Below, piece by piece: positions 1 through 64,000 of a stretch of 64,000 bases of DNA. The notes below the pieces were generated by a model that ran no database searches, was not told the DNA's origin, and was given only the letters and a program-made list of their open reading frames with translations. The position numbers and the translations under genes were made by a program. The stretch's first letter is position 1. Each line of letters starts with the position of its first letter. Where the stretch lies: positions 1 to 64,000 of the forward strand of contig NZ_BOPO01000117.1 of NCBI RefSeq assembly GCF_017312725.1, given 5' to 3'. This DNA comes from Actinocatenispora comari. Its GTDB lineage: Bacteria; Actinomycetota; Actinomycetes; Mycobacteriales; Micromonosporaceae.

Positions 1-402
<402 letters not shown>

Positions 403-491
403 AAGGTTGTGTGCGTCCACTGTGTGGTTCTGGAACCACGGTCAGAGCATCCCCTGTTAGGGGGTGGTTGTGGCTGGTTGGTTTGAGAGAT

Positions 492-608
492 GTTTCGGTG
501 GTTGTAGCGTGAGGGAAACGCCCGGTCCCATTCCGAACCCGGTAGCTAAGCCTTACAGCGCCGATGGTACTGCACTCGGGAGGGTGTGGGAGAGTAGGTC
601 GCCGCCGA
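492..608 (+). rRNA. 5S ribosomal RNA
   Basis: This is an approximately 117-nt 5S rRNA with the conserved internal CCCATTCCGAACCCGG and the closing GTGGGAGAGTAGGTCGCCGCCGAA that pairs with the 5' strand. It lies 90 nt after 23S in the usual operon order. Ends are estimated to within a few bases. Confidence 0.95.
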
Positions 609-620
609 AGCTCACGTAGA

Positions 621-663
621 GTCGGGCTGGAAGATCCCATGGGTCTTTCAGCCCGACTTTTTT
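621..663 (+). terminator. rRNA operon terminator
   Basis: GTCGGGCTG pairs with CAGCCCGAC, extended by GAAGA/TCTTT pairing toward a small loop, and is followed by TTTTTT. It is a classical intrinsic terminator directly after 5S. Confidence 0.93.
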
Positions 664-776
664 GTGCCCGAGCAAGAGCTGTCCTGATACCGGAACTGTC
701 CTGATACCAGAGCTTGCCCAACACCAAGACTTCCCCGCCTGGCCCCAGGCGTTTCCCGGGCGGCTGGGGACAGCGA

Positions 777-817
777 AGTGGCGGGTCGGTCCGGGAGTAC
801 CGGACCGACCCGCCACT
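777..817 (-). terminator. Strong hairpin after the chaplin/LPXTG gene
   Basis: A perfect 18-bp stem (777-794 with 800-817) closes a 5-nt loop. It sits 49 nt beyond the stop of the leftward LPXTG gene and is the likely terminator for it. There is no T tract on either side, which is common in high-GC actinomycetes. Confidence 0.75.
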
Positions 818-865
818 GTTCTTGCCAGGGCCCGTTGGTTCTTCGGAAAGCTCGGTGCCGGCCGA

Positions 866-1378
866 TCAGGCGGCGCGGCGACGCCGGCTCAGCACGAGGG
901 CCGCGGCACCCGCGCCCAGCAGCGCCAGCGCGGCGATCACCAGGATGGTGAGGCTCGAACCGGTGACCGGCAGCGTGGCGCCGGTGTTCTTGGTGTGGGT
1001 GACCGCGTCGACGGTGCTCGGCGACGCGCTCGGCGACTGGGAGCTCGGCGGCGTCGACTCGGACGCGCAGGCCGCTTCGGCGCGGTGCGAGCCGTAGCCG
1101 CCGGAGGAGCCGGTGGGGCAGGCGCTGGGGCTTTCGCTGGGCTTGGCGGCCGCGCTGGCGGTGCAGTCTCCGCTCGCACCGGCGCCGACGCCGAGTACGC
1201 CCACTCCGTTGCCGCAGACGTTCACGGGCGCCTGGACCGGGGCCTGTACCTGGGTGCCGTTGCCGACGCCGTTGTTGCCGGCCGAGCCGCTGTCAGCGAA
1301 GGCGGCGGTGGGTAAGGCGAGCGCGAGTCCGGCGGCCGCCATGGCGCCGGCGACGGCAAGTCTTGTGGTGACGCGCAT
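866..1378 (-). CDS. Chaplin-like cell-wall-anchored surface protein (LPXTG)
   Basis: The 170-aa protein has a signal peptide (about residues 1-27, ending ALPTAAFA) and one chaplin-like segment with VPVN-type spacing and two cysteines (GNGTQVQAPVQAPVNVCGNG, then GDC). A Ser/Pro-rich spacer follows, then a sortase signal LPVTG, a hydrophobic helix and RRRRRAA. Chaplins are short amphipathic proteins that coat aerial hyphae. Long chaplins of Streptomyces carry two chaplin domains and a sorting signal, so a single domain with LPXTG is an intermediate form. The ATG at 1378 is chosen over an upstream start because AAGGGA lies just before it and it opens a clean signal peptide. The wall role is inferred from the family. 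A TGTACG/CGTACA inverted repeat lies upstream at 1406-1427. Confidence 0.85.
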   Translation of the reverse strand: MRVTTRLAVAGAMAAAGLALALPTAAFADSGSAGNNGVGNGTQVQAPVQAPVNVCGNGVGVLGVGAGASGDCTASAAAKPSESPSACPTGSSGGYGSHRAEAACASESTPPSSQSPSASPSTVDAVTHTKNTGATLPVTGSSLTILVIAALALLGAGAAALVLSRRRRAA

Positions 1379-1625
1379 GTGTGTCCCTTCGATGTCGAAA
1401 CCAGGTGTACGCGCGTGCGCACGTACAGGTGACTTCCCTCGCCGGGTCAACGCGCCACCCGAACCGCAGACACGGGATGTTCGGTTACGACCTCGAAGCG
1501 TGATGGTATTCACTCGCGATCTGCCGGCGATGCCCGGAAAGGGGCGTTATCGCAGGTCCGGCGGGTGATCGTGAGCTGTGAGCGAGCCGTGAAAGGTGCC
1601 CGTCAGCGAGCCGGCGCCCCGCCCG

Positions 1626-2162
1626 TCAGCGAGCCGGTGCCTCGGTGGGCAGGCCGGCCGCCTTCAGCACCTTCTTGCGGATCCGCTTGGAGAGCCGGTC
1701 GACGTAGACCGTGCCGTCCAGGTGGTCGGTCTCGTGCTGGAAGCAGCGCGCCAGCATGCCGGTCCCGTCGTACCGGACGGGCTCGCCGGACACCGTGACC
1801 CCGGTGACCGATGCCAGCGCCGGGCGGGCCAGGTCGGCGTGCTGCCCCGGTACGGACAGGCAGCCCTCACTGTCGTCGTCCAGCTCGCGCGGCAGCTCGG
1901 GCAGGATCAGCGTCGGGTTGACCACGTGGCCGACCTGGTTGACGTCGTCGGCGTCGGGGCAGTCGAACACGAAGACCCGCGCGTCGACGGCGATCTGGTT
2001 GGCGGCGAGGCCGACCCCGTCCGCCTCGTACATGCTGGCGAACATGTCGTCGATCAGCGCGCGCAGATCGTCGTCGAACTCGGTGACCGGCCGACAGGGC
2101 CGGTGCAGCACCGGAGTGCCGTAGACGACGATCGGCCGTGCGGTGCCGGTGGTGCTGCCCAT
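1626..2162 (-). CDS. def: Peptide deformylase
   Basis: This enzyme removes the N-formyl group from nascent proteins. All three family motifs are present in the 178-aa product: GVGLAANQ (49-56), EGCLS (99-103, metal-binding Cys101) and HETDH (143-147, two metal-binding His and the catalytic Glu). The ATG at 2162 is preferred because GAGGTG sits about 5 nt before it. An in-frame ATG at 2180 would add six residues but has no ribosome site. The C-terminal KRIRKKVLKA tail is typical of the actinobacterial type. It is monocistronic, with no methionyl-tRNA formyltransferase beside it. Confidence 0.95.
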   Translation of the reverse strand: MGSTTGTARPIVVYGTPVLHRPCRPVTEFDDDLRALIDDMFASMYEADGVGLAANQIAVDARVFVFDCPDADDVNQVGHVVNPTLILPELPRELDDDSEGCLSVPGQHADLARPALASVTGVTVSGEPVRYDGTGMLARCFQHETDHLDGTVYVDRLSKRIRKKVLKAAGLPTEAPAR

Positions 2163-2210
2163 CTCACCTCGAAACGCCATGTCAACAGGATCGAGCCGAT
2201 CCTAGCGGCG

Positions 2211-2290
2211 CGGTACGAGCGGTCTGCCGCCACCGAGCCCCGGACCTAGCAACGGTACGAGCGGTCTGCCGCCGCCGAGCCCCGGACTCC
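2211..2290. repeat. Two-copy 42-bp direct repeat
   Basis: Units beginning CGGTACGAGCGGTCTGCCGC start at 2211 and 2253 and are nearly identical over about 38 bp. They occupy the gap between the S53 protease stop and def, on the 3' side of the protease terminator. Confidence 0.85.
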
Positions 2291-2324
2291 GGGTACCGGT
2301 GGGCGAGGGGCGGTACCGACGCGA

Positions 2325-2355
2325 CAGGGCCGCCCCGGTGACCGGGACGGCCCTG
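2325..2355 (-). terminator. Terminator of the S53 protease gene
   Basis: CAGGGCCGCCCCGG pairs with CCGGGACGGCCCTG across a 3-nt loop, with one mismatch. It is placed 17 nt beyond the leftward stop at 2372. There is no T tract. Confidence 0.7.
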
Positions 2356-2371
2356 TGCTGGTGCGGGTGGA

Positions 2372-4351
2372 TCAGTGGTGCCGGTGGTGCCCACCGCCGT
2401 GACCGCCGTGGCCGCCGTGCGAGCCGCCGGCGGCGGCCGCGAGGTAGCTGGTGCCGTTGGGCGAACCGACGCCGGTCACGTTGTCGTAGCCCGGCGCGGT
2501 GAACAGCGACGAGTCACGGTCGAACGTGACGAGCGACGAGCCGGACGGCGTGGCCACCGCGACCGGCGTGCGCTGCGGCGCGACGTCCCGGAACGCGCCC
2601 GCCTTCAGCTGGTACATCAGCGGGTTGGCGAAGCCGATCGGGGTGCTGCGGCCCTGGCTGGCGTCGGCCTGGATGCCGGCGAACAGCGGGCAGGCGAGCG
2701 AGGTGCCACCCCAGGTCTCCAGGGTGTACTCGCCGTCGATGGTGCGGCCGACCGCCATCCCGGTGTACGGGTCGGCGAGCGCGGCGACGTCCGGGACGAC
2801 CCGGGCCGGCGCACCGCCGTACTGCTGGGACAGGCTCGCCGGGACGACGCCCTTCTGGTACGCGGGCTGGTCGAACAGGGTGCTGGTGCCGCCGCCGGCG
2901 CCGCCGTAGAACTCACCGGGCGGGGCCTGCGAGTACGCGGCCGGGTCCTGGGTGTAGTCGACGACCGCGCGGGTGGAGCCCCAGCCGGTCTCGAAGCCGT
3001 AGCTGTTGTCGCTGCCGACCGCGAGGCTGGTGCCGCCGACCGCCGTCACGAACGGGTCGGAGGCGGGGAAGTCGGGCTGCGCCGACGGGGTGTTGCCCGC
3101 CGTCACCTCGTCGCCGTTGTCGCCGGAGGAGAAGTACATGCCGATGCCCTCGGCCGCGGCCTGCACGAAGATCGTGTGCTCGGCGGCGACGGCGCTGGCC
3201 GGGATGTCCTCACCCAGGTTGCCCCAGGAGTCGGAGACGATGTTGGCGGCGTGGTTCTGGATGATCCAGTTGAGCGCCGCGTCCAGGCCGGTGTCGCAGT
3301 TCTTGGCCCCGACGTACTTGATGGTCGCGCCCGGTGCCATGGCGTGCGCGGCCTCGACGTCGATGGCCTCCTCGCCGTTCCAGCCGTCCTCGCCGCCGCA
3401 CTCGTCCTGCATGTCGAACGGCTTGAAGACCTTCTCGGAGTACTGGCCCTTGGCGTAGTGGCCCTGGCCGTTGTCCACCGCGTACTTGTCGGCGTCGGCC
3501 TTCATGGTGGCCGAGGCGTACGCGTCGACGATGGCGATCGTGGTGCCGGCGCCGTTGGTACCGGTGGCGATCGCCTTCTTCACGCCGTAGGCGGTCTGCA
3601 GCTGGTCGGTGCCGTACCCGCAGATGTAGGTCGGGAACTCGGTCCGGCCGTACGCCTGGGGCATGGTCTGGTTGTGCTCACCCCAGAAGTTCGAGCACTG
3701 GGCCGGGGCCGGCGCCGCGCTGGGGGCAGCGCTGCGGGTCTTGGCGGTGCTGCTGTTGCTGACCACCTTGTGGTGGAACGGCGTGCGCAGCGGGCCGGTC
3801 TGGGCCAGGCCGTTGACCGACAGCACCAGGTTGCCGACGTTGGCCGGCAGGGTCGCCTGCTTGCCCGGCGCCCGGAGCTTGTGGCCGCGGTAGGAGTAGG
3901 TGTGCAGATCGGCGCCGAACGCCTTGTTCAGCTCGGCGACGGTGCCGCTGGCTTCGACGTACCGGTTGCCCTGGCCGACGCCGCTGACGGTGAGGCCCTG
4001 CTGGCGCAGGAAGTTCCGCACCGTACGGATGTTGTCGGCGGTCGGCGCGTAGCGCGCGTTGAACTGCTTGGCCGTCAGGTACTTCCCGTACTGCTTCGAG
4101 CCCGGGGTGGACACCTGGTTGGCGAACCGCTCGGCGCCCGCGGCGTTCCGCAGCTTCAGGAAGACCTGGACGTCGACGCGCTGGCTGGAGCTGGGGTTGC
4201 CGGCGCGGTTGGCTGGGGTGGCCCATGCCGGTGTGCTACCCGACACCGCTTGTCGGGTCGGTGCGGCCTGCGCTGCGCTCGCAGCGAACGGCAGCACAAG
4301 AGCGCTGACGCCCACCGCGATCGCGGCGCGTCGGATGAGGGTGTGCCGCAT
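2372..4351 (-). CDS. Secreted S53 (sedolisin/kumamolisin) serine-carboxyl protease
   Basis: The 659-aa preproprotein has a signal peptide (1-30, ending AAQAA) and an S53 activation prodomain (about 40-200). The catalytic domain carries the family triad: Glu327 and Asp331 in EEAID, the oxyanion Asp411 in SSGDNG, and Ser551 in GGTS. The C-terminal region D..TGVGSPNG matches the S53 calcium site. S53 enzymes are acid-active endopeptidases secreted as zymogens. The ATG at 4351 is chosen because GGAG stands 6 nt upstream and the signal peptide starts there. The last 20 residues are a Gly/His tail with nine histidines, outside the S53 fold, possibly for metal or surface binding. It is transcribed alone, with an inverted repeat upstream at 4491-4528. 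Confidence 0.93.
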   Translation of the reverse strand: MRHTLIRRAAIAVGVSALVLPFAASAAQAAPTRQAVSGSTPAWATPANRAGNPSSSQRVDVQVFLKLRNAAGAERFANQVSTPGSKQYGKYLTAKQFNARYAPTADNIRTVRNFLRQQGLTVSGVGQGNRYVEASGTVAELNKAFGADLHTYSYRGHKLRAPGKQATLPANVGNLVLSVNGLAQTGPLRTPFHHKVVSNSSTAKTRSAAPSAAPAPAQCSNFWGEHNQTMPQAYGRTEFPTYICGYGTDQLQTAYGVKKAIATGTNGAGTTIAIVDAYASATMKADADKYAVDNGQGHYAKGQYSEKVFKPFDMQDECGGEDGWNGEEAIDVEAAHAMAPGATIKYVGAKNCDTGLDAALNWIIQNHAANIVSDSWGNLGEDIPASAVAAEHTIFVQAAAEGIGMYFSSGDNGDEVTAGNTPSAQPDFPASDPFVTAVGGTSLAVGSDNSYGFETGWGSTRAVVDYTQDPAAYSQAPPGEFYGGAGGGTSTLFDQPAYQKGVVPASLSQQYGGAPARVVPDVAALADPYTGMAVGRTIDGEYTLETWGGTSLACPLFAGIQADASQGRSTPIGFANPLMYQLKAGAFRDVAPQRTPVAVATPSGSSLVTFDRDSSLFTAPGYDNVTGVGSPNGTSYLAAAAGGSHGGHGGHGGGHHRHH

Positions 4352-4490
4352 GTGTCTCCTTTCCTGCACTGGACAGGGACGAACGGAGCGGTGGCGGATG
4401 ACGGGCGGCAGTGCTGCCGAAGGACTGCAGAGCTGTCGAGAGACCCACACACGGTGACTCGTTCGATTCCCCGAAGTATCAGATCGGTGG

Positions 4491-4528
4491 CCGACATAGG
4501 TTGTCAAGGGAAGTTTTACCTATGTCGG
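4491..4528. promoter_or_regulatory. Inverted repeat around a -35-like box upstream of the S53 gene
   Basis: CCGACATAGGT (4491-4501) and ACCTATGTCGG (4518-4528) are perfect 11-bp arms with 16 nt between. On the minus strand the centre contains CCTTGACA, a good -35 hexamer pointing to the protease gene 140 nt away. The arms look like a regulator site overlapping the promoter. The -10 is not clear. Confidence 0.5.
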
Positions 4529-4679
4529 GCAACGGATTCGGCACAACACTCCATTTACCAGCGTCGAATCTTCCGATGATTCCGCATTGTCCACGCAGGG
4601 TGTTGGTATCGCGGCAAACCGCCCGGCCAGCCTGCATCGGCGAGGCGGTCGCGTTGTGGTCGATTGCGCGCGGATCGGG

Positions 4680-6548
4680 TCAGCCGGCGAGGTTGGTGAG
4701 GAACTTGCCGACCAGTGGCGCGGCGACCGCCTGCTCGTTGGTCCCGCCGCCCTCGACGAACGCGGCGAACGCGATGTCGCCCTGCCAGCCGGTGAACCAG
4801 GAGTGGCTCGGCGGCTCGGCGCCGGAGCCGTACTCGGCGGTGCCGGTCTTGCCGTACACCGGCCCACCCGGTACGGATTTGAGCACGGTGGCGGTGCCGT
4901 CGGTGACCACCGAACGCATCATCGACTTGAGCGCGGCCAGGTCCTTGGCGGGCAGCTGGGGTCCGGCCTTGGCCGGGTGGTAGGCCGGCGAGGTGACCAG
5001 TGTCGGTTGGGTCCAGTGGCCGCGGGCGACGCCGGCGGCGATGCCCGCCATCGCGATCGGGCTGACCGTGGTCTGGCCCTGCCCGAACGCGGCGGCGGCG
5101 CGGTCGACGGCGGTCTTCGCGGTCGGTACCGAGCCGCTGTTGACGTCCGGCCCGAGCTGCCACCTGGCGCCGATGCCGAACTTGGCCGCCTCCTTGGTCA
5201 GGGTGTCCGGGCCGAGCTTGCCGGACAGGCCGACGAACGCGGTGTTGCAGGACTGCGCGAAGTCGGTGCGGAACGGCACCTTGCCGAGCTGGTAGTTGTT
5301 CTCGTTGTGGAACTTGCGGCCGGACACCGTCGCGTACTCCGGGCAGTCCACTGTGGAGTCCGGGGTGACCCCGGCGGCCAGGTAGGACAGCGCGGTCACC
5401 ACCTTGAACGTCGAGCCGGGCGGTACCGAGCCGGTCAGCGCCAGGTCGTCGGAGCCGCCGTCCGGCCCGTTCGCGACCGCGAGCACCTTGCCGGTGGAGA
5501 TCCGGATCGCGACCAGCGCGGTGCGGTGCTTGCTCTCGGTACCGAGCGCGTCGTCGGCGGCCTGCTGCACCTTCGGGTCCAGCGTCGTCGCCACCGGCTT
5601 CCCGGCGACCGGCCTGCCCCGGTACAGGGTCTGCCGGGTGCCGCTGACGGTCACGGTGACGCCGGCGCCGCCGGCGAGCCGCTGCTCGTACTGCGCCTGC
5701 AGGCCGGACTGGCCGGCGGTGTCGCCGATCTGGTAGCGGCCCGGGTGCTTGTCCATCTGCTCCTTGGTCACCGGGCCGACGGTGCCGAGCAGCGCGCGGG
5801 CGAAGGTACGGCTCGGGGCCAGCGGCAGGCTGCCGTCCCGGAAGACGGTCCCGGCCAGGTCGTGGATCTTCGACTTGACCTTCTCGTAGTCGGTCTTGCG
5901 CAACGTCACGATGTCGAGGAAGGCGGTCGGTTCCGCGGCCTTGATCCGCTTCGGCAGGTCGGACAGGTCGAGGTCGAGCGCGTCGCCGAGCTGCGCGGCG
6001 AGCTGCTTGGCGTCGGTGACCCGGTTGGGCTGCACGCCGACGTAGACCACCGGCCGGTTGGTGACCATCGGCTGGCCGGAACCGTCCATGATGGACGCCC
6101 GCGGGCCCTGTTCGTTGGCGAGCACCAGGTGCCCGTCGCCGGTCAGCTTCGGGTGGACGGTCGCGCCGGTCCAGGCGACCCGCCAGTCGCCGTCGGTCTT
6201 GGCCAGGTGCACGGTGGTGGTGTAGCGCCAGTCGTGCCCGCCGAGCGGCCAGGAGACCCGTACCGGCGCGGTGGCCTTGCCGCCGTCGACCTTGACCGAG
6301 CCGGCGGACAGCGTCGGGTGCACCTCGGCCAGATCGCCGGCCACCTTCCGGTACGCCGCCGCCACCTGCGCGCCGCTGCCCTTGGCGTACGAGGTCTGCT
6401 GCAGGGTGCCGGCGTGCCAGTCGGTCAGGAACGTGGACAGCGCCTTGCTCGCGTCGTCGGAGTCCGAGCTGCAGGCGGCCAGCCCGCAGGCTGTCACCAG
6501 TACCGCACCGGACGCAACAAGTCGCCGAGCCACCGCACCGAATCGCAT
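4680..6548 (-). CDS. Class B penicillin-binding lipoprotein (transpeptidase)
   Basis: The 622-aa protein is a peptidoglycan DD-transpeptidase acting outside the membrane. It has a lipoprotein signal (lipobox LAAC, lipidated Cys26), an NTF2/MecA_N-like domain (about 30-150), a PBP dimerisation domain (about 155-310) and a transpeptidase domain with STFK (379-382, acylated Ser379), SCN (433-435) and KTG near residue 569. A lipid anchor rather than a transmembrane helix is a feature of this actinobacterial PBP group. The ATG at 6548 is chosen because GGGGAG lies 5 nt upstream. A GTG six bases earlier abuts that ribosome site and is unlikely. Which PBP subgroup it belongs to, and any role in beta-lactam tolerance, cannot be told from sequence. 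Confidence 0.92.
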   Translation of the reverse strand: MRFGAVARRLVASGAVLVTACGLAACSSDSDDASKALSTFLTDWHAGTLQQTSYAKGSGAQVAAAYRKVAGDLAEVHPTLSAGSVKVDGGKATAPVRVSWPLGGHDWRYTTTVHLAKTDGDWRVAWTGATVHPKLTGDGHLVLANEQGPRASIMDGSGQPMVTNRPVVYVGVQPNRVTDAKQLAAQLGDALDLDLSDLPKRIKAAEPTAFLDIVTLRKTDYEKVKSKIHDLAGTVFRDGSLPLAPSRTFARALLGTVGPVTKEQMDKHPGRYQIGDTAGQSGLQAQYEQRLAGGAGVTVTVSGTRQTLYRGRPVAGKPVATTLDPKVQQAADDALGTESKHRTALVAIRISTGKVLAVANGPDGGSDDLALTGSVPPGSTFKVVTALSYLAAGVTPDSTVDCPEYATVSGRKFHNENNYQLGKVPFRTDFAQSCNTAFVGLSGKLGPDTLTKEAAKFGIGARWQLGPDVNSGSVPTAKTAVDRAAAAFGQGQTTVSPIAMAGIAAGVARGHWTQPTLVTSPAYHPAKAGPQLPAKDLAALKSMMRSVVTDGTATVLKSVPGGPVYGKTGTAEYGSGAEPPSHSWFTGWQGDIAFAAFVEGGGTNEQAVAAPLVGKFLTNLAG

Positions 6549-6695
6549 CGCCACTCCCCACGCCTCGACCGCTGCGATGAACCTACCGGGCGGGCGCAGG
6601 CGGTCCGGGCCGAGTCAACCGGTCGAATCCGGCCGTACGCGGTGAGATCGGCCGGCTGCCGGCGTCGCCGCCGGGGTCGCGCGGTGCCTGATGCG

Positions 6696-7178
6696 TCACG
6701 GTACGACCGTGACCGGCCAGCGGCTGGCGCGCACCAGCCGGCCGGCGAGCGAGCCGATCAGCTTGTGCCCGGCCTGCATCGAGGCACCGACCAGTACGGC
6801 GTCGGCCTGCTCGTCGTCGGCGGCGCGGCTGAGCTCGGTGTACGGGTCGCCGCGCCGTACCTGCAGGCTCGCCTCGACCCCGCGGGCGTTCACCAGGTCG
6901 ACGACCTCGTGCTGCAGCTCGTCGGCGACCTGCGCGTACGCCTCGGTGAGCGGGCCGGCGAAGCCGGCGGCGAGGCCGGAGACCGCGGAGTAGCCAACGA
7001 CGTAGACGAAGACCAGGCGGGAACCCTGCCGGCGGGCCATCCCGGTCGCGTACGCCGCGGCCCGCAGCGAGGTGGGGGATCCGTCGATGCCGACGACCAT
7101 CACCCGCGGTCCGTCGGTACCGAGCTCATAGCGCGATTGTTCGTCCACGTCCCGAGTATCGCCGCAGGCGATAGACAT
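6696..7178 (-). CDS. Universal stress protein, UspA family
   Basis: This single Usp domain protein (160 aa as written) has the ATP-binding signature at its C-terminus: VGASMQAGHKLIGSLAG, followed by RASRWPVTVVP. The N-terminal VMVVGIDGSPTS gives the first strand and the conserved Asp. Usp proteins bind ATP and support survival under hypoxia or starvation; the specific role here is unknown. The first 20 residues precede the domain and the start could lie further in (for example a GTG coding for the V of VDEQS). It is transcribed toward the PBP gene 147 nt away. Confidence 0.88.
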   Translation of the reverse strand: MSIACGDTRDVDEQSRYELGTDGPRVMVVGIDGSPTSLRAAAYATGMARRQGSRLVFVYVVGYSAVSGLAAGFAGPLTEAYAQVADELQHEVVDLVNARGVEASLQVRRGDPYTELSRAADDEQADAVLVGASMQAGHKLIGSLAGRLVRASRWPVTVVP

Positions 7179-7202
7179 TCACCATACCGGCGTATCTATA
7201 TG

Positions 7203-7231
7203 TTGCCGAACTATCAGGCAAAAGGGATACT
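7203..7231 (+). promoter_or_regulatory. Candidate promoter of the S1 protease gene
   Basis: TTGCCG (7203-7208) and GATACT (7226-7231) are separated by 17 nt. A 10-bp hairpin GGGTGCGGCG/CGCCGCACCC (7278-7303) sits in the leader just before the ribosome site GGAGG and may stabilise the mRNA. Confidence 0.5.
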
Positions 7232-7324
7232 TCCCACGTCCCTCATCGAATGTGATCAATTGGTGCGGGGCACAGGCGGGTGCGGCGAGACGGCGCCGCA
7301 CCCACGGATCCCTGGGAGGCATCC

Positions 7325-8362
7325 ATGAGGCCCACGAGGACCTCGTTCCGACTCGCCGCGGTCGCGGCGGCCGCCCTGCTCACCACGGGCGCCGTCGCCA
7401 CCACCGCGGCGCAGGCCGCACCCAAGACCCCGGACCGGGCGGGGGTCGCCGCGCTGGTCGACGGGCTCGGCACGCACACCGCCGGCAGCTACCTCGACCA
7501 CGGCACCCAGGTCGTCACGGTGACCGACGCCACCAGCGCGGCGAAGGTCCGCTCCGCCGGGCTCACCCCCAAGCTGGTCCGCTACTCCACCGCACACCTG
7601 CACTCCATCACCGCCGAACTCGGCAAGAAGGCGACGATTCCCGGTACCGCGTGGGCGATCGACCCGCGCAACGACCGGGTCAACGTCACCGCCGACAGCA
7701 CCGTCAGCAAGGCCGACCTGGCCACGGTGCGCCAGATCGCCGGCCAGTACGGCGCCGCGGCGCACGTGCGGGTCGTGACCGGCACCTTCAGTACCAGGAT
7801 CGCCGGCGGCGACGCCATCTACGGCGGCGGCTACCGCTGCTCGCTGGGGTTCAACGTCACCGACGGCAGCACCGCGTACTTCCTGACCGCCGGCCACTGC
7901 GGCAACGTGGCCGACACCTGGTACTCCGACTCCGGCTCCAGCAACGAGATCGGCACCACCCAGGACAGCCAGTTCCCGGGCAACGACTTCGCGATCGTCA
8001 AGTACGACAGCGGAGTCTCGCACCCGAGCGAGGTCGACCTGTACGGCGGCACCCAGCAGATCACCGGTGCGGCCGACGCCCAGGTCGGTGAGTCGGTCAA
8101 GCGGTCCGGCTCCACCACCCAGGTACAGAGCGGCAGCGTCACCGGTCTCGACGCGACCGTGAACTACCAGGAGGGCACGGTCAGCGGGCTGATAGACACC
8201 AACGTGTGCGCCGAGGGCGGCGACAGCGGCGGCCCGCTGTTCGACGGCAGTACCGCGCTGGGGCTCACCTCCGGTGGCAGCGGCGACTGCTCGTCCGGCG
8301 GCGAGACGTTCTTCCAGCCGGTGACCGAACCGCTCAGCACCTACAACGTCCAGATCGGCTGA
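7325..8362 (+). CDS. Secreted S1A serine protease, streptogrisin/alpha-lytic type
   Basis: The 345-aa preproenzyme has a signal peptide (1-32), a propeptide (about 33-158) and a mature chymotrypsin-fold domain starting near [11 protein letters not shown]. The triad is visible as His191 (LTAGHCG), Asp221 (NDFAIV) and Ser301 (GDSGGPL). Disulfide cysteines pair as in streptogrisins (172/192 and 295/322). Such proteases digest extracellular protein and need the propeptide to fold. The ATG at 7325 follows GGAGG at the right distance. Specificity is not assigned. Confidence 0.95.
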
Positions 8363-8377
8363 ACCACCGGGTTTTCC

Positions 8378-8407
8378 GCGGCGCGTCGGGTCATCCCGGC
8401 GCGCCGC
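8378..8407 (+). terminator. Hairpin after the S1 protease gene
   Basis: GCGGCGCG (8378-8385) pairs with CGCGCCGC (8400-8407), starting 15 nt after the stop. It lies between convergent genes and has no T tract, so this is a moderate call. Confidence 0.45.
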
Positions 8408-8466
8408 ACCGCGTCCGGCGCCCGGTCGCTTCGTCGGCGCGGCGGCCCGGATCGCTGCCGGGGTGG

Positions 8467-9387
8467 TCAGAGCCGGCGGGCGAGGGCGAAGTCGCGGAAC
8501 CGGGCGGCGGCCGGCGACAGCGGCCGGTCGGCCGGCCACACCAGGCCGATCGACCGCACCGCGCGCGGCGTGATCGGCAGCTCCACCAGGCCGCGTGGCG
8601 GCCGCGGCACCGACGGCGGCAGTACGGCCAGGCCCAGCCCGGCGGCCACCAACCCGCGGATCGTGTCCACCTCCTCGCCGACGCAGCTGAGCCGCGGGGT
8701 GAAGCCGGCCGCCGCGCACAGCTCGTCGGTGATCCGGCGCAGCCCGTACCCGGGTTTGAGGCCGACGAACTCCTCGCCGTCCAGCTCGGCCAGCCGGACC
8801 CGGCGCCGGTCGGCGAGCCGGTGCTCCGCCGGTACGGCCACGACCAGTTGCTGCCGCAGCAGCAGCGCGGTGGCCAACCGCTCGTCCGGTTCGGGCAGCG
8901 GGCCGGTCAGGGCGAGGTCGACCTCGCCGTCGAGCACCCGGCGCACCATCTCGGCGTGGCCGGCCTGCTGCAGCGCGAACCGTACCCGGGGATGGTGCCG
9001 GCGGAACTCGCGCAGCAGCTCCGGCACCCGCACGCCACCCATCGTGTGCAGGAACGCGAAGACCACCCGGCCGCTGTCCGGGTCGTGCTCCTCCACGGCA
9101 CGGCGGACGCCGCTCTCCAGTGCGGTGAGCGCGACACCGGCCGCCTCGGCCAGTTCGCGGCCGGGGCGGGTCAGCCGCACCCGCCGGCCGGTGCGGGACA
9201 GCACCGGGATCTCCAGCGTCTCGGCCATCTCGGCGAGCCACCGGCTGACCGTCGGCTGCGGTACGCCCAGCGCCTGCGCGACGTGCGTGACGTGCTCGTC
9301 GGCGGCCACCGCGCGCAGCACGGCGAGCCGTGGCGCGAGCTGCCGTACCGCCGCGGCGACCGTCTCGTCCTCGCTCATCTGCATCAT
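8467..9387 (-). CDS. LysR-family transcriptional regulator
   Basis: The 306-aa protein has an N-terminal winged helix-turn-helix (about 15-75; AQALGVPQPTVSRWLAEMAE is the recognition region) and a periplasmic-binding-like effector domain (about 100-300). The ligand is unknown. It diverges from an MFS exporter gene with only 69 nt between, a typical layout in which the LysR protein controls the neighbour. A perfect palindrome in that gap is the likely site. Several in-frame ATGs at the start (9387, 9384, 9378) leave the exact start open. Confidence 0.92.
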   Translation of the reverse strand: MMQMSEDETVAAAVRQLAPRLAVLRAVAADEHVTHVAQALGVPQPTVSRWLAEMAETLEIPVLSRTGRRVRLTRPGRELAEAAGVALTALESGVRRAVEEHDPDSGRVVFAFLHTMGGVRVPELLREFRRHHPRVRFALQQAGHAEMVRRVLDGEVDLALTGPLPEPDERLATALLLRQQLVVAVPAEHRLADRRRVRLAELDGEEFVGLKPGYGLRRITDELCAAAGFTPRLSCVGEEVDTIRGLVAAGLGLAVLPPSVPRPPRGLVELPITPRAVRSIGLVWPADRPLSPAAARFRDFALARRL

Positions 9388-9416
9388 CCATCCATGAATC
9401 GATCTGGCCTGATCAC

Positions 9417-9437
9417 TGTATTGGACGAATCAATACA
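9417..9437. promoter_or_regulatory. Candidate LysR operator
   Basis: TGTATTG (9417-9423) and CAATACA (9431-9437) form a perfect 7-bp inverted repeat with a 7-nt spacer. It contains the T-N11-A pattern typical of LysR sites and lies in the gap between the divergent lysR-type and MFS genes. Confidence 0.65.
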
Positions 9438-9456
9438 CGCACCGTAGCGTCGATGC

Positions 9457-10704
9457 GTGAGCGTCTCGGCCACCCTCCCCGCGGTCGCGCACCGGCGCGG
9501 CAGTCCCGGTTTCCGCCACATCACCCTGGCGCTGTTCGCCGCCGGCCTGGCCACGTTCACGCTGCTCTACTGCGCGCAGGCGGTGCTGCCGCAACTCGCC
9601 CAGGCGTACCGCCTGACCCCGGCCACCGCGAGCCTCGCCGTCTCGGTGGCCACCGGCGGGCTGGCCGTCTCGATCATCCCGCTGTCCGCGCTGTCCAACG
9701 TGACCGGCCGGATCCCGATGATGACGGTGGCGCTGCTCGCGGCCGGGGTGCTCGGGCTCGCCGCGGCGTTCGCGCCGACGTTCGGGATCCTGCTGGTACT
9801 GCGGGCGTTGCAGGGCATCGCACTCGGTGGGTTGCAGGCGGTCGCGATGACCTACCTGGCCGAGGAGGTCGACCACGGCGCGCTCGGTTTCGCGACCGGG
9901 CTGTACGTGGCGGGCAACGGGATCGGCGGGATGGCCGGCCGGCTGCTCGCCAGCCTGCTCGCCGATCTGGGCGGCTGGCGCCTGGCACTGGGCGTGATCG
10001 GCGCTCTCGGCCTCGGCTGTACCGTGCTGTTCCGGCTGTCGATCCCGGCATCCCGCCGGTTCGTCCCCGAACCGCTGGCGCCGGGCCGGCTCGCCGCCGC
10101 GGTCGGTCGCGCGTTCACCGACGGTGGGCTGATCCGGCTCTACGCGGTGGGTTTCCTGCTGATGGGCTGCTTCGTCACCGTCTACAACTTCCTCGGCTTC
10201 CGGCTGCTCGCCGCGCCGTTTCGGCTGTCCGGCACCCTGGTCGGCCTGATCTTCGTGGTCTACCTCGCTGGTTCGTCCTCGTCGGCGGCCGCCGGGAGGC
10301 TCGCGGACCGGTTCGGCCGGCCGAAGGTGTTCTGGATCACGACGCTGGTCATCCTGGCCGGTCTGGGCGTGACGCTGTCCGGCCACCTGGCGATGGTGAT
10401 CGTCGGTCTGGTGCTGGTGACCGCCGGCTTCTTCGCCGGCCACTCGGTCGCCAGCGGCTGGGCCGGCGCGCGCGGTCGCGCCCTCGATGCCCAGGGAGCG
10501 GCCGTTTACCTGCTCTGCTACTACCTCGGCAGCAGCGTCGGCGGGTCGCTCGGTGGCGTCGCCTACGGGTACGGGAGATGGCCCGCCACGGTCGCCTACG
10601 GCGCCGCGCTGGTCGCCGGTGCGCTGGTGCTCGGGCTCACCCTGCGTCGAGGTGTTCCTGCCCTGCGTCGCCGGATCCTGAGCGTTGCCGGTGAACATCG
10701 ATGA
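9457..10704 (+). CDS. MFS transporter (drug/metabolite efflux type)
   Basis: The 415-aa membrane protein has about 12 hydrophobic segments and the MFS motif A-like loop between helices 8 and 9 (GRLADRFGRPKVFW). It most resembles the YnfM/arabinose-efflux branch of 12-helix exporters. The substrate is unknown. The start is a GTG at 9457. It is divergent from the LysR gene, which is probably its regulator. The stop overlaps an ATG of the next frame by 4 nt, but that next gene probably starts later. Confidence 0.9.
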   Translation: MSVSATLPAVAHRRGSPGFRHITLALFAAGLATFTLLYCAQAVLPQLAQAYRLTPATASLAVSVATGGLAVSIIPLSALSNVTGRIPMMTVALLAAGVLGLAAAFAPTFGILLVLRALQGIALGGLQAVAMTYLAEEVDHGALGFATGLYVAGNGIGGMAGRLLASLLADLGGWRLALGVIGALGLGCTVLFRLSIPASRRFVPEPLAPGRLAAAVGRAFTDGGLIRLYAVGFLLMGCFVTVYNFLGFRLLAAPFRLSGTLVGLIFVVYLAGSSSSAAAGRLADRFGRPKVFWITTLVILAGLGVTLSGHLAMVIVGLVLVTAGFFAGHSVASGWAGARGRALDAQGAAVYLLCYYLGSSVGGSLGGVAYGYGRWPATVAYGAALVAGALVLGLTLRRGVPALRRRILSVAGEHR

Positions 10705-10736
10705 CGGACTTTGCATCCCCCGCGGCAGGGGGCACC

Positions 10737-11024
10737 ATGGTCGGGGTGATGATCGGAATCGTTCCCCAACCGGGCCAGACCGTCCAGCTCTCCGGTGACG
10801 CGTCGCCCCAGTTCCGCGATCAACCCCTCCGCCTCTTGATCACCGAACCCCCGCTCCCGTCCACTGTGGACGCTGCCCAGGGCAAGCCGGCCGAACGCGC
10901 CAGCTGGCTGCTGCTCACCGGTTGGGAGCTCGGCCCCCGCGGCCAGCGGGTGGTGAAGCGCACCGTCTCGGTCCGCACCGCCGGTGTCGCGCTCGACCAG
11001 ACCGCCCCGCTCAGCCGCCGCTAG
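10737..11024 (+). CDS. Small hypothetical protein
   Basis: This is a short soluble protein of about 95 aa with no domain I recognise. It begins MVGVMIGIVPQPGQTVQLSG and ends with a basic/Ser tail. The ATG at 10737 has AGGGGG about 5 nt before it. An alternative ATG at 10701 overlaps the MFS stop (ATGA) and would add 12 residues. A terminator hairpin immediately follows, which supports a real transcription unit end. Confidence 0.6.
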   Translation: MVGVMIGIVPQPGQTVQLSGDASPQFRDQPLRLLITEPPLPSTVDAAQGKPAERASWLLLTGWELGPRGQRVVKRTVSVRTAGVALDQTAPLSRR

Positions 11025-11026
11025 AA

Positions 11027-11057
11027 CCCGTCGCCGTCACGGGGGAACGGCGACGGG
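11027..11057 (+). terminator. Terminator hairpin
   Basis: CCCGTCGCCGT (11027-11037) pairs perfectly with ACGGCGACGGG (11047-11057). It begins 2 nt after the stop of the small gene. Confidence 0.7.
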
Positions 11058-11195
11058 CCTCGACCGTTCTCGGGCCGCGTCCCGCGATGACGCGGCCTCG
11101 TTGGCTGCCGCCCGCGCCTCGCCTCGTTGGCAGCCTGCTCGCGTCGCGGGGTCGCGGACCTCGCTCCGCCGCGGCGGTCGGGCTGGGTGGATCGG

Positions 11196-12317
11196 TCAGC
11201 CGCGCCGATCGGCCGCCGAGCCGGGCAACCGGATCGCCATCGTCGGCGCCTCCGCCATCACCGGTGCGTCGTCCGCGCCGCCGCTGTTCGGCCGCCGGTC
11301 CGCCCGGCACAGTTGAACGCCCTCGTGCAGCTCGACCACGTCCCAGTCGCCGAGCCGGTGCTGCTGGCCGCGATGCAACGTGATCGTCTCCGGCACCGCG
11401 TCCGGGCCGGACCGGGTGTGCACGGTCGTCCCGTTCGTGCTGGTGTCGGTGACGACCAGGGCGCCGTCGAGCAGGTCCAGCCGGACGTGACTGCGGCTGA
11501 CCCAGTGCACCGCCTCGTCGTCCAGCAGCTCACCCAGCCGTACCCCGCCGGGGCCCTCCGGTGAGCGGCCGACCACCACCGGGGCGCCGGCGGCCACCGG
11601 GAACCGGCCGCGGTCCTCGCCGCGGATCCAGATCGTCACCGGGGTCGCCTGCTGGCGCGGGCCACCATCGTGCATCGGCGCCCCGTGCCGCGGGCACACC
11701 GCCCGGCCGGACCGCACCCGCGGCGGCGGCTGGGCCGGGCCGGGGGTGCCGAACAGCACGCAGCCCGGCTCGGGGCACCGCCAGTACCGGCCGAGCACGG
11801 CCTGGGTGGCCGGATCCAGCGTGGGTCGCGGCATCGTCGGCGCCGCGTTGGGGCGGGTCATCAACGCCGCGCCGCCGACCCCCGGTACCGGGATCAGGAA
11901 CGGCGCGCCGGCCGCCCACGGGTGCCGGCCGGCGAACCGGGCGAAGTCGTCCCGGCTGACCACCGGCAGCCCGGTGTAGGCGGACAGCTCCAGCAGCCGG
12001 TCGTCCACCTCCGGCAGCGTCTCCACCAGGCCGTCGTCGGCCCAGCGGCGCAGCACCATCTTCTCGTTCGAGGTCAGCTCCAGGTCGGTGATCAGCGCCC
12101 GGTCGACCACCAGGTACACCTTGGCGCCGGGGTCGCCGAGGTGCGCGCCGAGCGCGTCGATGACCAGCCCGAGCCGGAGCAGGTGGGCCGGCCGCCCGCC
12201 GTCGAGTTCGACCTGCCGCACGATCGGCGCCAGGTCGACGATGGCGCGGGCGGCGCTCGGGTCGGTGCACAGCCGCCGCTCGATCGAGTCCAAGACGCGT
12301 GTCACCTCGAAGCGCAC
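11196..12317 (-). CDS. FHA-domain protein with N-terminal PIN/NYN-like region
   Basis: The 373-aa protein has three parts. Residues 1-135 contain VVDRALITD and the segment TGLPVVSRDDFARF, with spaced acidic residues, resembling PIN/NYN-type nuclease folds; this is an inference. Residues about 178-215 hold a CxxxxC...CxxH zinc-ribbon-like cluster. Residues about 240-335 are an FHA domain (VVGRSPEG, then SRSHVRLDL and TSTNGTT), which binds phosphothreonine. FHA domains couple such proteins to Ser/Thr kinases; none is encoded nearby. The GTG start follows AGGAGGGGG. It is transcribed alone. Confidence 0.8.
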   Translation of the reverse strand: MRFEVTRVLDSIERRLCTDPSAARAIVDLAPIVRQVELDGGRPAHLLRLGLVIDALGAHLGDPGAKVYLVVDRALITDLELTSNEKMVLRRWADDGLVETLPEVDDRLLELSAYTGLPVVSRDDFARFAGRHPWAAGAPFLIPVPGVGGAALMTRPNAAPTMPRPTLDPATQAVLGRYWRCPEPGCVLFGTPGPAQPPPRVRSGRAVCPRHGAPMHDGGPRQQATPVTIWIRGEDRGRFPVAAGAPVVVGRSPEGPGGVRLGELLDDEAVHWVSRSHVRLDLLDGALVVTDTSTNGTTVHTRSGPDAVPETITLHRGQQHRLGDWDVVELHEGVQLCRADRRPNSGGADDAPVMAEAPTMAIRLPGSAADRRG

Positions 12318-12467
12318 CGGGCTCCCCCTCCTGCTCGTGAGCGTCCATCATCGCCTACCGGGCCGCGGCTGTCGCGCTGGTCGGTGCCCGGTCGGGGCCG
12401 CCTTCACCGGGCGTACCGGCACCGCCCCGAACGGTGCTGTCGATCTTTCCTGCCTGGTGGCGGCCGG

Positions 12468-13403
12468 TCAGAGCAGTGCGAGCAGCTCGTCGAGCTCGTC
12501 CGCGGTGGGCTCCCAGTCGCCGGCGGCGGCGTTCGCCCGTACCTGCTCGGCGGTGGTGGCGCCGGCGATCACCGAGCCGCAGGTGGGCAGCGCGGCGAGG
12601 CCGCCGATGGCCAGCTCCAGCAGGCTACGGTCGTGCTTGTCGCCCCAGGCGGCGAGCGCTTCCACCGTCTCCAGCCGCTGCTCGGTGACCAGGTGGGAGC
12701 GCTCCGCGATGCGGCTGCCGGCCGGCAGCTCCCGACCGCGGCGCACCTTGCCGGTCAGCAGGCCGTTCGCCAGCGGGAAGTACGGCAGGACGCCGACCCC
12801 GTAGTGCTCGGCCGCCGGCACCAGCTCGCGTTCGATCTCGCGGTCCAGCAGCGACCACTGGTTCTGCGCCGAGACGAACGGTGCGTACCCGCCGGCGACG
12901 GCGACGTGCGCCGCCTCGGCCAGCTGCCAGCCGGCGAGGTTGGAGTGCCCGAGATAGCGCACCTTGCCCTCGGTGACCAGCTCGGTCAGCGCGGCGAGCG
13001 TCTCCTCGATCGGCGTCTCCGGGTCGGGCGTGTGCAGCTGGTACAGGTCGATGTGGTCGGTCCGCAGCCGGCGCAGCGACGCCTCCACCGCGCGCCGGAT
13101 GTAGGCGCGGCCGCCCTTGGCGCCGGCAGCCGGCCCGTAACCCATGTCCGAACCCTGGTGGCCGAACTTGGTGGCCAGCACCACCCGGTCGCGCCGGTGC
13201 TGCAGCACCTCACCGAGCAGCCGCTCGGAGGCGCCACCCCCGCCGTAGATGTCGGCCGTGTCCAGCAGCGTGATGCCGGCGTCCAGCGCCGCGTCCACCA
13301 CCGCCCGGGTACCGGCGAGATCGAGCTTGCGTCCGAAGTTGTTGCAGCCCAGCCCGACGACGGAGACCCGCAGGCCGGAGCTGCCCAGAGACCGATAGCG
13401 CAT
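12468..13403 (-). CDS. Aldo/keto reductase
   Basis: The 311-aa protein is an NADPH-dependent (beta/alpha)8-barrel oxidoreductase. The four catalytic positions are recognisable: Asp48 and Tyr53 (LLDTADIYGG), Lys79 (LATKF) and the His in YQLHTPD. The N-terminal MRYRSLGSSGLRVSVVGLG is the family start. It belongs to the Tas/YhdN-like branch; the substrate is not known. It is monocistronic, with about 130-150 nt of non-coding DNA on each side. Confidence 0.93.
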   Translation of the reverse strand: MRYRSLGSSGLRVSVVGLGCNNFGRKLDLAGTRAVVDAALDAGITLLDTADIYGGGGASERLLGEVLQHRRDRVVLATKFGHQGSDMGYGPAAGAKGGRAYIRRAVEASLRRLRTDHIDLYQLHTPDPETPIEETLAALTELVTEGKVRYLGHSNLAGWQLAEAAHVAVAGGYAPFVSAQNQWSLLDREIERELVPAAEHYGVGVLPYFPLANGLLTGKVRRGRELPAGSRIAERSHLVTEQRLETVEALAAWGDKHDRSLLELAIGGLAALPTCGSVIAGATTAEQVRANAAAGDWEPTADELDELLALL

Positions 13404-13533
13404 GTACCGACCCTAGAACGGTCACCCGCGCCCCGGCGCCACGGTCCCCGGGCGTCCCACTCCACGCAACGGCCCGAGGGGTCCGCCGATCATGGAGTCG
13501 GCGCGTACGCGGACTCCATGACCGGCGGTGCGC

Positions 13534-14751
13534 TCAGGCGGCGCGGAGCGCGTCGACCAGGCGGACCCGGGCGCCGGTGCGCAGCACCGCGTTGCGGTAG
13601 ACCCGGCCGGCGAGCGCGACGAGCGCCACCACCAGCGCCACCGACAGCACCAGCGACACCGCGATCTCCCACGGTGCGGCCACCCCGAGCGAGATCCGCA
13701 TCGGCATGATCATCGGGGAGAACAGCGGGATCAGCGACAGCACCCGGCCGGCCATCCCGTCCGGGTTCGCCGGGATCAGCGACCAGCCGATCACCGCCGG
13801 TACCACGATCAGCATGATCACCGGGGTCACCACCGCGTTCGCGTCCTCCTGCCGGGACACCAGCGCGCCGGCCGCGGCGAGCATCACCGCGTACATCGCG
13901 AACCCGATCACGTACCAGACGATCGCCCAGACCGCGGCCCCGGTGATCAGGCCGGCCGGGATGGCGAACGCCCCGGTGGCGAGCCCGAGGCCGACCCCGA
14001 CGACGGCGAAGATCACCATCTGCACCAGCCCGACGACCGCGATGCCGAGGACCTTGCCGGCCATCAGCTGCCACGGCCGTACGGTGGCGAGCAGCAGTTC
14101 GACCACCCGGCTGGACTTCTCCTCGATCACCCCGGCCGCCACCGCCTGACCATTGATCATCAGTGACATGTAGATCAGCACGACCGCGATGACACCCAGC
14201 ACGATCCGCTGCACCTGGTACCTGTCGACCGACTGGAGCCGCTGCACCGGCAGCTGCGCGGTCGCCATCGCCTGCTGAACCTTCGCCGGGTCGCCGCCGA
14301 GCCGGTCGATCTGCGCGCCGAGCGCCTGCTGCTGCGCGAAGACGTGGAAGGTGTTGGTCAGCCCGGACGACAGCTGCTTCTTCACCACGATGGTCGGTGC
14401 GTCGGCGGTGCCGACCAGCAGCACGTCCAGCTTGCCGTCCGCGACCTGCTCGCGGCCGGCCTTCTCGCTCACGGTACGGGTCTCGATGTCCTGGCCGGTC
14501 GCCTTGCCGGACGCCAGCACCGCCGTCGACAGCGACGAGGTCTGCGCGGTGAGCCCGACCGTGGAGCTCGACGAGGTGCTGCCGATGAAGTTCATCAGGA
14601 CCAGGTAGCCGATGATGAACACGACGATGATGGCCGTACTGATCAGGAACGACTTGGCCCGCAACCGGGTGGCCAGCTCGCGTCGCGCGATCAGCCGCAC
14701 CCCGCCGGCGGCGCTCAGCGCGCCCGGTCCGTCGTACTGTGCGTTGCTCAC
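13534..14751 (-). CDS. ABC-2 type transporter permease
   Basis: The 405-aa membrane protein has one N-terminal helix (SFLISTAIIVVFIIGYLVLM), a long extracytoplasmic loop, and about five helices in the C-terminal half. This is the NatB/YhaP-type layout of ABC-2 exporters. The GTG start (GTGA) overlaps the stop of the ATPase gene, so the two are translationally coupled. It forms the membrane half of an exporter with the adjacent ATPase; the substrate is unknown. Confidence 0.9.
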   Translation of the reverse strand: MSNAQYDGPGALSAAGGVRLIARRELATRLRAKSFLISTAIIVVFIIGYLVLMNFIGSTSSSSTVGLTAQTSSLSTAVLASGKATGQDIETRTVSEKAGREQVADGKLDVLLVGTADAPTIVVKKQLSSGLTNTFHVFAQQQALGAQIDRLGGDPAKVQQAMATAQLPVQRLQSVDRYQVQRIVLGVIAVVLIYMSLMINGQAVAAGVIEEKSSRVVELLLATVRPWQLMAGKVLGIAVVGLVQMVIFAVVGVGLGLATGAFAIPAGLITGAAVWAIVWYVIGFAMYAVMLAAAGALVSRQEDANAVVTPVIMLIVVPAVIGWSLIPANPDGMAGRVLSLIPLFSPMIMPMRISLGVAAPWEIAVSLVLSVALVVALVALAGRVYRNAVLRTGARVRLVDALRAA

Positions 14752-15671
14752 GATGCGGCCTCCTCGGCGGTCGGTGCCGACACCACGTTGCGGAACAGCT
14801 CGGTCAGCGACGGCCGCTGCCGGGCGAACTCGTGCACCGGGCCGGTGGCGAGCGCCGCCGCGAGTACGGCCTGGTCGTCCGCGCCGGTGGCGAGCGACAG
14901 CGTGGTACGGCCGCGCCGCGCTTCGACGACGGTGACGCCGGGCAGCCCGTCGGCCCAGCCGGCCGGTGCGTCCGGGGCGAGGACCGACAGCCGGGCGGTG
15001 CCGGTGTCGCGCAGCTCGTCGACCGGGCCGCAGGCCACCATCTGTCCACTTCGGACGATGCCGACCCGGTCGCAGAGCCGCTCGACCAGGTCCAGCTGGT
15101 GGCTGGAGAACACGACCGGGATGCCCTGCTCCGCCTTGCGCCGCAGCACCTCGCTCATCACGTCGACCGCGACCGGGTCGAGCCCGGAGAACGGCTCGTC
15201 CAGCACCAGGATGCGGGGGTCGTGCACCAGGGCGGCGGCCAGCTGCACCCGCTGCTGGTTGCCCAGGCTCAGCTTCTGCACCTCGTCGCCGAACCGGCCG
15301 GCGATGCCGAGCTGTTCGGCCCACTGCAGCGCCGCCGCCCGGGCCACCGCGCGCGGCATCCCGTGCAGTTCGGCCAGGTAGGTCAGCTGCTCGCCGACCT
15401 TCATCTTCGGGTACAGCCCGCGTTCCTCCGGCATGTACCCGATCCGGCGCCGGGTGTCGGCGGTGATCGGTTCGGAGTCCCACCGCACCTGACCGGAGTC
15501 GGCCGCGAGCACCCCGAGCACGATGCGCATCGTGGTGGTCTTGCCGGCGCCGTTGCTGCCGACGAAGCCGAACAGCTCGCCGGCCCGTACGTCGAAGGTC
15601 ATGTCCTGCAAGGCAACCACGTCGCCGTAGCGCTTGGAGACCGCGTCGATCTCCAGCCGCGCGTCCACCAC
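14748..15671 (-). CDS. ABC transporter ATP-binding protein
   Basis: This ATPase of about 307 aa powers the adjacent permease. Walker A is GSNGAGKTT, the signature is LSLGNQQRVQLA, Walker B is ILVLDEPFSGLDP, and the H-loop is FSSHQLD. A C-terminal extension of about 90 aa is typical of NatA-like exporters. The GTG at 15671 is chosen because AAGGAGG lies 8 nt upstream. A GTG at 15734 overlapping the regulator stop would add 21 Arg-rich residues and has no ribosome site. It is the third gene of a four-gene leftward operon. Confidence 0.92.
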   Translation of the reverse strand: MVDARLEIDAVSKRYGDVVALQDMTFDVRAGELFGFVGSNGAGKTTTMRIVLGVLAADSGQVRWDSEPITADTRRRIGYMPEERGLYPKMKVGEQLTYLAELHGMPRAVARAAALQWAEQLGIAGRFGDEVQKLSLGNQQRVQLAAALVHDPRILVLDEPFSGLDPVAVDVMSEVLRRKAEQGIPVVFSSHQLDLVERLCDRVGIVRSGQMVACGPVDELRDTGTARLSVLAPDAPAGWADGLPGVTVVEARRGRTTLSLATGADDQAVLAAALATGPVHEFARQRPSLTELFRNVVSAPTAEEAAS

Positions 15672-15730
15672 TGTCGGTTCCTCCTTCTGCTGCCGGCGGC
15701 GCTCGGTCGCCGGATGTCTGGGGCGGTCGG

Positions 15731-16060
15731 TCACTGCCGCGCGGCGGTCTGCCCGAACGGTTCGGTGTCACCGGCGACGATCGCGCGCAGTGCGGCGACG
15801 TGACCCTGGTACGCGGTGCGGCCGGCGTCGGTGAGGGACAGCCAGACCCGCTGCCGGGTGTTGCGGGTGGCGCGGCGCTGCTGCACGTAGCCGGCGTCGA
15901 CCAGCACCGCGACGTGCTTGCTCAGCACCGACGCGGAGACGTCCAGCTTCTCCTGCACGGTGCCGAACTCGGCCGACTGCACCGCGTCCAGCAGCGCGCA
16001 GATGCGCAGCCGGTTCGGCGCGTGGATGGTCGGGTCGAACCGGGGCTCCGGTGTCCTCAT
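15731..16060 (-). CDS. Winged-helix transcriptional regulator (HTH_34 type)
   Basis: The 109-aa protein consists of one MarR/ArsR-like winged helix: helix-turn-helix at KLDVSASVLSKHVAVLVDAG and a wing RRATRNTRQRVWLSLTDAG. It fits the family 'transcriptional regulator, winged helix DNA-binding domain' that is often linked to ABC-2 exporters. Its start overlaps the stop of the upstream membrane gene by 4 nt (ATGA), and the ABC genes follow, so it probably regulates this operon. Confidence 0.88.
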   Translation of the reverse strand: MRTPEPRFDPTIHAPNRLRICALLDAVQSAEFGTVQEKLDVSASVLSKHVAVLVDAGYVQQRRATRNTRQRVWLSLTDAGRTAYQGHVAALRAIVAGDTEPFGQTAARQ

Positions 16061-16539
16061 GCCGCGCCGACGCAGCTTGCCTGCCGGCGCCGGGCCGCCC
16101 GTCGCATCGGCACCGCCCAGACCAGGATGGCGAGCGCGATCGTGCCGGAGCCGAAGAACCCGAGCCACCATCGGTCGTAGCTCGACGCGAGGGCCACCGC
16201 CACGCCCATCACCAGGCCGGACCCGAGGCCGGGGATCGCCAGGTGCCAGAGCTTGAGCCGCTGCAACCGCACGGTGAAGCCGACCCGGTGCATGTACGTC
16301 CGGATCACCAGGGCGAGCACGGTCGTCCAGCAGGCGACCCCGACGATCCCGCCCGCGCCGCCGAGCGGGCTGGACGGCAGCAGCAGCACCGTCGGCACGA
16401 TCGCGACCAGCGTCGCCATGGCGACGAAGTACCACCAGGGTGGGACGGTGCCGTCGAGCGCGCGGCGCGCCTGCTCGACCTCGCGCAGCGCGGTGGCGGC
16501 GTCGGCCGGGCTGGGCAGCGGCACCTGCTCTGTTTCCAT
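16057..16539 (-). CDS. Four-helix membrane protein of the ABC operon
   Basis: The 160-aa protein has four predicted membrane segments (near 36-54, 62-80, 99-118, 127-144) and a basic C-terminus. It has no enzyme motif I recognise. Such small proteins are common partners of HTH_34 regulators. It is the first gene of the operon. No ribosome site precedes the ATG, and a promoter lies so close upstream that the mRNA may be leaderless. Confidence 0.75.
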   Translation of the reverse strand: METEQVPLPSPADAATALREVEQARRALDGTVPPWWYFVAMATLVAIVPTVLLLPSSPLGGAGGIVGVACWTTVLALVIRTYMHRVGFTVRLQRLKLWHLAIPGLGSGLVMGVAVALASSYDRWWLGFFGSGTIALAILVWAVPMRRAARRRQASCVGAA

Positions 16540-16541
16540 GA

Positions 16542-16589
16542 CGGAAAGTCTCGGTGTTTGTTTCCACCTTGTCAAGTCACGACTTTCCG
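16542..16589 (-). promoter_or_regulatory. Promoter flanked by a 9-bp inverted repeat
   Basis: CGGAAAGTC (16542-16550) and GACTTTCCG (16581-16589) are perfect arms. On the minus strand a TTGACA (16575-16570) lies between them, with GAGACT 17 nt later. Transcription would start at about the ATG at 16539. The repeat is a good candidate operator for the operon's own regulator. Confidence 0.55.
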
Positions 16590-16690
16590 CACTGGAAACC
16601 GGGGCGTACCACCCCGTACCCAGGCATGACGCGCGGCGTCGTACCTGGGCGGCACGACGCGGGGTGCCCGGCCCGCCTACCGTCGGCGTG

Positions 16691-18175
16691 GTGCAGAACC
16701 AACGGTGGCGACAGGTGACCGGAGCGGCGTGGCACGGGCTGCGGCAGCTGCTGTACGGGGCGGACACCCCGATCCGCTGGCCGGCCCGCCGGGGACGCGG
16801 GCTGCGGTGGGCGGCCCGGATCGCCGTGGTGATCGCCATCGCCGTGCTGTACCCGGTGACCATGGTCACGGTGCTGGACGCACATCCCGGCGAGCGCAGC
16901 GCGACCGTGCTGGTCCTCGCCGTGGTGCAGCTGCTCCCGCTGGTACTCGCGCTGCGCTACCCGCTGATGGGCTGGCGGATCGGCGTGCTCGCGGCGCTGC
17001 TCGCGCCGGCCGTCCGGTCCGCGCCGACGTGGGGCGCCTGGCCGTGGGAGCCGGCGCAGATTCCGATCCTCGCGGTCGCGTTCGTCCTCGCCGGCCTGCG
17101 GTACCAGCGGGCGGTGCTGTGGTGGATGTGGGCGGTGATGGCCGCCGTACTGGCGGTGCACGTCGACGCAGGCAACGCGCCCGGCGGACTCGCCGCGCTG
17201 ACCATCGGTGCCGTCCTGGTCGACCTGATCCGGTCGCGGCTGCGGGCCCAGCGGGCGCTGGTCGCCGAGACCGAGCGCACCGAGCTGGAGAAGGCACGCC
17301 GGGCCGCGCTGGAGGAACGCACCCGGATCGCCCGGGAGCTGCACGACGTGGTGGCCCACCACATGTCGCTGATCGTGGTGCAGGCGCAGACCGCGCCGTA
17401 CCGGCGGGACGACATCTCGCCCGGCGCCGCCGAGGAACTGGACTCGATCGGTGCCCAGGCGCGCAGCGCGCTGGTCGAGATGCGGCGGCTGCTCGGCGTG
17501 CTGCGCAGCGACGGGGACGCCCTGCGCGCACCGCAACCGGGACTGTCCGATGTGGACTCACTGGTCGCCGGCGGCCGCCGCGCCGGGGTACGGATCTCCT
17601 ACCGCGCCGAGGGTCTGGCGCACCGGCCGCCCACCGGGGTGCAGGTGTGCGCGTACCGGCTGGTGCAGGAGGGGCTGTCGAACGCGACCCGGCACGCGGC
17701 CGGCGCGCCCGTCGAGATCACGGTCGAGGTGACGACCGACCGGGTCCGGCTGCGGGTGCACAACGAGCCCGGTACCCGCCGGGGCGCCGGTACCGGTGCC
17801 GGGCACGGGCTGGTCGGGATGCGTGAACGGGTCGCGCTGCTCGGCGGCGAGCTGCACGCCGGGCCCGACCCGGACGGCGGCTTCACCGTCGCCGCCGAGC
17901 TCCCGATCGCCGATCCGCCCTCGGCCGCGGCAGCGCCGGATCCGGCGCCGTCCGGGTCGACGGAGTCCGGGTCGGCGGAGTCCGCGCCGGCGGAGTCCGG
18001 GTCGGCGGAGTCCGCGCCGGACCCTACGCCGTCCGGGCGAGCGCCGTCCGGGCCCGCGGGCTCCGCGTCATCCGGGCCCGCGGGCTCCGCGCCGTCCGCG
18101 CCGTCCGGGAGAGCGGCGTCCGCGCCGGCGGCCGTCGGTCCGGAGTATGACGCGGGATCCGGCTCCGTGGAGTGA
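16691..18175 (+). CDS. Sensor histidine kinase (NarL/DesK type) with Ser/Pro/Ala tail
   Basis: The 494-aa protein has four to five membrane helices (about 40-165), a HisKA_3 dimerisation domain with the phosphorylated His in RIARELHDVVAHHM, and a HATPase domain (N-box EGLSNATRHA, G-box GHGLVGMRERV). After the kinase, about 80 residues are low-complexity repeats of SGSAESAP and SGPAGSA type. The GTG start at 16691 (or 16688) has no clear ribosome site. No response regulator gene is adjacent, so it is an orphan kinase here. It diverges from the ABC operon. Confidence 0.87.
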   Translation: MQNQRWRQVTGAAWHGLRQLLYGADTPIRWPARRGRGLRWAARIAVVIAIAVLYPVTMVTVLDAHPGERSATVLVLAVVQLLPLVLALRYPLMGWRIGVLAALLAPAVRSAPTWGAWPWEPAQIPILAVAFVLAGLRYQRAVLWWMWAVMAAVLAVHVDAGNAPGGLAALTIGAVLVDLIRSRLRAQRALVAETERTELEKARRAALEERTRIARELHDVVAHHMSLIVVQAQTAPYRRDDISPGAAEELDSIGAQARSALVEMRRLLGVLRSDGDALRAPQPGLSDVDSLVAGGRRAGVRISYRAEGLAHRPPTGVQVCAYRLVQEGLSNATRHAAGAPVEITVEVTTDRVRLRVHNEPGTRRGAGTGAGHGLVGMRERVALLGGELHAGPDPDGGFTVAAELPIADPPSAAAAPDPAPSGSTESGSAESAPAESGSAESAPDPTPSGRAPSGPAGSASSGPAGSAPSAPSGRAASAPAAVGPEYDAGSGSVE

Positions 18176-18234
18176 CGTGCCGGGGCCGACCCGAGCCCTA
18201 ACTTTCGCCGCAGTGACGGGCGAAGGGACGGGCG

Positions 18235-19314
18235 ATGCGATCTCGACTGGGTCGGTGGGCGCTGACTCTGCTCAGCGCGGTGCTGGTCGCGGCACCGGCC
18301 GCGAACGCGGTACTGGACGGACCGGCGACGGCGGCACCCGCGGCGGTGCCGATCGGTACCGCCGGCTGGCGCGCGGATCCGCGGCACCTGCCGGATCCGG
18401 TGACGGCGAGTCCGGCGGCGGTGCACGCCGCGCTGGCCGGCGCGCCGCGGTCGCTCGCGACCCGGTACCCGGGCGTGGTCGGTGAGCTGGACGGCGCGCC
18501 GATCGCGCTGCGGTACCGGGCGAACCGCGCGGCGATGGACGCCGCGGGCGGGCGGTACGCGGGCTGGCGCGGTCGGTACCTGCTGTTCGATCCGCGCGGC
18601 GACGGCCGGGTCGCGCAGGTGTTCGGCGACCTGTCCACCGCGGACCGGATCGCGGTGCTGGTACCGGGGGTCGACGACCGGCTGACCAACTTCCACCGCG
18701 GTCTCGGCGGCAAGGCGTACCGGTCGCCGGCGGTGCAGGCGGCGAACCTGTACCGGGCGGCGGGTGGGCGGGTCGCCGTGATCGCCTGGCTCGGCTACGC
18801 CACGCCGCACGGGGTCGGCGTCGACGCGGCCCGGGAACGGTTGGCCGCGACCGGCGCGGTGGCGTTGCGGCGGTTCGTCGCCGGACTGACCGCTGTCCGT
18901 CCACATGCGACGATCGCGCTGCTGGGCCACAGCTACGGCTCCACCGTGGTCGGCCTCGCCGCCCGGTACCTGCCGAGGCAGGTCACCGACATCGCCGCGT
19001 TCGGCAGCCCCGGGATGGGCGTCGGTACCGCGTCGGCGCTGCGCACCTCGGCCCGGGTCTGGGCCGGGCAGTCCGGCCGGGACTGGATCCGGTACGTACC
19101 GGGGTTGCGGCTGTTCGGCTTCGGGCACGGCCGCAAGCCGGTCGATCCCGCGTTCGGTGCCCGGATCTTCCCGACCGCCGACGTCGAAGACCACGACCAC
19201 TACCTGGCGCCCGGCACCGACTCGCTGGCTGCGCTGGCGCGCATCGCGATCGGCCCCGGCCGCGTCGCGCCGGCGCGTACCGCGCTCGCGGCGAACGTCG
19301 GAGGTGCGGCATGA
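18235..19314 (+). CDS. Exported alpha/beta hydrolase, DUF1023 family
   Basis: The 359-aa protein has a signal peptide (1-26) and a DUF1023 domain: the oxyanion region VLVPGVDDR, the nucleophile elbow GHSYGS, and a late His in VEDHDHY. Members are actinobacterial secreted or surface esterase/lipase-like hydrolases with unproven substrates. The acyltransferase gene follows with a 4-nt overlap (ATGA), so the two form an operon and may act on the same envelope molecule; this link is an inference. Confidence 0.85.
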   Translation: MRSRLGRWALTLLSAVLVAAPAANAVLDGPATAAPAAVPIGTAGWRADPRHLPDPVTASPAAVHAALAGAPRSLATRYPGVVGELDGAPIALRYRANRAAMDAAGGRYAGWRGRYLLFDPRGDGRVAQVFGDLSTADRIAVLVPGVDDRLTNFHRGLGGKAYRSPAVQAANLYRAAGGRVAVIAWLGYATPHGVGVDAARERLAATGAVALRRFVAGLTAVRPHATIALLGHSYGSTVVGLAARYLPRQVTDIAAFGSPGMGVGTASALRTSARVWAGQSGRDWIRYVPGLRLFGFGHGRKPVDPAFGARIFPTADVEDHDHYLAPGTDSLAALARIAIGPGRVAPARTALAANVGGAA

Positions 19315-20498
19315 GCACCACCGAACTCACCGCCGCGTCGACGCCGGCAAGCGTCGGTAGGCACGGGAAGTGGCGCCGGTGGGTGCACCGGATCGACGCG
19401 GCCACGCCGGCCCGCCGGGACCGTACCGTCGATGCGTTGCGGGCGGTGGCGATGCTCGGCGTGGTGATCGGGCACTGGCTGGTGTCGGCGCTGGTCGCCG
19501 ACCCCGGGCGGCCCGGCGTGCTGACCAACCACAGCCCGCTGGCCGGCTTCCCGGGCGCGGCACCGGTGAGCTGGTTGCTGCAGCTGCTCGGACCGTTCTT
19601 CTTCGCCGGCGGGTACGCGGCGGCGCGCGGCAGCCGGGGCCGGGCGGCGCTGCCGTGGCTGGCCGGGCGGCTGCGCCGGTTGGGGTTGCCGGTGCTCGCG
19701 CTCGCGGCGGTGTTCGTCCCGCTGCTGGCGGCGTTGCCGGCGCTCGGGGTGCCGGGGCCGACCCGCCAGGTGGTGTGGTCGCTGGTCTCCCACCCGCTCT
19801 GGTTCCTGCTGGTGTACCTGCTGCTCACCGCGTCGACACCGGTGCTGCGCACCCTGACCGTCCGTTGTGGACTGTGGTGGCTGGTGCCGCTGGTGGGCAC
19901 GATCGGGTTGATCGACACGATGCGGCCGGCGGGGCTGCCGAGCTGGCTCGCGCTCGCCGTCGTACCGCTGGGCTGGGCGGTCCCGTACGTGCTGGGCATC
20001 GGGCTGGCCGAGGGTGCGCTGACCGAGCGGGCGGGCGCGGTGCTGCTGCCGGTCGGCGTGGTGGCCGGCGCCGCGCTGATCGGCGCCGGGTACCCGGCGA
20101 GCGCGGTCGGCGTGCCCGGCGACGGCTGGTCGAACCTGGATCCGCCGTCGCTGTTCACGCTGGCGCTGGCCGCCGCGCAGCTCGGCCTGTTCCTGCTGCT
20201 TCGCGGTCGGTTGGCGGCGCTGCTGCGCCGGCCGGCGGTGTGGGCGCCGATCGCGCTGCTCAACCTGGCCGCGATGACGATCTTCTGCTGGCACCAGACC
20301 GCGCTGCTCGCGGTCAGCTTCGCCGGCCTGCCGTTCGGCCAGGTACCGGGGCTGCTGAGCCCGGTCGGAGGCGACTGGTTCGCGTTGCGGCTGCTCTGGT
20401 TCCCGGCCTTCGCCGCCGTGCTGGTCGGCTGCTGCCTGCTCTTCCACCGCGTCGAGACCCTCGCCGCCCGCCGACCCCGAGCCGTACCGACCGGTTGA
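19311..20498 (+). CDS. Membrane acyltransferase (Acyltransferase_3 family)
   Basis: The 395-aa integral membrane protein has about ten helices. It opens with the family signature RDRTVDALRAVAMLGVVIGH, whose His is the proposed catalytic residue. Relatives transfer O-acyl groups to sugars or lipids at the cell surface (OatA/WecH-like). It is translationally coupled to the DUF1023 hydrolase upstream and faces the Hsp70-like gene downstream, with only 14 nt between. Confidence 0.87.
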   Translation: MSTTELTAASTPASVGRHGKWRRWVHRIDAATPARRDRTVDALRAVAMLGVVIGHWLVSALVADPGRPGVLTNHSPLAGFPGAAPVSWLLQLLGPFFFAGGYAAARGSRGRAALPWLAGRLRRLGLPVLALAAVFVPLLAALPALGVPGPTRQVVWSLVSHPLWFLLVYLLLTASTPVLRTLTVRCGLWWLVPLVGTIGLIDTMRPAGLPSWLALAVVPLGWAVPYVLGIGLAEGALTERAGAVLLPVGVVAGAALIGAGYPASAVGVPGDGWSNLDPPSLFTLALAAAQLGLFLLLRGRLAALLRRPAVWAPIALLNLAAMTIFCWHQTALLAVSFAGLPFGQVPGLLSPVGGDWFALRLLWFPAFAAVLVGCCLLFHRVETLAARRPRAVPTG

Positions 20499-20512
20499 CG
20501 GGCGGTGCGCCG

Positions 20513-22081
20513 TCATCCGGGGTTGAGCGCCGACAGCGTCGTGATCGTGACGCCGAACCAGCCGACCCCGGCCAGCAGCGCCGGCACGGCCGGCATCCGA
20601 AGCCGGTACCGGGGCAGCACCTGCAGGATGCCGAGGGTGCCGAGGGCCACCGCGGCCGACGCCATGGTGCTGAGCACGCCGAGCCCGCCCGGTGGAATGG
20701 GTTCCGCTTGGCGGTAGGAGACCACTTCACCGATGACGGTGACCGTCACCCCGAGCACCGCGAACACCATGCCGGCCCAGAACGGCGTCCAGGCCGGCTC
20801 CGGTCGGGGCTTGCGTTCCGGGTCGGCGGGCGGTGGCGGGGTGGGCCGCACGGTCCGCGGGGCGCCGCTGTTGCCGCCGGGCGTCCGGGCGGGTCCGGTC
20901 CGCCTGGCGACATCCGGGCGGCCGGTTCCGGCGGTGCCCGGGCGGCCGGTTCCGGCGGTGTCCGGGCGGCCGGTTCCGGCGGTGCCGCGGCGGCCGGTTC
21001 CGGCGGCGGCCGGGCTGCGGGCGCCGGGGGCCGCAGTGACGGTCGAGGCGAGGGACGCGAGGGCGCCGTGGGCGACCGCGAGCTCGGGCTGTTCGGTCAC
21101 GGTCGGCGGGATCCGTAGCGCCCGGTGCAGCGAGCTGGCCACGAGCGGCATCCGGCTGGCGCCGCCGATCAGCCGGAGCTCGGCGCGGGGCGGTACGTCG
21201 AGGCCGGCGGCGGCGAGCGCCGCGCGGGTGGCCCGTACCGTCCGGTCGACGAGCGGCCGGGCGATCGCCTCCAGCTGTTCTCGTCCGAGCGGCGCGTCCA
21301 GCTCCAGCAGCGGCAGGTGCACGAACGTCTGGGTCGAGCGGGACAGCAGTTCCTTGGCGGTACGCAGGTCGTCGAGCAGCTGCCGCCGGTAGCGCCGGTC
21401 CTCGGCGCTGGCCGGCTGGTCCAGTCGCTGCCAGGCGACGGCGTCCCGCTCCCGGTAGGTGGCCGCGAGGTAGGCGAGCAGCGCGGCGTCGATGTCCAGG
21501 CCACCGGTGTCGGGCAGGCCCTCGGTGGCGAGCACCCGGCCCTGGTCGAGCACCGACACGTCGAGCGTGCCGCCGCCCAGGTCGTACACGATCAGCGGGA
21601 GCGCCTCGGTGCCGCCGGTGCGGTGCAGGCGGGCGGCGGCGACCGGCTCGGGCAGCAGTACCGGGGTGGGCAGCCCGGCCAGTTCCGCGGCCCGGACCAG
21701 GACCTGCCGGCGCCGGGTGCCCCAGCCGGCCGGGTGGGTGAGCGCGACGCTGCCGATCTCGCCGGCGGAGCGGCGGGCCTCGGTGGCGACCCGCTGCAAC
21801 ACCGCGGCGAACAGGTCCGGGACGGCCAGTTCGGTGCCGAGCAGCACCGTGCCGTCGTCGACGCGCAGCTTGGGGTGCGGCTCGAACCGCTCGGGCGCGA
21901 GCCGGGCCGCGTGCCACGCGTCCCGGCCGACCAGCAGGGTGCCGTCGTGCTGGGCGAAGACCGCGGACGCCAGCACCGGGGAGCCGTCGAACAGGACCTG
22001 TTCGGTACGCCCGTCGGGCCGGCGGGTCGCTCCGACGGTGTTGGAGGTCCCGAAGTCGATCGCCAGCGCGGTGCCCGTCAT
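20513..22081 (-). CDS. Hsp70-family protein with repeat linker and membrane tail
   Basis: The 522-aa protein has an actin-like ATPase domain (1-365): phosphate 1 motif AIDFGTSNT, phosphate 2 YDLGGGTLDVSVLD, and adenosine motif LRLIGGASRMP. It lacks the canonical substrate-binding domain. Instead there is a linker with about four copies of an 8-residue unit GTAGTGRP (24-bp DNA repeats near 20920-21010), a Pro-rich stretch and two or three membrane helices. Comparable actinobacterial proteins are annotated as Hsp70 family but are probably not general chaperones. It is monocistronic. Confidence 0.85.
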   Translation of the reverse strand: MTGTALAIDFGTSNTVGATRRPDGRTEQVLFDGSPVLASAVFAQHDGTLLVGRDAWHAARLAPERFEPHPKLRVDDGTVLLGTELAVPDLFAAVLQRVATEARRSAGEIGSVALTHPAGWGTRRRQVLVRAAELAGLPTPVLLPEPVAAARLHRTGGTEALPLIVYDLGGGTLDVSVLDQGRVLATEGLPDTGGLDIDAALLAYLAATYRERDAVAWQRLDQPASAEDRRYRRQLLDDLRTAKELLSRSTQTFVHLPLLELDAPLGREQLEAIARPLVDRTVRATRAALAAAGLDVPPRAELRLIGGASRMPLVASSLHRALRIPPTVTEQPELAVAHGALASLASTVTAAPGARSPAAAGTGRRGTAGTGRPDTAGTGRPGTAGTGRPDVARRTGPARTPGGNSGAPRTVRPTPPPPADPERKPRPEPAWTPFWAGMVFAVLGVTVTVIGEVVSYRQAEPIPPGGLGVLSTMASAAVALGTLGILQVLPRYRLRMPAVPALLAGVGWFGVTITTLSALNPG

Positions 22082-22238
22082 CGCCGCACCGTAGCAAGCC
22101 CGAACCCGCCCCGGCTGTCCGCGATCGCACGATTCTCGCGCCACCGTTTCGACGAGAACTCGGGTCGATGGCAGAAGTGGTACAGTGACCCGAAAAGGTC
22201 GGCGACCCGATGTGCCGGCCGGGTGAGGGGAGAGGTCG

Positions 22239-23453
22239 ATGACGCGGACGGCACTGATCTCGGGGGGGAGCATCGCCGGCCCGGCGCTCGCGTACTGGCT
22301 GAACCGGTACGGGTTCGCGGTGACCGTGGTGGAGAAGGCGCCGGCGGTGCGCGGCGGCGGGTACCCGATCGACGTGCGCGGCACCGCGCTGGAGGTGATC
22401 CGCCGGATGGGGCGGTACGACCGGCTGCGGGCCGCGCACCTGCACATGGGGCGGATGACGTTCCTGCGCGACGACGGCCGGCGGGTGGCGTCGCTGCGGT
22501 TGGACCGGTTGGGCGGGGCGGACGGCGGTGACACCGAACTGCCCCGTGGCGCCCTGACCGAGCTGCTGTACGACGCGGTCGCCGGCGACGTGGAGTTCCG
22601 GTTCGGCGACTCGATCGCCGAACTGACCGACCACGACGGCGGCGTCGACGTGCGGTTCGCCGGCGGGGGCACCGGCCGGTACGACGTGGTGGTGGGTGCG
22701 GACGGGCTGCACTCCAACACCCGACGGCTGGTGTTCGGGCCGGAGGAGCAGTTCCATCACTACCTGGGCCACTGCTTCGCGGGCTTCAGCATGCCGAACC
22801 ACCTGGGGTTGGACCACGAAGGCGTGGCGAGTACCGCGCCGGGCCGGATCGCGGTGCTCTACGCGGCCGGTGAGCCGGACCGGGTGCACGGGTTCCTCAG
22901 CTTCGGCCGGACCGACCCGCCGTTCGCCGCGTTCCGTGACCCGGCCGCGCAGCGCGCGCTCGTCGCGTCGGTGTTCGCCGGCGGCGGCTGGGAGGTGCCC
23001 CGGATGGTCGCCGCGATGCGTACCGCCGACGACCTGTTCTTCGACGTGGTCAGCCAGATCCGGATGCCGGCCTGGTCGCGGGGTCGGGTCGGCCTGGTCG
23101 GTGACGCGGCGTACGCGCCGTCGTTCCTGTCCGGGCAGGGTTCGAGCATCGCCCTGGTCGGGGCGTACGTGCTGGCCGGCGAGCTGGCCGCGACCACCGA
23201 CCACCGGGCCGCGTTCGCGGCGTACGAGCGGCGGATGCGGCGGTTCGTGGCCGACAACCAGGCGCTCGCGAACGGGGGCGCCAGCGTGGCGGTCGCACCG
23301 GCGACCCGGCGCGGACTGTGGGCGCGCAACCAGCTGTACCGGGTCGCCCCGCTGCTGCTGCGGTTCGGCGCGTTCGGCGGCCGGGTGGCCAAGGTCAAGT
23401 CGTCGCTGACGCTGCCCGACCACACCGCCGACCCCGCGCTCACCGCGCGCTGA
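22239..23453 (+). CDS. FAD-dependent monooxygenase (PHBH fold)
   Basis: The 404-aa class A flavoprotein monooxygenase has a dinucleotide-binding GGSIAGPALA at the N-terminus, a DG-type motif in VVVGADGLHSNTRR, and the FAD ribityl motif GLVGDAAYAPSFLSGQGSSI. It resembles TetX/squalene-epoxidase-like hydroxylases of the actinobacterial 'FAD-dependent oxidoreductase' group. The substrate is unknown. The start is preceded by GAGGGGAGAGG. A TetR regulator lies 100 nt downstream on the same strand and is the likely controller. Confidence 0.9.
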   Translation: MTRTALISGGSIAGPALAYWLNRYGFAVTVVEKAPAVRGGGYPIDVRGTALEVIRRMGRYDRLRAAHLHMGRMTFLRDDGRRVASLRLDRLGGADGGDTELPRGALTELLYDAVAGDVEFRFGDSIAELTDHDGGVDVRFAGGGTGRYDVVVGADGLHSNTRRLVFGPEEQFHHYLGHCFAGFSMPNHLGLDHEGVASTAPGRIAVLYAAGEPDRVHGFLSFGRTDPPFAAFRDPAAQRALVASVFAGGGWEVPRMVAAMRTADDLFFDVVSQIRMPAWSRGRVGLVGDAAYAPSFLSGQGSSIALVGAYVLAGELAATTDHRAAFAAYERRMRRFVADNQALANGGASVAVAPATRRGLWARNQLYRVAPLLLRFGAFGGRVAKVKSSLTLPDHTADPALTAR

Positions 23454-23552
23454 CCGCCGGGGTACCGAGCGCCGGGCGCCGGCGGCGGGCGAGCCGGGGG
23501 CCGGTGGCCGCAGGGCGAGCTGGGAGCATGCTTGCGGCAGCGAGCTGGGAAC

Positions 23553-24188
23553 ATGGTGGGCGTGGCAGGGCTGCGGGAGAAGAAGAAGCACAAGCTGCGC
23601 CAGACGGTGCAGCGGGAGGCGTTCCGGCTGTTCGCCGAGCAGGGCTACGAGGCCACCACGGTCGAGCAGATCGCCGAGGCCGCCGAGATCTCGACCACGA
23701 CCTTCTACCGGTACTACTCGTCGATGGTCGACGTGGTGCTCGCCGGCGGCGGGTACGAGCCGCCGGACGGGGCCGACGATCTGTTCGCCGAGCTGGCCGG
23801 GGCCACCGACATCACCGCCGCGCTGCGCTCGATGGTGCGCACGGCGATGCGGAGCATGGCGTCCGACCGGGACGAGATGCTGGCCCGCTACTCGCTGATC
23901 TTCTCCGTGCCGGAGCTGTGGGCGGCGTTCCAGCACCGGCAGCTGCAGGGCCGCGGCCAGGCCGAGGAGTTGCTGGCCCGGTGGTTGCACACCGAACCCG
24001 ACTCGTACCCGGTGCGGCTCGCCGTCGCCGGCTACGCGGCCGCGGTGACCGAGACCCTGCGGTACTGGACGGACCACCACGGCGAGCCCGACCTCGCCGA
24101 CCTGCTGGACCAGATGATCGTCCGCCTGGCCCCGCTGCTGCGCCCGGTCACCGACGACGATCCCGGCGAGCGGGGGGCCGAGGGCTAG
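23553..24188 (+). CDS. TetR/AcrR-family transcriptional regulator
   Basis: The protein is about 211 aa with an N-terminal helix-turn-helix (TTVEQIAEAAEISTTTFYRY) and an all-helical ligand domain. The effector is unknown. The start is uncertain between ATG 23553 and a GTG at 23562. A 15-bp direct repeat CGAGCTGGGARCATG (23516-23530 and 23541-23555) precedes it and overlaps the ATG, and could be an autoregulatory site. It is paired with the flavin monooxygenase upstream. Confidence 0.88.
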   Translation: MVGVAGLREKKKHKLRQTVQREAFRLFAEQGYEATTVEQIAEAAEISTTTFYRYYSSMVDVVLAGGGYEPPDGADDLFAELAGATDITAALRSMVRTAMRSMASDRDEMLARYSLIFSVPELWAAFQHRQLQGRGQAEELLARWLHTEPDSYPVRLAVAGYAAAVTETLRYWTDHHGEPDLADLLDQMIVRLAPLLRPVTDDDPGERGAEG

Positions 24189-24221
24189 GCGGTGGGGGTC
24201 TTCGCACCCCTGAAGACGCCC

Positions 24222-25055
24222 CTAGTCGTCCCCGCCGGGGAGCGGGGTGCCGGTGGCGGTGCGCGGGAGCATCCGGGGCAGCAGGTCGGTCAGGCAGGAG
24301 CCGGGCAGGTCGAAGTCGCCGTTCACGGCGAGGTACCCGGGCGCCTCCCACGGCCGGTCGGTGTCCGGCAGCGGCAGGTACCGACCGCCGGCCTGCCGCA
24401 CGATCAGCGCGCCGGCCGCCACGTCCCACGGGTGGATCCCGTACGCGTAGGCGCAGCCGGCACCGGCGGCCACGTACGCGAGGGCCAGCGCGGTCGAGCC
24501 CATCCGCCGCACCGCGCCGAACTCGCGCAGCAGCGTGGTGTACTCCTCGACGCCGCGGCCGGCGGCCAGCGTGCCGGGCCCCGGGTACGAGGTGATCAGC
24601 ATGTTCTGCGCGTCGCTCGCCGGGCCGGTGGACCGCAGCGGCTCGCCGTCGGCGTACGCGCCGTGCAGGTCCGCCGAGAACGCGGTGTCACGCATCACGT
24701 CGTAGACGACGCCGGCGACGAGCTGGTCGTTCGCCACCGCGCCGATCGACACGGCGAAGAACGGCAGGCCGAGGGCGAAGTTGGCGGTGCCGTCGATCGG
24801 GTCGACCAGCCAGCGCACCGCGCCGTCGCCGCTCGCGCCGCCCTCCTCGCCGAGTACCGCCGAGTCGGGCCAGGCGCCGAGGAGTTCGGCCCGCAGCACC
24901 CGCTCGGTGCGTTGGTCGTGCTCGGTGACCAGGTCGTGGTGGTCCCGCTTGTAGCTGGGCTGCTGGGCCTGCGCGTACGCGGCCCGCAGCGCGTCGCCGA
25001 CGCCGCGCGCCGCCCGGACGGCGATCTGCTCCAGCTGTACGGACATCTCGGTCAT
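24222..25055 (-). CDS. Inositol monophosphatase family protein
   Basis: The 277-aa metal-dependent sugar phosphatase shows all three metal motifs: GEEGG, DPIDGTANF and WDVAAGAL. Substrates in this family include inositol-1-phosphate, histidinol phosphate and fructose bisphosphate, so the substrate is open. The start is ATG 25055 or the ATG three codons later. It follows the glycerophosphodiesterase gene by 58 nt in the same direction, and together they suggest polyol-phosphate or phosphoinositide-derived turnover. Confidence 0.92.
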   Translation of the reverse strand: MTEMSVQLEQIAVRAARGVGDALRAAYAQAQQPSYKRDHHDLVTEHDQRTERVLRAELLGAWPDSAVLGEEGGASGDGAVRWLVDPIDGTANFALGLPFFAVSIGAVANDQLVAGVVYDVMRDTAFSADLHGAYADGEPLRSTGPASDAQNMLITSYPGPGTLAAGRGVEEYTTLLREFGAVRRMGSTALALAYVAAGAGCAYAYGIHPWDVAAGALIVRQAGGRYLPLPDTDRPWEAPGYLAVNGDFDLPGSCLTDLLPRMLPRTATGTPLPGGDD

Positions 25056-25113
25056 GCGGGCGCTTCCTCACTCGGGGTCGTCGGGGCGTCGGTGCCGGGG
25101 CGGTTCGGGGCCG

Positions 25114-25860
25114 TCAGCCCAGCGCGGCCCGCACGCCGGGGACGTCGTTCACGCACAGCGCGTCCACGCCGGCCTTGACCAGCGCCGGCGCCCGGTCGGC
25201 GGACGGGCACCAGGTCAGTACCTCGAGGCCGGCGCGGTGCGCGACCTCGACCGCGTAGGAGTGGTCGTACTGGATGGCCGGGTCCGGCTGCAGCGGGCTG
25301 GGGCCGAACGAGTCGGTGTGCAGGCCGACGATGCTCGCGCCGAGGCCGGCCGCCGCGGCGATCGCCGGCCCGAGCGGGTACGCCAGCCAGTGCACCAGGC
25401 AGGTCGGCAGCCCCGGTACCGCCTCCTTCAGCTCGACCAGCAGCGACGGGTCGAACGCGGTGGCGAACAGCCGGCGGCGGGACAGCTCGGCCGCGAGTAC
25501 CGGGGCGACCAGCGCCGCGGTGCGCCGGTCCGGCGCGGCGACCGCGTCCTCGATCGGCGTCTTCACGTCGATGTCGAGGCCGACCTCGGTGGGCAGCTCG
25601 GCGAGCACGTCGGCGAACCGCAGCACGCCCTTGGCGGCCAGCTCGGCGGCGGTCTGCTCCAGCACGAACACGCCGTCCGGGGTGGCCGGATTGTGGTAGA
25701 CCATCAGCTCGTCGTCCGCGCAGCGCTGCACGTCCAGTTCCAGCCAGTCGGTCAGCTCGATCGCGGCCCGGTACGAGGCCATGGTGTTCTCGGTCAGTCC
25801 GTCGACGGTGCCCTTGCCCAGGCCGCGGTGGCCCAGCACGGTCGGGGTGGAGTCGAACAT
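25114..25860 (-). CDS. Glycerophosphodiester phosphodiesterase
   Basis: The 248-aa cytosolic GDPD TIM barrel has the catalytic HRG near residue 11, ENT and LELDVQ acid residues, and the second His in VYHNP. It hydrolyses glycerophosphodiesters to glycerol-3-phosphate and an alcohol. AAGGA precedes the ATG. It is first in a two-gene operon with the inositol phosphatase and diverges from the carotenoid operon. Confidence 0.93.
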   Translation of the reverse strand: MFDSTPTVLGHRGLGKGTVDGLTENTMASYRAAIELTDWLELDVQRCADDELMVYHNPATPDGVFVLEQTAAELAAKGVLRFADVLAELPTEVGLDIDVKTPIEDAVAAPDRRTAALVAPVLAAELSRRRLFATAFDPSLLVELKEAVPGLPTCLVHWLAYPLGPAIAAAAGLGASIVGLHTDSFGPSPLQPDPAIQYDHSYAVEVAHRAGLEVLTWCPSADRAPALVKAGVDALCVNDVPGVRAALG

Positions 25861-25994
25861 GCGCGCATCCTTCTGCCGAGTCGGGCCACCCCGGCGCCGC
25901 GGGCACCGGTCCGCCCGTACGTCGCGGGGTGGCGAGGCCGACCCCTACCCAACCAGGCGCGGGGCGTGGGCGTACGGCTGGGTAGGCTCGGGCC

Positions 25995-27161
25995 GTGGCT
26001 GCGCACCCCGGCGCCCGCAGCGGCGCCACCCGATCCCGTGCCGCCGGCTCCGGTGGTACCGGTGCCAGCGCCGCTGTCGCCGGGATCGCCGCGCGGGTCG
26101 ACGCGGTGCTCGACGAGTTCGTCACCGCCGAGCTCGACACCCTCCGATCGCTGTCGCCCGAGGTGGCCGCCGCCGCGGCGGCGCTGCGCGAGTTGATCCT
26201 GGGCGGCGGCAAGCGGCTGCGTCCGGCGTTCGGTTACTGGGGCTACCGCGGGGTCGGGCCGTCGCCGGCGGGCGGGGCCCCGGAGCACGCCGCGAAGCAC
26301 GACGAGGCGGTGCTGCGGGCGGTGAGCGCGCTGGAGCTGCTGCACGCGTTCGCGCTGATCCACGACGACGTGATGGACGCCGCGCCGACCCGGCGGGGCG
26401 CGCCGACGCTGCACCGCCAGTTCGGCGAGCGGCACGCGGCGGCCGGCTGGCGCGGCGACCCGGGCCGGTTCGGCGACTCGGTCGCGGTGCTGCTCGGCGA
26501 CCTGTGCACGGTCTGGGCCGACCGGCTGATCGGTACCTCCGGGCTGCCGGCGGCGGTGCTGCTGGGCGCGCGGCGCGAGTACGACGAGATGCGCATCGAG
26601 GCGGTGGCCGGACAATACCTGGACGTACTGCACGGCGCGGACGGGGCGCCCGGGGTCGGCACCGCCGTGACGGTGGCCCGGTTCAAGTCCGCGTCGTACA
26701 CGGTGCAGCGGCCGCTGCAGTTCGGTGCCGCGCTGTCCGGTGCGGTCGCGCCGGACGTGGTCGCCGCGTACGACCGGTTCGGCGGTGCGGTCGGCGAGGC
26801 GTTCCAGCTGCGCGACGACCTGCTCGGGGTGTACGGCGAGAGCGCGGTGACCGGCAAGCCGGTCGGCGCCGACCTGCGGCAGGGCAAGCCGACGGTGCTC
26901 GCCGAGCTGGCCTTCTCGCTCGCCGCGCCGGCCCAGCACCGGCGGCTGGACCGGGTGTTCGGCGACCCGGACGCCTCCGACGCGGCGGTGGCGGACGCGG
27001 CCGCGGCGATCACCGAATCCGGTGCGCGGGCCGAGGCGGAGACGATGATCTCCGCCCGGGTGTCGGCCGGGTTGGCCGCGCTCGCCGCCGCGCCGATCGA
27101 CCCGGTGGCCCGGGACCGGCTGAGCGCGCTCGCGCTCGCGTCCGTCCAGCGCCTCGCATGA
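25995..27161 (+). CDS. crtE: Polyprenyl (geranylgeranyl) diphosphate synthase
   Basis: The 388-aa trans-prenyltransferase condenses isopentenyl diphosphate with allylic diphosphates, making the C20 precursor for carotenoids. GGGKRLRP, the first aspartate motif DDVMD (LIHDDVMD) and the second, FQLRDDLLG, are present; DDLLG in place of DDxxD is normal in actinobacterial GGPP synthases. The start is a GTG at 25995, giving an Ala/Gly-rich leader of about 30 residues. It is first of crtE-crtI-crtY. Chain length C20 is inferred from context. Confidence 0.9.
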   Translation: MAAHPGARSGATRSRAAGSGGTGASAAVAGIAARVDAVLDEFVTAELDTLRSLSPEVAAAAAALRELILGGGKRLRPAFGYWGYRGVGPSPAGGAPEHAAKHDEAVLRAVSALELLHAFALIHDDVMDAAPTRRGAPTLHRQFGERHAAAGWRGDPGRFGDSVAVLLGDLCTVWADRLIGTSGLPAAVLLGARREYDEMRIEAVAGQYLDVLHGADGAPGVGTAVTVARFKSASYTVQRPLQFGAALSGAVAPDVVAAYDRFGGAVGEAFQLRDDLLGVYGESAVTGKPVGADLRQGKPTVLAELAFSLAAPAQHRRLDRVFGDPDASDAAVADAAAAITESGARAEAETMISARVSAGLAALAAAPIDPVARDRLSALALASVQRLA

Positions 27162-27237
27162 CGCGATCGGCGCCGCCGCCCCGTCGCGGTACCGTCCGTC
27201 TGGCCGGCGCTGCGGCGCCGCGGTCGCGGGGATCGTC

Positions 27238-28725
27238 GTGAGGACCGTCCCCGGCCGTACCGACCGGGTGGTCGTCGTCGGGGCGGGGCTCGGCGGCCTG
27301 GCGGCGGCGATCCGGCTGGCCGGTGCCGGCCGGGCGGTGACCGTGCTGGAGCGCGACGACGGGCCCGGCGGGCGGGCACGATCGTTGCAGCGCAACGGGT
27401 TCCGGTTCGATGCCGGGCCGACGGTGCTGACCGTGCCGCAGCTGATCGGCGACACGCTCGCCGCGGTCGGCGAGGACCTGGCCGACTGGTTGACGCTGAC
27501 CCGGCTGGATCCCGCCTACCGCGCGCACTTTGCGGACGGGTCCACGCTGGACGTCCGGACCGACACCGCCGCGATGGCCGGCGAGATCGCCGCGCTGTGC
27601 GGGCCGCGGGAGGCGGACGGCTACCTGCGGTTCGTGGACTACGCGCGGCGGCTGTACCGGATCGAGTGGCGCGACTTCATCGACCGCAACTTCGACCGGC
27701 CGACCGAGCTGCTGACGCCGAACCTGGCCCGGTTGGTGGCCGCCGGCGGGTTCCGCAGCCTGGACGCGAAGATCGGCCAGTTCTTCCGCGACCCGCGGAC
27801 CCGCCGGATCTTCTCGTTCCAGTCGCTCTACGCGGGGGTCGCGCCGCACCGGGCGCTCGCGCTCTACGCGGTGATCTCGTACCTGGACACGATCGCCGGG
27901 GTGTACTTCCCGCGCGGTGGGCTCGCCGCGGTGGCGCGGGCGATGGCCGACGTGGCGGTCAAGCACGACGTCGACATCCGGTACGGCACCGAGGTGACCG
28001 GGATCGAACGGCGCGGTGACCGGGCCACCGCGGTCACCACCGCGGGCGGGCAGCGGTTCGCCGCCGACGCGGTGGTGCTCAACCCGGACCTGCCGGTGGC
28101 GTACCGGGAGCTGCTGGGTCGCCCGCCGCGCCGGCTGCGGTACTCGCCGTCCTGCGTGCTGCTGCACCTCGGCGCGAGCGCGTCGTACCGCGGGATCGCG
28201 CACCACAACGTCCACTTCGGACGGTCCTGGCGGCCGGTGTTCGACGACGTGATCGATCGCGGGGTGCCGATGCGCGACCCGTCGCTGCTGATCACCAACC
28301 CGAGCCGGACCGACCCGTCGCTCGCGCCGCCCGGCCGGCACACGTACTACATCCTCGCGCCCGCACCGAACCTGGCGCACCGGCGGCCGATCGACTGGGC
28401 CGACTTCGGCCCCCGGTACGCCGACCGGCTGCTGGCCACGGTGGAATCGCGGGGCTACGTCGGGCTGTCGGCCGCGGTGACCGAGCGGATCCTGGTCACG
28501 CCGGCGGACTGGGCCGCGGCCGGGATGGCCGCCGGTACCCCGTTCGCGGCGGCGCACACGTTCGGTCAGACCGGGCCGCTGCGACCGGGCAACCGGGCGC
28601 CCGGACTGTCCAATGTGGTCTTCGTCGGGTCCGGCACCCAGCCCGGCGTCGGCGTGCCGATGGTACTGGTCTCCGGCCGGCTCGCCGCCGAACGCATCAC
28701 CGGTCCGGTGGCGTCCCGGCGATGA
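27238..28725 (+). CDS. crtI: Phytoene desaturase
   Basis: The 495-aa FAD enzyme introduces double bonds into phytoene to give lycopene or neurosporene. The N-terminal dinucleotide fold VVVGAGLGGLAAAIRLA continues into GGRARS and FDAGPTVLTVP. The C-terminal carotenoid desaturase signature GSGTQPGVGVPMVLVSG is present. The GTG start lies 76 nt after crtE, and the stop overlaps the cyclase ATG by 4 nt. Confidence 0.94.
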   Translation: MRTVPGRTDRVVVVGAGLGGLAAAIRLAGAGRAVTVLERDDGPGGRARSLQRNGFRFDAGPTVLTVPQLIGDTLAAVGEDLADWLTLTRLDPAYRAHFADGSTLDVRTDTAAMAGEIAALCGPREADGYLRFVDYARRLYRIEWRDFIDRNFDRPTELLTPNLARLVAAGGFRSLDAKIGQFFRDPRTRRIFSFQSLYAGVAPHRALALYAVISYLDTIAGVYFPRGGLAAVARAMADVAVKHDVDIRYGTEVTGIERRGDRATAVTTAGGQRFAADAVVLNPDLPVAYRELLGRPPRRLRYSPSCVLLHLGASASYRGIAHHNVHFGRSWRPVFDDVIDRGVPMRDPSLLITNPSRTDPSLAPPGRHTYYILAPAPNLAHRRPIDWADFGPRYADRLLATVESRGYVGLSAAVTERILVTPADWAAAGMAAGTPFAAAHTFGQTGPLRPGNRAPGLSNVVFVGSGTQPGVGVPMVLVSGRLAAERITGPVASRR

Positions 28726-30023
28726 CCGGCCCGCCGACCGCGGTCGACGTCGCGCTGGTCGGCGGCGGCGGCGCGGCGCACTGCCTGCTGCACGCGCTCG
28801 CCACCGCCGGCGTCGAGCTGTCCGTCGCGGTGCTGGATCCCGTGTCGCACACCGGAAACGACCGCACCTGGTGCTTCTGGGACGGTGGTACCAGCCCGAT
28901 CGAACCGGCGGTGCGCCGGCGCTGGTCGACACTCCGGGTGGTCGGCCCGGACGGGGACGCGCACCAGCTGGCGCCGGTCTCGTACGCGATGGTGCGCTCG
29001 GCCGACTTCTACCGGCAGGTGCGGGAACGGTGCGGGGACGGCCATCCGGCGGCGGACGTCGCCGGGCGTCGAGCCGGCCCGCGGGTCCGCTGGATCCCGA
29101 CCACGGTGCGCGCGATCCGGCCGACCGGCGCCGCCGGCCAGCGGGACACCCCTGCGGCGGACCGCCGGGGCGCCGACGATGCGCTTCGGCCGCGCACCGG
29201 CGTGGGCCGGCCGGGCACCGGCGTCGCGGATCGCCGGGGGGCCGCAGCGGTGGTACGGCTGGACACCGATGCGGGGGAGGTGACCGCGCGGTGGGTGTTC
29301 GACTCGCGGCCGCGGCCGCCGGACCGGCCGGGTACCACGTCGCTGCTGCAACACTTCCGCGGTCGGTGGCTGTCCGGTGCCGGGCTCGACCCGGCCGCCG
29401 CCACGCTGATGGACTTCACCGTGCCGCAGCCGGAGTCCGGGCTCGCGTTCGGGTACGTGCTGCCGGTCGACCGGAGCGACGCGCTGGTGGAGTACACGGT
29501 GTTCTCCCGGACCCGGCTCGCGTCCGCGGACTACGACGCGGCGCTGGACCGGCTCTGTGCCCGGCTCGGCGTCGCCGGTGCGACCGTCGAGTCCACAGAG
29601 GACGGTGTGATCCCGATGACCGACGGCGGGTTCGCCCGCCGGGTCGCGCCGCACGTGTACCGGCTGGGTACCGCCGGTGGTGCGACGAGGCCGGCGACCG
29701 GCTACACGTTCGCCACCATGCTGCGGCAGGCGAGGGTGGTCGCGGCTCGGCTCGCCGCCGGGGTCGAGCCGGTGCCGCCCCGCCCGTACCCGGCGCGGCA
29801 CCTGCGGTACGACGCGATCCTGCTGCGGGCGGTCGATCGCGGCCTGGTGGACGGTCCGCGACTGTTCACCGACCTGCTGACCCGGCACCCGCCGGCCCGC
29901 ATCCTCGGTTTCCTGGACGGCACGTCCCACCGGCGCGACGAGGCGAGAATCCTTGCCGGTACGCCGATCCCGGCGATGATCCGGGCCACCGCTGGCTGGC
30001 TCGCCGCGACCGCCCGGCGCTGA
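28722..30023 (+). CDS. crtY: Lycopene beta-cyclase (CrtY type)
   Basis: The 433-aa flavoprotein cyclises lycopene ends. It has an N-terminal GGGGAAHCLL nucleotide fold and the CrtY hallmark NDRTWCFWD. A poorly conserved low-complexity insertion lies near residues 135-185 (TGAAGQRDTPAADRRGA...). It is translationally coupled to crtI (ATGA). No phytoene synthase (crtB) is in the operon, unlike most actinomycete crt clusters. The last codons and stop are re-duplicated downstream. Confidence 0.9.
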   Translation: MTGPPTAVDVALVGGGGAAHCLLHALATAGVELSVAVLDPVSHTGNDRTWCFWDGGTSPIEPAVRRRWSTLRVVGPDGDAHQLAPVSYAMVRSADFYRQVRERCGDGHPAADVAGRRAGPRVRWIPTTVRAIRPTGAAGQRDTPAADRRGADDALRPRTGVGRPGTGVADRRGAAAVVRLDTDAGEVTARWVFDSRPRPPDRPGTTSLLQHFRGRWLSGAGLDPAAATLMDFTVPQPESGLAFGYVLPVDRSDALVEYTVFSRTRLASADYDAALDRLCARLGVAGATVESTEDGVIPMTDGGFARRVAPHVYRLGTAGGATRPATGYTFATMLRQARVVAARLAAGVEPVPPRPYPARHLRYDAILLRAVDRGLVDGPRLFTDLLTRHPPARILGFLDGTSHRRDEARILAGTPIPAMIRATAGWLAATARR

Positions 30024-30158
30024 TCCCGGCGATCGCCGCCTGGTTCGGCGCGACCGCCCGGCGCTGATCCCGGTGGTCGCCGGCTGGCTTGCCGCGACCG
30101 CGCGGCACTGTCCCGGGCGGTCGCCGGCTGGTTCGGCGCGGCCGCGCGGCGCTGACCG
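29971..30158 (+). repeat. Degenerate 44-bp tandem repeats of the crtY 3' end
   Basis: The terminal crtY segment encoding ATAGWLAATARR-stop is followed by three 44-bp units (30027-30070, 30071-30114, 30115-30158). Each again reads AxxGWxxATARR or close to it in a different frame, with stops at the ends of two of them. The 290-nt gap to the next gene holds these repeats and nothing else I can identify. Confidence 0.8.
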
Positions 30159-30314
30159 TCGCGCACCGGTTGGTACCCCAGGCGCTACCGCCGGACGGTC
30201 GCCTGCGGGACCGGAAGGTCGGCAGCTGGCCGGAGTGATCGTGCCCGGTTTCGGTGGTGATCTGGGGTGGGGCCGCGATCGCGGCTGCCGACCGCCGCAG
30301 CGAAGGGCCGTACG

Positions 30315-31307
30315 ATGCGCACACCGCCGGATGAATCCACCCTCCACCCACCGATCGGTGCCGTCGCGGCCGGGCGAACCCGGGGGTTCGCCGCGCTGGT
30401 GCGGCGGTTCCCGCTGGTCAGCTTCTTCGTGCTGGCGTACGGGATCAGCTGGTTCTGCTGGCTGCCGTACCTGCTGTCCACCGACGGTCTCGGCCTCGAA
30501 CCGGGCCTGACGCTACCGAGCCTGCTCGGCGACAGCCAGCTCGTCGGCGTGCTGCCCGGCGCGTACGCGGGGCCGCTCGGCTCGGCGCTGATCGTCACCG
30601 CGATCACCGGCGGCCGGGCCGGGCTGCGCCGGTGGCGCCGTCGCCTGCTGCGCTGGAAGGTCACCTGGTACTGGTACGCCATCGTGCTGCTCGGTGTGCC
30701 CGCGCTGCTGGTCGGCGGCAGCCTGACGCTGCCCGGCGTGCTCGGTGACACGCACCTGCCAGGGCTGGCGATCGTGGTCGCCTACCTGCCGATGCTGGTA
30801 CTGCAGGTGCTGACCACCGGTGCCGCCGAGGAGCCGGGTTGGCGCGACTACGCGCTGCCGGTACTGCAGCGCCGGCGCGGCCCGGCGCTCGGCACGCTGA
30901 TCCTCGGCGTGGTCTGGGCGTGCTGGCACCTGCCGCTGTTCTTCACCGCCTGGTCGCTCGCCGGCCGGGATCCGCACACCGGCCACTGGTGGGCGACGGT
31001 CGGCGCGTTCGTGCTGATGGCGGTCGCGTTGAGCGTCCTGATCACCTGGGTGTTCAACCACACTCGGCAGAGCCTGCCGATCGCGCTGGTCCTGCACGCC
31101 AGCAACAACGCGACCGCGAGCCTGATCCTGCCGACGATGTTCCCGCACCTGTCGCCGTCGTCGACGATCGTGGCCGGCGTCGTCGCGTACGGCGCGGTGG
31201 CGGTGTTGCTGCTCGCGGCGACCCGCGGCCGGCTCGGCTACCGCCCGGAGCAGGTCGAACAGACCGTGCCGCGGCAGGAACCTCAGCGGGCCGCGTCGTC
31301 CAGGTAG
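30315..31307 (+). CDS. CPBP-family intramembrane metalloprotease
   Basis: The 330-aa membrane protein has seven to eight helices and the three CPBP (Rce1-like, Abi) motifs: EEPGWRDY (EExxxR), the WACWHLPLFF motif with its His, and the NHTRQSLPIALVLHASNN motif. Roles in this family range from bacteriocin self-immunity to protein processing; the target is unknown. GAAGGG precedes the ATG at 30315. It converges on the response regulator gene with a 25-nt overlap. Confidence 0.9.
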   Translation: MRTPPDESTLHPPIGAVAAGRTRGFAALVRRFPLVSFFVLAYGISWFCWLPYLLSTDGLGLEPGLTLPSLLGDSQLVGVLPGAYAGPLGSALIVTAITGGRAGLRRWRRRLLRWKVTWYWYAIVLLGVPALLVGGSLTLPGVLGDTHLPGLAIVVAYLPMLVLQVLTTGAAEEPGWRDYALPVLQRRRGPALGTLILGVVWACWHLPLFFTAWSLAGRDPHTGHWWATVGAFVLMAVALSVLITWVFNHTRQSLPIALVLHASNNATASLILPTMFPHLSPSSTIVAGVVAYGAVAVLLLAATRGRLGYRPEQVEQTVPRQEPQRAASSR

Positions 31308-31936
31308 TGCAGCACGGCGGCGACCCGGCGATCGGTACGGTCGTCGGGCGCCAGGTCGAGCTTGGCGAAGATGTTGCGGATGTGCTTGTGCACGGCGCCG
31401 TCGCTGACCACGAGCTTCTCGGCGATGGCGGCGTTTCCGAGCCCCTCCGCCATCAGCGCGAGCACCTCCCGTTCCCGGCCGGTGAGCCGGTCCAGCGGGC
31501 CGTTCGCCCGGGTGCGCGCGAACATCTGGGTGATGACGTCCGGGTCGATCGCGGTACCACCGGCGGCGACCCGGTGCAGCGCGTCGAGGAACGTCTCGAC
31601 CCGGCCGACCCGCTCCTTCAGCAGGTATCCCAGCCGGCTCGCGCCGGCCGCGAGCAGCTCGGTCGCGAACGCCTGCTCGACGTACCCGGACAGGACGAGG
31701 ATCGCCAGCTCCGGCTGCCGGCCCCGCGCCGCCACGGCGGCCCGGATGCCCTCGTCGGTGTGCGTCGGCGGCATCCGGACGTCGACGATGGCCACGTCCG
31801 GCCGGTGCTCGTCGACCGCGGCGAGGAACGGGTCCGGCCCGTCCGCGGTGGCGACCACGTCGAGCGACTCGGCCCGCAGCAGCAGCGCCAGCCCCTCCCG
31901 CAGCAGCGGGTCGTCCTCGGCGATCACGATCCGCAC
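31283..31936 (-). CDS. NarL/FixJ-family response regulator
   Basis: The 217-aa protein has a receiver domain (RIVIAEDDPLLREGL acidic pocket, phospho-Asp in VAIVDVRMP, Lys in LLKERVG) and a LuxR-type helix-turn-helix (LTGREREVLALMAEGLGNAAIAEKL). The GTG start overlaps the end of the sensor kinase gene by 13 nt, so it is the cognate regulator. Because the kinase reading frame is broken, phosphorylation of this regulator may be lost or come from another kinase. Confidence 0.92.
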   Translation of the reverse strand: MRIVIAEDDPLLREGLALLLRAESLDVVATADGPDPFLAAVDEHRPDVAIVDVRMPPTHTDEGIRAAVAARGRQPELAILVLSGYVEQAFATELLAAGASRLGYLLKERVGRVETFLDALHRVAAGGTAIDPDVITQMFARTRANGPLDRLTGREREVLALMAEGLGNAAIAEKLVVSDGAVHKHIRNIFAKLDLAPDDRTDRRVAAVLHYLDDAAR

Positions 31937-33175
31937 GGCAGTTCCGCCTCCAACGTCGTCGGCCCGCCTCGCGGGCTGTCCACGGTCAGTACGCCGTCGT
32001 GCGCGGCGACGCGGCCGCGAATGCCGGCCAGGCCGGAGCCCGCCGTCTCGTCCACCCCGCCGGTACCGTCGTCGGTGACGCGGACGCGCAGCCGGTCGCC
32101 GGCGCGGCGGACCGAGACGGTCGCGTGGTGCGCGCCGCTGTGCCTGGCGACGTTGGTCAGCGCCTCCGCCACCACGAAGTAGGTGGTCGCCTCGATCGAC
32201 GCGGCGCACCGGCCGGGCGCGTCGAACTCCAGCCGGCACGGTACCCGGCTGTCCGCGACCAGCGCGGCGAGCGCGCCGTCCAGGCCGCGGTCGGCGAGCA
32301 CCGGTGGCAGGATGCCGCGGACCACGCCGCGCAGCTCGGCCAGCGCCGATTCGGCGGCGGCCTGCGCGCGCTCCAGTACCTCGTCGGCGGTGGCCGGGTC
32401 GCGGGACAGCGCCCGCCGGGCCGCGCCGAGCAGTACGGTCACGCCGACCAGGCGGTTCTGCGTACCGTCGTGCAGGGCGCGCTCGATCCGGCGCAGCTCG
32501 GCGGAGTGCGCGTCCAGCGCGGCGGCCCGGGTCGCGGTCAGTTCGGCGATCCGCAGCGACAGGTCGACGTCGCGGTGCGGTCGCAGCAGCGACCGGCCCG
32601 GCGCGGACTGCAGCCGGGCCAGCGGCGGGCCGAACACCAGCCAGGCCACCAGCCAGCCGAGGCCCACCGCGGCGGCGGCGAACGCGGTCGGCCAGGACGT
32701 CACGGTGACCAGCACGCTGAGGCCGGTGGACGCCATCCCGGGCGGCGCCAGCGGCCACCACAGCGGTACCGACAGGTCGCGGACGGTCAGCACCGGCAGC
32801 AGCAGGCCGATGAGCCCGAGCGGGACGCCGACCAGCGCGTGCGCCGGCAGCCAGGCCAGATCGCGCCGGGTGGCCGGATCGGCCAGGGTGGCGCGGATCC
32901 CGGTCGGCGCATCCTGGTACGGGCTGGCGAGCGGCGCCGTGCCGGGACAGCCGCCGCCGCTCCCGCTCGGCCAGCGCGCGCACCAGCCGCAACACCGGGA
33001 CCGCCAGTGGCAGCCCGACGCCGACCAGGCAACTGACCGCGGTCGCCGCGACCACGACGCACAGCGCCGCCGCGAGCAGCGCCGTACCCAGCCCGCCGAC
33101 CAGCACGCGCACGCTGCGGCCGGCGCGCCCGGCCAGCGCCGAGGCGACGCCGCGCACCGCGAACCGCGCCGCCAT
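31924..33175 (-). pseudogene. Sensor histidine kinase, frameshifted
   Basis: Two frames together make one complete kinase. From ATG 33175 the first frame encodes an N-terminal sensor region with two helices, ending ALAERERRRLSRHG. A second frame starting at about 32937 continues APLASPYQDAPTGIRATLADPATRRDL, further helices, the kinase core (IERALHDGTQNRLVG with the phospho-His, N-box EALTNVARHS, G-box GSGLAGIRGRV) and stops at 31924. The change is consistent with one extra base in GGCGCC near 32935-32938. A GTG at 32793 could still start a shortened kinase of 289 aa. It is either a real mutation or a base-calling error in a GC run. Confidence 0.8.
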
Positions 33176-33287
33176 CACCGCACCGCAGCGGTCGAACGAG
33201 CCGTCACGCCGGGACACGGTACCGTCCCGCCGCCCGATGCGGCCCCGCCGCCCGGACGGGCGCCGCTGTTCGGTCCACTGTGGAGGA

Positions 33288-34310
33288 TCAGCTCCAGGCC
33301 GTGCCGCCGGCGTAGTCGGTGGCCACCGCGGTGTCGATGCCGTCGATCAGCCCGCTGTTGGTGGAGATGACGCCGAGCTCCCGGTTGTGGTTCCAGGACG
33401 CGTCGGAGAAGTTCTGCGAGCCGACATCGACGACCTGGGCGGCGGTGCCCCTGTCGGCCACGATCACCTTCGCGTGGATGTACCGGGACGCGGTGTACGC
33501 GTAGGTGTGCACGTGCGCGCCCGCCGCGGTCAACGTGTCGAACTCGGTGGCGTAGTCGTTGGCGTCGTTGGTCATGGTGATCTCCACGGTCACCCCGCGC
33601 TTCGCCGCGGCCGCGAGCGCGTCGGTCACCTCCGGGTACGCCATCTCCTCGTTCTCCACCGACAGCGAGGTGGTGGCGTTGGCGATGATCGGCAGGATCT
33701 GCTGCTCCGAGTCGGTCGGCGACCAGACCAGGTTGTCGCCGTCGGTCGGGGTGAACGCGGTGTCGGTGAAGTCGGCGGCGAACGTCTTCTCGATCGCCCG
33801 CACGTCGTACGAGTTGTTCTCGATCACCGCGAAGTCCCGGCTGGTCGCGTAGTACTGGCTGGTCAGGTTGCCGCTCATGATCGCGCTGGTGGCGCCGTCC
33901 ACGGTGATCGTCTTCTGGTGCGTGGCCTCGTAGGTCGTCCATGCCCAGTGCACCTGGACGCCGTGCTGCCGGAGGTAGTCGTACGCGGTGGTGTTGTGCG
34001 ACTTCTCGCGGTTCTGGTCGAGGATCACCCGGACCGTCACGCCGCGCGCCGCCGCGTCGGCCAGGTGCTGCTCGGCGGTGGTGTCGGTCAGCTCGTACAT
34101 GGTCATGTCGAGGGTCGTCGTCGCCGAGTCGATCAGGTCGTAGATCGGTGCCAGCCCGTCGTCCGGCTCGGTGACCAGCTGGTACGTGCTGTCCGGTCGC
34201 ATGATGCCGGCCGGTGTGCCGGTGCGTGCCGCGGACGCCGGGGCGGCCACCACCGCCGCCGCGAGCGTGCCGGCCAGCGCGACAGCCAGTACGCGTGCCT
34301 GGTTGCGCAT
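33288..34310 (-). CDS. Secreted phospholipase D-like protein
   Basis: The 340-aa protein has a signal peptide (1-28, ending APASAA) and two PLD-like halves. The first has HQKTITVDG (HxK, Asp) followed by SGN; the second has IHAKVIVADRG followed by GSQNFS. These are the HKD motifs of the PLD superfamily, which includes phosphodiesterases for lipids and nucleic acids. A perfect AGGAGG precedes the ATG at 34310. A substrate cannot be assigned. It is monocistronic. Confidence 0.9.
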   Translation of the reverse strand: MRNQARVLAVALAGTLAAAVVAAPASAARTGTPAGIMRPDSTYQLVTEPDDGLAPIYDLIDSATTTLDMTMYELTDTTAEQHLADAAARGVTVRVILDQNREKSHNTTAYDYLRQHGVQVHWAWTTYEATHQKTITVDGATSAIMSGNLTSQYYATSRDFAVIENNSYDVRAIEKTFAADFTDTAFTPTDGDNLVWSPTDSEQQILPIIANATTSLSVENEEMAYPEVTDALAAAAKRGVTVEITMTNDANDYATEFDTLTAAGAHVHTYAYTASRYIHAKVIVADRGTAAQVVDVGSQNFSDASWNHNRELGVISTNSGLIDGIDTAVATDYAGGTAWS

Positions 34311-34481
34311 CTCGAACCTCCTGCCGTCGGGAGTCCAACCCGCCAACCAAGCACGTGTCGATGTTGTCGTGCTATGCCCGAATAGCAAACCTTCGGCAAG
34401 AACTTCGCGAATCGGCACCAACGCGACCGTCGCGGTGTCGTGCCCGTACCGGCGTGCGCGCGGCCGGTAGCGTCAGGCGCC

Positions 34482-35195
34482 ATGGGAACCGAGCTCGCGC
34501 TCCGCCGGATCGGGCGCGCCTGGCACGGCGTGCTCGCGGTACTGATCGGCGCCGCGCTCGTCGCGCAGGTCGTCCTCGTCTGTACCGGCGGGGACGGCGA
34601 CACCGACGTGTCGGTCGCGGCCCGGCTGGTCCGCACGTTCAGCTTCTTCACCATCCAGAGCAACATCCTGGTGCTCGCCGACTGCGTCGTCCGGGCGGTA
34701 CGGCCGGCCGCCGACGGTCGGCTGCGCCGGGTGCTGCGGCTCGACGCGCTGCTCGGCATCACCGTCACCGGCCTGGTGTTCGCGCTGGTCCTCGCCGGCG
34801 ACAGCCACCCGACCGGGCTCGCCTGGTGGCTCAACCTGATGTTCCACTACGCGGCGCCGCCGATCGCGGTGGTGGGCTGGCTGCTGTTCGGCCCGCGCCA
34901 CCGGATCGACCTCGCCTCGCTCGGGTGCGCGCTGATCTGGCCGCTGCTGTGGATCGGCTACACGCTCGCGCACGGCGCGGCGAGCGGCTGGTACCCGTAC
35001 CCGTTCCTGAACGTCACCGAGCTGGGCTACGCCGTGGCGCTGCGCAACCTGGCGCTCGTGGTCGTGCTCGGGCTCGTGCTGCTCGCCGCCTTCGCCGGCC
35101 TGGACCGGCTGCTCGCCCGCAGCCGGTGGACCGGCGGCACCGCCACGGCGACCCCCGGCCCGGCCGTACCTGAACCGCGCGTCGCCGGCGACTGA
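34482..35195 (+). CDS. Pr6Pr family membrane protein
   Basis: The 237-aa protein has six membrane helices and the family residues TFSFFTIQSNILVL and NLMFHYAAPP. It belongs to the Pr6Pr/FAR-17a (AIG1-like) group; animal relatives hydrolyse fatty-acid esters of hydroxy fatty acids, but bacterial function is unknown. The ATG at 34482 starts it. Its last codons and stop lie in the first unit of a tandem repeat. Confidence 0.85.
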   Translation: MGTELALRRIGRAWHGVLAVLIGAALVAQVVLVCTGGDGDTDVSVAARLVRTFSFFTIQSNILVLADCVVRAVRPAADGRLRRVLRLDALLGITVTGLVFALVLAGDSHPTGLAWWLNLMFHYAAPPIAVVGWLLFGPRHRIDLASLGCALIWPLLWIGYTLAHGAASGWYPYPFLNVTELGYAVALRNLALVVVLGLVLLAAFAGLDRLLARSRWTGGTATATPGPAVPEPRVAGD

Positions 35196-35312
35196 CCCGC
35201 TCGCTCGTCACGCCAGAGCCGGGCCGCCGGCGACCGACGCGCTCGCTCGTCACGCCAGAGCCGCGCGCCGTCGGCGACCGACGCGCTCGCCGGTCGCGCC
35301 TGGACTGCGGGC
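35184..35312. repeat. Three-copy 42-44-bp tandem repeat at a stop codon
   Basis: Units start GCCGGCGAC at 35184 and 35226, and GTCGGCGAC at 35270, each followed by GAC(C/G)CGCTCGCTCGTCAC or a variant. The first unit contains the stop of the Pr6Pr gene. The third is more diverged. Confidence 0.85.
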
Positions 35313-35370
35313 CGCCGACGGTGGCGAGAGGTCACGGCGCTCGGAGCACAGCGTGGCCGGGTGCCGGCCG

Positions 35371-35907
35371 CTACTCGCCGGTGGTGCCGTCGATCGCCTC
35401 GCGCAGCAGGTCGGCGTGGCCGACGTGGCGCGCGTACTCCTCCACCAGGTGCGCGAGCACGAACCGGACGCTCGCCGGCCCGAACTCGTCGTTGTCGACG
35501 ATCCGGTCCAGGTCGGCCTCGCCGAGCCGCTGGAACACGGCCCGCGACTCGGCGCAGGCGGCGAGATAGTCTGCGTACACCTCGCTCGCGGAGGTCGGGT
35601 CGGCCTCGTCGTACCACTCCTTGCCCTGCTCGGTCCGGTACGTGCGGTACGGGTGGAACGTCGGCGACGTGCCGCCGATCCGGACCCCGAACCAGTACCG
35701 CTCGGCGCCCTGCAGGTGGCGCAGCAGCCCGAGCAGGCTCAGCCCCGAGGCCAGCGGCCGCCGTCGCAACTCGGCATCGGTCAGCCCGCTGCACTTCCAG
35801 CCCAGCGTCGCCCGGTGGAAGTCGAGCATCCCGCCGATCACCGTCAGCCACGACCCGGTCAGTACCGGCTCGGGCCGCGACACCGCGCCGATCACCGCCT
35901 CGTCCAC
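35371..35907 (-). CDS. DinB/DUF664-family protein
   Basis: This is a 178-aa four-helix bundle protein of the DinB-like (DUF664) superfamily. The His triad that would bind a metal appears in LLDFHRATL-type, LLRHLQGAE and EEYARHVGHADLL segments. Some relatives are mycothiol-dependent transferases, but no substrate can be assigned. The GTG at 35907 follows GGGAGACG. The 250 nt upstream, to the divergent hydrolase, show nothing recognisable. Confidence 0.8.
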   Translation of the reverse strand: MDEAVIGAVSRPEPVLTGSWLTVIGGMLDFHRATLGWKCSGLTDAELRRRPLASGLSLLGLLRHLQGAERYWFGVRIGGTSPTFHPYRTYRTEQGKEWYDEADPTSASEVYADYLAACAESRAVFQRLGEADLDRIVDNDEFGPASVRFVLAHLVEEYARHVGHADLLREAIDGTTGE

Positions 35908-36159
35908 ACCGTCTCCCTTCGTCCGCGGTCGGCGCCGCCCCGTGCCGGCACCGACCGTCGCCAGTACCGACGTCGCCGCCGCCCCGAACTCATCGGTACG
36001 CCCCGGACGCGACCGGGCCCGCCGAGCCGCCGTCGCGGGCGGCGCGCGTGCCGGCCGCTCGGGGACCGGCCGAAACCGGTCCGGTGGTGCTGTCGCTCGG
36101 GCATCGGTCCAGCGGGCCGGCACCGATGAGTCCGGGCCGGTGACGCCGTCGGTACCGGT

Positions 36160-37029
36160 ATGACGACGACACGCGTACTGCCCACCGACGGCGCCAAGAT
36201 CACCTACGACGTGCACGGACCGCTGCCGACGGCCGACGGCAGGCCGCCGCTGGTGATGATCGGGCAACCGATGGACGCGTCCGGGTTCGCCGCGCTGGTG
36301 GCGCAGTTCCCGGACCGCACCGTGGTCACCTACGATCCGCGCGGCCTCGGCCGCAGCAGCCGCTCCGACGGGCGGGTCGACCAGACCCCGCAGACCCAGG
36401 CGGCCGACGTGCACGCGCTGATCGGGGCGCTCGACGCCGGGCCGGTCGAGCTGTTCGCCAGCAGCGGCGGCGCGGTGACCGCGCTGGCCCTGGTCGCCGG
36501 GTACCCGACCGACGTGACCACGCTGGTGGCGCACGAGCCGCCGATGATCCCGGTACTGCCGGACGCGGCCGCCGCGTCCCGCGCGCGGGAGAGCTTCCTC
36601 GCCGCGTACCGGGCGAACGGGTGGGGCGCCGGGATGGCCGCGTTCCTCGCGATGACCTCGTGGCAGGGCGAGTTCACCGACGAGTACCTCGCCCGGCCGG
36701 CACCGGACCCGGCCGCGTACGGCCTGCCCGCCGAGGACGACGGCAGCCGCGACGACCCGCTGCTGTCCGACCGGTCGCTGGCGATCAGCGACTACCGACC
36801 GGACGTCGCGGCGCTGACCGCGGCACCGACCCGGGTGGTCATCGCCGTCGGCGAGGAGTCCGCCGGCACCTTCACCGCCCGTACCGCGGCGGCGACCGCC
36901 GCGCTGCTCGGCCAGGAGGCGACGGTCTTCCCCAGCCACCACGGCGGGTTCGTCGGCGGCGAGTTCGGCTACGCCGGCCAGCCCGAGGCGTTCGCCCGCC
37001 GCCTCCGCGAGGTCCTCGCCACCGCCTGA
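36160..37029 (+). CDS. Alpha/beta-fold hydrolase
   Basis: The 289-aa protein has the nucleophile elbow SSGGA (Ser in FASSGGAVTALAL), an oxyanion-region MIGQPMDASG, YDPRGLGRS after strand 4, and a C-terminal catalytic His in PSHHGGF. It is cytosolic, with no signal peptide. The substrate is unknown. A large bidirectional terminator follows. Confidence 0.9.
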   Translation: MTTTRVLPTDGAKITYDVHGPLPTADGRPPLVMIGQPMDASGFAALVAQFPDRTVVTYDPRGLGRSSRSDGRVDQTPQTQAADVHALIGALDAGPVELFASSGGAVTALALVAGYPTDVTTLVAHEPPMIPVLPDAAAASRARESFLAAYRANGWGAGMAAFLAMTSWQGEFTDEYLARPAPDPAAYGLPAEDDGSRDDPLLSDRSLAISDYRPDVAALTAAPTRVVIAVGEESAGTFTARTAAATAALLGQEATVFPSHHGGFVGGEFGYAGQPEAFARRLREVLATA

Positions 37030-37031
37030 CC

Positions 37032-37087
37032 GGCCAGAGGTTCGGACCGGACCGGGGCGGGCCCCGGTCCGGTCCGAACCCCTGGCC
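37032..37087. terminator. Long bidirectional terminator hairpin
   Basis: GGTTCGGACCGGACCGGGG pairs with CCCCGGTCCGGTCCGAACC across a 4-nt loop, extended by GGCCAG/CTGGCC with a small bulge. It lies between the convergent hydrolase and PH-domain genes. Confidence 0.85.
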
Positions 37088-37158
37088 CGCGGGAAGCTGG
37101 CGCGCAGTTCTGGTGCCGTTCCCGGTTTCCGGGCCAGACGTGCCGGTGCCGGTACCGG

Positions 37159-37686
37159 TCACGGCGGGCGGGTGTCGGGTCGGCTGAGGTAGGTACGGAG
37201 GGTGGCCACCGTCTCGGCGAACTCGTCGGCGGGGACCGGGATGGCGTTGCTCCGCGGCCGGAAGAGGCGCCAACCGTCGTCGCGTTGGATCGGCGTCTCG
37301 ACGACGCGACCGCGGGTCGGCACGATCCAGATGGTGTAGCGGGCCGGCGGGCCGAACCGCTCGTCGGCCCGCGCGACCTCGACCTGGTCGATCTCGTCCC
37401 AGCGCAGCGTGCGTCGCCACAGCTCGGATCGCACCCGCAGCCCGGTGCCGCTGGCGTACAGGCCGGTCCGCATGATGCCCCAGAGCACGGCGAACCACGC
37501 GGTCAGGAACGAGTACGCCACGACCGGGCCGAGCACCCGCATCGCCGGCCTGGCGGTGGGGTGCGACAGCGAGTCGACGATGCCGTCGGTGATCACGGCG
37601 GTGAACACCACCCCGAAGAGCAGCATCGGGACACCGGCGAAGTACCGGAGGTTGCTGCGCGGGGCCACTCGCACCCAGGTCGACAT
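37159..37686 (-). CDS. Membrane protein with PH-like domain
   Basis: The 175-aa protein has two membrane helices (about 15-35 and 50-72), followed by a beta-rich domain resembling bacterial PH domains (GTGLRVRSELWRRTLRWDEIDQVEV). Such proteins are small and poorly characterised. It follows the methyltransferase gene by 72 nt in the same direction. Confidence 0.75.
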   Translation of the reverse strand: MSTWVRVAPRSNLRYFAGVPMLLFGVVFTAVITDGIVDSLSHPTARPAMRVLGPVVAYSFLTAWFAVLWGIMRTGLYASGTGLRVRSELWRRTLRWDEIDQVEVARADERFGPPARYTIWIVPTRGRVVETPIQRDDGWRLFRPRSNAIPVPADEFAETVATLRTYLSRPDTRPP

Positions 37687-37758
37687 GGCTTCCAGGGTGG
37701 CCGACCGGTGGTGGCGCCGGATCGTCCGTACGGCCAGGATGCGGGGCGGGATCCGGTG

Positions 37759-38685
37759 CTACGGCAGGGATCCGGTGAGGTAGCGGGTGTCACCCATCCG
37801 CGCCTCGTCGTCCCCCAGGGAGTCGAATCCGTTGGCGGCGAACAGTTCCCGGATCGTCGTCGTCCGCAGGGTCCAGCCGCGGTCGGCCAGGTACGGGGCG
37901 GCCTCGTTGCGGTCGCCGTAGTAGCGCAGCCGCGCCATGTCGGAGTCGAAACCCTCCGCGCGCCACCGTTGCGCGATGCGGTCCAGGTGCTGCCGCGTGC
38001 GGCCGTCGTCGCCCGGCTTCGGGTTCGGCCGGCTCTCGGTGGCGAGCCGGCTGCCCGGGGCGCTGAGTCCGGTGACGGTGTCGAGCAGCCGGTCCTGGGC
38101 CTCCGCCGGCAGGTAGCCGAGCAGCCCCTCGGCCGCCCACGCGGTCGGCCGGGACGGATCGAATCCGTTGGCGCGCAACGAGGTCGGCCAATCCTCGCGC
38201 AGATCGGCGCCGACCGGGCGCCGCTCGGCGACGGGCATGGCGCCGAGCCCGCCCAAGGTACGGGTCTTGAATTCGAGCACGTCCGGCTGGTCGACCTCGT
38301 AGAGCACGGTGCCGGCCGGCCAGGACAGCCGGTACGCGCGGGAATCCAGCCCGGCGGCGAGGATCACCACCTGTCGGATGCCCGCAGCCGCCGCGGCGAG
38401 AAAGTACTCGTCGTAGAACCTGGTCCGTACCACGGCGATGTCGAGCCAGAGCTGCTCGACCGCGCCGTCCGGCCCGGAACCGCCGTCCGCCGCCACCTCG
38501 CCGCGCGCCAACCGGGTCAGCACGTCGACGCCGACCGCCCGTACCAGCGGTTCGGCGAACGGGTCGTCGAGCCGGTCGGGGTCGGTACGGGTCACCAGCG
38601 CCCGGACCGCCGCCGACATCGTCGGGGTCGCGCCGACGCTCGACGCGAGGTCCCAGCCGTCCGCGTCGTGCCTGCCGGAGTCCAT
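37759..38685 (-). CDS. Class I SAM-dependent methyltransferase (LCM/TIGR00027 type)
   Basis: The 308-aa protein has the SAM-binding signature VVILAAGLDSRAYRL and the RTRFYDEYF motif of the leucine carboxyl methyltransferase-like family, which is greatly expanded in mycobacteria and other actinomycetes. The acceptor is unknown; several relatives are thought to act on natural products. GAGGAGG precedes the ATG. Confidence 0.9.
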   Translation of the reverse strand: MDSGRHDADGWDLASSVGATPTMSAAVRALVTRTDPDRLDDPFAEPLVRAVGVDVLTRLARGEVAADGGSGPDGAVEQLWLDIAVVRTRFYDEYFLAAAAAGIRQVVILAAGLDSRAYRLSWPAGTVLYEVDQPDVLEFKTRTLGGLGAMPVAERRPVGADLREDWPTSLRANGFDPSRPTAWAAEGLLGYLPAEAQDRLLDTVTGLSAPGSRLATESRPNPKPGDDGRTRQHLDRIAQRWRAEGFDSDMARLRYYGDRNEAAPYLADRGWTLRTTTIRELFAANGFDSLGDDEARMGDTRYLTGSLP

Positions 38686-38765
38686 GGTCGCCCCTCCTCG
38701 GTGTTACGTGGTCCCGCCGGTACGTCGCGCCGGTGCCGATCGGTGATCGACGGGTTGGCGACCCC

Positions 38766-38842
38766 GCCGAGCCGCCGAGCCGCCGAGCCGCCGAGCCGCT
38801 GAGCCGCTGAGCCGCTGAGCCGCTGAGCCGCCGTGCCGCCGT
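38766..38842. repeat. 9-bp tandem repeat
   Basis: About eight consecutive copies of GAGCCGCCG/GAGCCGCTG lie just after the stop of the leftward TetR gene (38850). The variant bases are grouped (CCG units, then CTG units, then CCG), which suggests stepwise slippage. Confidence 0.9.
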
Positions 38843-38849
38843 GGGTGGG

Positions 38850-39446
38850 TCAGATCGTGCCGCCGCCGCTGGTGTCGGTGCTGGTGGAAGCGGGTGTCGG
38901 GCGCAGGCCGCGGCAGATCACGGCGATGATCCGGTCCGGGTCCGGCCCGTCGTAGGCGAGGCAACCGGCGGTCAGCGCCTTGAGATCGGGGAAGGTGATG
39001 CCGGGCTCGACCGCGCCGGCGGCCTGGGCCTCGGCCAGCATGGTGCGCAGCCGGTCGGAGACGTTGCAGTCGGCGTCCGACGCGGCCGAGTCGAGGTCGA
39101 TTCCGCTGCCGGCCAGCGCTTCGGCCAGGCCGCGGTGCGCCGCTCCCTCCTGGATCAGCCGGGTGAAGAACGCGAAGAACGCGGTACCGGCGTCGTGCTC
39201 GGCAACCAGCGTGTCCGCGTACCCGCTGAGCTGGCCCATCCGGTCGAGCAGCACGGCGGCGTAGAGCGACTCCTTGGTCGGGAAGTGCCGGCTCACGGTG
39301 CCGGTGCCGACGCCGGCGCGCCGGGCGATCTCGTGCACCGGCACGGACAGCCCCTCGGCGGCGAAGACCTCCGCCGCGGTGTGCAGTACCCGGTCGCGGT
39401 TGCGCTGGGCGTCGGCCCGCAACGGCCGGTGCGCTCGGGTCACCAC
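38850..39446 (-). CDS. TetR/AcrR-family transcriptional regulator
   Basis: The 198-aa protein has a helix-turn-helix (VPVHEIARRAGVGTGTVSRH) and a C-terminal domain like that of SbtR-type regulators. The GTG at 39446 follows GGAGAGGAG. It diverges from an SDR oxidoreductase gene. Two palindromes in the gap are likely its binding sites, so it probably represses both itself and the SDR gene. Confidence 0.9.
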   Translation of the reverse strand: MVTRAHRPLRADAQRNRDRVLHTAAEVFAAEGLSVPVHEIARRAGVGTGTVSRHFPTKESLYAAVLLDRMGQLSGYADTLVAEHDAGTAFFAFFTRLIQEGAAHRGLAEALAGSGIDLDSAASDADCNVSDRLRTMLAEAQAAGAVEPGITFPDLKALTAGCLAYDGPDPDRIIAVICRGLRPTPASTSTDTSGGGTI

Positions 39447-39465
39447 GGCTCCTCTCCCTCGCCGG

Positions 39466-39522
39466 TTGACAAGCGGGACAGCCGTCCCGGATAGTTGAAG
39501 CGGGATGGCCGTCCCGATTATG
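39466..39522 (+). promoter_or_regulatory. Two tandem TetR-type operators within promoters
   Basis: Operator 1 (39474-39489) is CGGGAC-AGCC-GTCCCG, a perfect palindrome. Operator 2 (39501-39516) is CGGGAT-GGCC-GTCCCG, with one mismatch. TTGACA at 39466 and GATAGT at 39490 bracket operator 1; TTGAAG at 39495 and ATTATG at 39517 bracket operator 2. Their centres are 27 bp apart. Confidence 0.75.
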
Positions 39523-39581
39523 GCAGACCCGGCAGGCAGCCACCGCCCGGCGCCCCCGGGCACGTCGAGAGGGAGAGCACA

Positions 39582-40568
39582 GTGGCTCAACGTTGGACCG
39601 AGCGCGACGTCCCCGACCAGGCCGGCCGTACCGTGGTCGTCACCGGGGCGAACTCCGGCCTCGGGTTCGAGACCGCACGGGTGTTCGCCCGCCACCACGC
39701 CCAGGTCGTCCTGGCCTGCCGAAATCCGCGGAAGGCGGACGAGGCGGGCCGTCGCATCCGGGCGGAGATCCCGGCCGCGACGCTGCGGACCCTGGAACTG
39801 GACCTGGCCTCGCAGGCGTCGGTACGCCGGGCCGCCGAGCAGGTCCGACGCGACCACCCGCGGGTGGACCTGCTGATCAACAACGCCGGCGCGCTGATCC
39901 GCCGGTACGAGCGGACCGAGGACGGGTTCGAGCGGACCCTGGCCACCAACCATCTCGGCCCGTTCGCGTTCACCGGCCTGATCCTGGAACGGCTGCTGGC
40001 GACCCCCGGCTCCCGGGTCGTGACGATCAGCAGCGTGGGGCACCGGCGCGGCGTGCTGAACTTCGACGACCCGCACTTCGCCGCCGGCTACCGGCGCAAC
40101 CAGGCCTACTTCCAGTCGAAGCTGGCCAACCTGCTGTTCGGCTACGAACTCCAGCGGCGTCTCGCGGCCGCCGGCGCATCGACGCTCTCGATCGCCGCGC
40201 ATCCGGGCAACGCCCGTACCGCGTTCGGCTCCGATCAGCTGCCGATCCGGATCTTCACCCGCCCGGTACTGCTACCGCTCACCTGGTGGCTGTTGCAGGA
40301 CCCGGCCACGGCCGCGCTGGCCGGCATCCGCGCCGCCGTCGACCCGGACGCGCCCGGCGGCCGGTACTACGGCCCGGACGGTCGCAACGAGTGGACCGGG
40401 CATCCGGTCGAGGTGCGGTCGATCCCGCGGTCGTACGACCGGGACGCCCAGCGGCAGCTGTGGGAACTGTCCGAACGGCTGACCGGCGTAGGGTATCCGC
40501 TCGCCGCGACCGTCTCGCCCGGTTCGGGCGCCACCGGACCGGCGTCCCGGGACCGGTCGGCTTCCTGA
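39582..40568 (+). CDS. Short-chain dehydrogenase/reductase
   Basis: The 328-aa SDR has VVTGANSGLGFETA (NAD(P)-binding TGxxxGxG), NNAG, the catalytic Ser in VVTISSVGH and the catalytic pair in YFQSK. It resembles retinol-dehydrogenase/WWOX-like SDRs that carry a longer C-terminus. The GTG at 39582 follows GAGGGAGAG. Control by the divergent TetR protein is inferred from the operators. Confidence 0.92.
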   Translation: MAQRWTERDVPDQAGRTVVVTGANSGLGFETARVFARHHAQVVLACRNPRKADEAGRRIRAEIPAATLRTLELDLASQASVRRAAEQVRRDHPRVDLLINNAGALIRRYERTEDGFERTLATNHLGPFAFTGLILERLLATPGSRVVTISSVGHRRGVLNFDDPHFAAGYRRNQAYFQSKLANLLFGYELQRRLAAAGASTLSIAAHPGNARTAFGSDQLPIRIFTRPVLLPLTWWLLQDPATAALAGIRAAVDPDAPGGRYYGPDGRNEWTGHPVEVRSIPRSYDRDAQRQLWELSERLTGVGYPLAATVSPGSGATGPASRDRSAS

Positions 40569-40600
40569 CCCCGGGGCGTGCAGCCCGGGCGACCCCGGTG

Positions 40601-40917
40601 GCAGTTCCCGGGCGCCACCACCAGCACGAGGAACACCGACCCCTGGACCGGATCCATCGTCACGGGGACGCCGAGGCCGACGCTGCTGCGGCTGGGCGCG
40701 GCGGTGGCCACCACCCGGTTGACGACGTTGGCCGCGTCGAGGTCGCGGCACCTGGCCCGGACCACCGTCACCTGCGGCCCGGGCAGCGAGCCGTCCCGGT
40801 ACGAGCCGTCCTTCCCGCGTTCCGGCGACGGTCAGTACCCCGGGGATGGCGGCCGGCGAACCCGGCGCCGAGTAGTGGCTCGTGTTGCCCGCCGCGGCGA
40901 CGACCACCACGTCGGGA
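40601..40917 (-). pseudogene. Remnant of an S8 (subtilisin/mycosin-like) protease
   Basis: Two pieces of a subtilase survive in different frames. PDVVVVAAAGNTSHYSAPGS and AAIPGVLTVAGTREG (about 40917-40800) match the oxyanion-hole Asn region. VTVVRARCRDLDAANVVNRV plus VATAAP (about 40771-40690) match the helix that follows the catalytic Ser. The segment with the GTS serine motif is missing and the frame is lost. There is no usable start. It lies directly beside the tRNA integration site. Confidence 0.55.
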
Positions 40918-41009
40918 CGGGTGACCGCTGGCGTCGGTGCAGGCACCCGGTCGTCGCGCGGACGATCCGGGGTGGGGCGGTGAGCGGCTGCACCGCCCGG
41001 TTCGTGTTG

Positions 41010-41082
41010 TGCCCCCGGCAGGATTCGAACCTGCGACACCCGCTTTAGGAGAGCGGTGCTCTATCCCCTGAGCTACGAGGGC
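41010..41082 (-). tRNA. tRNA-Arg (CCU)
   Basis: A full cloverleaf is present: acceptor GCCCTCG/CGGGGGC, D arm GCTC/GAGC, anticodon stem CCGCT/AGCGG with loop CTCCTAA (anticodon CCT), T arm GCAGG/CCTGC with TTCGAAT. CCA is not encoded. Its 5' half, up to the end of the anticodon loop, is the att core of the integrated element. It starts 43 nt beyond the int stop, in the same direction as int. Confidence 0.95.
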
Positions 41083-41093
41083 AACGACCGGCG
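41045..41093. repeat. attL core (in tRNA-Arg)
   Basis: This 49-bp sequence, starting TTAGGAGAGCGGTGCTC and ending GCAACGACCGGCG, is identical to 55063-55111. It runs from the anticodon loop of tRNA-Arg to 11 nt upstream of the tRNA 5' end. Confidence 0.93.
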
Positions 41094-41125
41094 TTTTCCC
41101 TGGTGAGCCGGCCTTTGGCTGGGTC

Positions 41126-42358
41126 CTACGCCACATCGGAAGCTCCTGGCTTCTCGCCACGTGCCCCTTCCGTGCCCCTCGGACCCGAGCCGAGCTTACC
41201 GGCCGGGGTGCCGGTGCCTCCATCGACATCCTCGGCCGAGCTGTCCGACGAGGGTCGAGCAGCCTCGGCAAGCTTACCGATCCGGTCGGCTACCTCACGG
41301 TCTCGCCGCTGGGTCGCATGCAGGTAGATCAACGCGGCCCGACTGGTGGAATGGCCCATCCGCTGCATCAGCTCCGCCAGGTTGGCCCCCGCCTCCGCCG
41401 CAAGTGTGCTTCCGGTGTGGCGGAGATCGTGAAAATGGATCTCGGGAACGCCGACTTCCACGCGAGCTTTGGCCCAGAGTCGGTGGAAGTTGTTGCGCTT
41501 CGGACGTCCACCGCGCGGACCGATGAACAGCAACGCGTCTTGCTCCTCGCCGACGAACTCCGTCAAGTGCTCCTCAATTTCGCCTGCCAAGAACTCGGGA
41601 AAGGTCAATGTGCGGAAGCCCTTCAAGGTCTTGGGGTCACCGTCCTGGATCGGTCCTTTGTCACCCTGAATCCCGTTCCGCGCGACGCGCAGCGTGCGGG
41701 TTTCGAGGTTCACCCGCTCCCGCCGGAGCCCAACCAGTTCACCCCAGCGCAGAGTGACGAACGTGGACAGAAGAACCATGAGCCGGTACCGCTTCGGCAG
41801 AGCGTCAGCGAGTGCGAAGACCTGATCGAGCGTGATCACCTCGCGCTCTGGAGTCTCGACCGTTCCCGCGCCTTTGATGTTGCAGGGGTTCCGTTTGATC
41901 ATGTGGTCTTCGTTGACCGCAGTGTTCAGAGCGGCCCGCAGCAGCCGGTACGCACCAGCCCGACGCTGCTCGCCAACGCCAGCCTCCCGCATCCGCCGCA
42001 GCCAACTCCTGACGCGGGCTGACGTCAGCTCGTTGACATCGACGTCAGCCAGGTACGGCGTGATCTGGTTGCGCAGGTACGCGCCGTAGTTCTCGCGTGT
42101 GCGCAGCCGGATATCCCGGTCCGCAATCCATGTCTCGACGTAGTCCACGACCGGGACGCATCCAGAGTCCGGGTCGATCCAGTCGCCATGGTTAATCTCG
42201 TGTTCCTTGTCGGTCAGCCACTTTTCTGCAGCCTTCCGAGTCTCGAACGTCTTCGGTGCGGTCCGCAGCAGACCATCCGGGCCGGGGTAACGAGCCTGCC
42301 ACCGACCGGACGGCAACTGACGGACCCGACCGAAGTGCCGCCGTCGTCGTGCCATCAC
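41126..42358 (-). CDS. int: Tyrosine recombinase (integrase)
   Basis: The 410-aa site-specific recombinase has an N-terminal AP2-like/SAM-like arm-binding part (about 10-160) and a catalytic domain with Arg204 (TLRWGEL), His310 and Arg313 (HDLRHTG), His336 (MGHST) and the nucleophile Tyr345 (LIYLHAT). It joins attP to the tRNA-Arg attB. The GTG start overlaps the xis stop (GTGA), the usual coupled xis-int order of AICEs. The last 50 residues are low-complexity and outside the fold. Confidence 0.95.
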   Translation of the reverse strand: MMARRRRHFGRVRQLPSGRWQARYPGPDGLLRTAPKTFETRKAAEKWLTDKEHEINHGDWIDPDSGCVPVVDYVETWIADRDIRLRTRENYGAYLRNQITPYLADVDVNELTSARVRSWLRRMREAGVGEQRRAGAYRLLRAALNTAVNEDHMIKRNPCNIKGAGTVETPEREVITLDQVFALADALPKRYRLMVLLSTFVTLRWGELVGLRRERVNLETRTLRVARNGIQGDKGPIQDGDPKTLKGFRTLTFPEFLAGEIEEHLTEFVGEEQDALLFIGPRGGRPKRNNFHRLWAKARVEVGVPEIHFHDLRHTGSTLAAEAGANLAELMQRMGHSTSRAALIYLHATQRRDREVADRIGKLAEAARPSSDSSAEDVDGGTGTPAGKLGSGPRGTEGARGEKPGASDVA

Positions 42359-42567
42359 ACCACCCTCCTCAGACCACGCCCAACCGGCTCCACACGGCCA
42401 GCCGCAATGAACTGCTCCAGGTCGTCCTCCCCGATGCGGACAGCACGGCCAAACTTGAAGTACGCGATGCGCCGCTCCTCAATGAGCCGACGGACAAAGC
42501 GCTCCGTCTTGTTGAGGCGTTCCGCCGCCTGTTGCACGTCCAGAAATCGTTGCTTGGTAACGGTCAT
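42355..42567 (-). CDS. xis: Excisionase (MerR-like HTH_17)
   Basis: The 70-aa protein is a helix-turn-helix of the excisionase family (FLDVQQAAERLNKTERFVRRLI, wing FKFGRAVRIGEDDLEQFI). It directs the integrase toward excision. GAGGAG precedes the ATG. A palindromic element lies 45 nt upstream. Confidence 0.9.
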   Translation of the reverse strand: MTVTKQRFLDVQQAAERLNKTERFVRRLIEERRIAYFKFGRAVRIGEDDLEQFIAAGRVEPVGRGLRRVV

Positions 42568-42611
42568 TCACCACACTCCTCAATAGACAGTCCTCACAGG
42601 ACAAACGCCGT

Positions 42612-42627
42612 TGACACGCACGTGTCA
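42612..42627. promoter_or_regulatory. Palindrome copy 1 (upstream of xis)
   Basis: TGACACGCACGTGTCA has perfect 7-bp arms around a CA centre. It lies between the rep stop region and xis, where an xis-int promoter is expected. It is one of four copies in the element. Confidence 0.75.
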
Positions 42628-44157
42628 GCCTCCGTTGTGCATCTCGTGGATGAGGTCTTCACGTCCGGCGTGTTGGCGGGAGCGGGCGAGGGCGGCGGAG
42701 GTGTTGGCGAGTTTGGCGTCGCCGAGGGTGTGCCAGCCGGTGCCGACGTAGGTCAGGTTGCCGACGATGAGGGTGGTTTCGCCGTCGGTGTTGGTGGCGG
42801 GTTCGGTGTCGACGGTGCGGCGCCAGATGACGCGCTTGTTGCGCAGGATGCGGAAGGTGACGGAGTAGCCGCGGGATTGGGTGAGGGGGTGGCCGCCGCT
42901 TCCGAGCATGTGTGCCCAGCGGCGTAGCTTGCGCCATTCGGGGACGCGGCCGAGCCACCATGCGGCCCAGACGAGGCGTTCGGTGTGGGTGCCTTCGTCG
43001 TTGGCGTAGAGGTCGATGGTGTCGGAGTTGAGTCGGCGGGAGACGTGCCCGGTTGCCTCGGTGGATTTGGTGAGGTACTTGGCGAGGTAGCCGGCGACGA
43101 GCCGGTCGGTGATTTCGGCGTCGCCGCGGAGCTGGATGGGCCGGATGTCGAGTTGTTTGCCCCAGCCGATGCGCCAGCCGTCGGGCTGGTCGGGGTGCGC
43201 TTCGGTGGTGAAGGAGGTTCCGGCGACCGCGTAGGTGATGGCGTCGGTGAGGTCGATGACGTCGAGTTCGGCGGGCGGGTCGATGGTGTCGCCGGTGTCG
43301 GGGTCGATGCCGTCGAGGCGGAACACGGCGTGGTAGTGGATCACGCCGCGGGCTTGGTATTCGGCGACCTTGCAGCAGTTCGGCTTCACAGCGATCGTAC
43401 CGAGACGCCGGGTGAGGCGGTCGAAGTAGCGGCGCAGCGCGACGCCGATGGTGCGGCGCCACAGTTCCCCGGCGGTGTGGTTCCACACGACCTGGCCGTC
43501 GTGGTCGTAGCAGTCCAGGCACAGGGGTGTGCCGTTGATGTGCTCGCCCTTGGCGTGGATGCGAGAGCATCGCAGGTCGACGCCGTGGGGGCACAGGTCA
43601 GGGGTGCGGCGGGGCCGGCAGGGTGCGGGTTGCCCGGTGGCGGTGTGTCGGGGGCCGTGGACCAGGCCGAAGGAGGGGGCGGTGAAGGTGACGAACACGG
43701 CCGGCCGGTGTGACACGTGCGTGTCGATGCCGTTGCCGCCGATGACACCGGCGCGGATGAGTTGGAACGCGTCGCGGCGGTAGATCTCGGCGCAGTGTGG
43801 GCAGACTGTTTCGCGCCGGTTGCCGCAGGACTTGTAGATCACCCCGTCGGGCATGTCCTGCGTCGAGGTGGTGCCCAGCAGCGCGCCGGTGGCGGCGTCG
43901 ATGCGGTCGATGGAGCCGGCGAGTCGGATCGGGTTGGAGCAGCCGGCGGCGGAGCGGACGTGGGCGAGCCAGTCGAACACGTCGGAGGACGCGGCCCGTT
44001 CGATGGCGGTACGGGTCGCGGAGCCGCGCGAGCCGGCACCGAGGGCATCGTCCAGGGAGCGGGAGACAGTGAACGCGTGGGTCAGCTCGGCGGATACACC
44101 CGTACCCGGGGCCACCGTGGCGGCTCCGGGTGCGAGTGTGCCTGTCGAGGCAACCAT
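42625..44157 (-). CDS. Rolling-circle replication initiator (RepSA-like)
   Basis: The 510-aa AICE initiator has the HUH motif in GVIHYHAVFRLDG, the Tyr-containing motif in GYLAKYLTKS, and zinc-ligand cysteines at CGNRRETVCPHC and CLDC. It would nick the double-strand origin and drive rolling-circle replication after excision. Its ATG overlaps the previous stop by 1 nt (TGATG). A copy of the element's palindrome lies inside the gene at 43711-43726, where it encodes DTHVS. Confidence 0.9.
   Translation of the reverse strand: MVASTGTLAPGAATVAPGTGVSAELTHAFTVSRSLDDALGAGSRGSATRTAIERAASSDVFDWLAHVRSAAGCSNPIRLAGSIDRIDAATGALLGTTSTQDMPDGVIYKSCGNRRETVCPHCAEIYRRDAFQLIRAGVIGGNGIDTHVSHRPAVFVTFTAPSFGLVHGPRHTATGQPAPCRPRRTPDLCPHGVDLRCSRIHAKGEHINGTPLCLDCYDHDGQVVWNHTAGELWRRTIGVALRRYFDRLTRRLGTIAVKPNCCKVAEYQARGVIHYHAVFRLDGIDPDTGDTIDPPAELDVIDLTDAITYAVAGTSFTTEAHPDQPDGWRIGWGKQLDIRPIQLRGDAEITDRLVAGYLAKYLTKSTEATGHVSRRLNSDTIDLYANDEGTHTERLVWAAWWLGRVPEWRKLRRWAHMLGSGGHPLTQSRGYSVTFRILRNKRVIWRRTVDTEPATNTDGETTLIVGNLTYVGTGWHTLGDAKLANTSAALARSRQHAGREDLIHEMHNGG
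43711..43726. promoter_or_regulatory. Palindrome copy 2 (inside rep)
   Basis: TGACACGTGCGTGTCG differs at one end base from the other copies. It lies inside the coding sequence at about codon 145 of the initiator. Confidence 0.6.
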
Positions 44158-44528
44158 CAGGCGACAGCACCACCGATCATCCGGCGGGTGCGGTGGGTGT
44201 TCTTGCTGTCGCGGGTTTCGCGGGGCGCCTTCTTGTGGGGGCGCTCGCCGCTGTAGACGGTGACCGGGATGGTCCAGATCCGGTCGGCGCCGCAGATGCG
44301 CAGCAACCCGTATGCCTGGTCATCGGGCAGGCAGCCCAGGTGCGCCCCACGACGGGCGAGGGCCAGGGCGAGCGGTTCCCGGCAGATCCGGCACGGCAGC
44401 ATCGAGTTGCCGACCGGGGCAGCCTCGCCGGGGGTGTAGTCAGCCGGGGGCCGGGCGTCGACCAGGGCGACGGTTCCGTCGTCGCGGACGAGGTGTTCGC
44501 GTCCGTCGATGAAGATGGTGTCGTTCAC
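44157..44528 (-). CDS. Small AICE protein with cysteine pair motif
   Basis: The 123-aa protein of unknown function is found between the initiator and the DUF2637 gene. A CRIC...HLGC cluster (about residues 46-66) may bind zinc. The C-terminus is basic (HKKAPRETRDSKNTHRTRR). The GTG start overlaps the upstream stop (GTGA) and its own stop overlaps the rep ATG, so it is fully coupled within the operon. Confidence 0.75.
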   Translation of the reverse strand: MNDTIFIDGREHLVRDDGTVALVDARPPADYTPGEAAPVGNSMLPCRICREPLALALARRGAHLGCLPDDQAYGLLRICGADRIWTIPVTVYSGERPHKKAPRETRDSKNTHRTRRMIGGAVA

Positions 44529-45163
44529 TGCGACACCTCCGCCGGGGTGTGCCCGTTGACGCGGGCGGGCGGTTGGAAGGTCCACGGCGCCAGCTGTGGC
44601 ACCGTCGCCGGTTCCGGCTCGACCCGGGTGTCGGTGGTGGAAGGGACCGGCTCAGTGGCAACAGTTTCCGGCTGCTCCAGTGAGTCCGGAACGTTGTCCA
44701 TTTCGGTTGCCGGCTCAGTGTCGTTGGCCGCGTTGACGGCGCGGGTGGCGTGGCCGGTGGCCAGGAGTGCGCCGGTGGCCATGATCATGAGGCCGTCGAC
44801 GGCCAGGGGGCCGATGGTGACGGTCAGGGTGTCTTCGCTGTAGTGGTCGAGTAGTCCGGACAGGTGCCGGTACGAGACGACGGCGGCGACCAGGGCGACA
44901 GGCAGCAGCCCGCCGAACCGCAGCATGGTCCAGCCTTTGCCAGCCGGCCACGGTATGCGGGTCAGGATCTCCACCGCGACGAACAACGCGATGGGCCAGA
45001 AGACGGAGCCGATGACGGCGCCGGTGTCGGGCGACCAGGAGGCGGCGGCCGCGTGGATGGGTGGGATGTAGGAGTGGGCGATGTTGGCCGCCACAGACAC
45101 GGCGCCGCCCAACAGGGCTCCGATGTAGGCCCAGCCACGGCCGGGCGTGTTCGAGGTTGTCAT
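44525..45163 (-). CDS. DUF2637 membrane protein (Spd-like)
   Basis: The 212-aa protein has four membrane helices in the first 140 residues, then an acidic, Pro/Thr-rich cytoplasmic tail. DUF2637 proteins are typical of actinomycete plasmids and AICEs and resemble Spd intramycelial spread proteins. The spread role is inferred. It starts 1 nt after the previous stop. Confidence 0.82.
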   Translation of the reverse strand: MTTSNTPGRGWAYIGALLGGAVSVAANIAHSYIPPIHAAAASWSPDTGAVIGSVFWPIALFVAVEILTRIPWPAGKGWTMLRFGGLLPVALVAAVVSYRHLSGLLDHYSEDTLTVTIGPLAVDGLMIMATGALLATGHATRAVNAANDTEPATEMDNVPDSLEQPETVATEPVPSTTDTRVEPEPATVPQLAPWTFQPPARVNGHTPAEVSQ

Positions 45164-45164
45164 G

Positions 45165-45566
45165 TCAGACTCCCGCGCAGTCGAGGCATTCGCCGAATCG
45201 GCGAGGGATGTAGTAGCCCTTCACCTGCCCGCAGGTTCGGCAGGTGCGGCGGGCCAGCAGTGCCAGGCCGACCGCGACGAGCTGTCGCGGGGTGGCGGTG
45301 CGCTTCTCTTTGGCGAGATCGTCGCGGTACAGATAGGCGACGCGCTGTTGCTTGCGGTGGCGCCAGAGGATCTGTGCGGCGATCGGCTGTCCACCGGGCC
45401 GAAGTCCCTTGGCCCGCAACTGTCGTACGGTCGAGTAGCCCGCCGGGGCCATCAGCCACGGGTAGGTCGGCATGCTGTAGTGGACGCCGTCAGGGTCGTA
45501 GAACTCGATGTACATGTGCAGCCGTTCCCGGCAGTCATCGAGCACGGCGCTACGGGCACCCATCAC
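45165..45566 (-). CDS. RRQRL-motif zinc-binding protein
   Basis: The 133-aa protein has the core STVRQLRAKGLRPGGQPIAA, the LWRH..R.AYLYR segment typical of the family, and a C-terminal zinc cluster CRTCGQ...CLDC. This actinobacterial mobile-element family has no known function. Its ATG overlaps the stop of the upstream gene (ATGA), and that gene carries a second copy of the same domain. Confidence 0.82.
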   Translation of the reverse strand: MMGARSAVLDDCRERLHMYIEFYDPDGVHYSMPTYPWLMAPAGYSTVRQLRAKGLRPGGQPIAAQILWRHRKQQRVAYLYRDDLAKEKRTATPRQLVAVGLALLARRTCRTCGQVKGYYIPRRFGECLDCAGV

Positions 45567-46570
45567 CGGTCACCCCGTTTCGCGGCACGAGCGGCGTTGG
45601 CCCGGGCCAGCGCGTCGAGCTGTGCCGGGGTGGCCTGCCGCTTGGTCTTCGCGGCATCAAGGCGGTAGAGGTTGGCGAACCGGCGGCCGTGCCGCCAGGT
45701 CAGACGAGCGGCGATCGGCTGCCCACCGGGACGAAGCCCAGAAGCGGCGAGCTGCCGCAAGGTGGCGAGCCCGTTCGGGACGGTGCCCCACGGGAACGTG
45801 GGCATCCCGTCATGGGCGGCGCCGGTCGGGTCCGGCGTAAGGGTCGGGTCCGGTTGCCCGTCGGGCATGAAGGCGTGCCCGCACACGTCGCACCGGATCA
45901 GCCCGGCTTCCGCGATGGTCGGAGCTACTTTGATCTTTCGCGGGCACAGGCATTCGAGCGGGATGGGGTTGTTGGAATTGTCCCGCTTCTTCTTCGGCTT
46001 GGCCTCGATCGGGTGCCGAAACAGCGTGATCGCGCCATCGAGCGCGGCGATGGTGGACTGATACCGGCCGGTCGTCAGGTCGGTGATGGTTGTGCGGAAG
46101 CCGATCTTGTCGTCGGGTTCGACCGCGAGACCCAGCTCGGTCGCGAGCTGTGCGAAGTGCTTGTTGTGCCAGCGGCCCTGACGCGAGGTGTCCTTCACCT
46201 GACGCGCGTCGGCCAGAGCGTGTGCTGCCTCGTGCAGCAGCGTGCCGAGGACTTCGGCGGCGGTGCGGGACAGTCCCTCGCCGGCGACCAGGACCTCAGC
46301 GAACTCGGCGTCGCTGTGGCGGTGCCGCCAGCGCAGCGATCCGTAGTGCCCGTGCTCGGCCGGGCGTCCGGTCCCGGTGCCGGGGCCGATGATGACCACC
46401 GCGTGGTCGATGTCGGGGTGCTGTGCCCGGATCGCTGCCCAGGCGTCTTCCAGCACCGCCGCCAGACGCGAAATCGCGTACGCGCCGACGGCAGGGTCGG
46501 TTGACACGTGCGTGTCAACAGCGGTCGTGCCCTCGCCAGCGACGAGGGACAGGGCAGGGGTAGCCTTCAT
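45563..46570 (-). CDS. SprT-like metallopeptidase fused to an RRQRL domain
   Basis: The 335-aa protein has two parts. Residues about 20-240 contain LLHEAAHALADAR (HExxH zincin) with a downstream W-HNKHF histidine and CxCP...CDVC zinc-ribbon cysteines, like SprT/SprT-like proteases. Residues about 250-335 repeat the RRQRL-type domain of the next gene (LATLRQLAASGLRPGGQPIA). The ATG at 46570 is chosen over a GTG at 46579 because AAGGAG lies 8 nt before it. Codons 18-23 contain a copy of the palindrome (DTHVS). The function in transfer is unknown. Confidence 0.8.
   Translation of the reverse strand: MKATPALSLVAGEGTTAVDTHVSTDPAVGAYAISRLAAVLEDAWAAIRAQHPDIDHAVVIIGPGTGTGRPAEHGHYGSLRWRHRHSDAEFAEVLVAGEGLSRTAAEVLGTLLHEAAHALADARQVKDTSRQGRWHNKHFAQLATELGLAVEPDDKIGFRTTITDLTTGRYQSTIAALDGAITLFRHPIEAKPKKKRDNSNNPIPLECLCPRKIKVAPTIAEAGLIRCDVCGHAFMPDGQPDPTLTPDPTGAAHDGMPTFPWGTVPNGLATLRQLAASGLRPGGQPIAARLTWRHGRRFANLYRLDAAKTKRQATPAQLDALARANAARAAKRGDR
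46502..46517. promoter_or_regulatory. Palindrome copy 3 (start of SprT-like gene)
   Basis: TGACACGTGCGTGTCA is a perfect copy, lying 53-68 nt inside the 5' end of the SprT-like gene. Confidence 0.65.
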
Positions 46571-46653
46571 GGCAACCACTCCTTGAACAGGGGAAACGGT
46601 TCACCCGGGGCCGGTCGGTCTTTGGCGAGAGAGGCCGGCCCTCGGGCGTTTCT

Positions 46654-46935
46654 TCACTTGCAGATGCACTCCAACTCGCCGCAGTCGCCGCAGCGACCGC
46701 ACTCGGGGCAGTAGTTCGACCCGGTGCAGGATTCGCAGTTGCACCACGGGTCATCGGCGTTTTCGCCTTCGCAGTCCCAGTTGCCGCCGCCGTCGTGGCA
46801 GCCTTCGCAGGACGGTGGCGTGACTCGCCATACCGGGCCAGATGGGTTGCGCTGTCCGCTGGACAGCTCGGGATCGGGCGCGGCGCTCACCGACTCGAAC
46901 GCCGTCTTGAGCAGGTCGGGACGGATCTCGTTCAC
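46654..46935 (-). CDS. Small cysteine-rich protein
   Basis: The 93-aa protein carries 13 cysteines in its C-terminal half (CEGCHDGG, CNCESC, CPECGRCGDCGELECIC), suggesting two or more zinc sites. The GTG start overlaps the FtsK-like stop (GTGA), so it is coupled to the translocase. I do not recognise a named family. Confidence 0.75.
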   Translation of the reverse strand: MNEIRPDLLKTAFESVSAAPDPELSSGQRNPSGPVWRVTPPSCEGCHDGGGNWDCEGENADDPWCNCESCTGSNYCPECGRCGDCGELECICK

Positions 46936-47807
46936 GCTGCCTCCTTGATCGAGACGACCTCGGCGATCTGCGCCGGGTCGGGAATGGTGTCGGTGCGGCG
47001 GGTCCAAGCCGCGTAGTCCACGACGGCTTCGATCTGCCCGTCAGACATCCACGGCGTCTTCATCAGCACCGGGACACCGCCCTCGGCAAGCAGGTAGCCC
47101 ACGCCGGACTGTTCGGGGGCGATGGCGGAGGCGTCGAAACCCTGCGACGCCCAGCCCCGACCAAGCACCAGATCGGAGGAATCCGCGGTGGTGCACCGGC
47201 CCGCGTGCCGGTAGCCGAAGATGTCCCGCAGCGACGCGGGGATGATGTCCACCCCGGAGGGCCGCTGGGTTGCGGCAACCACGATCACGCCGCAAGCACG
47301 GCCCCGCGCGACCAGATCACGCAGCAGAGTCGAGAACTCTTCCTGATCCTGTTTGGCCCCGACCGTGGCGGAGAAGTACGCCAGTTCGTCGACCACGGCG
47401 ACGATCACCGACAGATGGTCGGAGGCGACGATCTTGCGGCGGCCTTGGGCGCGCAGCCAGGCGTAGCGGTTGTCCAGCACCCGCTGCAGCCGCTTCAGGG
47501 TGACGATGGCGTCGGCCAGGTCGGGGCCGACGAACTTGTCGGCCACGTCTTCGTACTGGCCCAGCTCCACCCACTTGCCGTCGAACAGCACCAGGCGTGC
47601 ATCCGCGCAGAGGGCGGCGTGGCAGCAGATCGCGTTGATCAGGGTCGACTTCCCGGAACCGGGTTCCCCGCCGGAGAGCAGGTTTTTGTAGATGAGCCGG
47701 ACATACACCGGCCGGCCGTACTCGTCACGGCCCAGATAGATCGGGTCGAACATTGACAGTCCACAGCCGACCGGGACACTGCGCCCGGCCACGGTGACAG
47801 CGCCCAT
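46932..47807 (-). CDS. FtsK/SpoIIIE-type DNA translocase (conjugal transfer)
   Basis: The 291-aa ATPase has Walker A GEPGSGKST (47-55), Walker B VVDELAYF and the conserved AATQRPS motif. It is the TraB/TraSA-type pump that moves double-stranded DNA between hyphae. It lacks its own membrane helices; the adjacent upstream gene encodes a membrane protein that probably supplies the anchor. The ATG at 47807 follows AAGGAGGAG. Confidence 0.92.
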   Translation of the reverse strand: MGAVTVAGRSVPVGCGLSMFDPIYLGRDEYGRPVYVRLIYKNLLSGGEPGSGKSTLINAICCHAALCADARLVLFDGKWVELGQYEDVADKFVGPDLADAIVTLKRLQRVLDNRYAWLRAQGRRKIVASDHLSVIVAVVDELAYFSATVGAKQDQEEFSTLLRDLVARGRACGVIVVAATQRPSGVDIIPASLRDIFGYRHAGRCTTADSSDLVLGRGWASQGFDASAIAPEQSGVGYLLAEGGVPVLMKTPWMSDGQIEAVVDYAAWTRRTDTIPDPAQIAEVVSIKEAA

Positions 47808-47900
47808 GACACACTCCTCCTTCAGGAGCCACACAATGGTTGGTAGGGAAGGGATGCGGACCGTTGCGGCAGTCCGCACCCCGGACGATCCGGCGAGGGA

Positions 47901-48845
47901 TCAGATGTAGTCGGTGACGTCCTCACCGGAGGCCGACATCACCACCGACGGGTCGGTGTTCTTCGGTGTCGGCTTGTAGATGGCCGTGTTCGCCGGCTGT
48001 TTCTTCGCCGGCTTGGCCTGCTCGGGGACCTTCACGTCGTCTTCGGCGACGTCGTCCAGGTCCAGAGCCGTGATCGGGTCCGCAGCGGGCTTGTCGCGTC
48101 CGGGAGCCCCGGACACCTCCACCAACGGGGAATCGACCACTGCGTTCAGGGTGTCGCGGCGTTTGATCTGGAACTCCAGCAGCGCCGCGTACTTGGTCGA
48201 GGCGGACTCGACGGTGACGTTCTTCGCCCAGCACGACACCGCAAGCTGATCCGTCCGGTTCTGTAGCTCGCCCAGGGAGAGGCCGGGGCGAAGCCACACC
48301 ACGACGCGTTCCCCGACCGGGGTCGGCGTGGCGTGCAGGATGAACGGCAGGGTGCCCTCGCGGTTCCCGCGAATGTAGGCAGCAAACGACATCCGCAGCC
48401 GATGCCGCGAGATCACGCACCAGCACCACGCCACGGTGCGATGCCGCACAGCCGGCGGCAGCATCAGACCGGCGATCACCGCCAGCAGGATGCCGATCAC
48501 CAGCGGACCGGCGATCACGTGATACAGGCTGGACATGCCAACCAGCACGAGACCGACGGCGGCGATCTCCACCCACCAGTGGACGATGATCCGTACCACC
48601 GGCCACACCAGCACCACCACAAACACGATGCTGGCCACCGGCGCGGCGAGGAACGCGCCCGCCAGCACGGCGAGGATCGGGTTGATGTGACTCGACAGCA
48701 CCAGCGCCGCCAGCGCCCAGGCCACCAGGGCCGTGACCACGAACGCGGTCTTCGCCCGGCGCATGGACGACCGCTGAACGTTGGAATCGATGATGTTGAC
48801 GTCGGTACTTCCCCGACGACCACCGAACAACCTAGACTTGGGCAT
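47901..48845 (-). CDS. Membrane partner of the transfer translocase
   Basis: The 314-aa protein has about four membrane helices (near 32-150), then a soluble domain (GERVVVWLRPGLSLGEL...) and a disordered Lys/Pro-rich tail. The order membrane protein then FtsK-like ATPase suggests a split TraB: anchor and motor on two chains. AAGGGG lies before the ATG at 48845. This role is an inference. Confidence 0.75.
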   Translation of the reverse strand: MPKSRLFGGRRGSTDVNIIDSNVQRSSMRRAKTAFVVTALVAWALAALVLSSHINPILAVLAGAFLAAPVASIVFVVVLVWPVVRIIVHWWVEIAAVGLVLVGMSSLYHVIAGPLVIGILLAVIAGLMLPPAVRHRTVAWCWCVISRHRLRMSFAAYIRGNREGTLPFILHATPTPVGERVVVWLRPGLSLGELQNRTDQLAVSCWAKNVTVESASTKYAALLEFQIKRRDTLNAVVDSPLVEVSGAPGRDKPAADPITALDLDDVAEDDVKVPEQAKPAKKQPANTAIYKPTPKNTDPSVVMSASGEDVTDYI

Positions 48846-48964
48846 GACTTGCCCACCCCTTCCAAGGGTCAGGTGAGTTGCACATGGGCCGGCGGAGTTC
48901 GAATCAGCACCGGCCCACGTGTGTGGGATCGGGTGGAGCCAGCCGCTAACTGGCTCCCCCGGCC

Positions 48965-49237
48965 TTAACCGGCCAACTGGTAGGTGGCCAGAGCCGCGCG
49001 ATACGCATCGCCGGCTCGCTTCGCAGCCGTCTGGGCCGCCTTGAACTGCCGGTACGCCTCGTCCCACACATCCGCGTGAGGCTTGTAGGCGTCCAACGCC
49101 TTCTGATAGGCGTCCCGAGCCACCACGAACGCGGGGTCATTCCAGACCCGCTCCATGGCGTCAAACAGTCGCGTGGACTCCGCTTCGAGCTCTTCCCATC
49201 GCGACCGCATCAGGCTGATGTGCTGTTCACTGAACAT
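48965..49237 (-). CDS. Small coiled-coil protein
   Basis: The 90-aa, Ala/Arg/Glu-rich, almost wholly helical protein (AYRQFKAAQTAAKRAGDAYR) has no recognised domain. GGGAGG precedes the ATG at 49237. It lies in the leftward transfer operon. Confidence 0.65.
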   Translation of the reverse strand: MFSEQHISLMRSRWEELEAESTRLFDAMERVWNDPAFVVARDAYQKALDAYKPHADVWDEAYRQFKAAQTAAKRAGDAYRAALATYQLAG

Positions 49238-49300
49238 GTGCGCCTCCCGCACATAGCTGCGTCTGAACCTGAAGTGCTTTGCTGTCCAGTACGGAAGGTG

Positions 49301-49618
49301 CTAGGCGGCGTTCTTCGGGGCCGGGAGCTTCTTCAGCTCCACCGCGCGGTACGCGACACCGTGCTTGCCGTTGGTGTTCCACGGCAGAGCCTCCAGCTCC
49401 ACCGGGGTGACCGGCTGACCAACCGTGACGTCCGGCTTCTCACCTGCGGTCGTCACGTTGATCACCTCGGCACCCGTCGAGTCCAGAACGATCATCTGGA
49501 CCGTCCACATCGGCAGGCCGTCCCTGTTCCGCTTCTGGCGCTTCTCCCCGTCGAGCTTCTCCGTCGCAGCCTTGGACACCTGGCACTGCTTGTCACTCAT
49601 GTTCACCAGCAGACGCAT
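49301..49618 (-). CDS. SCO3933-like regulatory protein
   Basis: The 105-aa protein resembles the small proteins annotated as SCO3933 family in Streptomyces AICEs: KRNRDGLPMWTVQMIVLD, then VTVGQPVTPVELEALPW and GVAYRA. The molecular function is unproven. GGGAGAAGG precedes the ATG at 49618. It is the first gene of the leftward operon and has a palindrome copy 22 nt upstream of its start. Confidence 0.78.
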   Translation of the reverse strand: MRLLVNMSDKQCQVSKAATEKLDGEKRQKRNRDGLPMWTVQMIVLDSTGAEVINVTTAGEKPDVTVGQPVTPVELEALPWNTNGKHGVAYRAVELKKLPAPKNAA

Positions 49619-49639
49619 TGGCCTTCTCCCTTCGTTGCT

Positions 49640-49655
49640 GACACGCACGTGTCAA
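49640..49655. promoter_or_regulatory. Palindrome copy 4 (start of the transfer operon)
   Basis: TGACACGCACGTGTCA, identical to copy 1, lies between the divergent SCO3933-like and XRE genes, where the promoter of the long leftward operon should be. Confidence 0.75.
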
Positions 49656-49746
49656 CTGGCCAGATCCGAACCCGTCCATCGGGCTCCAGACCATTACGCC
49701 GCAGAAGGAGGGGACACGAAGACCGACAGAACGGGACTTATGAGGG

Positions 49747-49791
49747 ACGTCCATGTACACTGAGAACGTCCCCTGAACGTCCCTACGTCCC
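49747..49791 (+). promoter_or_regulatory. Direct ACGTCC repeats before the XRE gene
   Basis: ACGTCC occurs at 49747, 49766, 49777 and 49785; the last three are ACGTCCC. TACACT at 49756 could be a -10. The cluster ends 11 nt before the XRE start and is a candidate autoregulatory site. Confidence 0.5.
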
Positions 49792-49802
49792 TGGGTGGGC
49801 AC

Positions 49803-50582
49803 ATGGCCAACGAGAGACTTCGCGTCGCCATCGCGAAGGCAGGACTGACACCAGACGAACTCGCGTACCGCGTGAAGGTCGACCCCAAGACGGTCGAACG
49901 TTGGATCACCAAGGACCGGGTGCCTCGTCCCAGGCAGCGAGTGGAGACGGCCCGCCTGCTCGAAGCCAAGGAGCTTTTCCTTTGGCCCCAGGTGATGGAC
50001 AGCCCTCAGGCTCGGAGCGCACGTGAAGCGGAAGTCGTCAGGATCTACTACCACCGAGGCGAGTTGCCGGCCAGCTACTGGTACGAACTGATCCAATCAG
50101 CCAAGGAGAACATAGACATCCTCGTGTTCTCTGGCCTCTTCCTGCCTGACGGGCATGCCGACCTCGGCAAGATGCTCGCAGCCAAGGCGAGTGAAGGTGT
50201 GCAGATCCGCTACTTGCTCGGGGATCCAGAGGGCGAGGCGATCGCGCTGCGGGGCGAAGAGGAGCAGATCGGCGACCACCTGGCGGCGCGAAGCGACCTT
50301 GCACGGGGCTACCTGCGCGCGGCATTCGGCGTTGAGGGTGTCCACATCCACCATCACGACACCACGCTCTACAACTCGATCTACCGCTTCGATCGTGATG
50401 CGTTCGTCAACGCCCACGCCTACGGCGCACCAGCTGGCGACTCTCCGATCCTCCACCTTCGTCAAGTCGAGGGCGGCCGTCTGTTCGACCACTACATGGA
50501 CAGCTTCGAGCGAGTGTGGGAAAGCTCCGAGCCAGCGCCGCCCCCGGTGAGCCGTCAGCGCAAGAGGAAGGCGAAGAACTGA
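49803..50582 (+). CDS. XRE-type regulator with PLD-like effector domain
   Basis: The 259-aa protein has an N-terminal Cro/C1-type helix-turn-helix ([31 protein letters not shown]) and a C-terminal phospholipase-D-like domain (about 95-240: [43 protein letters not shown]) that lacks a clear catalytic HKD, suggesting ligand sensing. Such regulators recur in actinomycete AICEs next to NUDIX and HD genes. It is the first gene of a rightward unit diverging from the transfer operon, so it is a candidate switch for transfer. Confidence 0.82.
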
Positions 50583-50583
50583 G

Positions 50584-51060
50584 ATGGCGCGACGCATCGA
50601 CTACCTCAACGACCCGAACGCACCCGCGGCCAACAGCATCGTCCCGTCAGCGAACGTCGTCGTGACCAACGAACTCAACGAGGTACTGATGATCCGCCGC
50701 ACCGACAACGGCAACTGGGCACTACCAGGGGGCGGCATGGACCCGGGCGAGACCTTGACCGAGACCGCCGTACGGGAGGTGGAGGAAGAGACCGGAATCC
50801 GTTGCGAGGTAACGGGACTGGTTGGCGTCTACACAAACCCGAACCACGTCATCCTCTACACGAGCAACGGCGAAGCCCGCCAGGAGTTCTCGTTGGTGTA
50901 CACCGCCCGTGCCGTCTCCGGACACCCAACACCGAGCGACGAGACCTCAGAGGTTCGATGGGTGCCCGAAGGTGACCTCATCACGTTACCGATGCACGAG
51001 TCCATGCGGCAGCGCATCGGCCGCTACCTTGAGCACCAGGCGATGCCCTACCTAGGCTGA
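50584..51060 (+). CDS. NUDIX hydrolase
   Basis: The 158-aa protein has a full Nudix box G-G-G-M-D-P-G-E-T followed by REVEEETGI. It hydrolyses a nucleoside diphosphate-linked substrate that cannot be named from sequence. It starts 1 nt after the XRE gene stop, so the two are co-translated. The stop overlaps the convergent HD gene by 9 nt. Confidence 0.92.
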
Positions 51061-51618
51061 CGCAGTGCGCGCCCTGGCGAGACGTTGCTCCGTCCGACGG
51101 ACGGCGCCCACGATCTCAGGCCGAGCACGCCGGATGAACCGGGTGACCACATGATCCGGGCCGTACCGCTGGTCAATCTCGTCTAGGCGTTCCGTGACTT
51201 CGAATGGCTGGCCGTCCGGCCCCGTGGTCATATCGCTGTACCACAGCGCATCCGTCGTCGCCGTACTCTCGTTGGCGAACTCCGCAGCGAGTACATCGGC
51301 AAGCCCGCGCTCATCCGCCTCGATCAACGCACAAGAGTGATTGGCGACCAGGGCAGTCACTCGCGGATCGAACTCATGCCGCCGGAGCCACCGGGCGCCG
51401 TCGAGCGGATGAAAGCCCGTGTCGACCAGTCCGCGAACGTAGCCGATGTCGTGCAGCCAGGCAGCAGCGACGAGCGGGTCGCGATCAGTTGGCTCTACGG
51501 CCGAGGAAGCCTCACCAGCAGTACGAGCTACCGCTTGGACATGCCGCCAGCGACGCGGAAGCTCCACACTCATGAGCCGCTCAGCGATCGCTCGCGCCTC
51601 CTCCACTAGCCCAGCCAT
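51052..51618 (-). CDS. HD-domain phosphohydrolase
   Basis: The 188-aa protein has the HD pattern: His in [10 protein letters not shown], then WLHDIGY (HD pair) and a downstream Asp. Relatives act on nucleotides. ATG 51618 is preferred because the upstream extension is Arg/Ser-rich. XRE-PLD, NUDIX and HD together form a recurring cassette in AICEs. Confidence 0.88.
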
Positions 51619-51654
51619 GCTGACGACGCTACGCGACCAGGACACGGGGCGCAT

Positions 51655-52198
51655 CAGGCCGTCCGGTCGGTGAGAACTTTCTGTACGGGTTCAAGGCGGC
51701 CCTGACGGGCCGCGCGCGCCGCCGTTCGGGCCGCGTTCCGGCCGCTCTGCTGTCGCCCGCGGCCGGAACGCTCCAGGCCCGCGGCAGGCGCGCACACCAA
51801 CAGGGCCGCCACCCTCGCAAGTTCACACCGAGAGTGACGGCCTTGTCGCAACAGTCATGGGCTACTGACCGCGCCGGTCACCGCCGACGCCGGATGGCGG
51901 GGTACGGCGGGCGGGTCGACCGGGCGGCGGGTTGTCAGCTGGTGCCGGTTATGGCGCCTCCGGCGGGGGCGCTCAGGCTCCGGGATGGCCGGGGACCGCT
52001 ACCGGCCGCCGGGTTGCTGGGCGGGCACTGCCGCCATCCCGTCACCGACGCCCCAGGCACAGCCGAGCAGACCGCCGCCGGGGCCGCCAGCATCCGTGAG
52101 CAATGTGCAGACCGCGGAGGGTGGCGGCCCCGGCGGCGGCCCGCTCCCCAGAGGGTGGGACGACGGTGACGGGATGGCTAGGGAATGATGAATGGCGC
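51655..52198. other. Non-coding stretch inside the AICE
   Basis: No credible gene is seen in these 540 nt. The sequence is GC-rich with a perfect 10-bp hairpin GTTCCGGCCG/CGGCCGGAAC (51735-51744 with 51760-51769). It separates the HD gene from the lower-GC defence genes and could hold an origin or transfer site, but no known motif is recognised. Confidence 0.5.
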
Positions 52199-53071
52199 CT
52201 ATGCCGCGTTACTGATTCCGACTCGTGACTTCAGCTCGCTTGTCCAGGCTTCGGAATGCACTGGAGAACAGAACGCGACATGCAAAATGTGTTCGAGATG
52301 CTCTGGCTTCGTGACAGACGAGGGCGCTGTTCCAATTACACGCTTGAGCAGAGCGGCGAGCGCGGAAAGGAGATCTCTTCCTCGAAAATATGGCCTAGAA
52401 CCACGTGGGCAAGTTGGAGGATTCTCGATGGTTTCAGCTCCCTGCGCGAAGTCAACAAGAGTGTCTACAGGTGGTGGTGAGCCAGAACTCTTTGCGACTA
52501 ACGCCATGCAGTATGGACGAATTTTTAGTGCGCACGAGTCAGGGTCGATTTTTGCGCACACGTCAACCGCATCAAAGTTCAATCCCCATTGATGGTAAGC
52601 ATTGGCGGCACGCAGCCGCGCAAGCGGCTCTACTGCATGATACAGCGCCTTCTTTAGCTGAACTAGTCCTCCAAAGCGGTGCAGCTTATCCGCGCTAGCG
52701 ACTTCTGATACCAAGACTTTAAAGGCCGATGAGACGATCGCCATGGCTTCGAGATCGGCGTTCTCGTAAGGGAATATCGGAAGGCCCTCGGATTCGGCTG
52801 TCGCGATCTTATGATCGAAGTCGCGATCTAGGATTCCGAAAAGCCGCAGTGATGCGACGTTGAGTGCTTCGACTTCCCTTACCACGTTTAGGACATTTGG
52901 GCGACCGCCTACTGGAAAAACCGCACATTGATCTAATAGGACTTCCTCCAGAAACCGCGAATCGGAAGGTCCTTCCACCACAAGTACCGGGCGCGGGTCT
53001 GCTTGGTGATGCAGTCGAATTCGAGTAGCTGCTTCATCATAATTTTTGATTGAGTGTGGATCTGTCACCAT
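52199..53071 (-). CDS. ariB: DUF4435 TOPRIM-like protein, PARIS effector AriB-like
   Basis: The 290-aa DUF4435 protein has VLVVEGPSDSRFL (Glu33 of the TOPRIM fold), LFGILDRDFD (acidic DxDxD, 82-86) and YENADLEAM (Glu108). In PARIS the DUF4435 protein AriB is a TOPRIM nuclease released when the ATPase AriA senses a phage protein; it then blocks translation by cutting tRNA. The ATG at 53071 overlaps the stop of the ATPase gene by 7 nt. GC content is clearly lower than in the rest of the window, a sign of separate origin. The family link is strong; activity is inferred. Confidence 0.82.
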   Translation of the reverse strand: MVTDPHSIKNYDEAATRIRLHHQADPRPVLVVEGPSDSRFLEEVLLDQCAVFPVGGRPNVLNVVREVEALNVASLRLFGILDRDFDHKIATAESEGLPIFPYENADLEAMAIVSSAFKVLVSEVASADKLHRFGGLVQLKKALYHAVEPLARLRAANAYHQWGLNFDAVDVCAKIDPDSCALKIRPYCMALVAKSSGSPPPVDTLVDFAQGAETIENPPTCPRGSRPYFRGRDLLSALAALLKRVIGTAPSSVTKPEHLEHILHVAFCSPVHSEAWTSELKSRVGISNAA

Positions 53072-54381
53072 TGTACGGCCAGCTCCTCGACGATGTCCCA
53101 TCTGCCGTTGATGATTCCGGCCGAGTGGGTAGCGAGGATAATCTGAAGCCCGCAGATCGTTGCTACGTCGGTGATGTCGCTAATAAATGAATGTTTCCAG
53201 GCAGCGTGCAGGGATATTTCAGGTTCGTCAATCAGAACAACAGTGCCCGAACTGGTCGAAAACAACAGCATCGTAAACAGCGCCAATAGATGCTGCTCTC
53301 CAGAGGACAGGACGTTTACCGGTATCGGCTGTCCATCGAGGTTTGAATGGAAGACGAGACGGCCACTGCTGTCCAACAGGAGAGTCTTGCCGATGAATTT
53401 ATCGTTCACGATCTGTTGCAGGGTCTTAAGTCGCTCGTGAACCGGAAGGAGAGGAGTAATCTTCTTCTTCCAGTCTTCAATAAATGCCGACAGGACTCGT
53501 CGCTCAGTGGTGTCAAGCTCGCGGGATGGCAGTTCCATGTCCCAGCTTGCAGTAGACAAGCCACTTTTGAAGAGCTCCGCATTTTGCTCGGCGAGTTCAT
53601 CGTATTCTTCTATGAGAACTGACGAAGTGCGGGCACGTCCACCGGCAAATACTCTCGCTGCGAAACTTTCATCAGCTCGTTGGGATGCTGCGAGCGACAT
53701 CCTTCTTGCCTCGGTAACTTGTATCCGTACCTGATCGATATATTCATCGATTCTGGAATGATATCGCTGTGGATGACGCAGATCAGGATTCTGGAGTCCG
53801 GTGTCGAGTCGCTTGGTATCGATGAAGACAGAGCTAAGCTGTCCAAACTCGCGCCACCACGCTGGCCTCGGCGCCGTTTTTCGGCGTCTGGGTCGCGTGC
53901 CGCGAGGCTCTACGGCTGTGTTTATGTCATAGCGAATGAAATCCTCGACATAGTCTTCCGGAATAATTTCATTTGTGCGAGTATTCAGAAATACGCCATC
54001 CTCGATCTCTTGCCAGTAGTATGGGAGAGGCCGCCCCTCCGGCTTGATGCTCAGTTCGCCGTAGATTCGGCCGCGCGGCCCCTCGCCTCTCAGGGATACC
54101 TTCCTTTTTGTGTGGTCAGGAGAACTGATTGCGCGAATCAGTTTCCTCGTGTCTAACTCGATGACTATTTCTTTGAACGGCGTACGGAGGAGCGATTCTG
54201 GCCGATTGCCAAGGATGCCATGTATTGTGCGCAGGATATGGGTCTTTCCGACGCCATTTGGTCCTGCTATGATGCTAACGGGGCCATGATCACCGAAATT
54301 TAGATGATGCTCTGCATTTTCGTATAATAGGCCATTGGCGTCAAAGGACTTGATTTTCGGCAATGTGCCCTCCCTGGCCAT
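53065..54381 (-). CDS. ariA: AAA (ABC-like) ATPase, PARIS sensor AriA-like
   Basis: The 438-aa Rad50/OLD-like ATPase has Walker A GPNGVGKT (40-47), ABC signature SSGEQ (359-363), Walker B VLIDEPEISLH (383-392) and H-loop LATHS (His419), with a helical insertion of about 170 residues between. Length and gene order with the downstream DUF4435 gene match AriA of PARIS. A TTG at 54363 has a better ribosome site (GGGAGGG) than the ATG at 54381, so the true start may be six codons later. The only other close family is OLD/Gabija-type ATPases, which lack a DUF4435 partner. Confidence 0.85.
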   Translation of the reverse strand: MAREGTLPKIKSFDANGLLYENAEHHLNFGDHGPVSIIAGPNGVGKTHILRTIHGILGNRPESLLRTPFKEIVIELDTRKLIRAISSPDHTKRKVSLRGEGPRGRIYGELSIKPEGRPLPYYWQEIEDGVFLNTRTNEIIPEDYVEDFIRYDINTAVEPRGTRPRRRKTAPRPAWWREFGQLSSVFIDTKRLDTGLQNPDLRHPQRYHSRIDEYIDQVRIQVTEARRMSLAASQRADESFAARVFAGGRARTSSVLIEEYDELAEQNAELFKSGLSTASWDMELPSRELDTTERRVLSAFIEDWKKKITPLLPVHERLKTLQQIVNDKFIGKTLLLDSSGRLVFHSNLDGQPIPVNVLSSGEQHLLALFTMLLFSTSSGTVVLIDEPEISLHAAWKHSFISDITDVATICGLQIILATHSAGIINGRWDIVEELAVQW

Positions 54382-55062
54382 CTTGGATGTCGTTCATGTT
54401 TGGGTATAGTTGCGACTCAACTAGCCACATCGGATCTTAGTCCGCTTCGTGCCTGTTGGTGTGCCCACACAGGAAGACCGTGGGAATCGTGTGTCATGTT
54501 TCAGTCATCAGTCGTACGCACCAGAAGTATCGGAACGAGCCAGGCTTACGGTGCGATGGGCTTACTCGTATGTCTATATGGCCTCAAACCGTGCAACTGA
54601 GAGGTCCGTCGCAACTGCCCTGCCTGACGACCCATCCTCATGATCTGCCTGATGCGGGTGCTCCGCGTGCCCGTTGAGATGTGGAAGGCGTTCTTCCGCG
54701 GTGAGGCGTGGGAGGACAGCCAAGTCGGGGTGGTGCGGACTCGATGCTGATCGATCAGTGGGGTCCTTGACCATCTTGAGAGAGCAGCGCCCAACCTATG
54801 CCGATGGCTGCGCGAGACTGACGCCGATGCGACGTCAACGGACGCCAACGCCAACGACCGCGAGGCAAGGCCAGGGCCGGCTGAGGACCCTTGACCGCCC
54901 GGCCTGCTCCCGTCATGCACACGTTCCCGAGAGTCCGCTCCCGTGCCCCGTGCGTGCCCGTTGGAGCGCGGAACGAGGGGGAACCACGGTAACTGGCGGG
55001 AGAAAACCGAGGTCAGCACCGCCGGGCATAGGTGCAGATGGATCGGCAAGCCGTTGGCCGTC
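54382..55062. other. Non-coding right end of the AICE
   Basis: No convincing gene is seen in these 680 nt. The left part is AT-richer and must contain the promoter of the ATPase gene (CTATACC near 54405 on the minus strand). The right part returns to higher GC before attR. Confidence 0.5.
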
Positions 55063-55111
55063 TTAGGAGAGCGGTGCTCTATCCCCTGAGCTACGAGGGC
55101 AACGACCGGCG
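55063..55111. repeat. attR core (5' half of tRNA-Arg)
   Basis: This sequence is identical to 41045-41093. It holds only the 5' half of the tRNA and is not a gene. Beyond it lies the original upstream region of the tRNA. Confidence 0.93.
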
Positions 55112-55338
55112 CTCGGGCCGGCTGCCGGGCCTTCGGCCACCGTGGAGGCTACCGGATTCCCACCCCGCGCCCGCGGGCCCCAGCCGAAGCTTACCGGTCC
55201 GGTACCGGCGGGTCACAGCGAGATCCCGGCGTTCCGGACCGTTCAGGCCGCGACGCCGGTGCCGGAGACGGGGGAGGCTCCGGTACCGGCGTCGCGTGGG
55301 GGTGGGGGTAAGGCTTGTCTGCGCCGGCCTGGCCGGCT

Positions 55339-56307
55339 TCAGCCGACCCGGCCGTAGCCGTCCGGCGGCATCATGTCGACGCTGGCCTTCTGCACCGGCT
55401 CGCCGTAGGTCGGCGCGTGGATCACCTGGCCGCCGCCGATGTAGATCGCGACGTGCTCGTTCCCGCTGTAGAACACCAGGTCGCCCGCCTGCAGCTGGTC
55501 GCGGCTGATCCGGTGGGTCTGGCTGTACTGGGTGTACGAGCTGTGCGCGAGCGAGTAGCCGGCGGCGTTCCAGGCCATCATGGTCAGGCCGGAGCAGTCG
55601 AACGCGTCGGGCCCCGCGGAACCCATGTTGTACGGCTTGCCGAGCTGCGCCCACGCGTAGTCGACCGCCTTGCCGGCGGAGCCGGGCAGGTTCGGCGCCG
55701 GGCCGTAGTCGACGTTGGTGTCGTAGTTGGTGGGCGATCCGTATGCCTGGGTGCGCAGGTCGCGCAGCTTCTGCACGTCCTTGTCCAGCGACGTCTTCTG
55801 GCTGGCGAGCTTCTTCTTCGCCTGGGTCTGCTTGCCGATCGCGGTGTCCAGCGCCGCCTTCTGCTTGTCCAGCGCCGCCTTGGCCTTGCTGTACTCGGCG
55901 ATCTGCTTGCTCTGGCTGCGCGCCAACTGGTCGAGCAGCGAGAGCGAGTCGAGCAGGGTACTGGCGGAGCCGTCGGACAGGATCGCGTTGACCGCGCCCG
56001 GCTTGCCGCCGCGGTAGGCGGCCGCCGCCATCTTGCCGACCGACTGCTCGGCCGCGTCGACCTTCTTCTGCAGCGGCTTGAGCTTCTTGTTGACCGCCTT
56101 TTCCTTCTTCTTGCTGGCGGCCAGCTGGTCCTGGACCTTGTCGTACTCCTGGACGGCCTTGTCGAACTGCTTGGACTTGGCGTCGATCTGCTTGGTCAGC
56201 TCGGCCTCGGACGGTGTGGCGTGCGCCGGGGTCCCGAGCAGCAACAGGGCCATCGCGGTGAGCGCGGCCAGCAGCAGCAGACCGAAGGCCCGCAGCGGTC
56301 GCGGCAT
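55339..56307 (-). CDS. Secreted NlpC/P60 peptidoglycan endopeptidase with coiled coil
   Basis: The 322-aa RipA-like cell-wall hydrolase has a signal peptide (1-30, ending GTPAHA), a long coiled coil (about 35-200, rich in Lys/Gln/Ala) and an NlpC/P60 domain with the catalytic Cys in DAFDCSGLT, His in NEHVAIYIG and a polar third residue His in QVIHAPTYG. It cuts stem peptides. The start is ATG 56307, or a GTG at 56352 that would add 15 basic residues. It is preceded by a c-di-AMP riboswitch. Confidence 0.92.
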   Translation of the reverse strand: MPRPLRAFGLLLLAALTAMALLLLGTPAHATPSEAELTKQIDAKSKQFDKAVQEYDKVQDQLAASKKKEKAVNKKLKPLQKKVDAAEQSVGKMAAAAYRGGKPGAVNAILSDGSASTLLDSLSLLDQLARSQSKQIAEYSKAKAALDKQKAALDTAIGKQTQAKKKLASQKTSLDKDVQKLRDLRTQAYGSPTNYDTNVDYGPAPNLPGSAGKAVDYAWAQLGKPYNMGSAGPDAFDCSGLTMMAWNAAGYSLAHSSYTQYSQTHRISRDQLQAGDLVFYSGNEHVAIYIGGGQVIHAPTYGEPVQKASVDMMPPDGYGRVG

Positions 56308-56349
56308 GACAGCGGAGGTGGGCACCGGCAGCCGGCTCCTTCTTCCTCG

Positions 56350-56520
56350 CACCGCCTACCGGGTTAGCTGACGGGTTCGGGCGGGGAAGAAGTGCGCCCT
56401 ACCACGACCCGGAGGTCGTGGATTCACCCCAGGGAGGTGGGTCCCCGGCTCGCCGGCAAGCGCCAGGGGAGGCGGCTCACGCGGCAACTCGGCGGTGTCG
56501 CCCGGTGCCGCCCACGGGCA
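56350..56520 (-). promoter_or_regulatory. c-di-AMP riboswitch (ydaO/yuaA leader)
   Basis: On the minus strand the leader contains the conserved strings of the actinobacterial ydaO-type aptamer in the right order: CGCCGAGTTGCCGC, GGGGACCCACC, CTGGGGTGAATCC, GGTAGGGC and CGAACCCGTCAGCTAACC, then GGTAGGC. It ends about 45 nt before the ATG of the NlpC/P60 gene, a usual target: high c-di-AMP turns the wall hydrolase off. The 5' limit is approximate. Confidence 0.85.
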
Positions 56521-56707
56521 GGCGGCAGACATCCGGTCAGACGGGGAGTCACATTAGGAGTAACCGTCAGTCGATCGCAAGTCGCCCCCGGCGTGCCACT
56601 CACATTCGTTTCGGGAATTGATCCGTTCGCGTCCGAGTCACTCCGCTCCGTGGTTGGATACGGTAGGGGGGTATGGTACCGTGGAGCTCGAACGGGGAGG
56701 TGGCCAG

Positions 56708-56995
56708 ATGGCGGGTTACTGGTACAGCGACGACAAAAAGGCACTGTTGGCCCGGTTGCGGCGGATCGAGGGGCAGATCCGCGGTCTGGAGCGGATGGTC
56801 GAGCAGGACACGTACTGCATCGACGTGCTCACGCAGATCTCGGCGGCCACCAGGGCACTGCAGGGCGTCGCGCTCGGCCTGCTCGACGGCCACCTGTCAC
56901 ATTGCGTGGCCGAGGCCACGGCAAAGGGTGGCGAAGAGGCAGAGGAGAAGGTCAGGGAGGCCACCGAGGCGATCGCCCGGTTGGTCCGGTCCTGA
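56708..56995 (+). CDS. csoR: Copper-sensing repressor CsoR
   Basis: The 95-aa all-helical regulator has the Cu(I) ligand set Cys37 (DTYCIDVL), His62 and Cys66 (GHLSHC). Apo-CsoR represses and Cu(I) releases it. GGGGAGG precedes the ATG at 56708. Upstream, ATACGGTAGGGGGGTAT (near 56658-56674) resembles a CsoR operator with a G-rich centre. It is first in csoR-copZ-copA. Confidence 0.92.
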   Translation: MAGYWYSDDKKALLARLRRIEGQIRGLERMVEQDTYCIDVLTQISAATRALQGVALGLLDGHLSHCVAEATAKGGEEAEEKVREATEAIARLVRS

Positions 56996-57022
56996 CGCGG
57001 GTTCACCGTTGTGGAGGCAACC

Positions 57023-57226
57023 ATGGCAACTCAGACATACACCGTGACCGGCATGACCTGTGGCCACTGCGCCAGCGCCGTGAGCACCGAGCTTCGTGCG
57101 CTGTCCGGGGTGCAGGCGGTCCGGGTCGACGTGGCGAGCGGGCGGGTCGAGGTCGACGCGGACCAGCCGCTGGCGACCGACGCGGTGGCCGCCGCGGTCG
57201 ACGAGGCCGGCTACCAGCTGGCATGA
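57023..57226 (+). CDS. copZ: Copper chaperone CopZ
   Basis: The 67-aa heavy-metal-associated domain protein has the Cu-binding GMTCGHC near residues 10-16 and a ferredoxin-like fold length. It delivers Cu(I) to the ATPase encoded downstream. The ATG at 57023 follows GGAGG. A perfect hairpin starts directly after its stop. Confidence 0.93.
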   Translation: MATQTYTVTGMTCGHCASAVSTELRALSGVQAVRVDVASGRVEVDADQPLATDAVAAAVDEAGYQLA

Positions 57227-57258
57227 GAGATCCTGGCAGCCCGTGCTGCCAGGATCTC
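57227..57258 (+). terminator. Intra-operon hairpin between copZ and copA
   Basis: GAGATCCTGGCAGC pairs perfectly with GCTGCCAGGATCTC (14 bp) across the loop CCGT, beginning at the base after the copZ stop. There is no T tract, so it may be a partial terminator or an mRNA 3' stabiliser that gives more copZ than copA product. Confidence 0.75.
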
Positions 57259-57312
57259 GACGCCGGTGGCGCCGGCCGTGGTCGGCGCCACCGCACCGAT
57301 CGGGGAGGGTAG

Positions 57313-59622
57313 ATGTCTACTGTGGACAGTGACGGTGCCGCGGTCGAGCTGCGGATCGGCGGCATGACCTGCGCGTCCTGCGCGGCTCGGGTCGAGCGCA
57401 AGCTGAACAAGCTGCCCGGCGTGGCCGCCACCGTCAACTTCGCCACCGAGACCGCCCGGGTGCACTACCCGGCCGGTACCTCGGTGCAGGAGCTGATCGG
57501 CACCGTCGAGGCGACCGGCTACACCGCGCAGCCGCCGGAACCGCCGGCGTCGGAGTCGGTGGCCGGCGAACCGGCCGCCGACGAGCGGGACGAAGCCGAA
57601 CACTCGCTGCGTACCAGGCTGCTCGGCTCCGCCGTGCTCACGCTGCCGGTGCTGCTGCTCGCGATGATCCCGCCGCTGCAGTTCAACCACTGGCAGTGGC
57701 TCGCGCTGACGCTCACCTCGCCGGTCGTGGTGTGGGGCGCCTGGCCGTTCCACCGCGCCGCACTGACCAACCTGCGGCACGGTGCCGCCACCATGGACAC
57801 GCTGGTCTCGCTGGGCGCGACCGTGTCGTACCTGTGGAGCCTGTGGGCGCTGTTCCTCGGCGGCGCGGGCGGCGAGAACATGCGGATGAGCCTGCACCTG
57901 TTCGCCGGCTCCGACACCGGACCCCAGCTGTACCTGGAGGTCGGCGCCGCGCTGACCACGTTCCTGCTGGCCGGCCGGTACTTCGAGGCGCGGGCCAAGC
58001 GGCGGGCCGGCTCGGCGTTGCGGGCGCTGCTCTCGTTGGGCGCCAAGGACGTCACCGTGCTGACCGCGGACGGCCGGGAGCAGACCGTCCCCATCGGACG
58101 GCTGGCGGTCGGGGACCGGTTCGTGGTCCGGCCGGGCGAGAAGATCGCCACCGACGGCGTGGTCGAGTCCGGTACCAGCGCGGTGGACGCGTCGATGCTC
58201 ACCGGCGAGTCGGTACCGGTCGAGGTCGGCCCCGGCGACGAGGTCGTCGGCGCGACGGTGAACGCGGGCGGCCGGCTCGTCGTCACCGCCCGGCGGGTCG
58301 GCGCCGACACCCAGCTGGCCCAGCTCGGCCGGCTGGTCGCCGACGCGCAGAACGGCAAGGCACAGGTGCAGCGGCTGGCGGACCGGATCTCCGCGGTGTT
58401 CGTGCCGGTGGTGCTGGTCATCGCGGTCGGCACGCTGGTGGCGTGGCTCGCGACCGGGCAGCCGGCCGCGGCGGCCGTCACCGCCGCGGTGGCGGTACTG
58501 ATCGTGGCCTGCCCCTGCGCGCTCGGGCTGGCGACACCGACGGCGCTGCTGGTCGGTACCGGTCGGGGCGCCCAGCTGGGCATCCTGATCAAGGGGCCGG
58601 AGGTGCTGGAGTCGACCCGGCGGATCGACACCGTGGTGCTGGACAAGACCGGGACGGTCACCACCGGCCGGATGACGCACACCGACACGATCGCCGCCAC
58701 CGGCGAGTCGCCGGCCGAGATCCTGCGGTACGCGGGGGCGGTCGAGCACGCCAGCGAGCACCCGATCGCCCGCGCCGTGGCGGGTGCCGCGGCCGCGGCC
58801 GGCCCGCTGCCGGAGGTGCACGACTTCGCCGCGGTGGCCGGGTTCGGTGCACTGGCCACTGTGGACGGTCGGCGGGTCGTGGTGGGCCGGCCGGAGCTGC
58901 TGACCCGGGAGGGCCTGACGGTTGCGGCCGAGCTGACCGAGGCGATCACGACGGCCGGCGCGCACGGCGCCACCGCGGTGCTCGCCGGCTGGGACGGCGT
59001 CGCCCGGGGCGTACTGGTCGTGTCCGACACCGTCGCCGACGGTGCCGCCGAGGCGGTCGCGGCGCTGCGCGGGCTGGGGTTGCGGCCGGTGCTGCTGACC
59101 GGCGACCACGAGGCCGCCGCCCGTACGGTCGCGGCCGCGGTCGGCATCGACGAGGTGCACGCCGGCGTACTGCCGGCCGGGAAGGCCGACGTGGTCGCCG
59201 AACTGCAGCGGTCCGGCCGGGTGGTGGCGATGGTCGGCGACGGCATCAACGACGCCGCCGCGCTCGCCACCGCCGATCTCGGCATCGCGATGGGGACCGG
59301 TACCGACGTGGCGATCGAGGCGAGCGACCTGACCCTGGTCGCCGGCGACCTGCGGGCCGCGGCGGACGCGATCCGGCTGTCCCGGCGCACCCTGCGCACC
59401 ATCCAGGGCAACCTGTTCTGGGCGTTCGGGTACAACGTGGCGGCGATCCCGCTGGCCGCGCTGGGCCTGGTCACCCCGGTACTGGCGGCCGCGGCGATGG
59501 CGTTCTCCAGCGTGTTCGTGGTGTCGAACTCGCTGCGGCTGTTCCGGTTCCGGTCGGCGCCGCGCGCGGTGGCTCCGGTCAGGACAGCAGATCGGCGAGC
59601 TGACGCCCCAGCGCGGGGCTGA
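57313..59622 (+). CDS. copA: Copper-exporting P1B-type ATPase
   Basis: The 769-aa protein has an N-terminal metal-binding domain (GMTCASC, 17-23), eight membrane helices, the actuator loop TGES (297-300), the intramembrane CPC site (400-402), the phosphorylated Asp444 in DKTGT, a SEHPIA loop and GDGIND. It pumps Cu(I) out of the cell. GGGAGGG precedes the ATG. The last 44 nt overlap the convergent methyltransferase gene. Confidence 0.95.
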
Positions 59623-60721
59623 TCCGCCAGGTGTCCACCAGGGACTGATAGCCGGTACGCGCGGCGGCGGTGTCCACGCCGCCGCGCGTGCCGCGCAGCA
59701 GCACGTTGCGCGGCGTGTGCGCGGAGTCGACGAACTCCACCACCTCGACCGACCAGCCCAGCGCGCGCAGCAGCTCGGCGCGCACCGCGTCGGTCAGCAC
59801 GTCGGCGAACCGTTCCCGCAGGATCGCGCTGCGCAGCAACGGATCGGTGCGGTCCCGCAGCTGCGCGGACAGCTCGTGGTGGCAGCACGGCGCGGCCAGC
59901 ACGTACGGCGCCTGCCAGCGCACCGCCCGCGCCAGCGCGTCGTCGGTGGCGGTGTCGCAGGCGTGCAGCGCGAGCACCACGTCGACCCCATCGCTCCCGT
60001 CGATCCGAGCGTCGGCGATCGTGCCGGCGACGAACGACACCGAGTCGGCCCAACCGAGCCGTTGTGCCAGCGCAGTGTTCCGGTCGCGCTGGTCGGCGCG
60101 GATGTCCACCCCGGTCAGCCGCACGGTCGCGCCGCGCCGGCCGGTCAGGTAGCGGTACGCGGCGAAGCTCAGGTAGGCGTTGCCGCAGCCCAGATCGACC
60201 ACCCGGAGCGGGTCGGGCAGCTGTGCCGGCAGGGTGGCGTCCAGCGCCCGCAGGAACGCGTCGACCTGACGGCGCTTGGCCGCGTTGCCGCCGATCACCG
60301 AGTACAGCTCGTCGTCCGGCGGCAGCAGGTAGCTCTTCGCCCGGTCGTGCTCGGTGTCGGCCGGCGTGCCGGCTCCGGCGGAGCGGTGCACCTGCGCCTC
60401 GCCGCGCTTGGTGACCCGCAGCTGCACGGTGGTGTCGGTGCCGGTGACGTGCCAGTTCCCGTACGGCCGGGCGAGCAGTTCGGTGACCGCCGCCTCGGCG
60501 TCGGCGCCCCAGGCCACGTTGCGGGTACGCGGCCGGGCGGTGTCCTGCTCGACGATCTGCAGGCGTGGGCCGGCGCCGATCCGCACCGGCCGCAGCTCGA
60601 CCCGCGGCATCTCGGGCGTGGCGCCCCGGCGGCGGCCGGCCGCGACCGCCCGTACCAACCGGTCGGAGTCGGTCAGCAGGGTACGAAGGTCGGCGAGCGC
60701 GGCGGCAAGTGGTTCGGGCAC
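59579..60721 (-). CDS. SAM-dependent methyltransferase (Methyltransf_32 type)
   Basis: The 380-aa protein has a SAM-binding motif [19 protein letters not shown] and the family segments [15 protein letters not shown] and APCCHHEL, as in METTL25/GSTCD-like proteins. The N-terminal 150 residues are specific. The target is unknown; RNA is likely by family. It has a GTG start. Confidence 0.85.
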
Positions 60722-60858
60722 GCGCCCCAGCCTACGACGCGCTGCACGCCGCCCGCCGCAGTCGCGCGGGGCGGCCGTGTACCAGGTCGTCGGGTCGGCG
60801 GCGGGTCGGTCGACCCGCCGCCGGGAACCGGCTTGGCACCGTCTGCCAGGATGTCGCC

Positions 60859-61446
60859 ATGGCTGTCCGCCTCGTTCCGCCCTCCGAGACCCTCACCGCG
60901 CCGGGCCTGCTGCTGCGCCGCTGGCGTTCCGGCGACGTGCGCGCGATGGTGCGGGCCGTGCAGGCGTCGATGCCGGAGCTGTCCCGTTGGATGCCCTGGG
61001 CCGTCGAGGGGTACGGCGCCACCGAGGCGCGCGCCTTCCTCGACGAGGGCCGGCAGCAGTGGGACGAGGGCCGGGCGTTCAACTACGCGATCGTGCAGGG
61101 TGGCCGCGACGTGGTCGGCGGCATCAGCCTGATGGCGCGGGTGGGGCCGGGCGCGCTGGAGATCGGTTACTGGGTCGACTCCCGGCACACCGGCCGTGGC
61201 GTGGCCCGCCGGGCCGCCGCCGCGCTCGCCGCCGCCGGCCTCGCCGTGCCCGGCATCGACCTGATCGAGATCCACCACGAGCCGGCGAACGGGGCGAGCG
61301 CAGCGGTGCCGCGGTCCCTGGGGTTCGAGCGGTCCGACGACATCGTGAACGAGGACGGCCGGCCGACCAGCGTCTGGCAGCTGCACGCCGCCCGGCTGGC
61401 CGACAGCCGGATCCCCGACCTGCTCGGCCAACGCCGCTACCGCTGA
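60859..61446 (+). CDS. GNAT N-acetyltransferase (RimJ/RimL-like)
   Basis: The 195-aa protein begins with LLLRRWRSGDVRAMVRAVQ, has the strand 4 IGYWVDSRHTGRGVARRA acetyl-CoA loop (RxxGxG/A variant) and FER near the end. RimJ/RimL relatives acetylate N-termini or small amines. The ATG at 60859 is used. It is convergent with the phosphodiesterase gene. Confidence 0.9.
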   Translation: MAVRLVPPSETLTAPGLLLRRWRSGDVRAMVRAVQASMPELSRWMPWAVEGYGATEARAFLDEGRQQWDEGRAFNYAIVQGGRDVVGGISLMARVGPGALEIGYWVDSRHTGRGVARRAAAALAAAGLAVPGIDLIEIHHEPANGASAAVPRSLGFERSDDIVNEDGRPTSVWQLHAARLADSRIPDLLGQRRYR

Positions 61447-61471
61447 CCGGGCTCGACCGGGGCGGTGCGGG

Positions 61472-62863
61472 TCAGCGGTCCGGCACTATTTCGTCCACAT
61501 AGGACACTCCGGCGACCCGGGTGACGCTCGCGCGGGCGCCGGGCAGGGCCAGCCGGGAACTGGTCGCCGCCGGCACCGGACCGCCGGGGCGGGCCTCGGT
61601 CAGTACCCGGCCGTCGAAGTCGGCGTCGATGCCGAGCCCGGCCGCGATCGTCGGAAGCACGTCGACCAGCCCGGCCGGCGCGGTCAGGTCGACGTCGCGC
61701 CGGTAGTCCGGCCCGGTGACCTGGAGCACGCTGTGCACGTCCCGGCGGTACCCGCCGCCGTGGCCGCCGTGCCAGTCCGGCGCGTCGGTGGTCGGGCCGG
61801 CCTGCGCCGAGTACCAGCCGGGCGCGTAGCCGACGAACAGCTGCGGCGAGCGCGGCCCGGCCGCGCCGATCACCGACAGCGGCACGGTGTCCGGCAGCCC
61901 GTCCGCGCCGAACACCACCCCGGTCCACGGTTGCCGCCGCAGCCAGGTCACCAGTCGTTCGGCCACCGGGTCGGCCGGGTCGTCCAGCCAGATCGCGGAC
62001 GTACCGTCGTCGCAGCAGGAGACGCCGCGGCCGAACCCGGCGGCGGTGAGCTCCTCGGCCAGGTTCACCCGCCCGGTCATCGGCGAGCTGCCGTGGTCGG
62101 AGGCCACCCACAGGTTCGTGTCGTCGGCGCGTCCGAGCGCCTCCAGCGCGTCCACCAGGCGGCCGAGCGCGGCGTCCGCCGCGGCCAGCGCGGCGAGCGA
62201 CTGCGCCGAGCCGGGACCGTGCCGGTGCTGGCTCGCGTCCGGTTCGGTCAGCCACAGCACGGCGACGTCCGGCCGGTGCGCCTCGATCAGGTACGTCAGC
62301 GCGTCCACCGCGTACCGCAGCTGCCCGGCGCGGTCGTCGCCCGGTGCGCCGAGCCGGGCGCGCAGCCGCTCCGCGGCCCAGGCCGGTTCGGCGAGCGGCT
62401 CGGCCTCCCGGGTGTCGACCCGGATGCCCGGACCGCCGCGGTGCGCGGTGGGGTCCAGCAGCAGCGACACGCCGGCGGAGCCGGTGTTCACCACGACCGT
62501 ACGGCGGCCGGCGGCGGCGAGCAGCTCGCCCATGGTCGGCGCGAGCAGGATCGACCCGCACGCCTTCTCCACCGCGAGCAGGTCGTACCGGTCGGAGGTC
62601 CACACCCCGCGGTCCAGCCCCAGCTCGCGGACCCGCATGCTGTTGCCGACCAGCCCGTGCCGCCCCGGCCGTACGCCGGTGGCGAGCGTCGCCGCGTTGA
62701 CCCGGGTGACCGACGGCAGCTGCGCGCGGGCCGAGGTGAACCGGCTGCCGCGCTCGCGCACCGAGCACAGCCAGGGACACCGGTCCGGGGTGATCACCGC
62801 AGGCGACAGCCCGTCGAACACCACGATCAGGTCCAGCGCCGCCCGGCGCTCCGCATCCGACAC
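61472..62863 (-). CDS. Type I phosphodiesterase/nucleotide pyrophosphatase family protein
   Basis: The 463-aa alkaline-phosphatase-superfamily enzyme has two metal sites: the first Asp in VVFDGLSP, nucleophile Thr in PSVTRVNAAT, TEPDASQHRHG, SDHGSSPM and a late His in WHGGHGGG. It has no signal peptide, so it is probably cytosolic. The substrate is a phosphodiester or phosphonate not identifiable here. It has a GTG start. Confidence 0.9.
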   Translation of the reverse strand: MSDAERRAALDLIVVFDGLSPAVITPDRCPWLCSVRERGSRFTSARAQLPSVTRVNAATLATGVRPGRHGLVGNSMRVRELGLDRGVWTSDRYDLLAVEKACGSILLAPTMGELLAAAGRRTVVVNTGSAGVSLLLDPTAHRGGPGIRVDTREAEPLAEPAWAAERLRARLGAPGDDRAGQLRYAVDALTYLIEAHRPDVAVLWLTEPDASQHRHGPGSAQSLAALAAADAALGRLVDALEALGRADDTNLWVASDHGSSPMTGRVNLAEELTAAGFGRGVSCCDDGTSAIWLDDPADPVAERLVTWLRRQPWTGVVFGADGLPDTVPLSVIGAAGPRSPQLFVGYAPGWYSAQAGPTTDAPDWHGGHGGGYRRDVHSVLQVTGPDYRRDVDLTAPAGLVDVLPTIAAGLGIDADFDGRVLTEARPGGPVPAATSSRLALPGARASVTRVAGVSYVDEIVPDR

Positions 62864-62947
62864 GGCGCCCGATCGTAGTGTCCGGACCGCCCGGCGGGAG
62901 CCCCTTCACCCGCCCGGCCGGCAGGTTCGGGTGATTCGTGGTCCGGC

Positions 62948-63487
62948 TCAGGCGGGTGCGGTGCGTTGCCGGTAGCTGCGCGTCTTGTTGCGGTTGCCGC
63001 AGACCTGCATGGAGCACCAGCGGCGGGACGAGTTGCGGGACGCGTCGTAGTAGACCCACCGGCAGTCGTCCGCCGGGCAGATCTTCACCCGCCGCCAGCT
63101 GCCGTCGTGCGCCGCCAGGGCCACCGCGGCGAGCACCTCGCCCAGCACGCCCGTCACCCCGGTACCGGTCGGGCCCGGCACCGCCGCGCCGTCCGGAGCG
63201 AACCGCACCGCGAGCGGGATCCGTACCGCGAGGGCGTCGAGCGCGCCGCGGTCCCGGGGTTCGGCCTGGTCCGGCTGCTGGTGGTGGGTGGCGGCCTCGG
63301 CGCGCAGCTCGGTGCGCAGCCGGCGGGCCAGGTCGAGGTCGTGCTCGTCGGCCTCGGCCGGCCGGTCGTGGTCGGCGAGCCAGTGCCGGAACGTGGCCAC
63401 GTCACGCAGGTCGTCCAGGCCGGTCTCGACGTCGACCGAGTTCAGGAACGACTCGACCAGGGCCAGGGGCGCCGGCACGTCCGCCAT
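62948..63487 (-). CDS. CGNR zinc-finger / ABATE-domain protein
   Basis: The 179-aa protein has an N-terminal ABATE (putative stress-induced regulator) domain and a C-terminal CGNR zinc finger CPADDCRWVYYD...RRWCSMQVCGNRNK. The pair is a common actinobacterial transcription regulator type with unknown ligands. GGAGG precedes the ATG. It diverges from the small ORF/GNAT unit. Confidence 0.9.
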   Translation of the reverse strand: MADVPAPLALVESFLNSVDVETGLDDLRDVATFRHWLADHDRPAEADEHDLDLARRLRTELRAEAATHHQQPDQAEPRDRGALDALAVRIPLAVRFAPDGAAVPGPTGTGVTGVLGEVLAAVALAAHDGSWRRVKICPADDCRWVYYDASRNSSRRWCSMQVCGNRNKTRSYRQRTAPA

Positions 63488-63518
63488 CGCGTACCACCTC
63501 CGACACCACTGTACGAGC

Positions 63519-63547
63519 TTGACCGGTCACCGACGACCCGCTAGTGT
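63519..63547 (+). promoter_or_regulatory. Candidate promoter
   Basis: TTGACC (63519-63524) and TAGTGT (63542-63547) are 17 nt apart and point to the small ORF at 63595. Confidence 0.55.
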
Positions 63548-63594
63548 CGCGGCAACACCACCGTTGACGTTTAGCTGGTGTCGGGGGAGCGGTC

Positions 63595-63828
63595 ATGGAC
63601 ATCGAGGCGAGCCTGTTCGCACACTTCGTCGCCGCGGCGCTGGAGCGCCGCGCCGCCGCCCGAGCCGGCCGCGGCCCCGCTGCCAGCGCAGGTCGCGGCC
63701 GGGCTGCCACCGGCGGCAACCGGCACCTCCGGCCGGCCGGAGGTGCCGGTTGCCGCCGCGCGGATCGGGCGGCCGGCGCACCCGCCGGCGGTACGGCAGG
63801 GGCGGCCCGGTGCGGTTCCGCGCGCTGA
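63595..63828 (+). CDS. Small ORF of uncertain reality upstream of a GNAT gene
   Basis: The ORF has a good ribosome site (GGGGGAG) and a promoter-like sequence upstream. The first 25 residues (MDIEASLFAHFVAAALERR) look protein-like, but the rest is Gly/Ala/Arg filler created by a 48-bp perfect palindrome. It overlaps the GNAT start by 19 nt. It may be a short leader or a degraded gene. Confidence 0.4.
   Translation: MDIEASLFAHFVAAALERRAAARAGRGPAASAGRGRAATGGNRHLRPAGGAGCRRADRAAGAPAGGTAGAARCGSAR
63711..63758. repeat. Perfect 48-bp palindrome
   Basis: The 24-nt arms (63711-63734 and 63735-63758) are exact reverse complements with no spacer, centred on GGCCGGCC. Both strands therefore encode the same peptide, GGNRHLRPAGGAGCRR, in matching frames. 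Confidence 0.95.
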
Positions 63829-64000
63829 CGCCGGCGACGCTGCCGGACCTGGTCACGCTGTTCGAGCCGGACCGCGAGTGCGCGGGCTGCTGGTGCCAGT
63901 TCTTCGTGCTGCCCGGCCGCGACTTCGGCGCCGGCTGGGGCGCGGTGAACCGGTCCCGGCTGGCCGAGCAGGTCGAGGCCGAGGCCGAACCGCTCGGCCT
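63810..64000 (+). CDS. GNAT acetyltransferase, N-terminal part
   Basis: A GTG at 63810 opens VRFRALTPATLPDLVTLFEP, then CAGCWCQFFVLPG, a start typical of one actinobacterial GNAT group. The gene runs off the right edge, so the acetyl-CoA site is not seen. Confidence 0.7.
   Translation, partial: MRFRALTPATLPDLVTLFEPDRECAGCWCQFFVLPGRDFGAGWGAVNRSRLAEQVEAEAEPLG

Follow-up and report, generated by a model that had tools for sequence, protein, structure and literature searches.

PARIS as integrase-distal cargo of a RepSA-type AICE in Actinocatenispora comari

The stretch of 64,000 nucleotides from the soil actinomycete Actinocatenispora comari analysed here, which we will refer to as the window, very probably carries a two-gene PARIS system that forms the int-distal cargo of a complete-looking RepSA-type AICE and acts by an AriA-AriB mechanism like that of E. 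coli. As a defence system, ariAB adds one more PARIS to a system that is already described. The newer part is the occurrence of PARIS as a recurrent int-distal cargo of AICEs that moves between their backbones. Among the papers listed in a literature search that covered few subscription papers, no title or abstract opening describes PARIS on an AICE.

The ariAB pair and its assignment to PARIS

The pair spans window positions 54381 to 52199 on the minus strand, with both frames intact:

53065..54381, minus strand: ariA, an ABC-type ATPase of 438 aa, presumed sensor (ORF with ATG start; PADLOC, Pfam and PDB matches)
52199..53071, minus strand: ariB, a DUF4435 TOPRIM nuclease of 290 aa, presumed tRNase effector (PADLOC, Pfam, residues, fold model)

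The length given for ariB is counted from an internal ATG; translation from the upstream ATG at 53101 would yield 300 aa. The two genes overlap by 7 nt (ATGGTGA), exactly as an earlier note on this DNA had described. The overlap is operon-like, and a GAGGAG stretch lies 11 nt ahead of the ariB ATG. Promoter and terminator scans around ariAB returned nothing useful. Since the pair recurs, with the same ariA-ariB order, in 14 other loci examined, a chance frame is excluded. AriA possesses the full set of nucleotide motifs attributed to it in the note, namely a Walker A motif (GPNGVGKT), an ABC signature (LSSGEQ), a Walker B motif with catalytic Glu (VVLIDEPE) and an H-motif (ATHS). The second protein had been described as a DUF4435 protein with TOPRIM-like acidic residues, and both parts of this description are borne out. 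AriB shows the TOPRIM signature E33-G-x-x-D37 and D82-x-D84, and none of the residues E33, G34, D37, D82, D84, D106, R154, G231 and D233 varies among the 18 aligned AriB sequences, the window's included.

The published detection rule for PARIS asks for at least 32 bits to AAA_15 or at least 27 bits to AAA_21, plus at least 27 bits to DUF4435 (PMC9122126). Searched with Pfam models, ariAB scores 84.1 bits (AAA_21), 52.5 bits (AAA_15) and 30.7 bits (DUF4435, for which Pfam's own cut-off is 27 bits). The profile search proposed in the earlier note, performed with PADLOC, ranks AriA first for the ATPase (5.6e-26) and AriB first for the DUF4435 protein (5.7e-9). The ATPase also matches many other defence ATPases, of which the best non-AriA model is PtuA (7.8e-21); OLD and Gabija, named in the note as outcomes that would speak against PARIS, do not head the ranking. 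For the branch to which the window's AriB belongs, the family models are weak, with 11 of the 18 aligned sequences recognised by the PADLOC AriB model and 8 of 18 by DUF4435 (E <= 1e-3). Among PDB sequences, the best matches of the ATPase are the AriA chains of 8ux9 and 8v45 (6.4e-11 with the sequence alone, 1.3e-22 with a 5-sequence profile), and this 5-sequence AriA profile matches the ATPase at either end. No AriB chain in the PDB was reached by sequence from the window's AriB, whether with phmmer or with profiles including one of 18 sequences.

An initial structure model of AriB built from 5 sequences (pLDDT 67) had no significant match and no AriB chain among its best 50. The model built from 18 sequences (m7103c640b2b4; pLDDT 89.1, pTM 0.84) displays an alternation of strands and helices at residues 29-32, 35-45, 50-53, 57-70, 77-81, 88-94 and 99-101. 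When this predicted model was searched with Foldseek against 350,542 PDB chains, its top two matches were the PARIS AriB chains 8v46_D and 8ux9_A (probability 1.00, E-values of 3.0e-3 and 5.2e-3, TM about 0.5), with no match at all reaching an E-value of 0.001. GajA, topoisomerase I and DnaG rank below the AriB chains among the matches listed. A TOPRIM topology, the absence of which the note had named as grounds for rejecting its proposal, is predicted for the second protein. The 18-sequence AriB profile also reaches the TOPRIM nuclease RNase M5 (9.1e-5), over the E33 and D82-x-D84 motifs. This enzyme shares TOPRIM residues with AriB; we know of no ATPase partner of RNase M5. A de novo TIM barrel that obtained the same score in this search was taken to be a repeat artefact. 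RNase M5 differs from AriB in being an enzyme of ribosomal RNA maturation (Belukhina et al.).

The likeness to E. coli PARIS (PDB 8ux9 and 8v45-8v49) comprises an ABC ATPase with a DUF4435 TOPRIM protein, the catalytic acidic residues and the predicted AriB fold. Identity between the two AriB proteins is only 10-12% over the Foldseek alignments, the window's 290 aa compare with 305-306 residues in the E. coli chains, and the lysines K60/K64, which hold the tRNA in E. coli AriB, are not alignable to the window's protein. The carriers differ as well, being an AICE in the window and a P4 satellite in E. coli. With the published rule, the PADLOC ranking, the predicted AriB fold and the catalytic residues in agreement, the identification of the pair as AriA-AriB made in the earlier note stands. 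Its remark that PARIS is known mainly from proteobacterial satellites and prophages is incorrect (Rousset et al.).

The host element

The AICE that carries ariAB measures 14,067 bp, both 49-bp repeats included. Its recognised parts, apart from the PARIS genes, are as follows:

41009..41082, minus strand: tRNA-Arg(CCT), the integration target (ARAGORN)
41045..41093: int-side att repeat, 49 bp, perfect direct repeat (tRNA-Arg(CCT) nt 1-38 plus 11 nt upstream)
41126..42358, minus strand: tyrosine integrase (Pfam Phage_integrase, 1e-19)
42625..44157, minus strand: RepSA replication initiator, pSAM2 type (Pfam RepSA, 9.6e-137)
46932..47879, minus strand: FtsK/SpoIIIE-type DNA translocase, TraB-like (Pfam FtsK_SpoIIIE, 5.8e-15)
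49803..50582, plus strand: helix-turn-helix protein, probable AICE regulator (Pfam HTH_31, 0.0022, below cut-off)
50584..51060, plus strand: Nudix hydrolase of the AICE (Pfam NUDIX, 4.5e-26)
51052..51654, minus strand: HD-domain protein of the AICE (Pfam HD, 6.9e-7)
55063..55111: distal att repeat, 49 bp, perfect direct repeat (flank continuous with the tRNA in two congeners)

The empty site was looked for in three congeneric genomes. In two of them (G780 and G781; loci L021 and L022), an intact tRNA-Arg(CCT) adjoins the same NlpC/P60 gene without any element, and the alignment runs across the junction. The third (G779), compared by sequence match, has a 95% match to the tRNA at 236 bp from a 63% match to the NlpC/P60 gene. 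Because AICE genes lie between the 49-bp repeats and the site is empty in congeners, the element is assigned as an AICE integrated in tRNA-Arg(CCT), and the earlier claim that PARIS is carried on such an element is confirmed by the same repeats and empty sites.

A tyrosine integrase, RepSA and an FtsK/SpoIIIE translocase occur on this one element, together with att repeats at a tRNA gene and an empty site in relatives. The AICE appears complete and of the pSAM2 type, and it resembles other RepSA AICEs in these three proteins, in its Nudix hydrolase, in its tRNA att repeats and in a length of about 14 kb. One feature departs from this pattern. The att identity spans the 5' half of the tRNA gene (nt 1-38), while integration at the 3' end is the rule for the vast majority of AICEs with a tyrosine integrase; exceptions have been published (PMC3218068). 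PARIS is the last cargo of the element and lies 682 bp from the distal att. The GC content of the PARIS DNA is 52.3%, compared with 66.9% for the element up to PARIS and 74-75% for the chromosome. RepSA matches occur at five loci of the window's genome, the window's element among them.

PARIS and other defence genes on actinomycete AICEs

AriB-like proteins are rare. They were found in at least 5 of 397 genomes of the order and at least 3 of 396 of the phylum, the window's own counted in each, and in at least 13 of 392 genomes of a single genus from the window's class (the one to which G520 belongs, probably Streptomyces), all three being lower bounds with up to six candidates scored per genome. 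Within the family, 6 of 354 genomes, again including the window's own, contain DUF4435 itself. A contig search brought up three close relatives, in Micromonospora phaseoli, Planosporangium flavigriseum and Streptomyces acidiscabies, the last with an ariB frame that is shortened and apparently interrupted, and a further relative lies on plasmid p3 of Streptomyces angustmyceticus. The viral collection and the phage records contained no relative of the window's AriB; one plasmid record matched. Together, the AriB and DUF4435 searches name 22 genomes, the window's own included, and 15 two-gene pairs were assessed for context. Outside these 15 are G205, G1075 and G1132 (short flanks only), G657, G853, G880 and G1214 (frames of 354-629 aa), a second frame of 560 aa in G367, and the pair on the S. 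angustmyceticus plasmid.

Eight of the 14 other pairs have a RepSA gene within 15 kb: G1026 (Planosporangium), G1052 (M. phaseoli, with a RepSA remnant), G1133, G1140, G1220, G1277, G1319 and G1374. With the window's own, 9 of the 15 assessed pairs reside on a RepSA AICE or what remains of one. Random placement with the observed RepSA numbers would be expected to give 0.09 such cases (P about 5e-15), under a null that assumes independent pairs, an assumption that does not fully hold for related elements. M. phaseoli is counted in the eight, but its 45-bp repeats are at no recognised tRNA, and it enters neither the Mantel test nor the position figures given below. Three further pairs have no RepSA nearby but are flanked by direct repeats at a tRNA gene (tRNA-Ser in G1235 and tRNA-Pro in G032, both with an integrase, and tRNA-Arg in G1243). 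Neither RepSA nor tRNA repeats accompany the pairs of G367 (integrase 8 kb off), G520 (a 24-bp repeat only) and G1298. No RepSA lies near the AriB hit in G853, G880 or G1214, nor anywhere in the S. acidiscabies genome; adding these four brings the RepSA-linked fraction to 8 of 18.

In the eight tRNA-delimited elements, the window's included, PARIS is int-distal, at a relative position of 0.55-0.90, and its distance to the distal att ranges from 272 to 6402 bp. G1319 has several att copies, of which the nearest was taken. PARIS AICEs reside at tRNA-Arg in 6 of 8 cases; among the 16 RepSA loci that have a tRNA but no PARIS, 4 do so (Fisher p 0.03). We do not claim an association of PARIS with this site, as the counts are small and the loci related.

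Across these same eight delimited elements, the identities of AriA and AriB follow each other (Mantel r 0.77, with 135 of 40,320 permutations as high), whereas AriA identity does not follow that of the carrier's Rep (r -0.18) or Int (r -0.17). To illustrate, G1133 and G1319 share 80% identity in Rep and 29% in AriA, while the AriA proteins of the window and Planosporangium are 49% identical and their Rep and Int proteins 24-25% (with BLASTP, Int, Rep and translocase of this couple come out at 23-29%). As AriA divergence does not track carrier Rep or Int, PARIS has passed from one AICE backbone to another. Nor do the identities of Rep and Int go together (r -0.12), and AICEs are therefore modular throughout. 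The suggestion in the earlier note that AICEs spread defence systems gains strength from the eight other PARIS-bearing RepSA elements or remnants and from this incongruence between PARIS and carrier genes.

RepSA loci without PARIS were sampled for other cargo. Of 32 listed, 27 were fetched on the int side, the five left out being remnants or on short contigs. A tRNA lies at the int side in 16 of the 27. Of these, 15 were also fetched on the cargo side (the sixteenth, on a short contig, was left out), and att repeats could be identified for 13 of them. PADLOC was then applied to 19 ORFs from 11 of these 13 elements, none more than about 4.5 kb away from the distal att. The ORFs were chosen for their length and low GC, and the sample therefore leans toward foreign cargo. 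Recognised genes are present in 3 of the 11, encoding IetA-IetS in L109 (2e-81 and 2.2e-36), a CBASS-type cyclase in L111 (1.6e-39), and an Mrr-nSTAND3 protein (PDC-S73, 5.4e-120) with a SEFIR/TIR-like protein (2.6e-9) in L118. In L119, an HD-CE/GHKL-ATPase protein matches a restriction enzyme only weakly (9.7e-7), and the other 7 of the 11 sampled elements gave no PADLOC match at E <= 1e-5.

These results support a distal defence spot on RepSA AICEs, within a small, picked sample confined to distal-end ORFs. We regard it as somewhat more probable than its converse that the int-distal end is a general defence-loading site of actinomycetes, into which PARIS has been loaded repeatedly on unrelated backbones and which also takes IetAS, CBASS-type and STAND/TIR systems. 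Such a site would be the conjugative counterpart of the P2/P4 hotspots of E. coli, which likewise are cargo regions of mobile elements with varied defence systems, PARIS included (PMC9122126). P2 and P4 are phages and satellites, whereas AICEs are conjugative and plasmid-like, and the AICE side of the comparison rests on 19 ORFs and 11 PARIS-less elements. AICE cargo has already been reported to include restriction-modification and AIPR abortive-infection genes (PMC9513070), and diDNase genes occur both in AICEs and near defence genes (PMC11706625). A survey of actinobacterial antiviral systems restricted its carrier analysis to plasmids and prophages (PMC10482375), and AICEs thus fell outside it.

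Proposed mechanism and alternative explanations

In E. coli, a hexamer of AriA sequesters AriB and releases it on trigger, and AriB cuts tRNAs between positions 40 and 41 (PMC12409363). By analogy, the ABC ATPase AriA of the window would form an oligomer that keeps the TOPRIM nuclease AriB inactive. A phage protein would engage AriA, as is done in E. coli by DNA-mimic anti-restriction proteins such as Ocr. Freed AriB would then cleave the anticodon stem of particular host tRNAs and halt translation before phage maturation, amounting to abortive infection. Oligomer, sequestration and release, tRNA cleavage and abortive infection are all carried over from E. coli in this scheme; the pair and its overlap, its domains and invariant residues, the predicted fold, the bounded element and the recurrent carriage on AICEs come from the present data. 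Because identity to E. coli AriB is near 10%, the trigger and the set of tRNAs may well differ from those of E. coli.

That the pair represents another defence system joining an ATPase to a TOPRIM protein or nuclease (OLD, Gabija, Septu or a retron effector) is highly improbable. AriA does match the PtuA, GajA, AbiL and ATPase-Toprim models, and GajA, which like OLD associates an ABC ATPase with TOPRIM, appears as a weak match in the AriB fold search. The AriA models nevertheless outscore all of these (GajA, 4.8e-11), and the AriB chains stand above every other TOPRIM protein among the matches listed. GajA and OLD join both domains in one polypeptide, whereas they are separate proteins here, and the second gene is DUF4435 with no match to an HNH or helicase family. 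In Gabija, GajA has the helicase GajB as a neighbour; here, AriA is the largest ORF in 50500-56500, leaving no helicase-sized partner. Septu was set aside on similar grounds, its PtuB partner being an HNH protein, as the partner in the window is DUF4435/TOPRIM and has no HNH match at E <= 1. It is likewise very unlikely that ariAB is a decaying, unexpressed remnant. Pseudogenes are frequent in AICE cargo (PMC9513070), and S. acidiscabies offers an example of an apparently damaged ariB, but the window retains intact frames, catalytic residues and overlap, and E33, D37, D82, D84 and D106 are kept in the 14 other AriB proteins examined.

The other two alternatives concern the benefit of the pair. 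One is that it mainly stabilises the AICE as an addiction (toxin-antitoxin) module in which AriB becomes toxic once AriA is lost. This would account for its place on a mobile element and for the label 'antitoxin' given to AriA in PDB entries, and the toxin-antitoxin systems of some AICEs have been described as likely addiction systems (PMC9513070). In E. coli, however, deletion of either gene was non-toxic and abolished defence, and the authors of that work take a toxin-antitoxin system as excluded (PMC9122126), which leaves this reading quite improbable. Also unlikely, if a little less so, is that PARIS on an AICE mainly guards the element against competing mobile DNA, such as other AICEs or plasmids with anti-restriction proteins, and against phages only second. 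Anti-restriction proteins are carried by plasmids too, the five RepSA loci in the window's genome (its own element being one) are in keeping with such competition. It also fits that E. coli PARIS senses an anti-restriction protein (PMC9122126). Against this reading, we know of no trigger described in actinomycetes. We retain phage defence by an AriA-AriB mechanism as the best explanation of the pair.

With the divergent AriB of actinomycetes, it can be tested if PARIS systems have tRNA targets in common, a question raised by Belukhina et al. If the int-distal end is indeed a general loading site, AICEs would be a main, and mostly uncounted, carrier of actinomycete immunity. Should the pattern seen with PARIS extend to other systems, AICEs would constitute a major route of immunity exchange for Streptomyces and its relatives, and their int-distal ends would be short, well-bounded places in which to find new systems.

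Integration at tRNA-Arg(CCT)

The RepSA-type AICE of the window is bounded by att repeats in these regions:
41009-41126, integrase-side att region with tRNA-Arg(CCT)
55063-55111, distal att repeat

Because att identity covers 11 nt upstream of tRNA-Arg(CCT) and the 5' half of the tRNA itself, the element lies on the 5' side of the tRNA, and an intact tRNA-Arg(CCT) is therefore found directly downstream of the co-directional int. The original upstream region of the tRNA now adjoins a half tRNA, 14 kb off. In this respect the element differs from most AICEs with tyrosine integrases, whose usual target, as a passage of PMC3218068 describes, is the tRNA 3' end.

Sites in tRNA-Arg are used by 6 of 8 PARIS AICEs versus 4 of 16 PARIS-less RepSA loci (Fisher p 0.03), a small sample with related members. 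Two other actinomycete genomes with PARIS on RepSA AICEs carry additional att copies at tRNA-Arg(CCT), outside the PARIS element, which suggests accreted or nested elements:
G1319, contig C18: 584246, 586425, 590175
G1277, contig C29: 429005, 433036

A weak SprT-like match within the element

One AICE gene has a weak match to SprT-like metalloproteases (4e-4, under the Pfam cut-off), and the C-terminal part of its product shares, by eye, the motif LRPGGQPIAA with an adjoining 133-aa ORF:
45165-46579, both genes (SprT-like, 45563-46579; 133-aa ORF, 45165-45566)

PARIS relatives in Streptomyces

The ariB frame of Streptomyces acidiscabies is shortened, and appears to be interrupted by inserted DNA:
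L010:10019-11740, ariB frame region

A close PARIS relative resides on the 27-kb plasmid p3 of Streptomyces angustmyceticus (NZ_CP104320.1), where its neighbours include genes annotated for urate/purine catabolism. A transposase-like ORF, judged by eye, occurs near the S. acidiscabies ariB.

Distal cargo of PARIS-less AICEs

The integrase-distal ends of four PARIS-less AICEs hold these genes:
L109:7293-10847, IetAS
L111:13658-14482, CBASS-type cyclase
L118:7950-11982, Mrr-nSTAND3 protein and SEFIR/TIR-like protein
L119:4913-8002, HD-CE/GHKL-ATPase protein

Distal cargo ORFs of five further PARIS-less elements have a GC content of 0.52-0.57, and either encode DUF6414, DUF3800 or an AAA_16/ORC-like domain or are without any Pfam family:
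L108:7618-8607
L113:9430-10257
L116:8392-10038
L112:13072-14742
L122:6697-8619

These low-GC ORFs are candidates for new defence genes.
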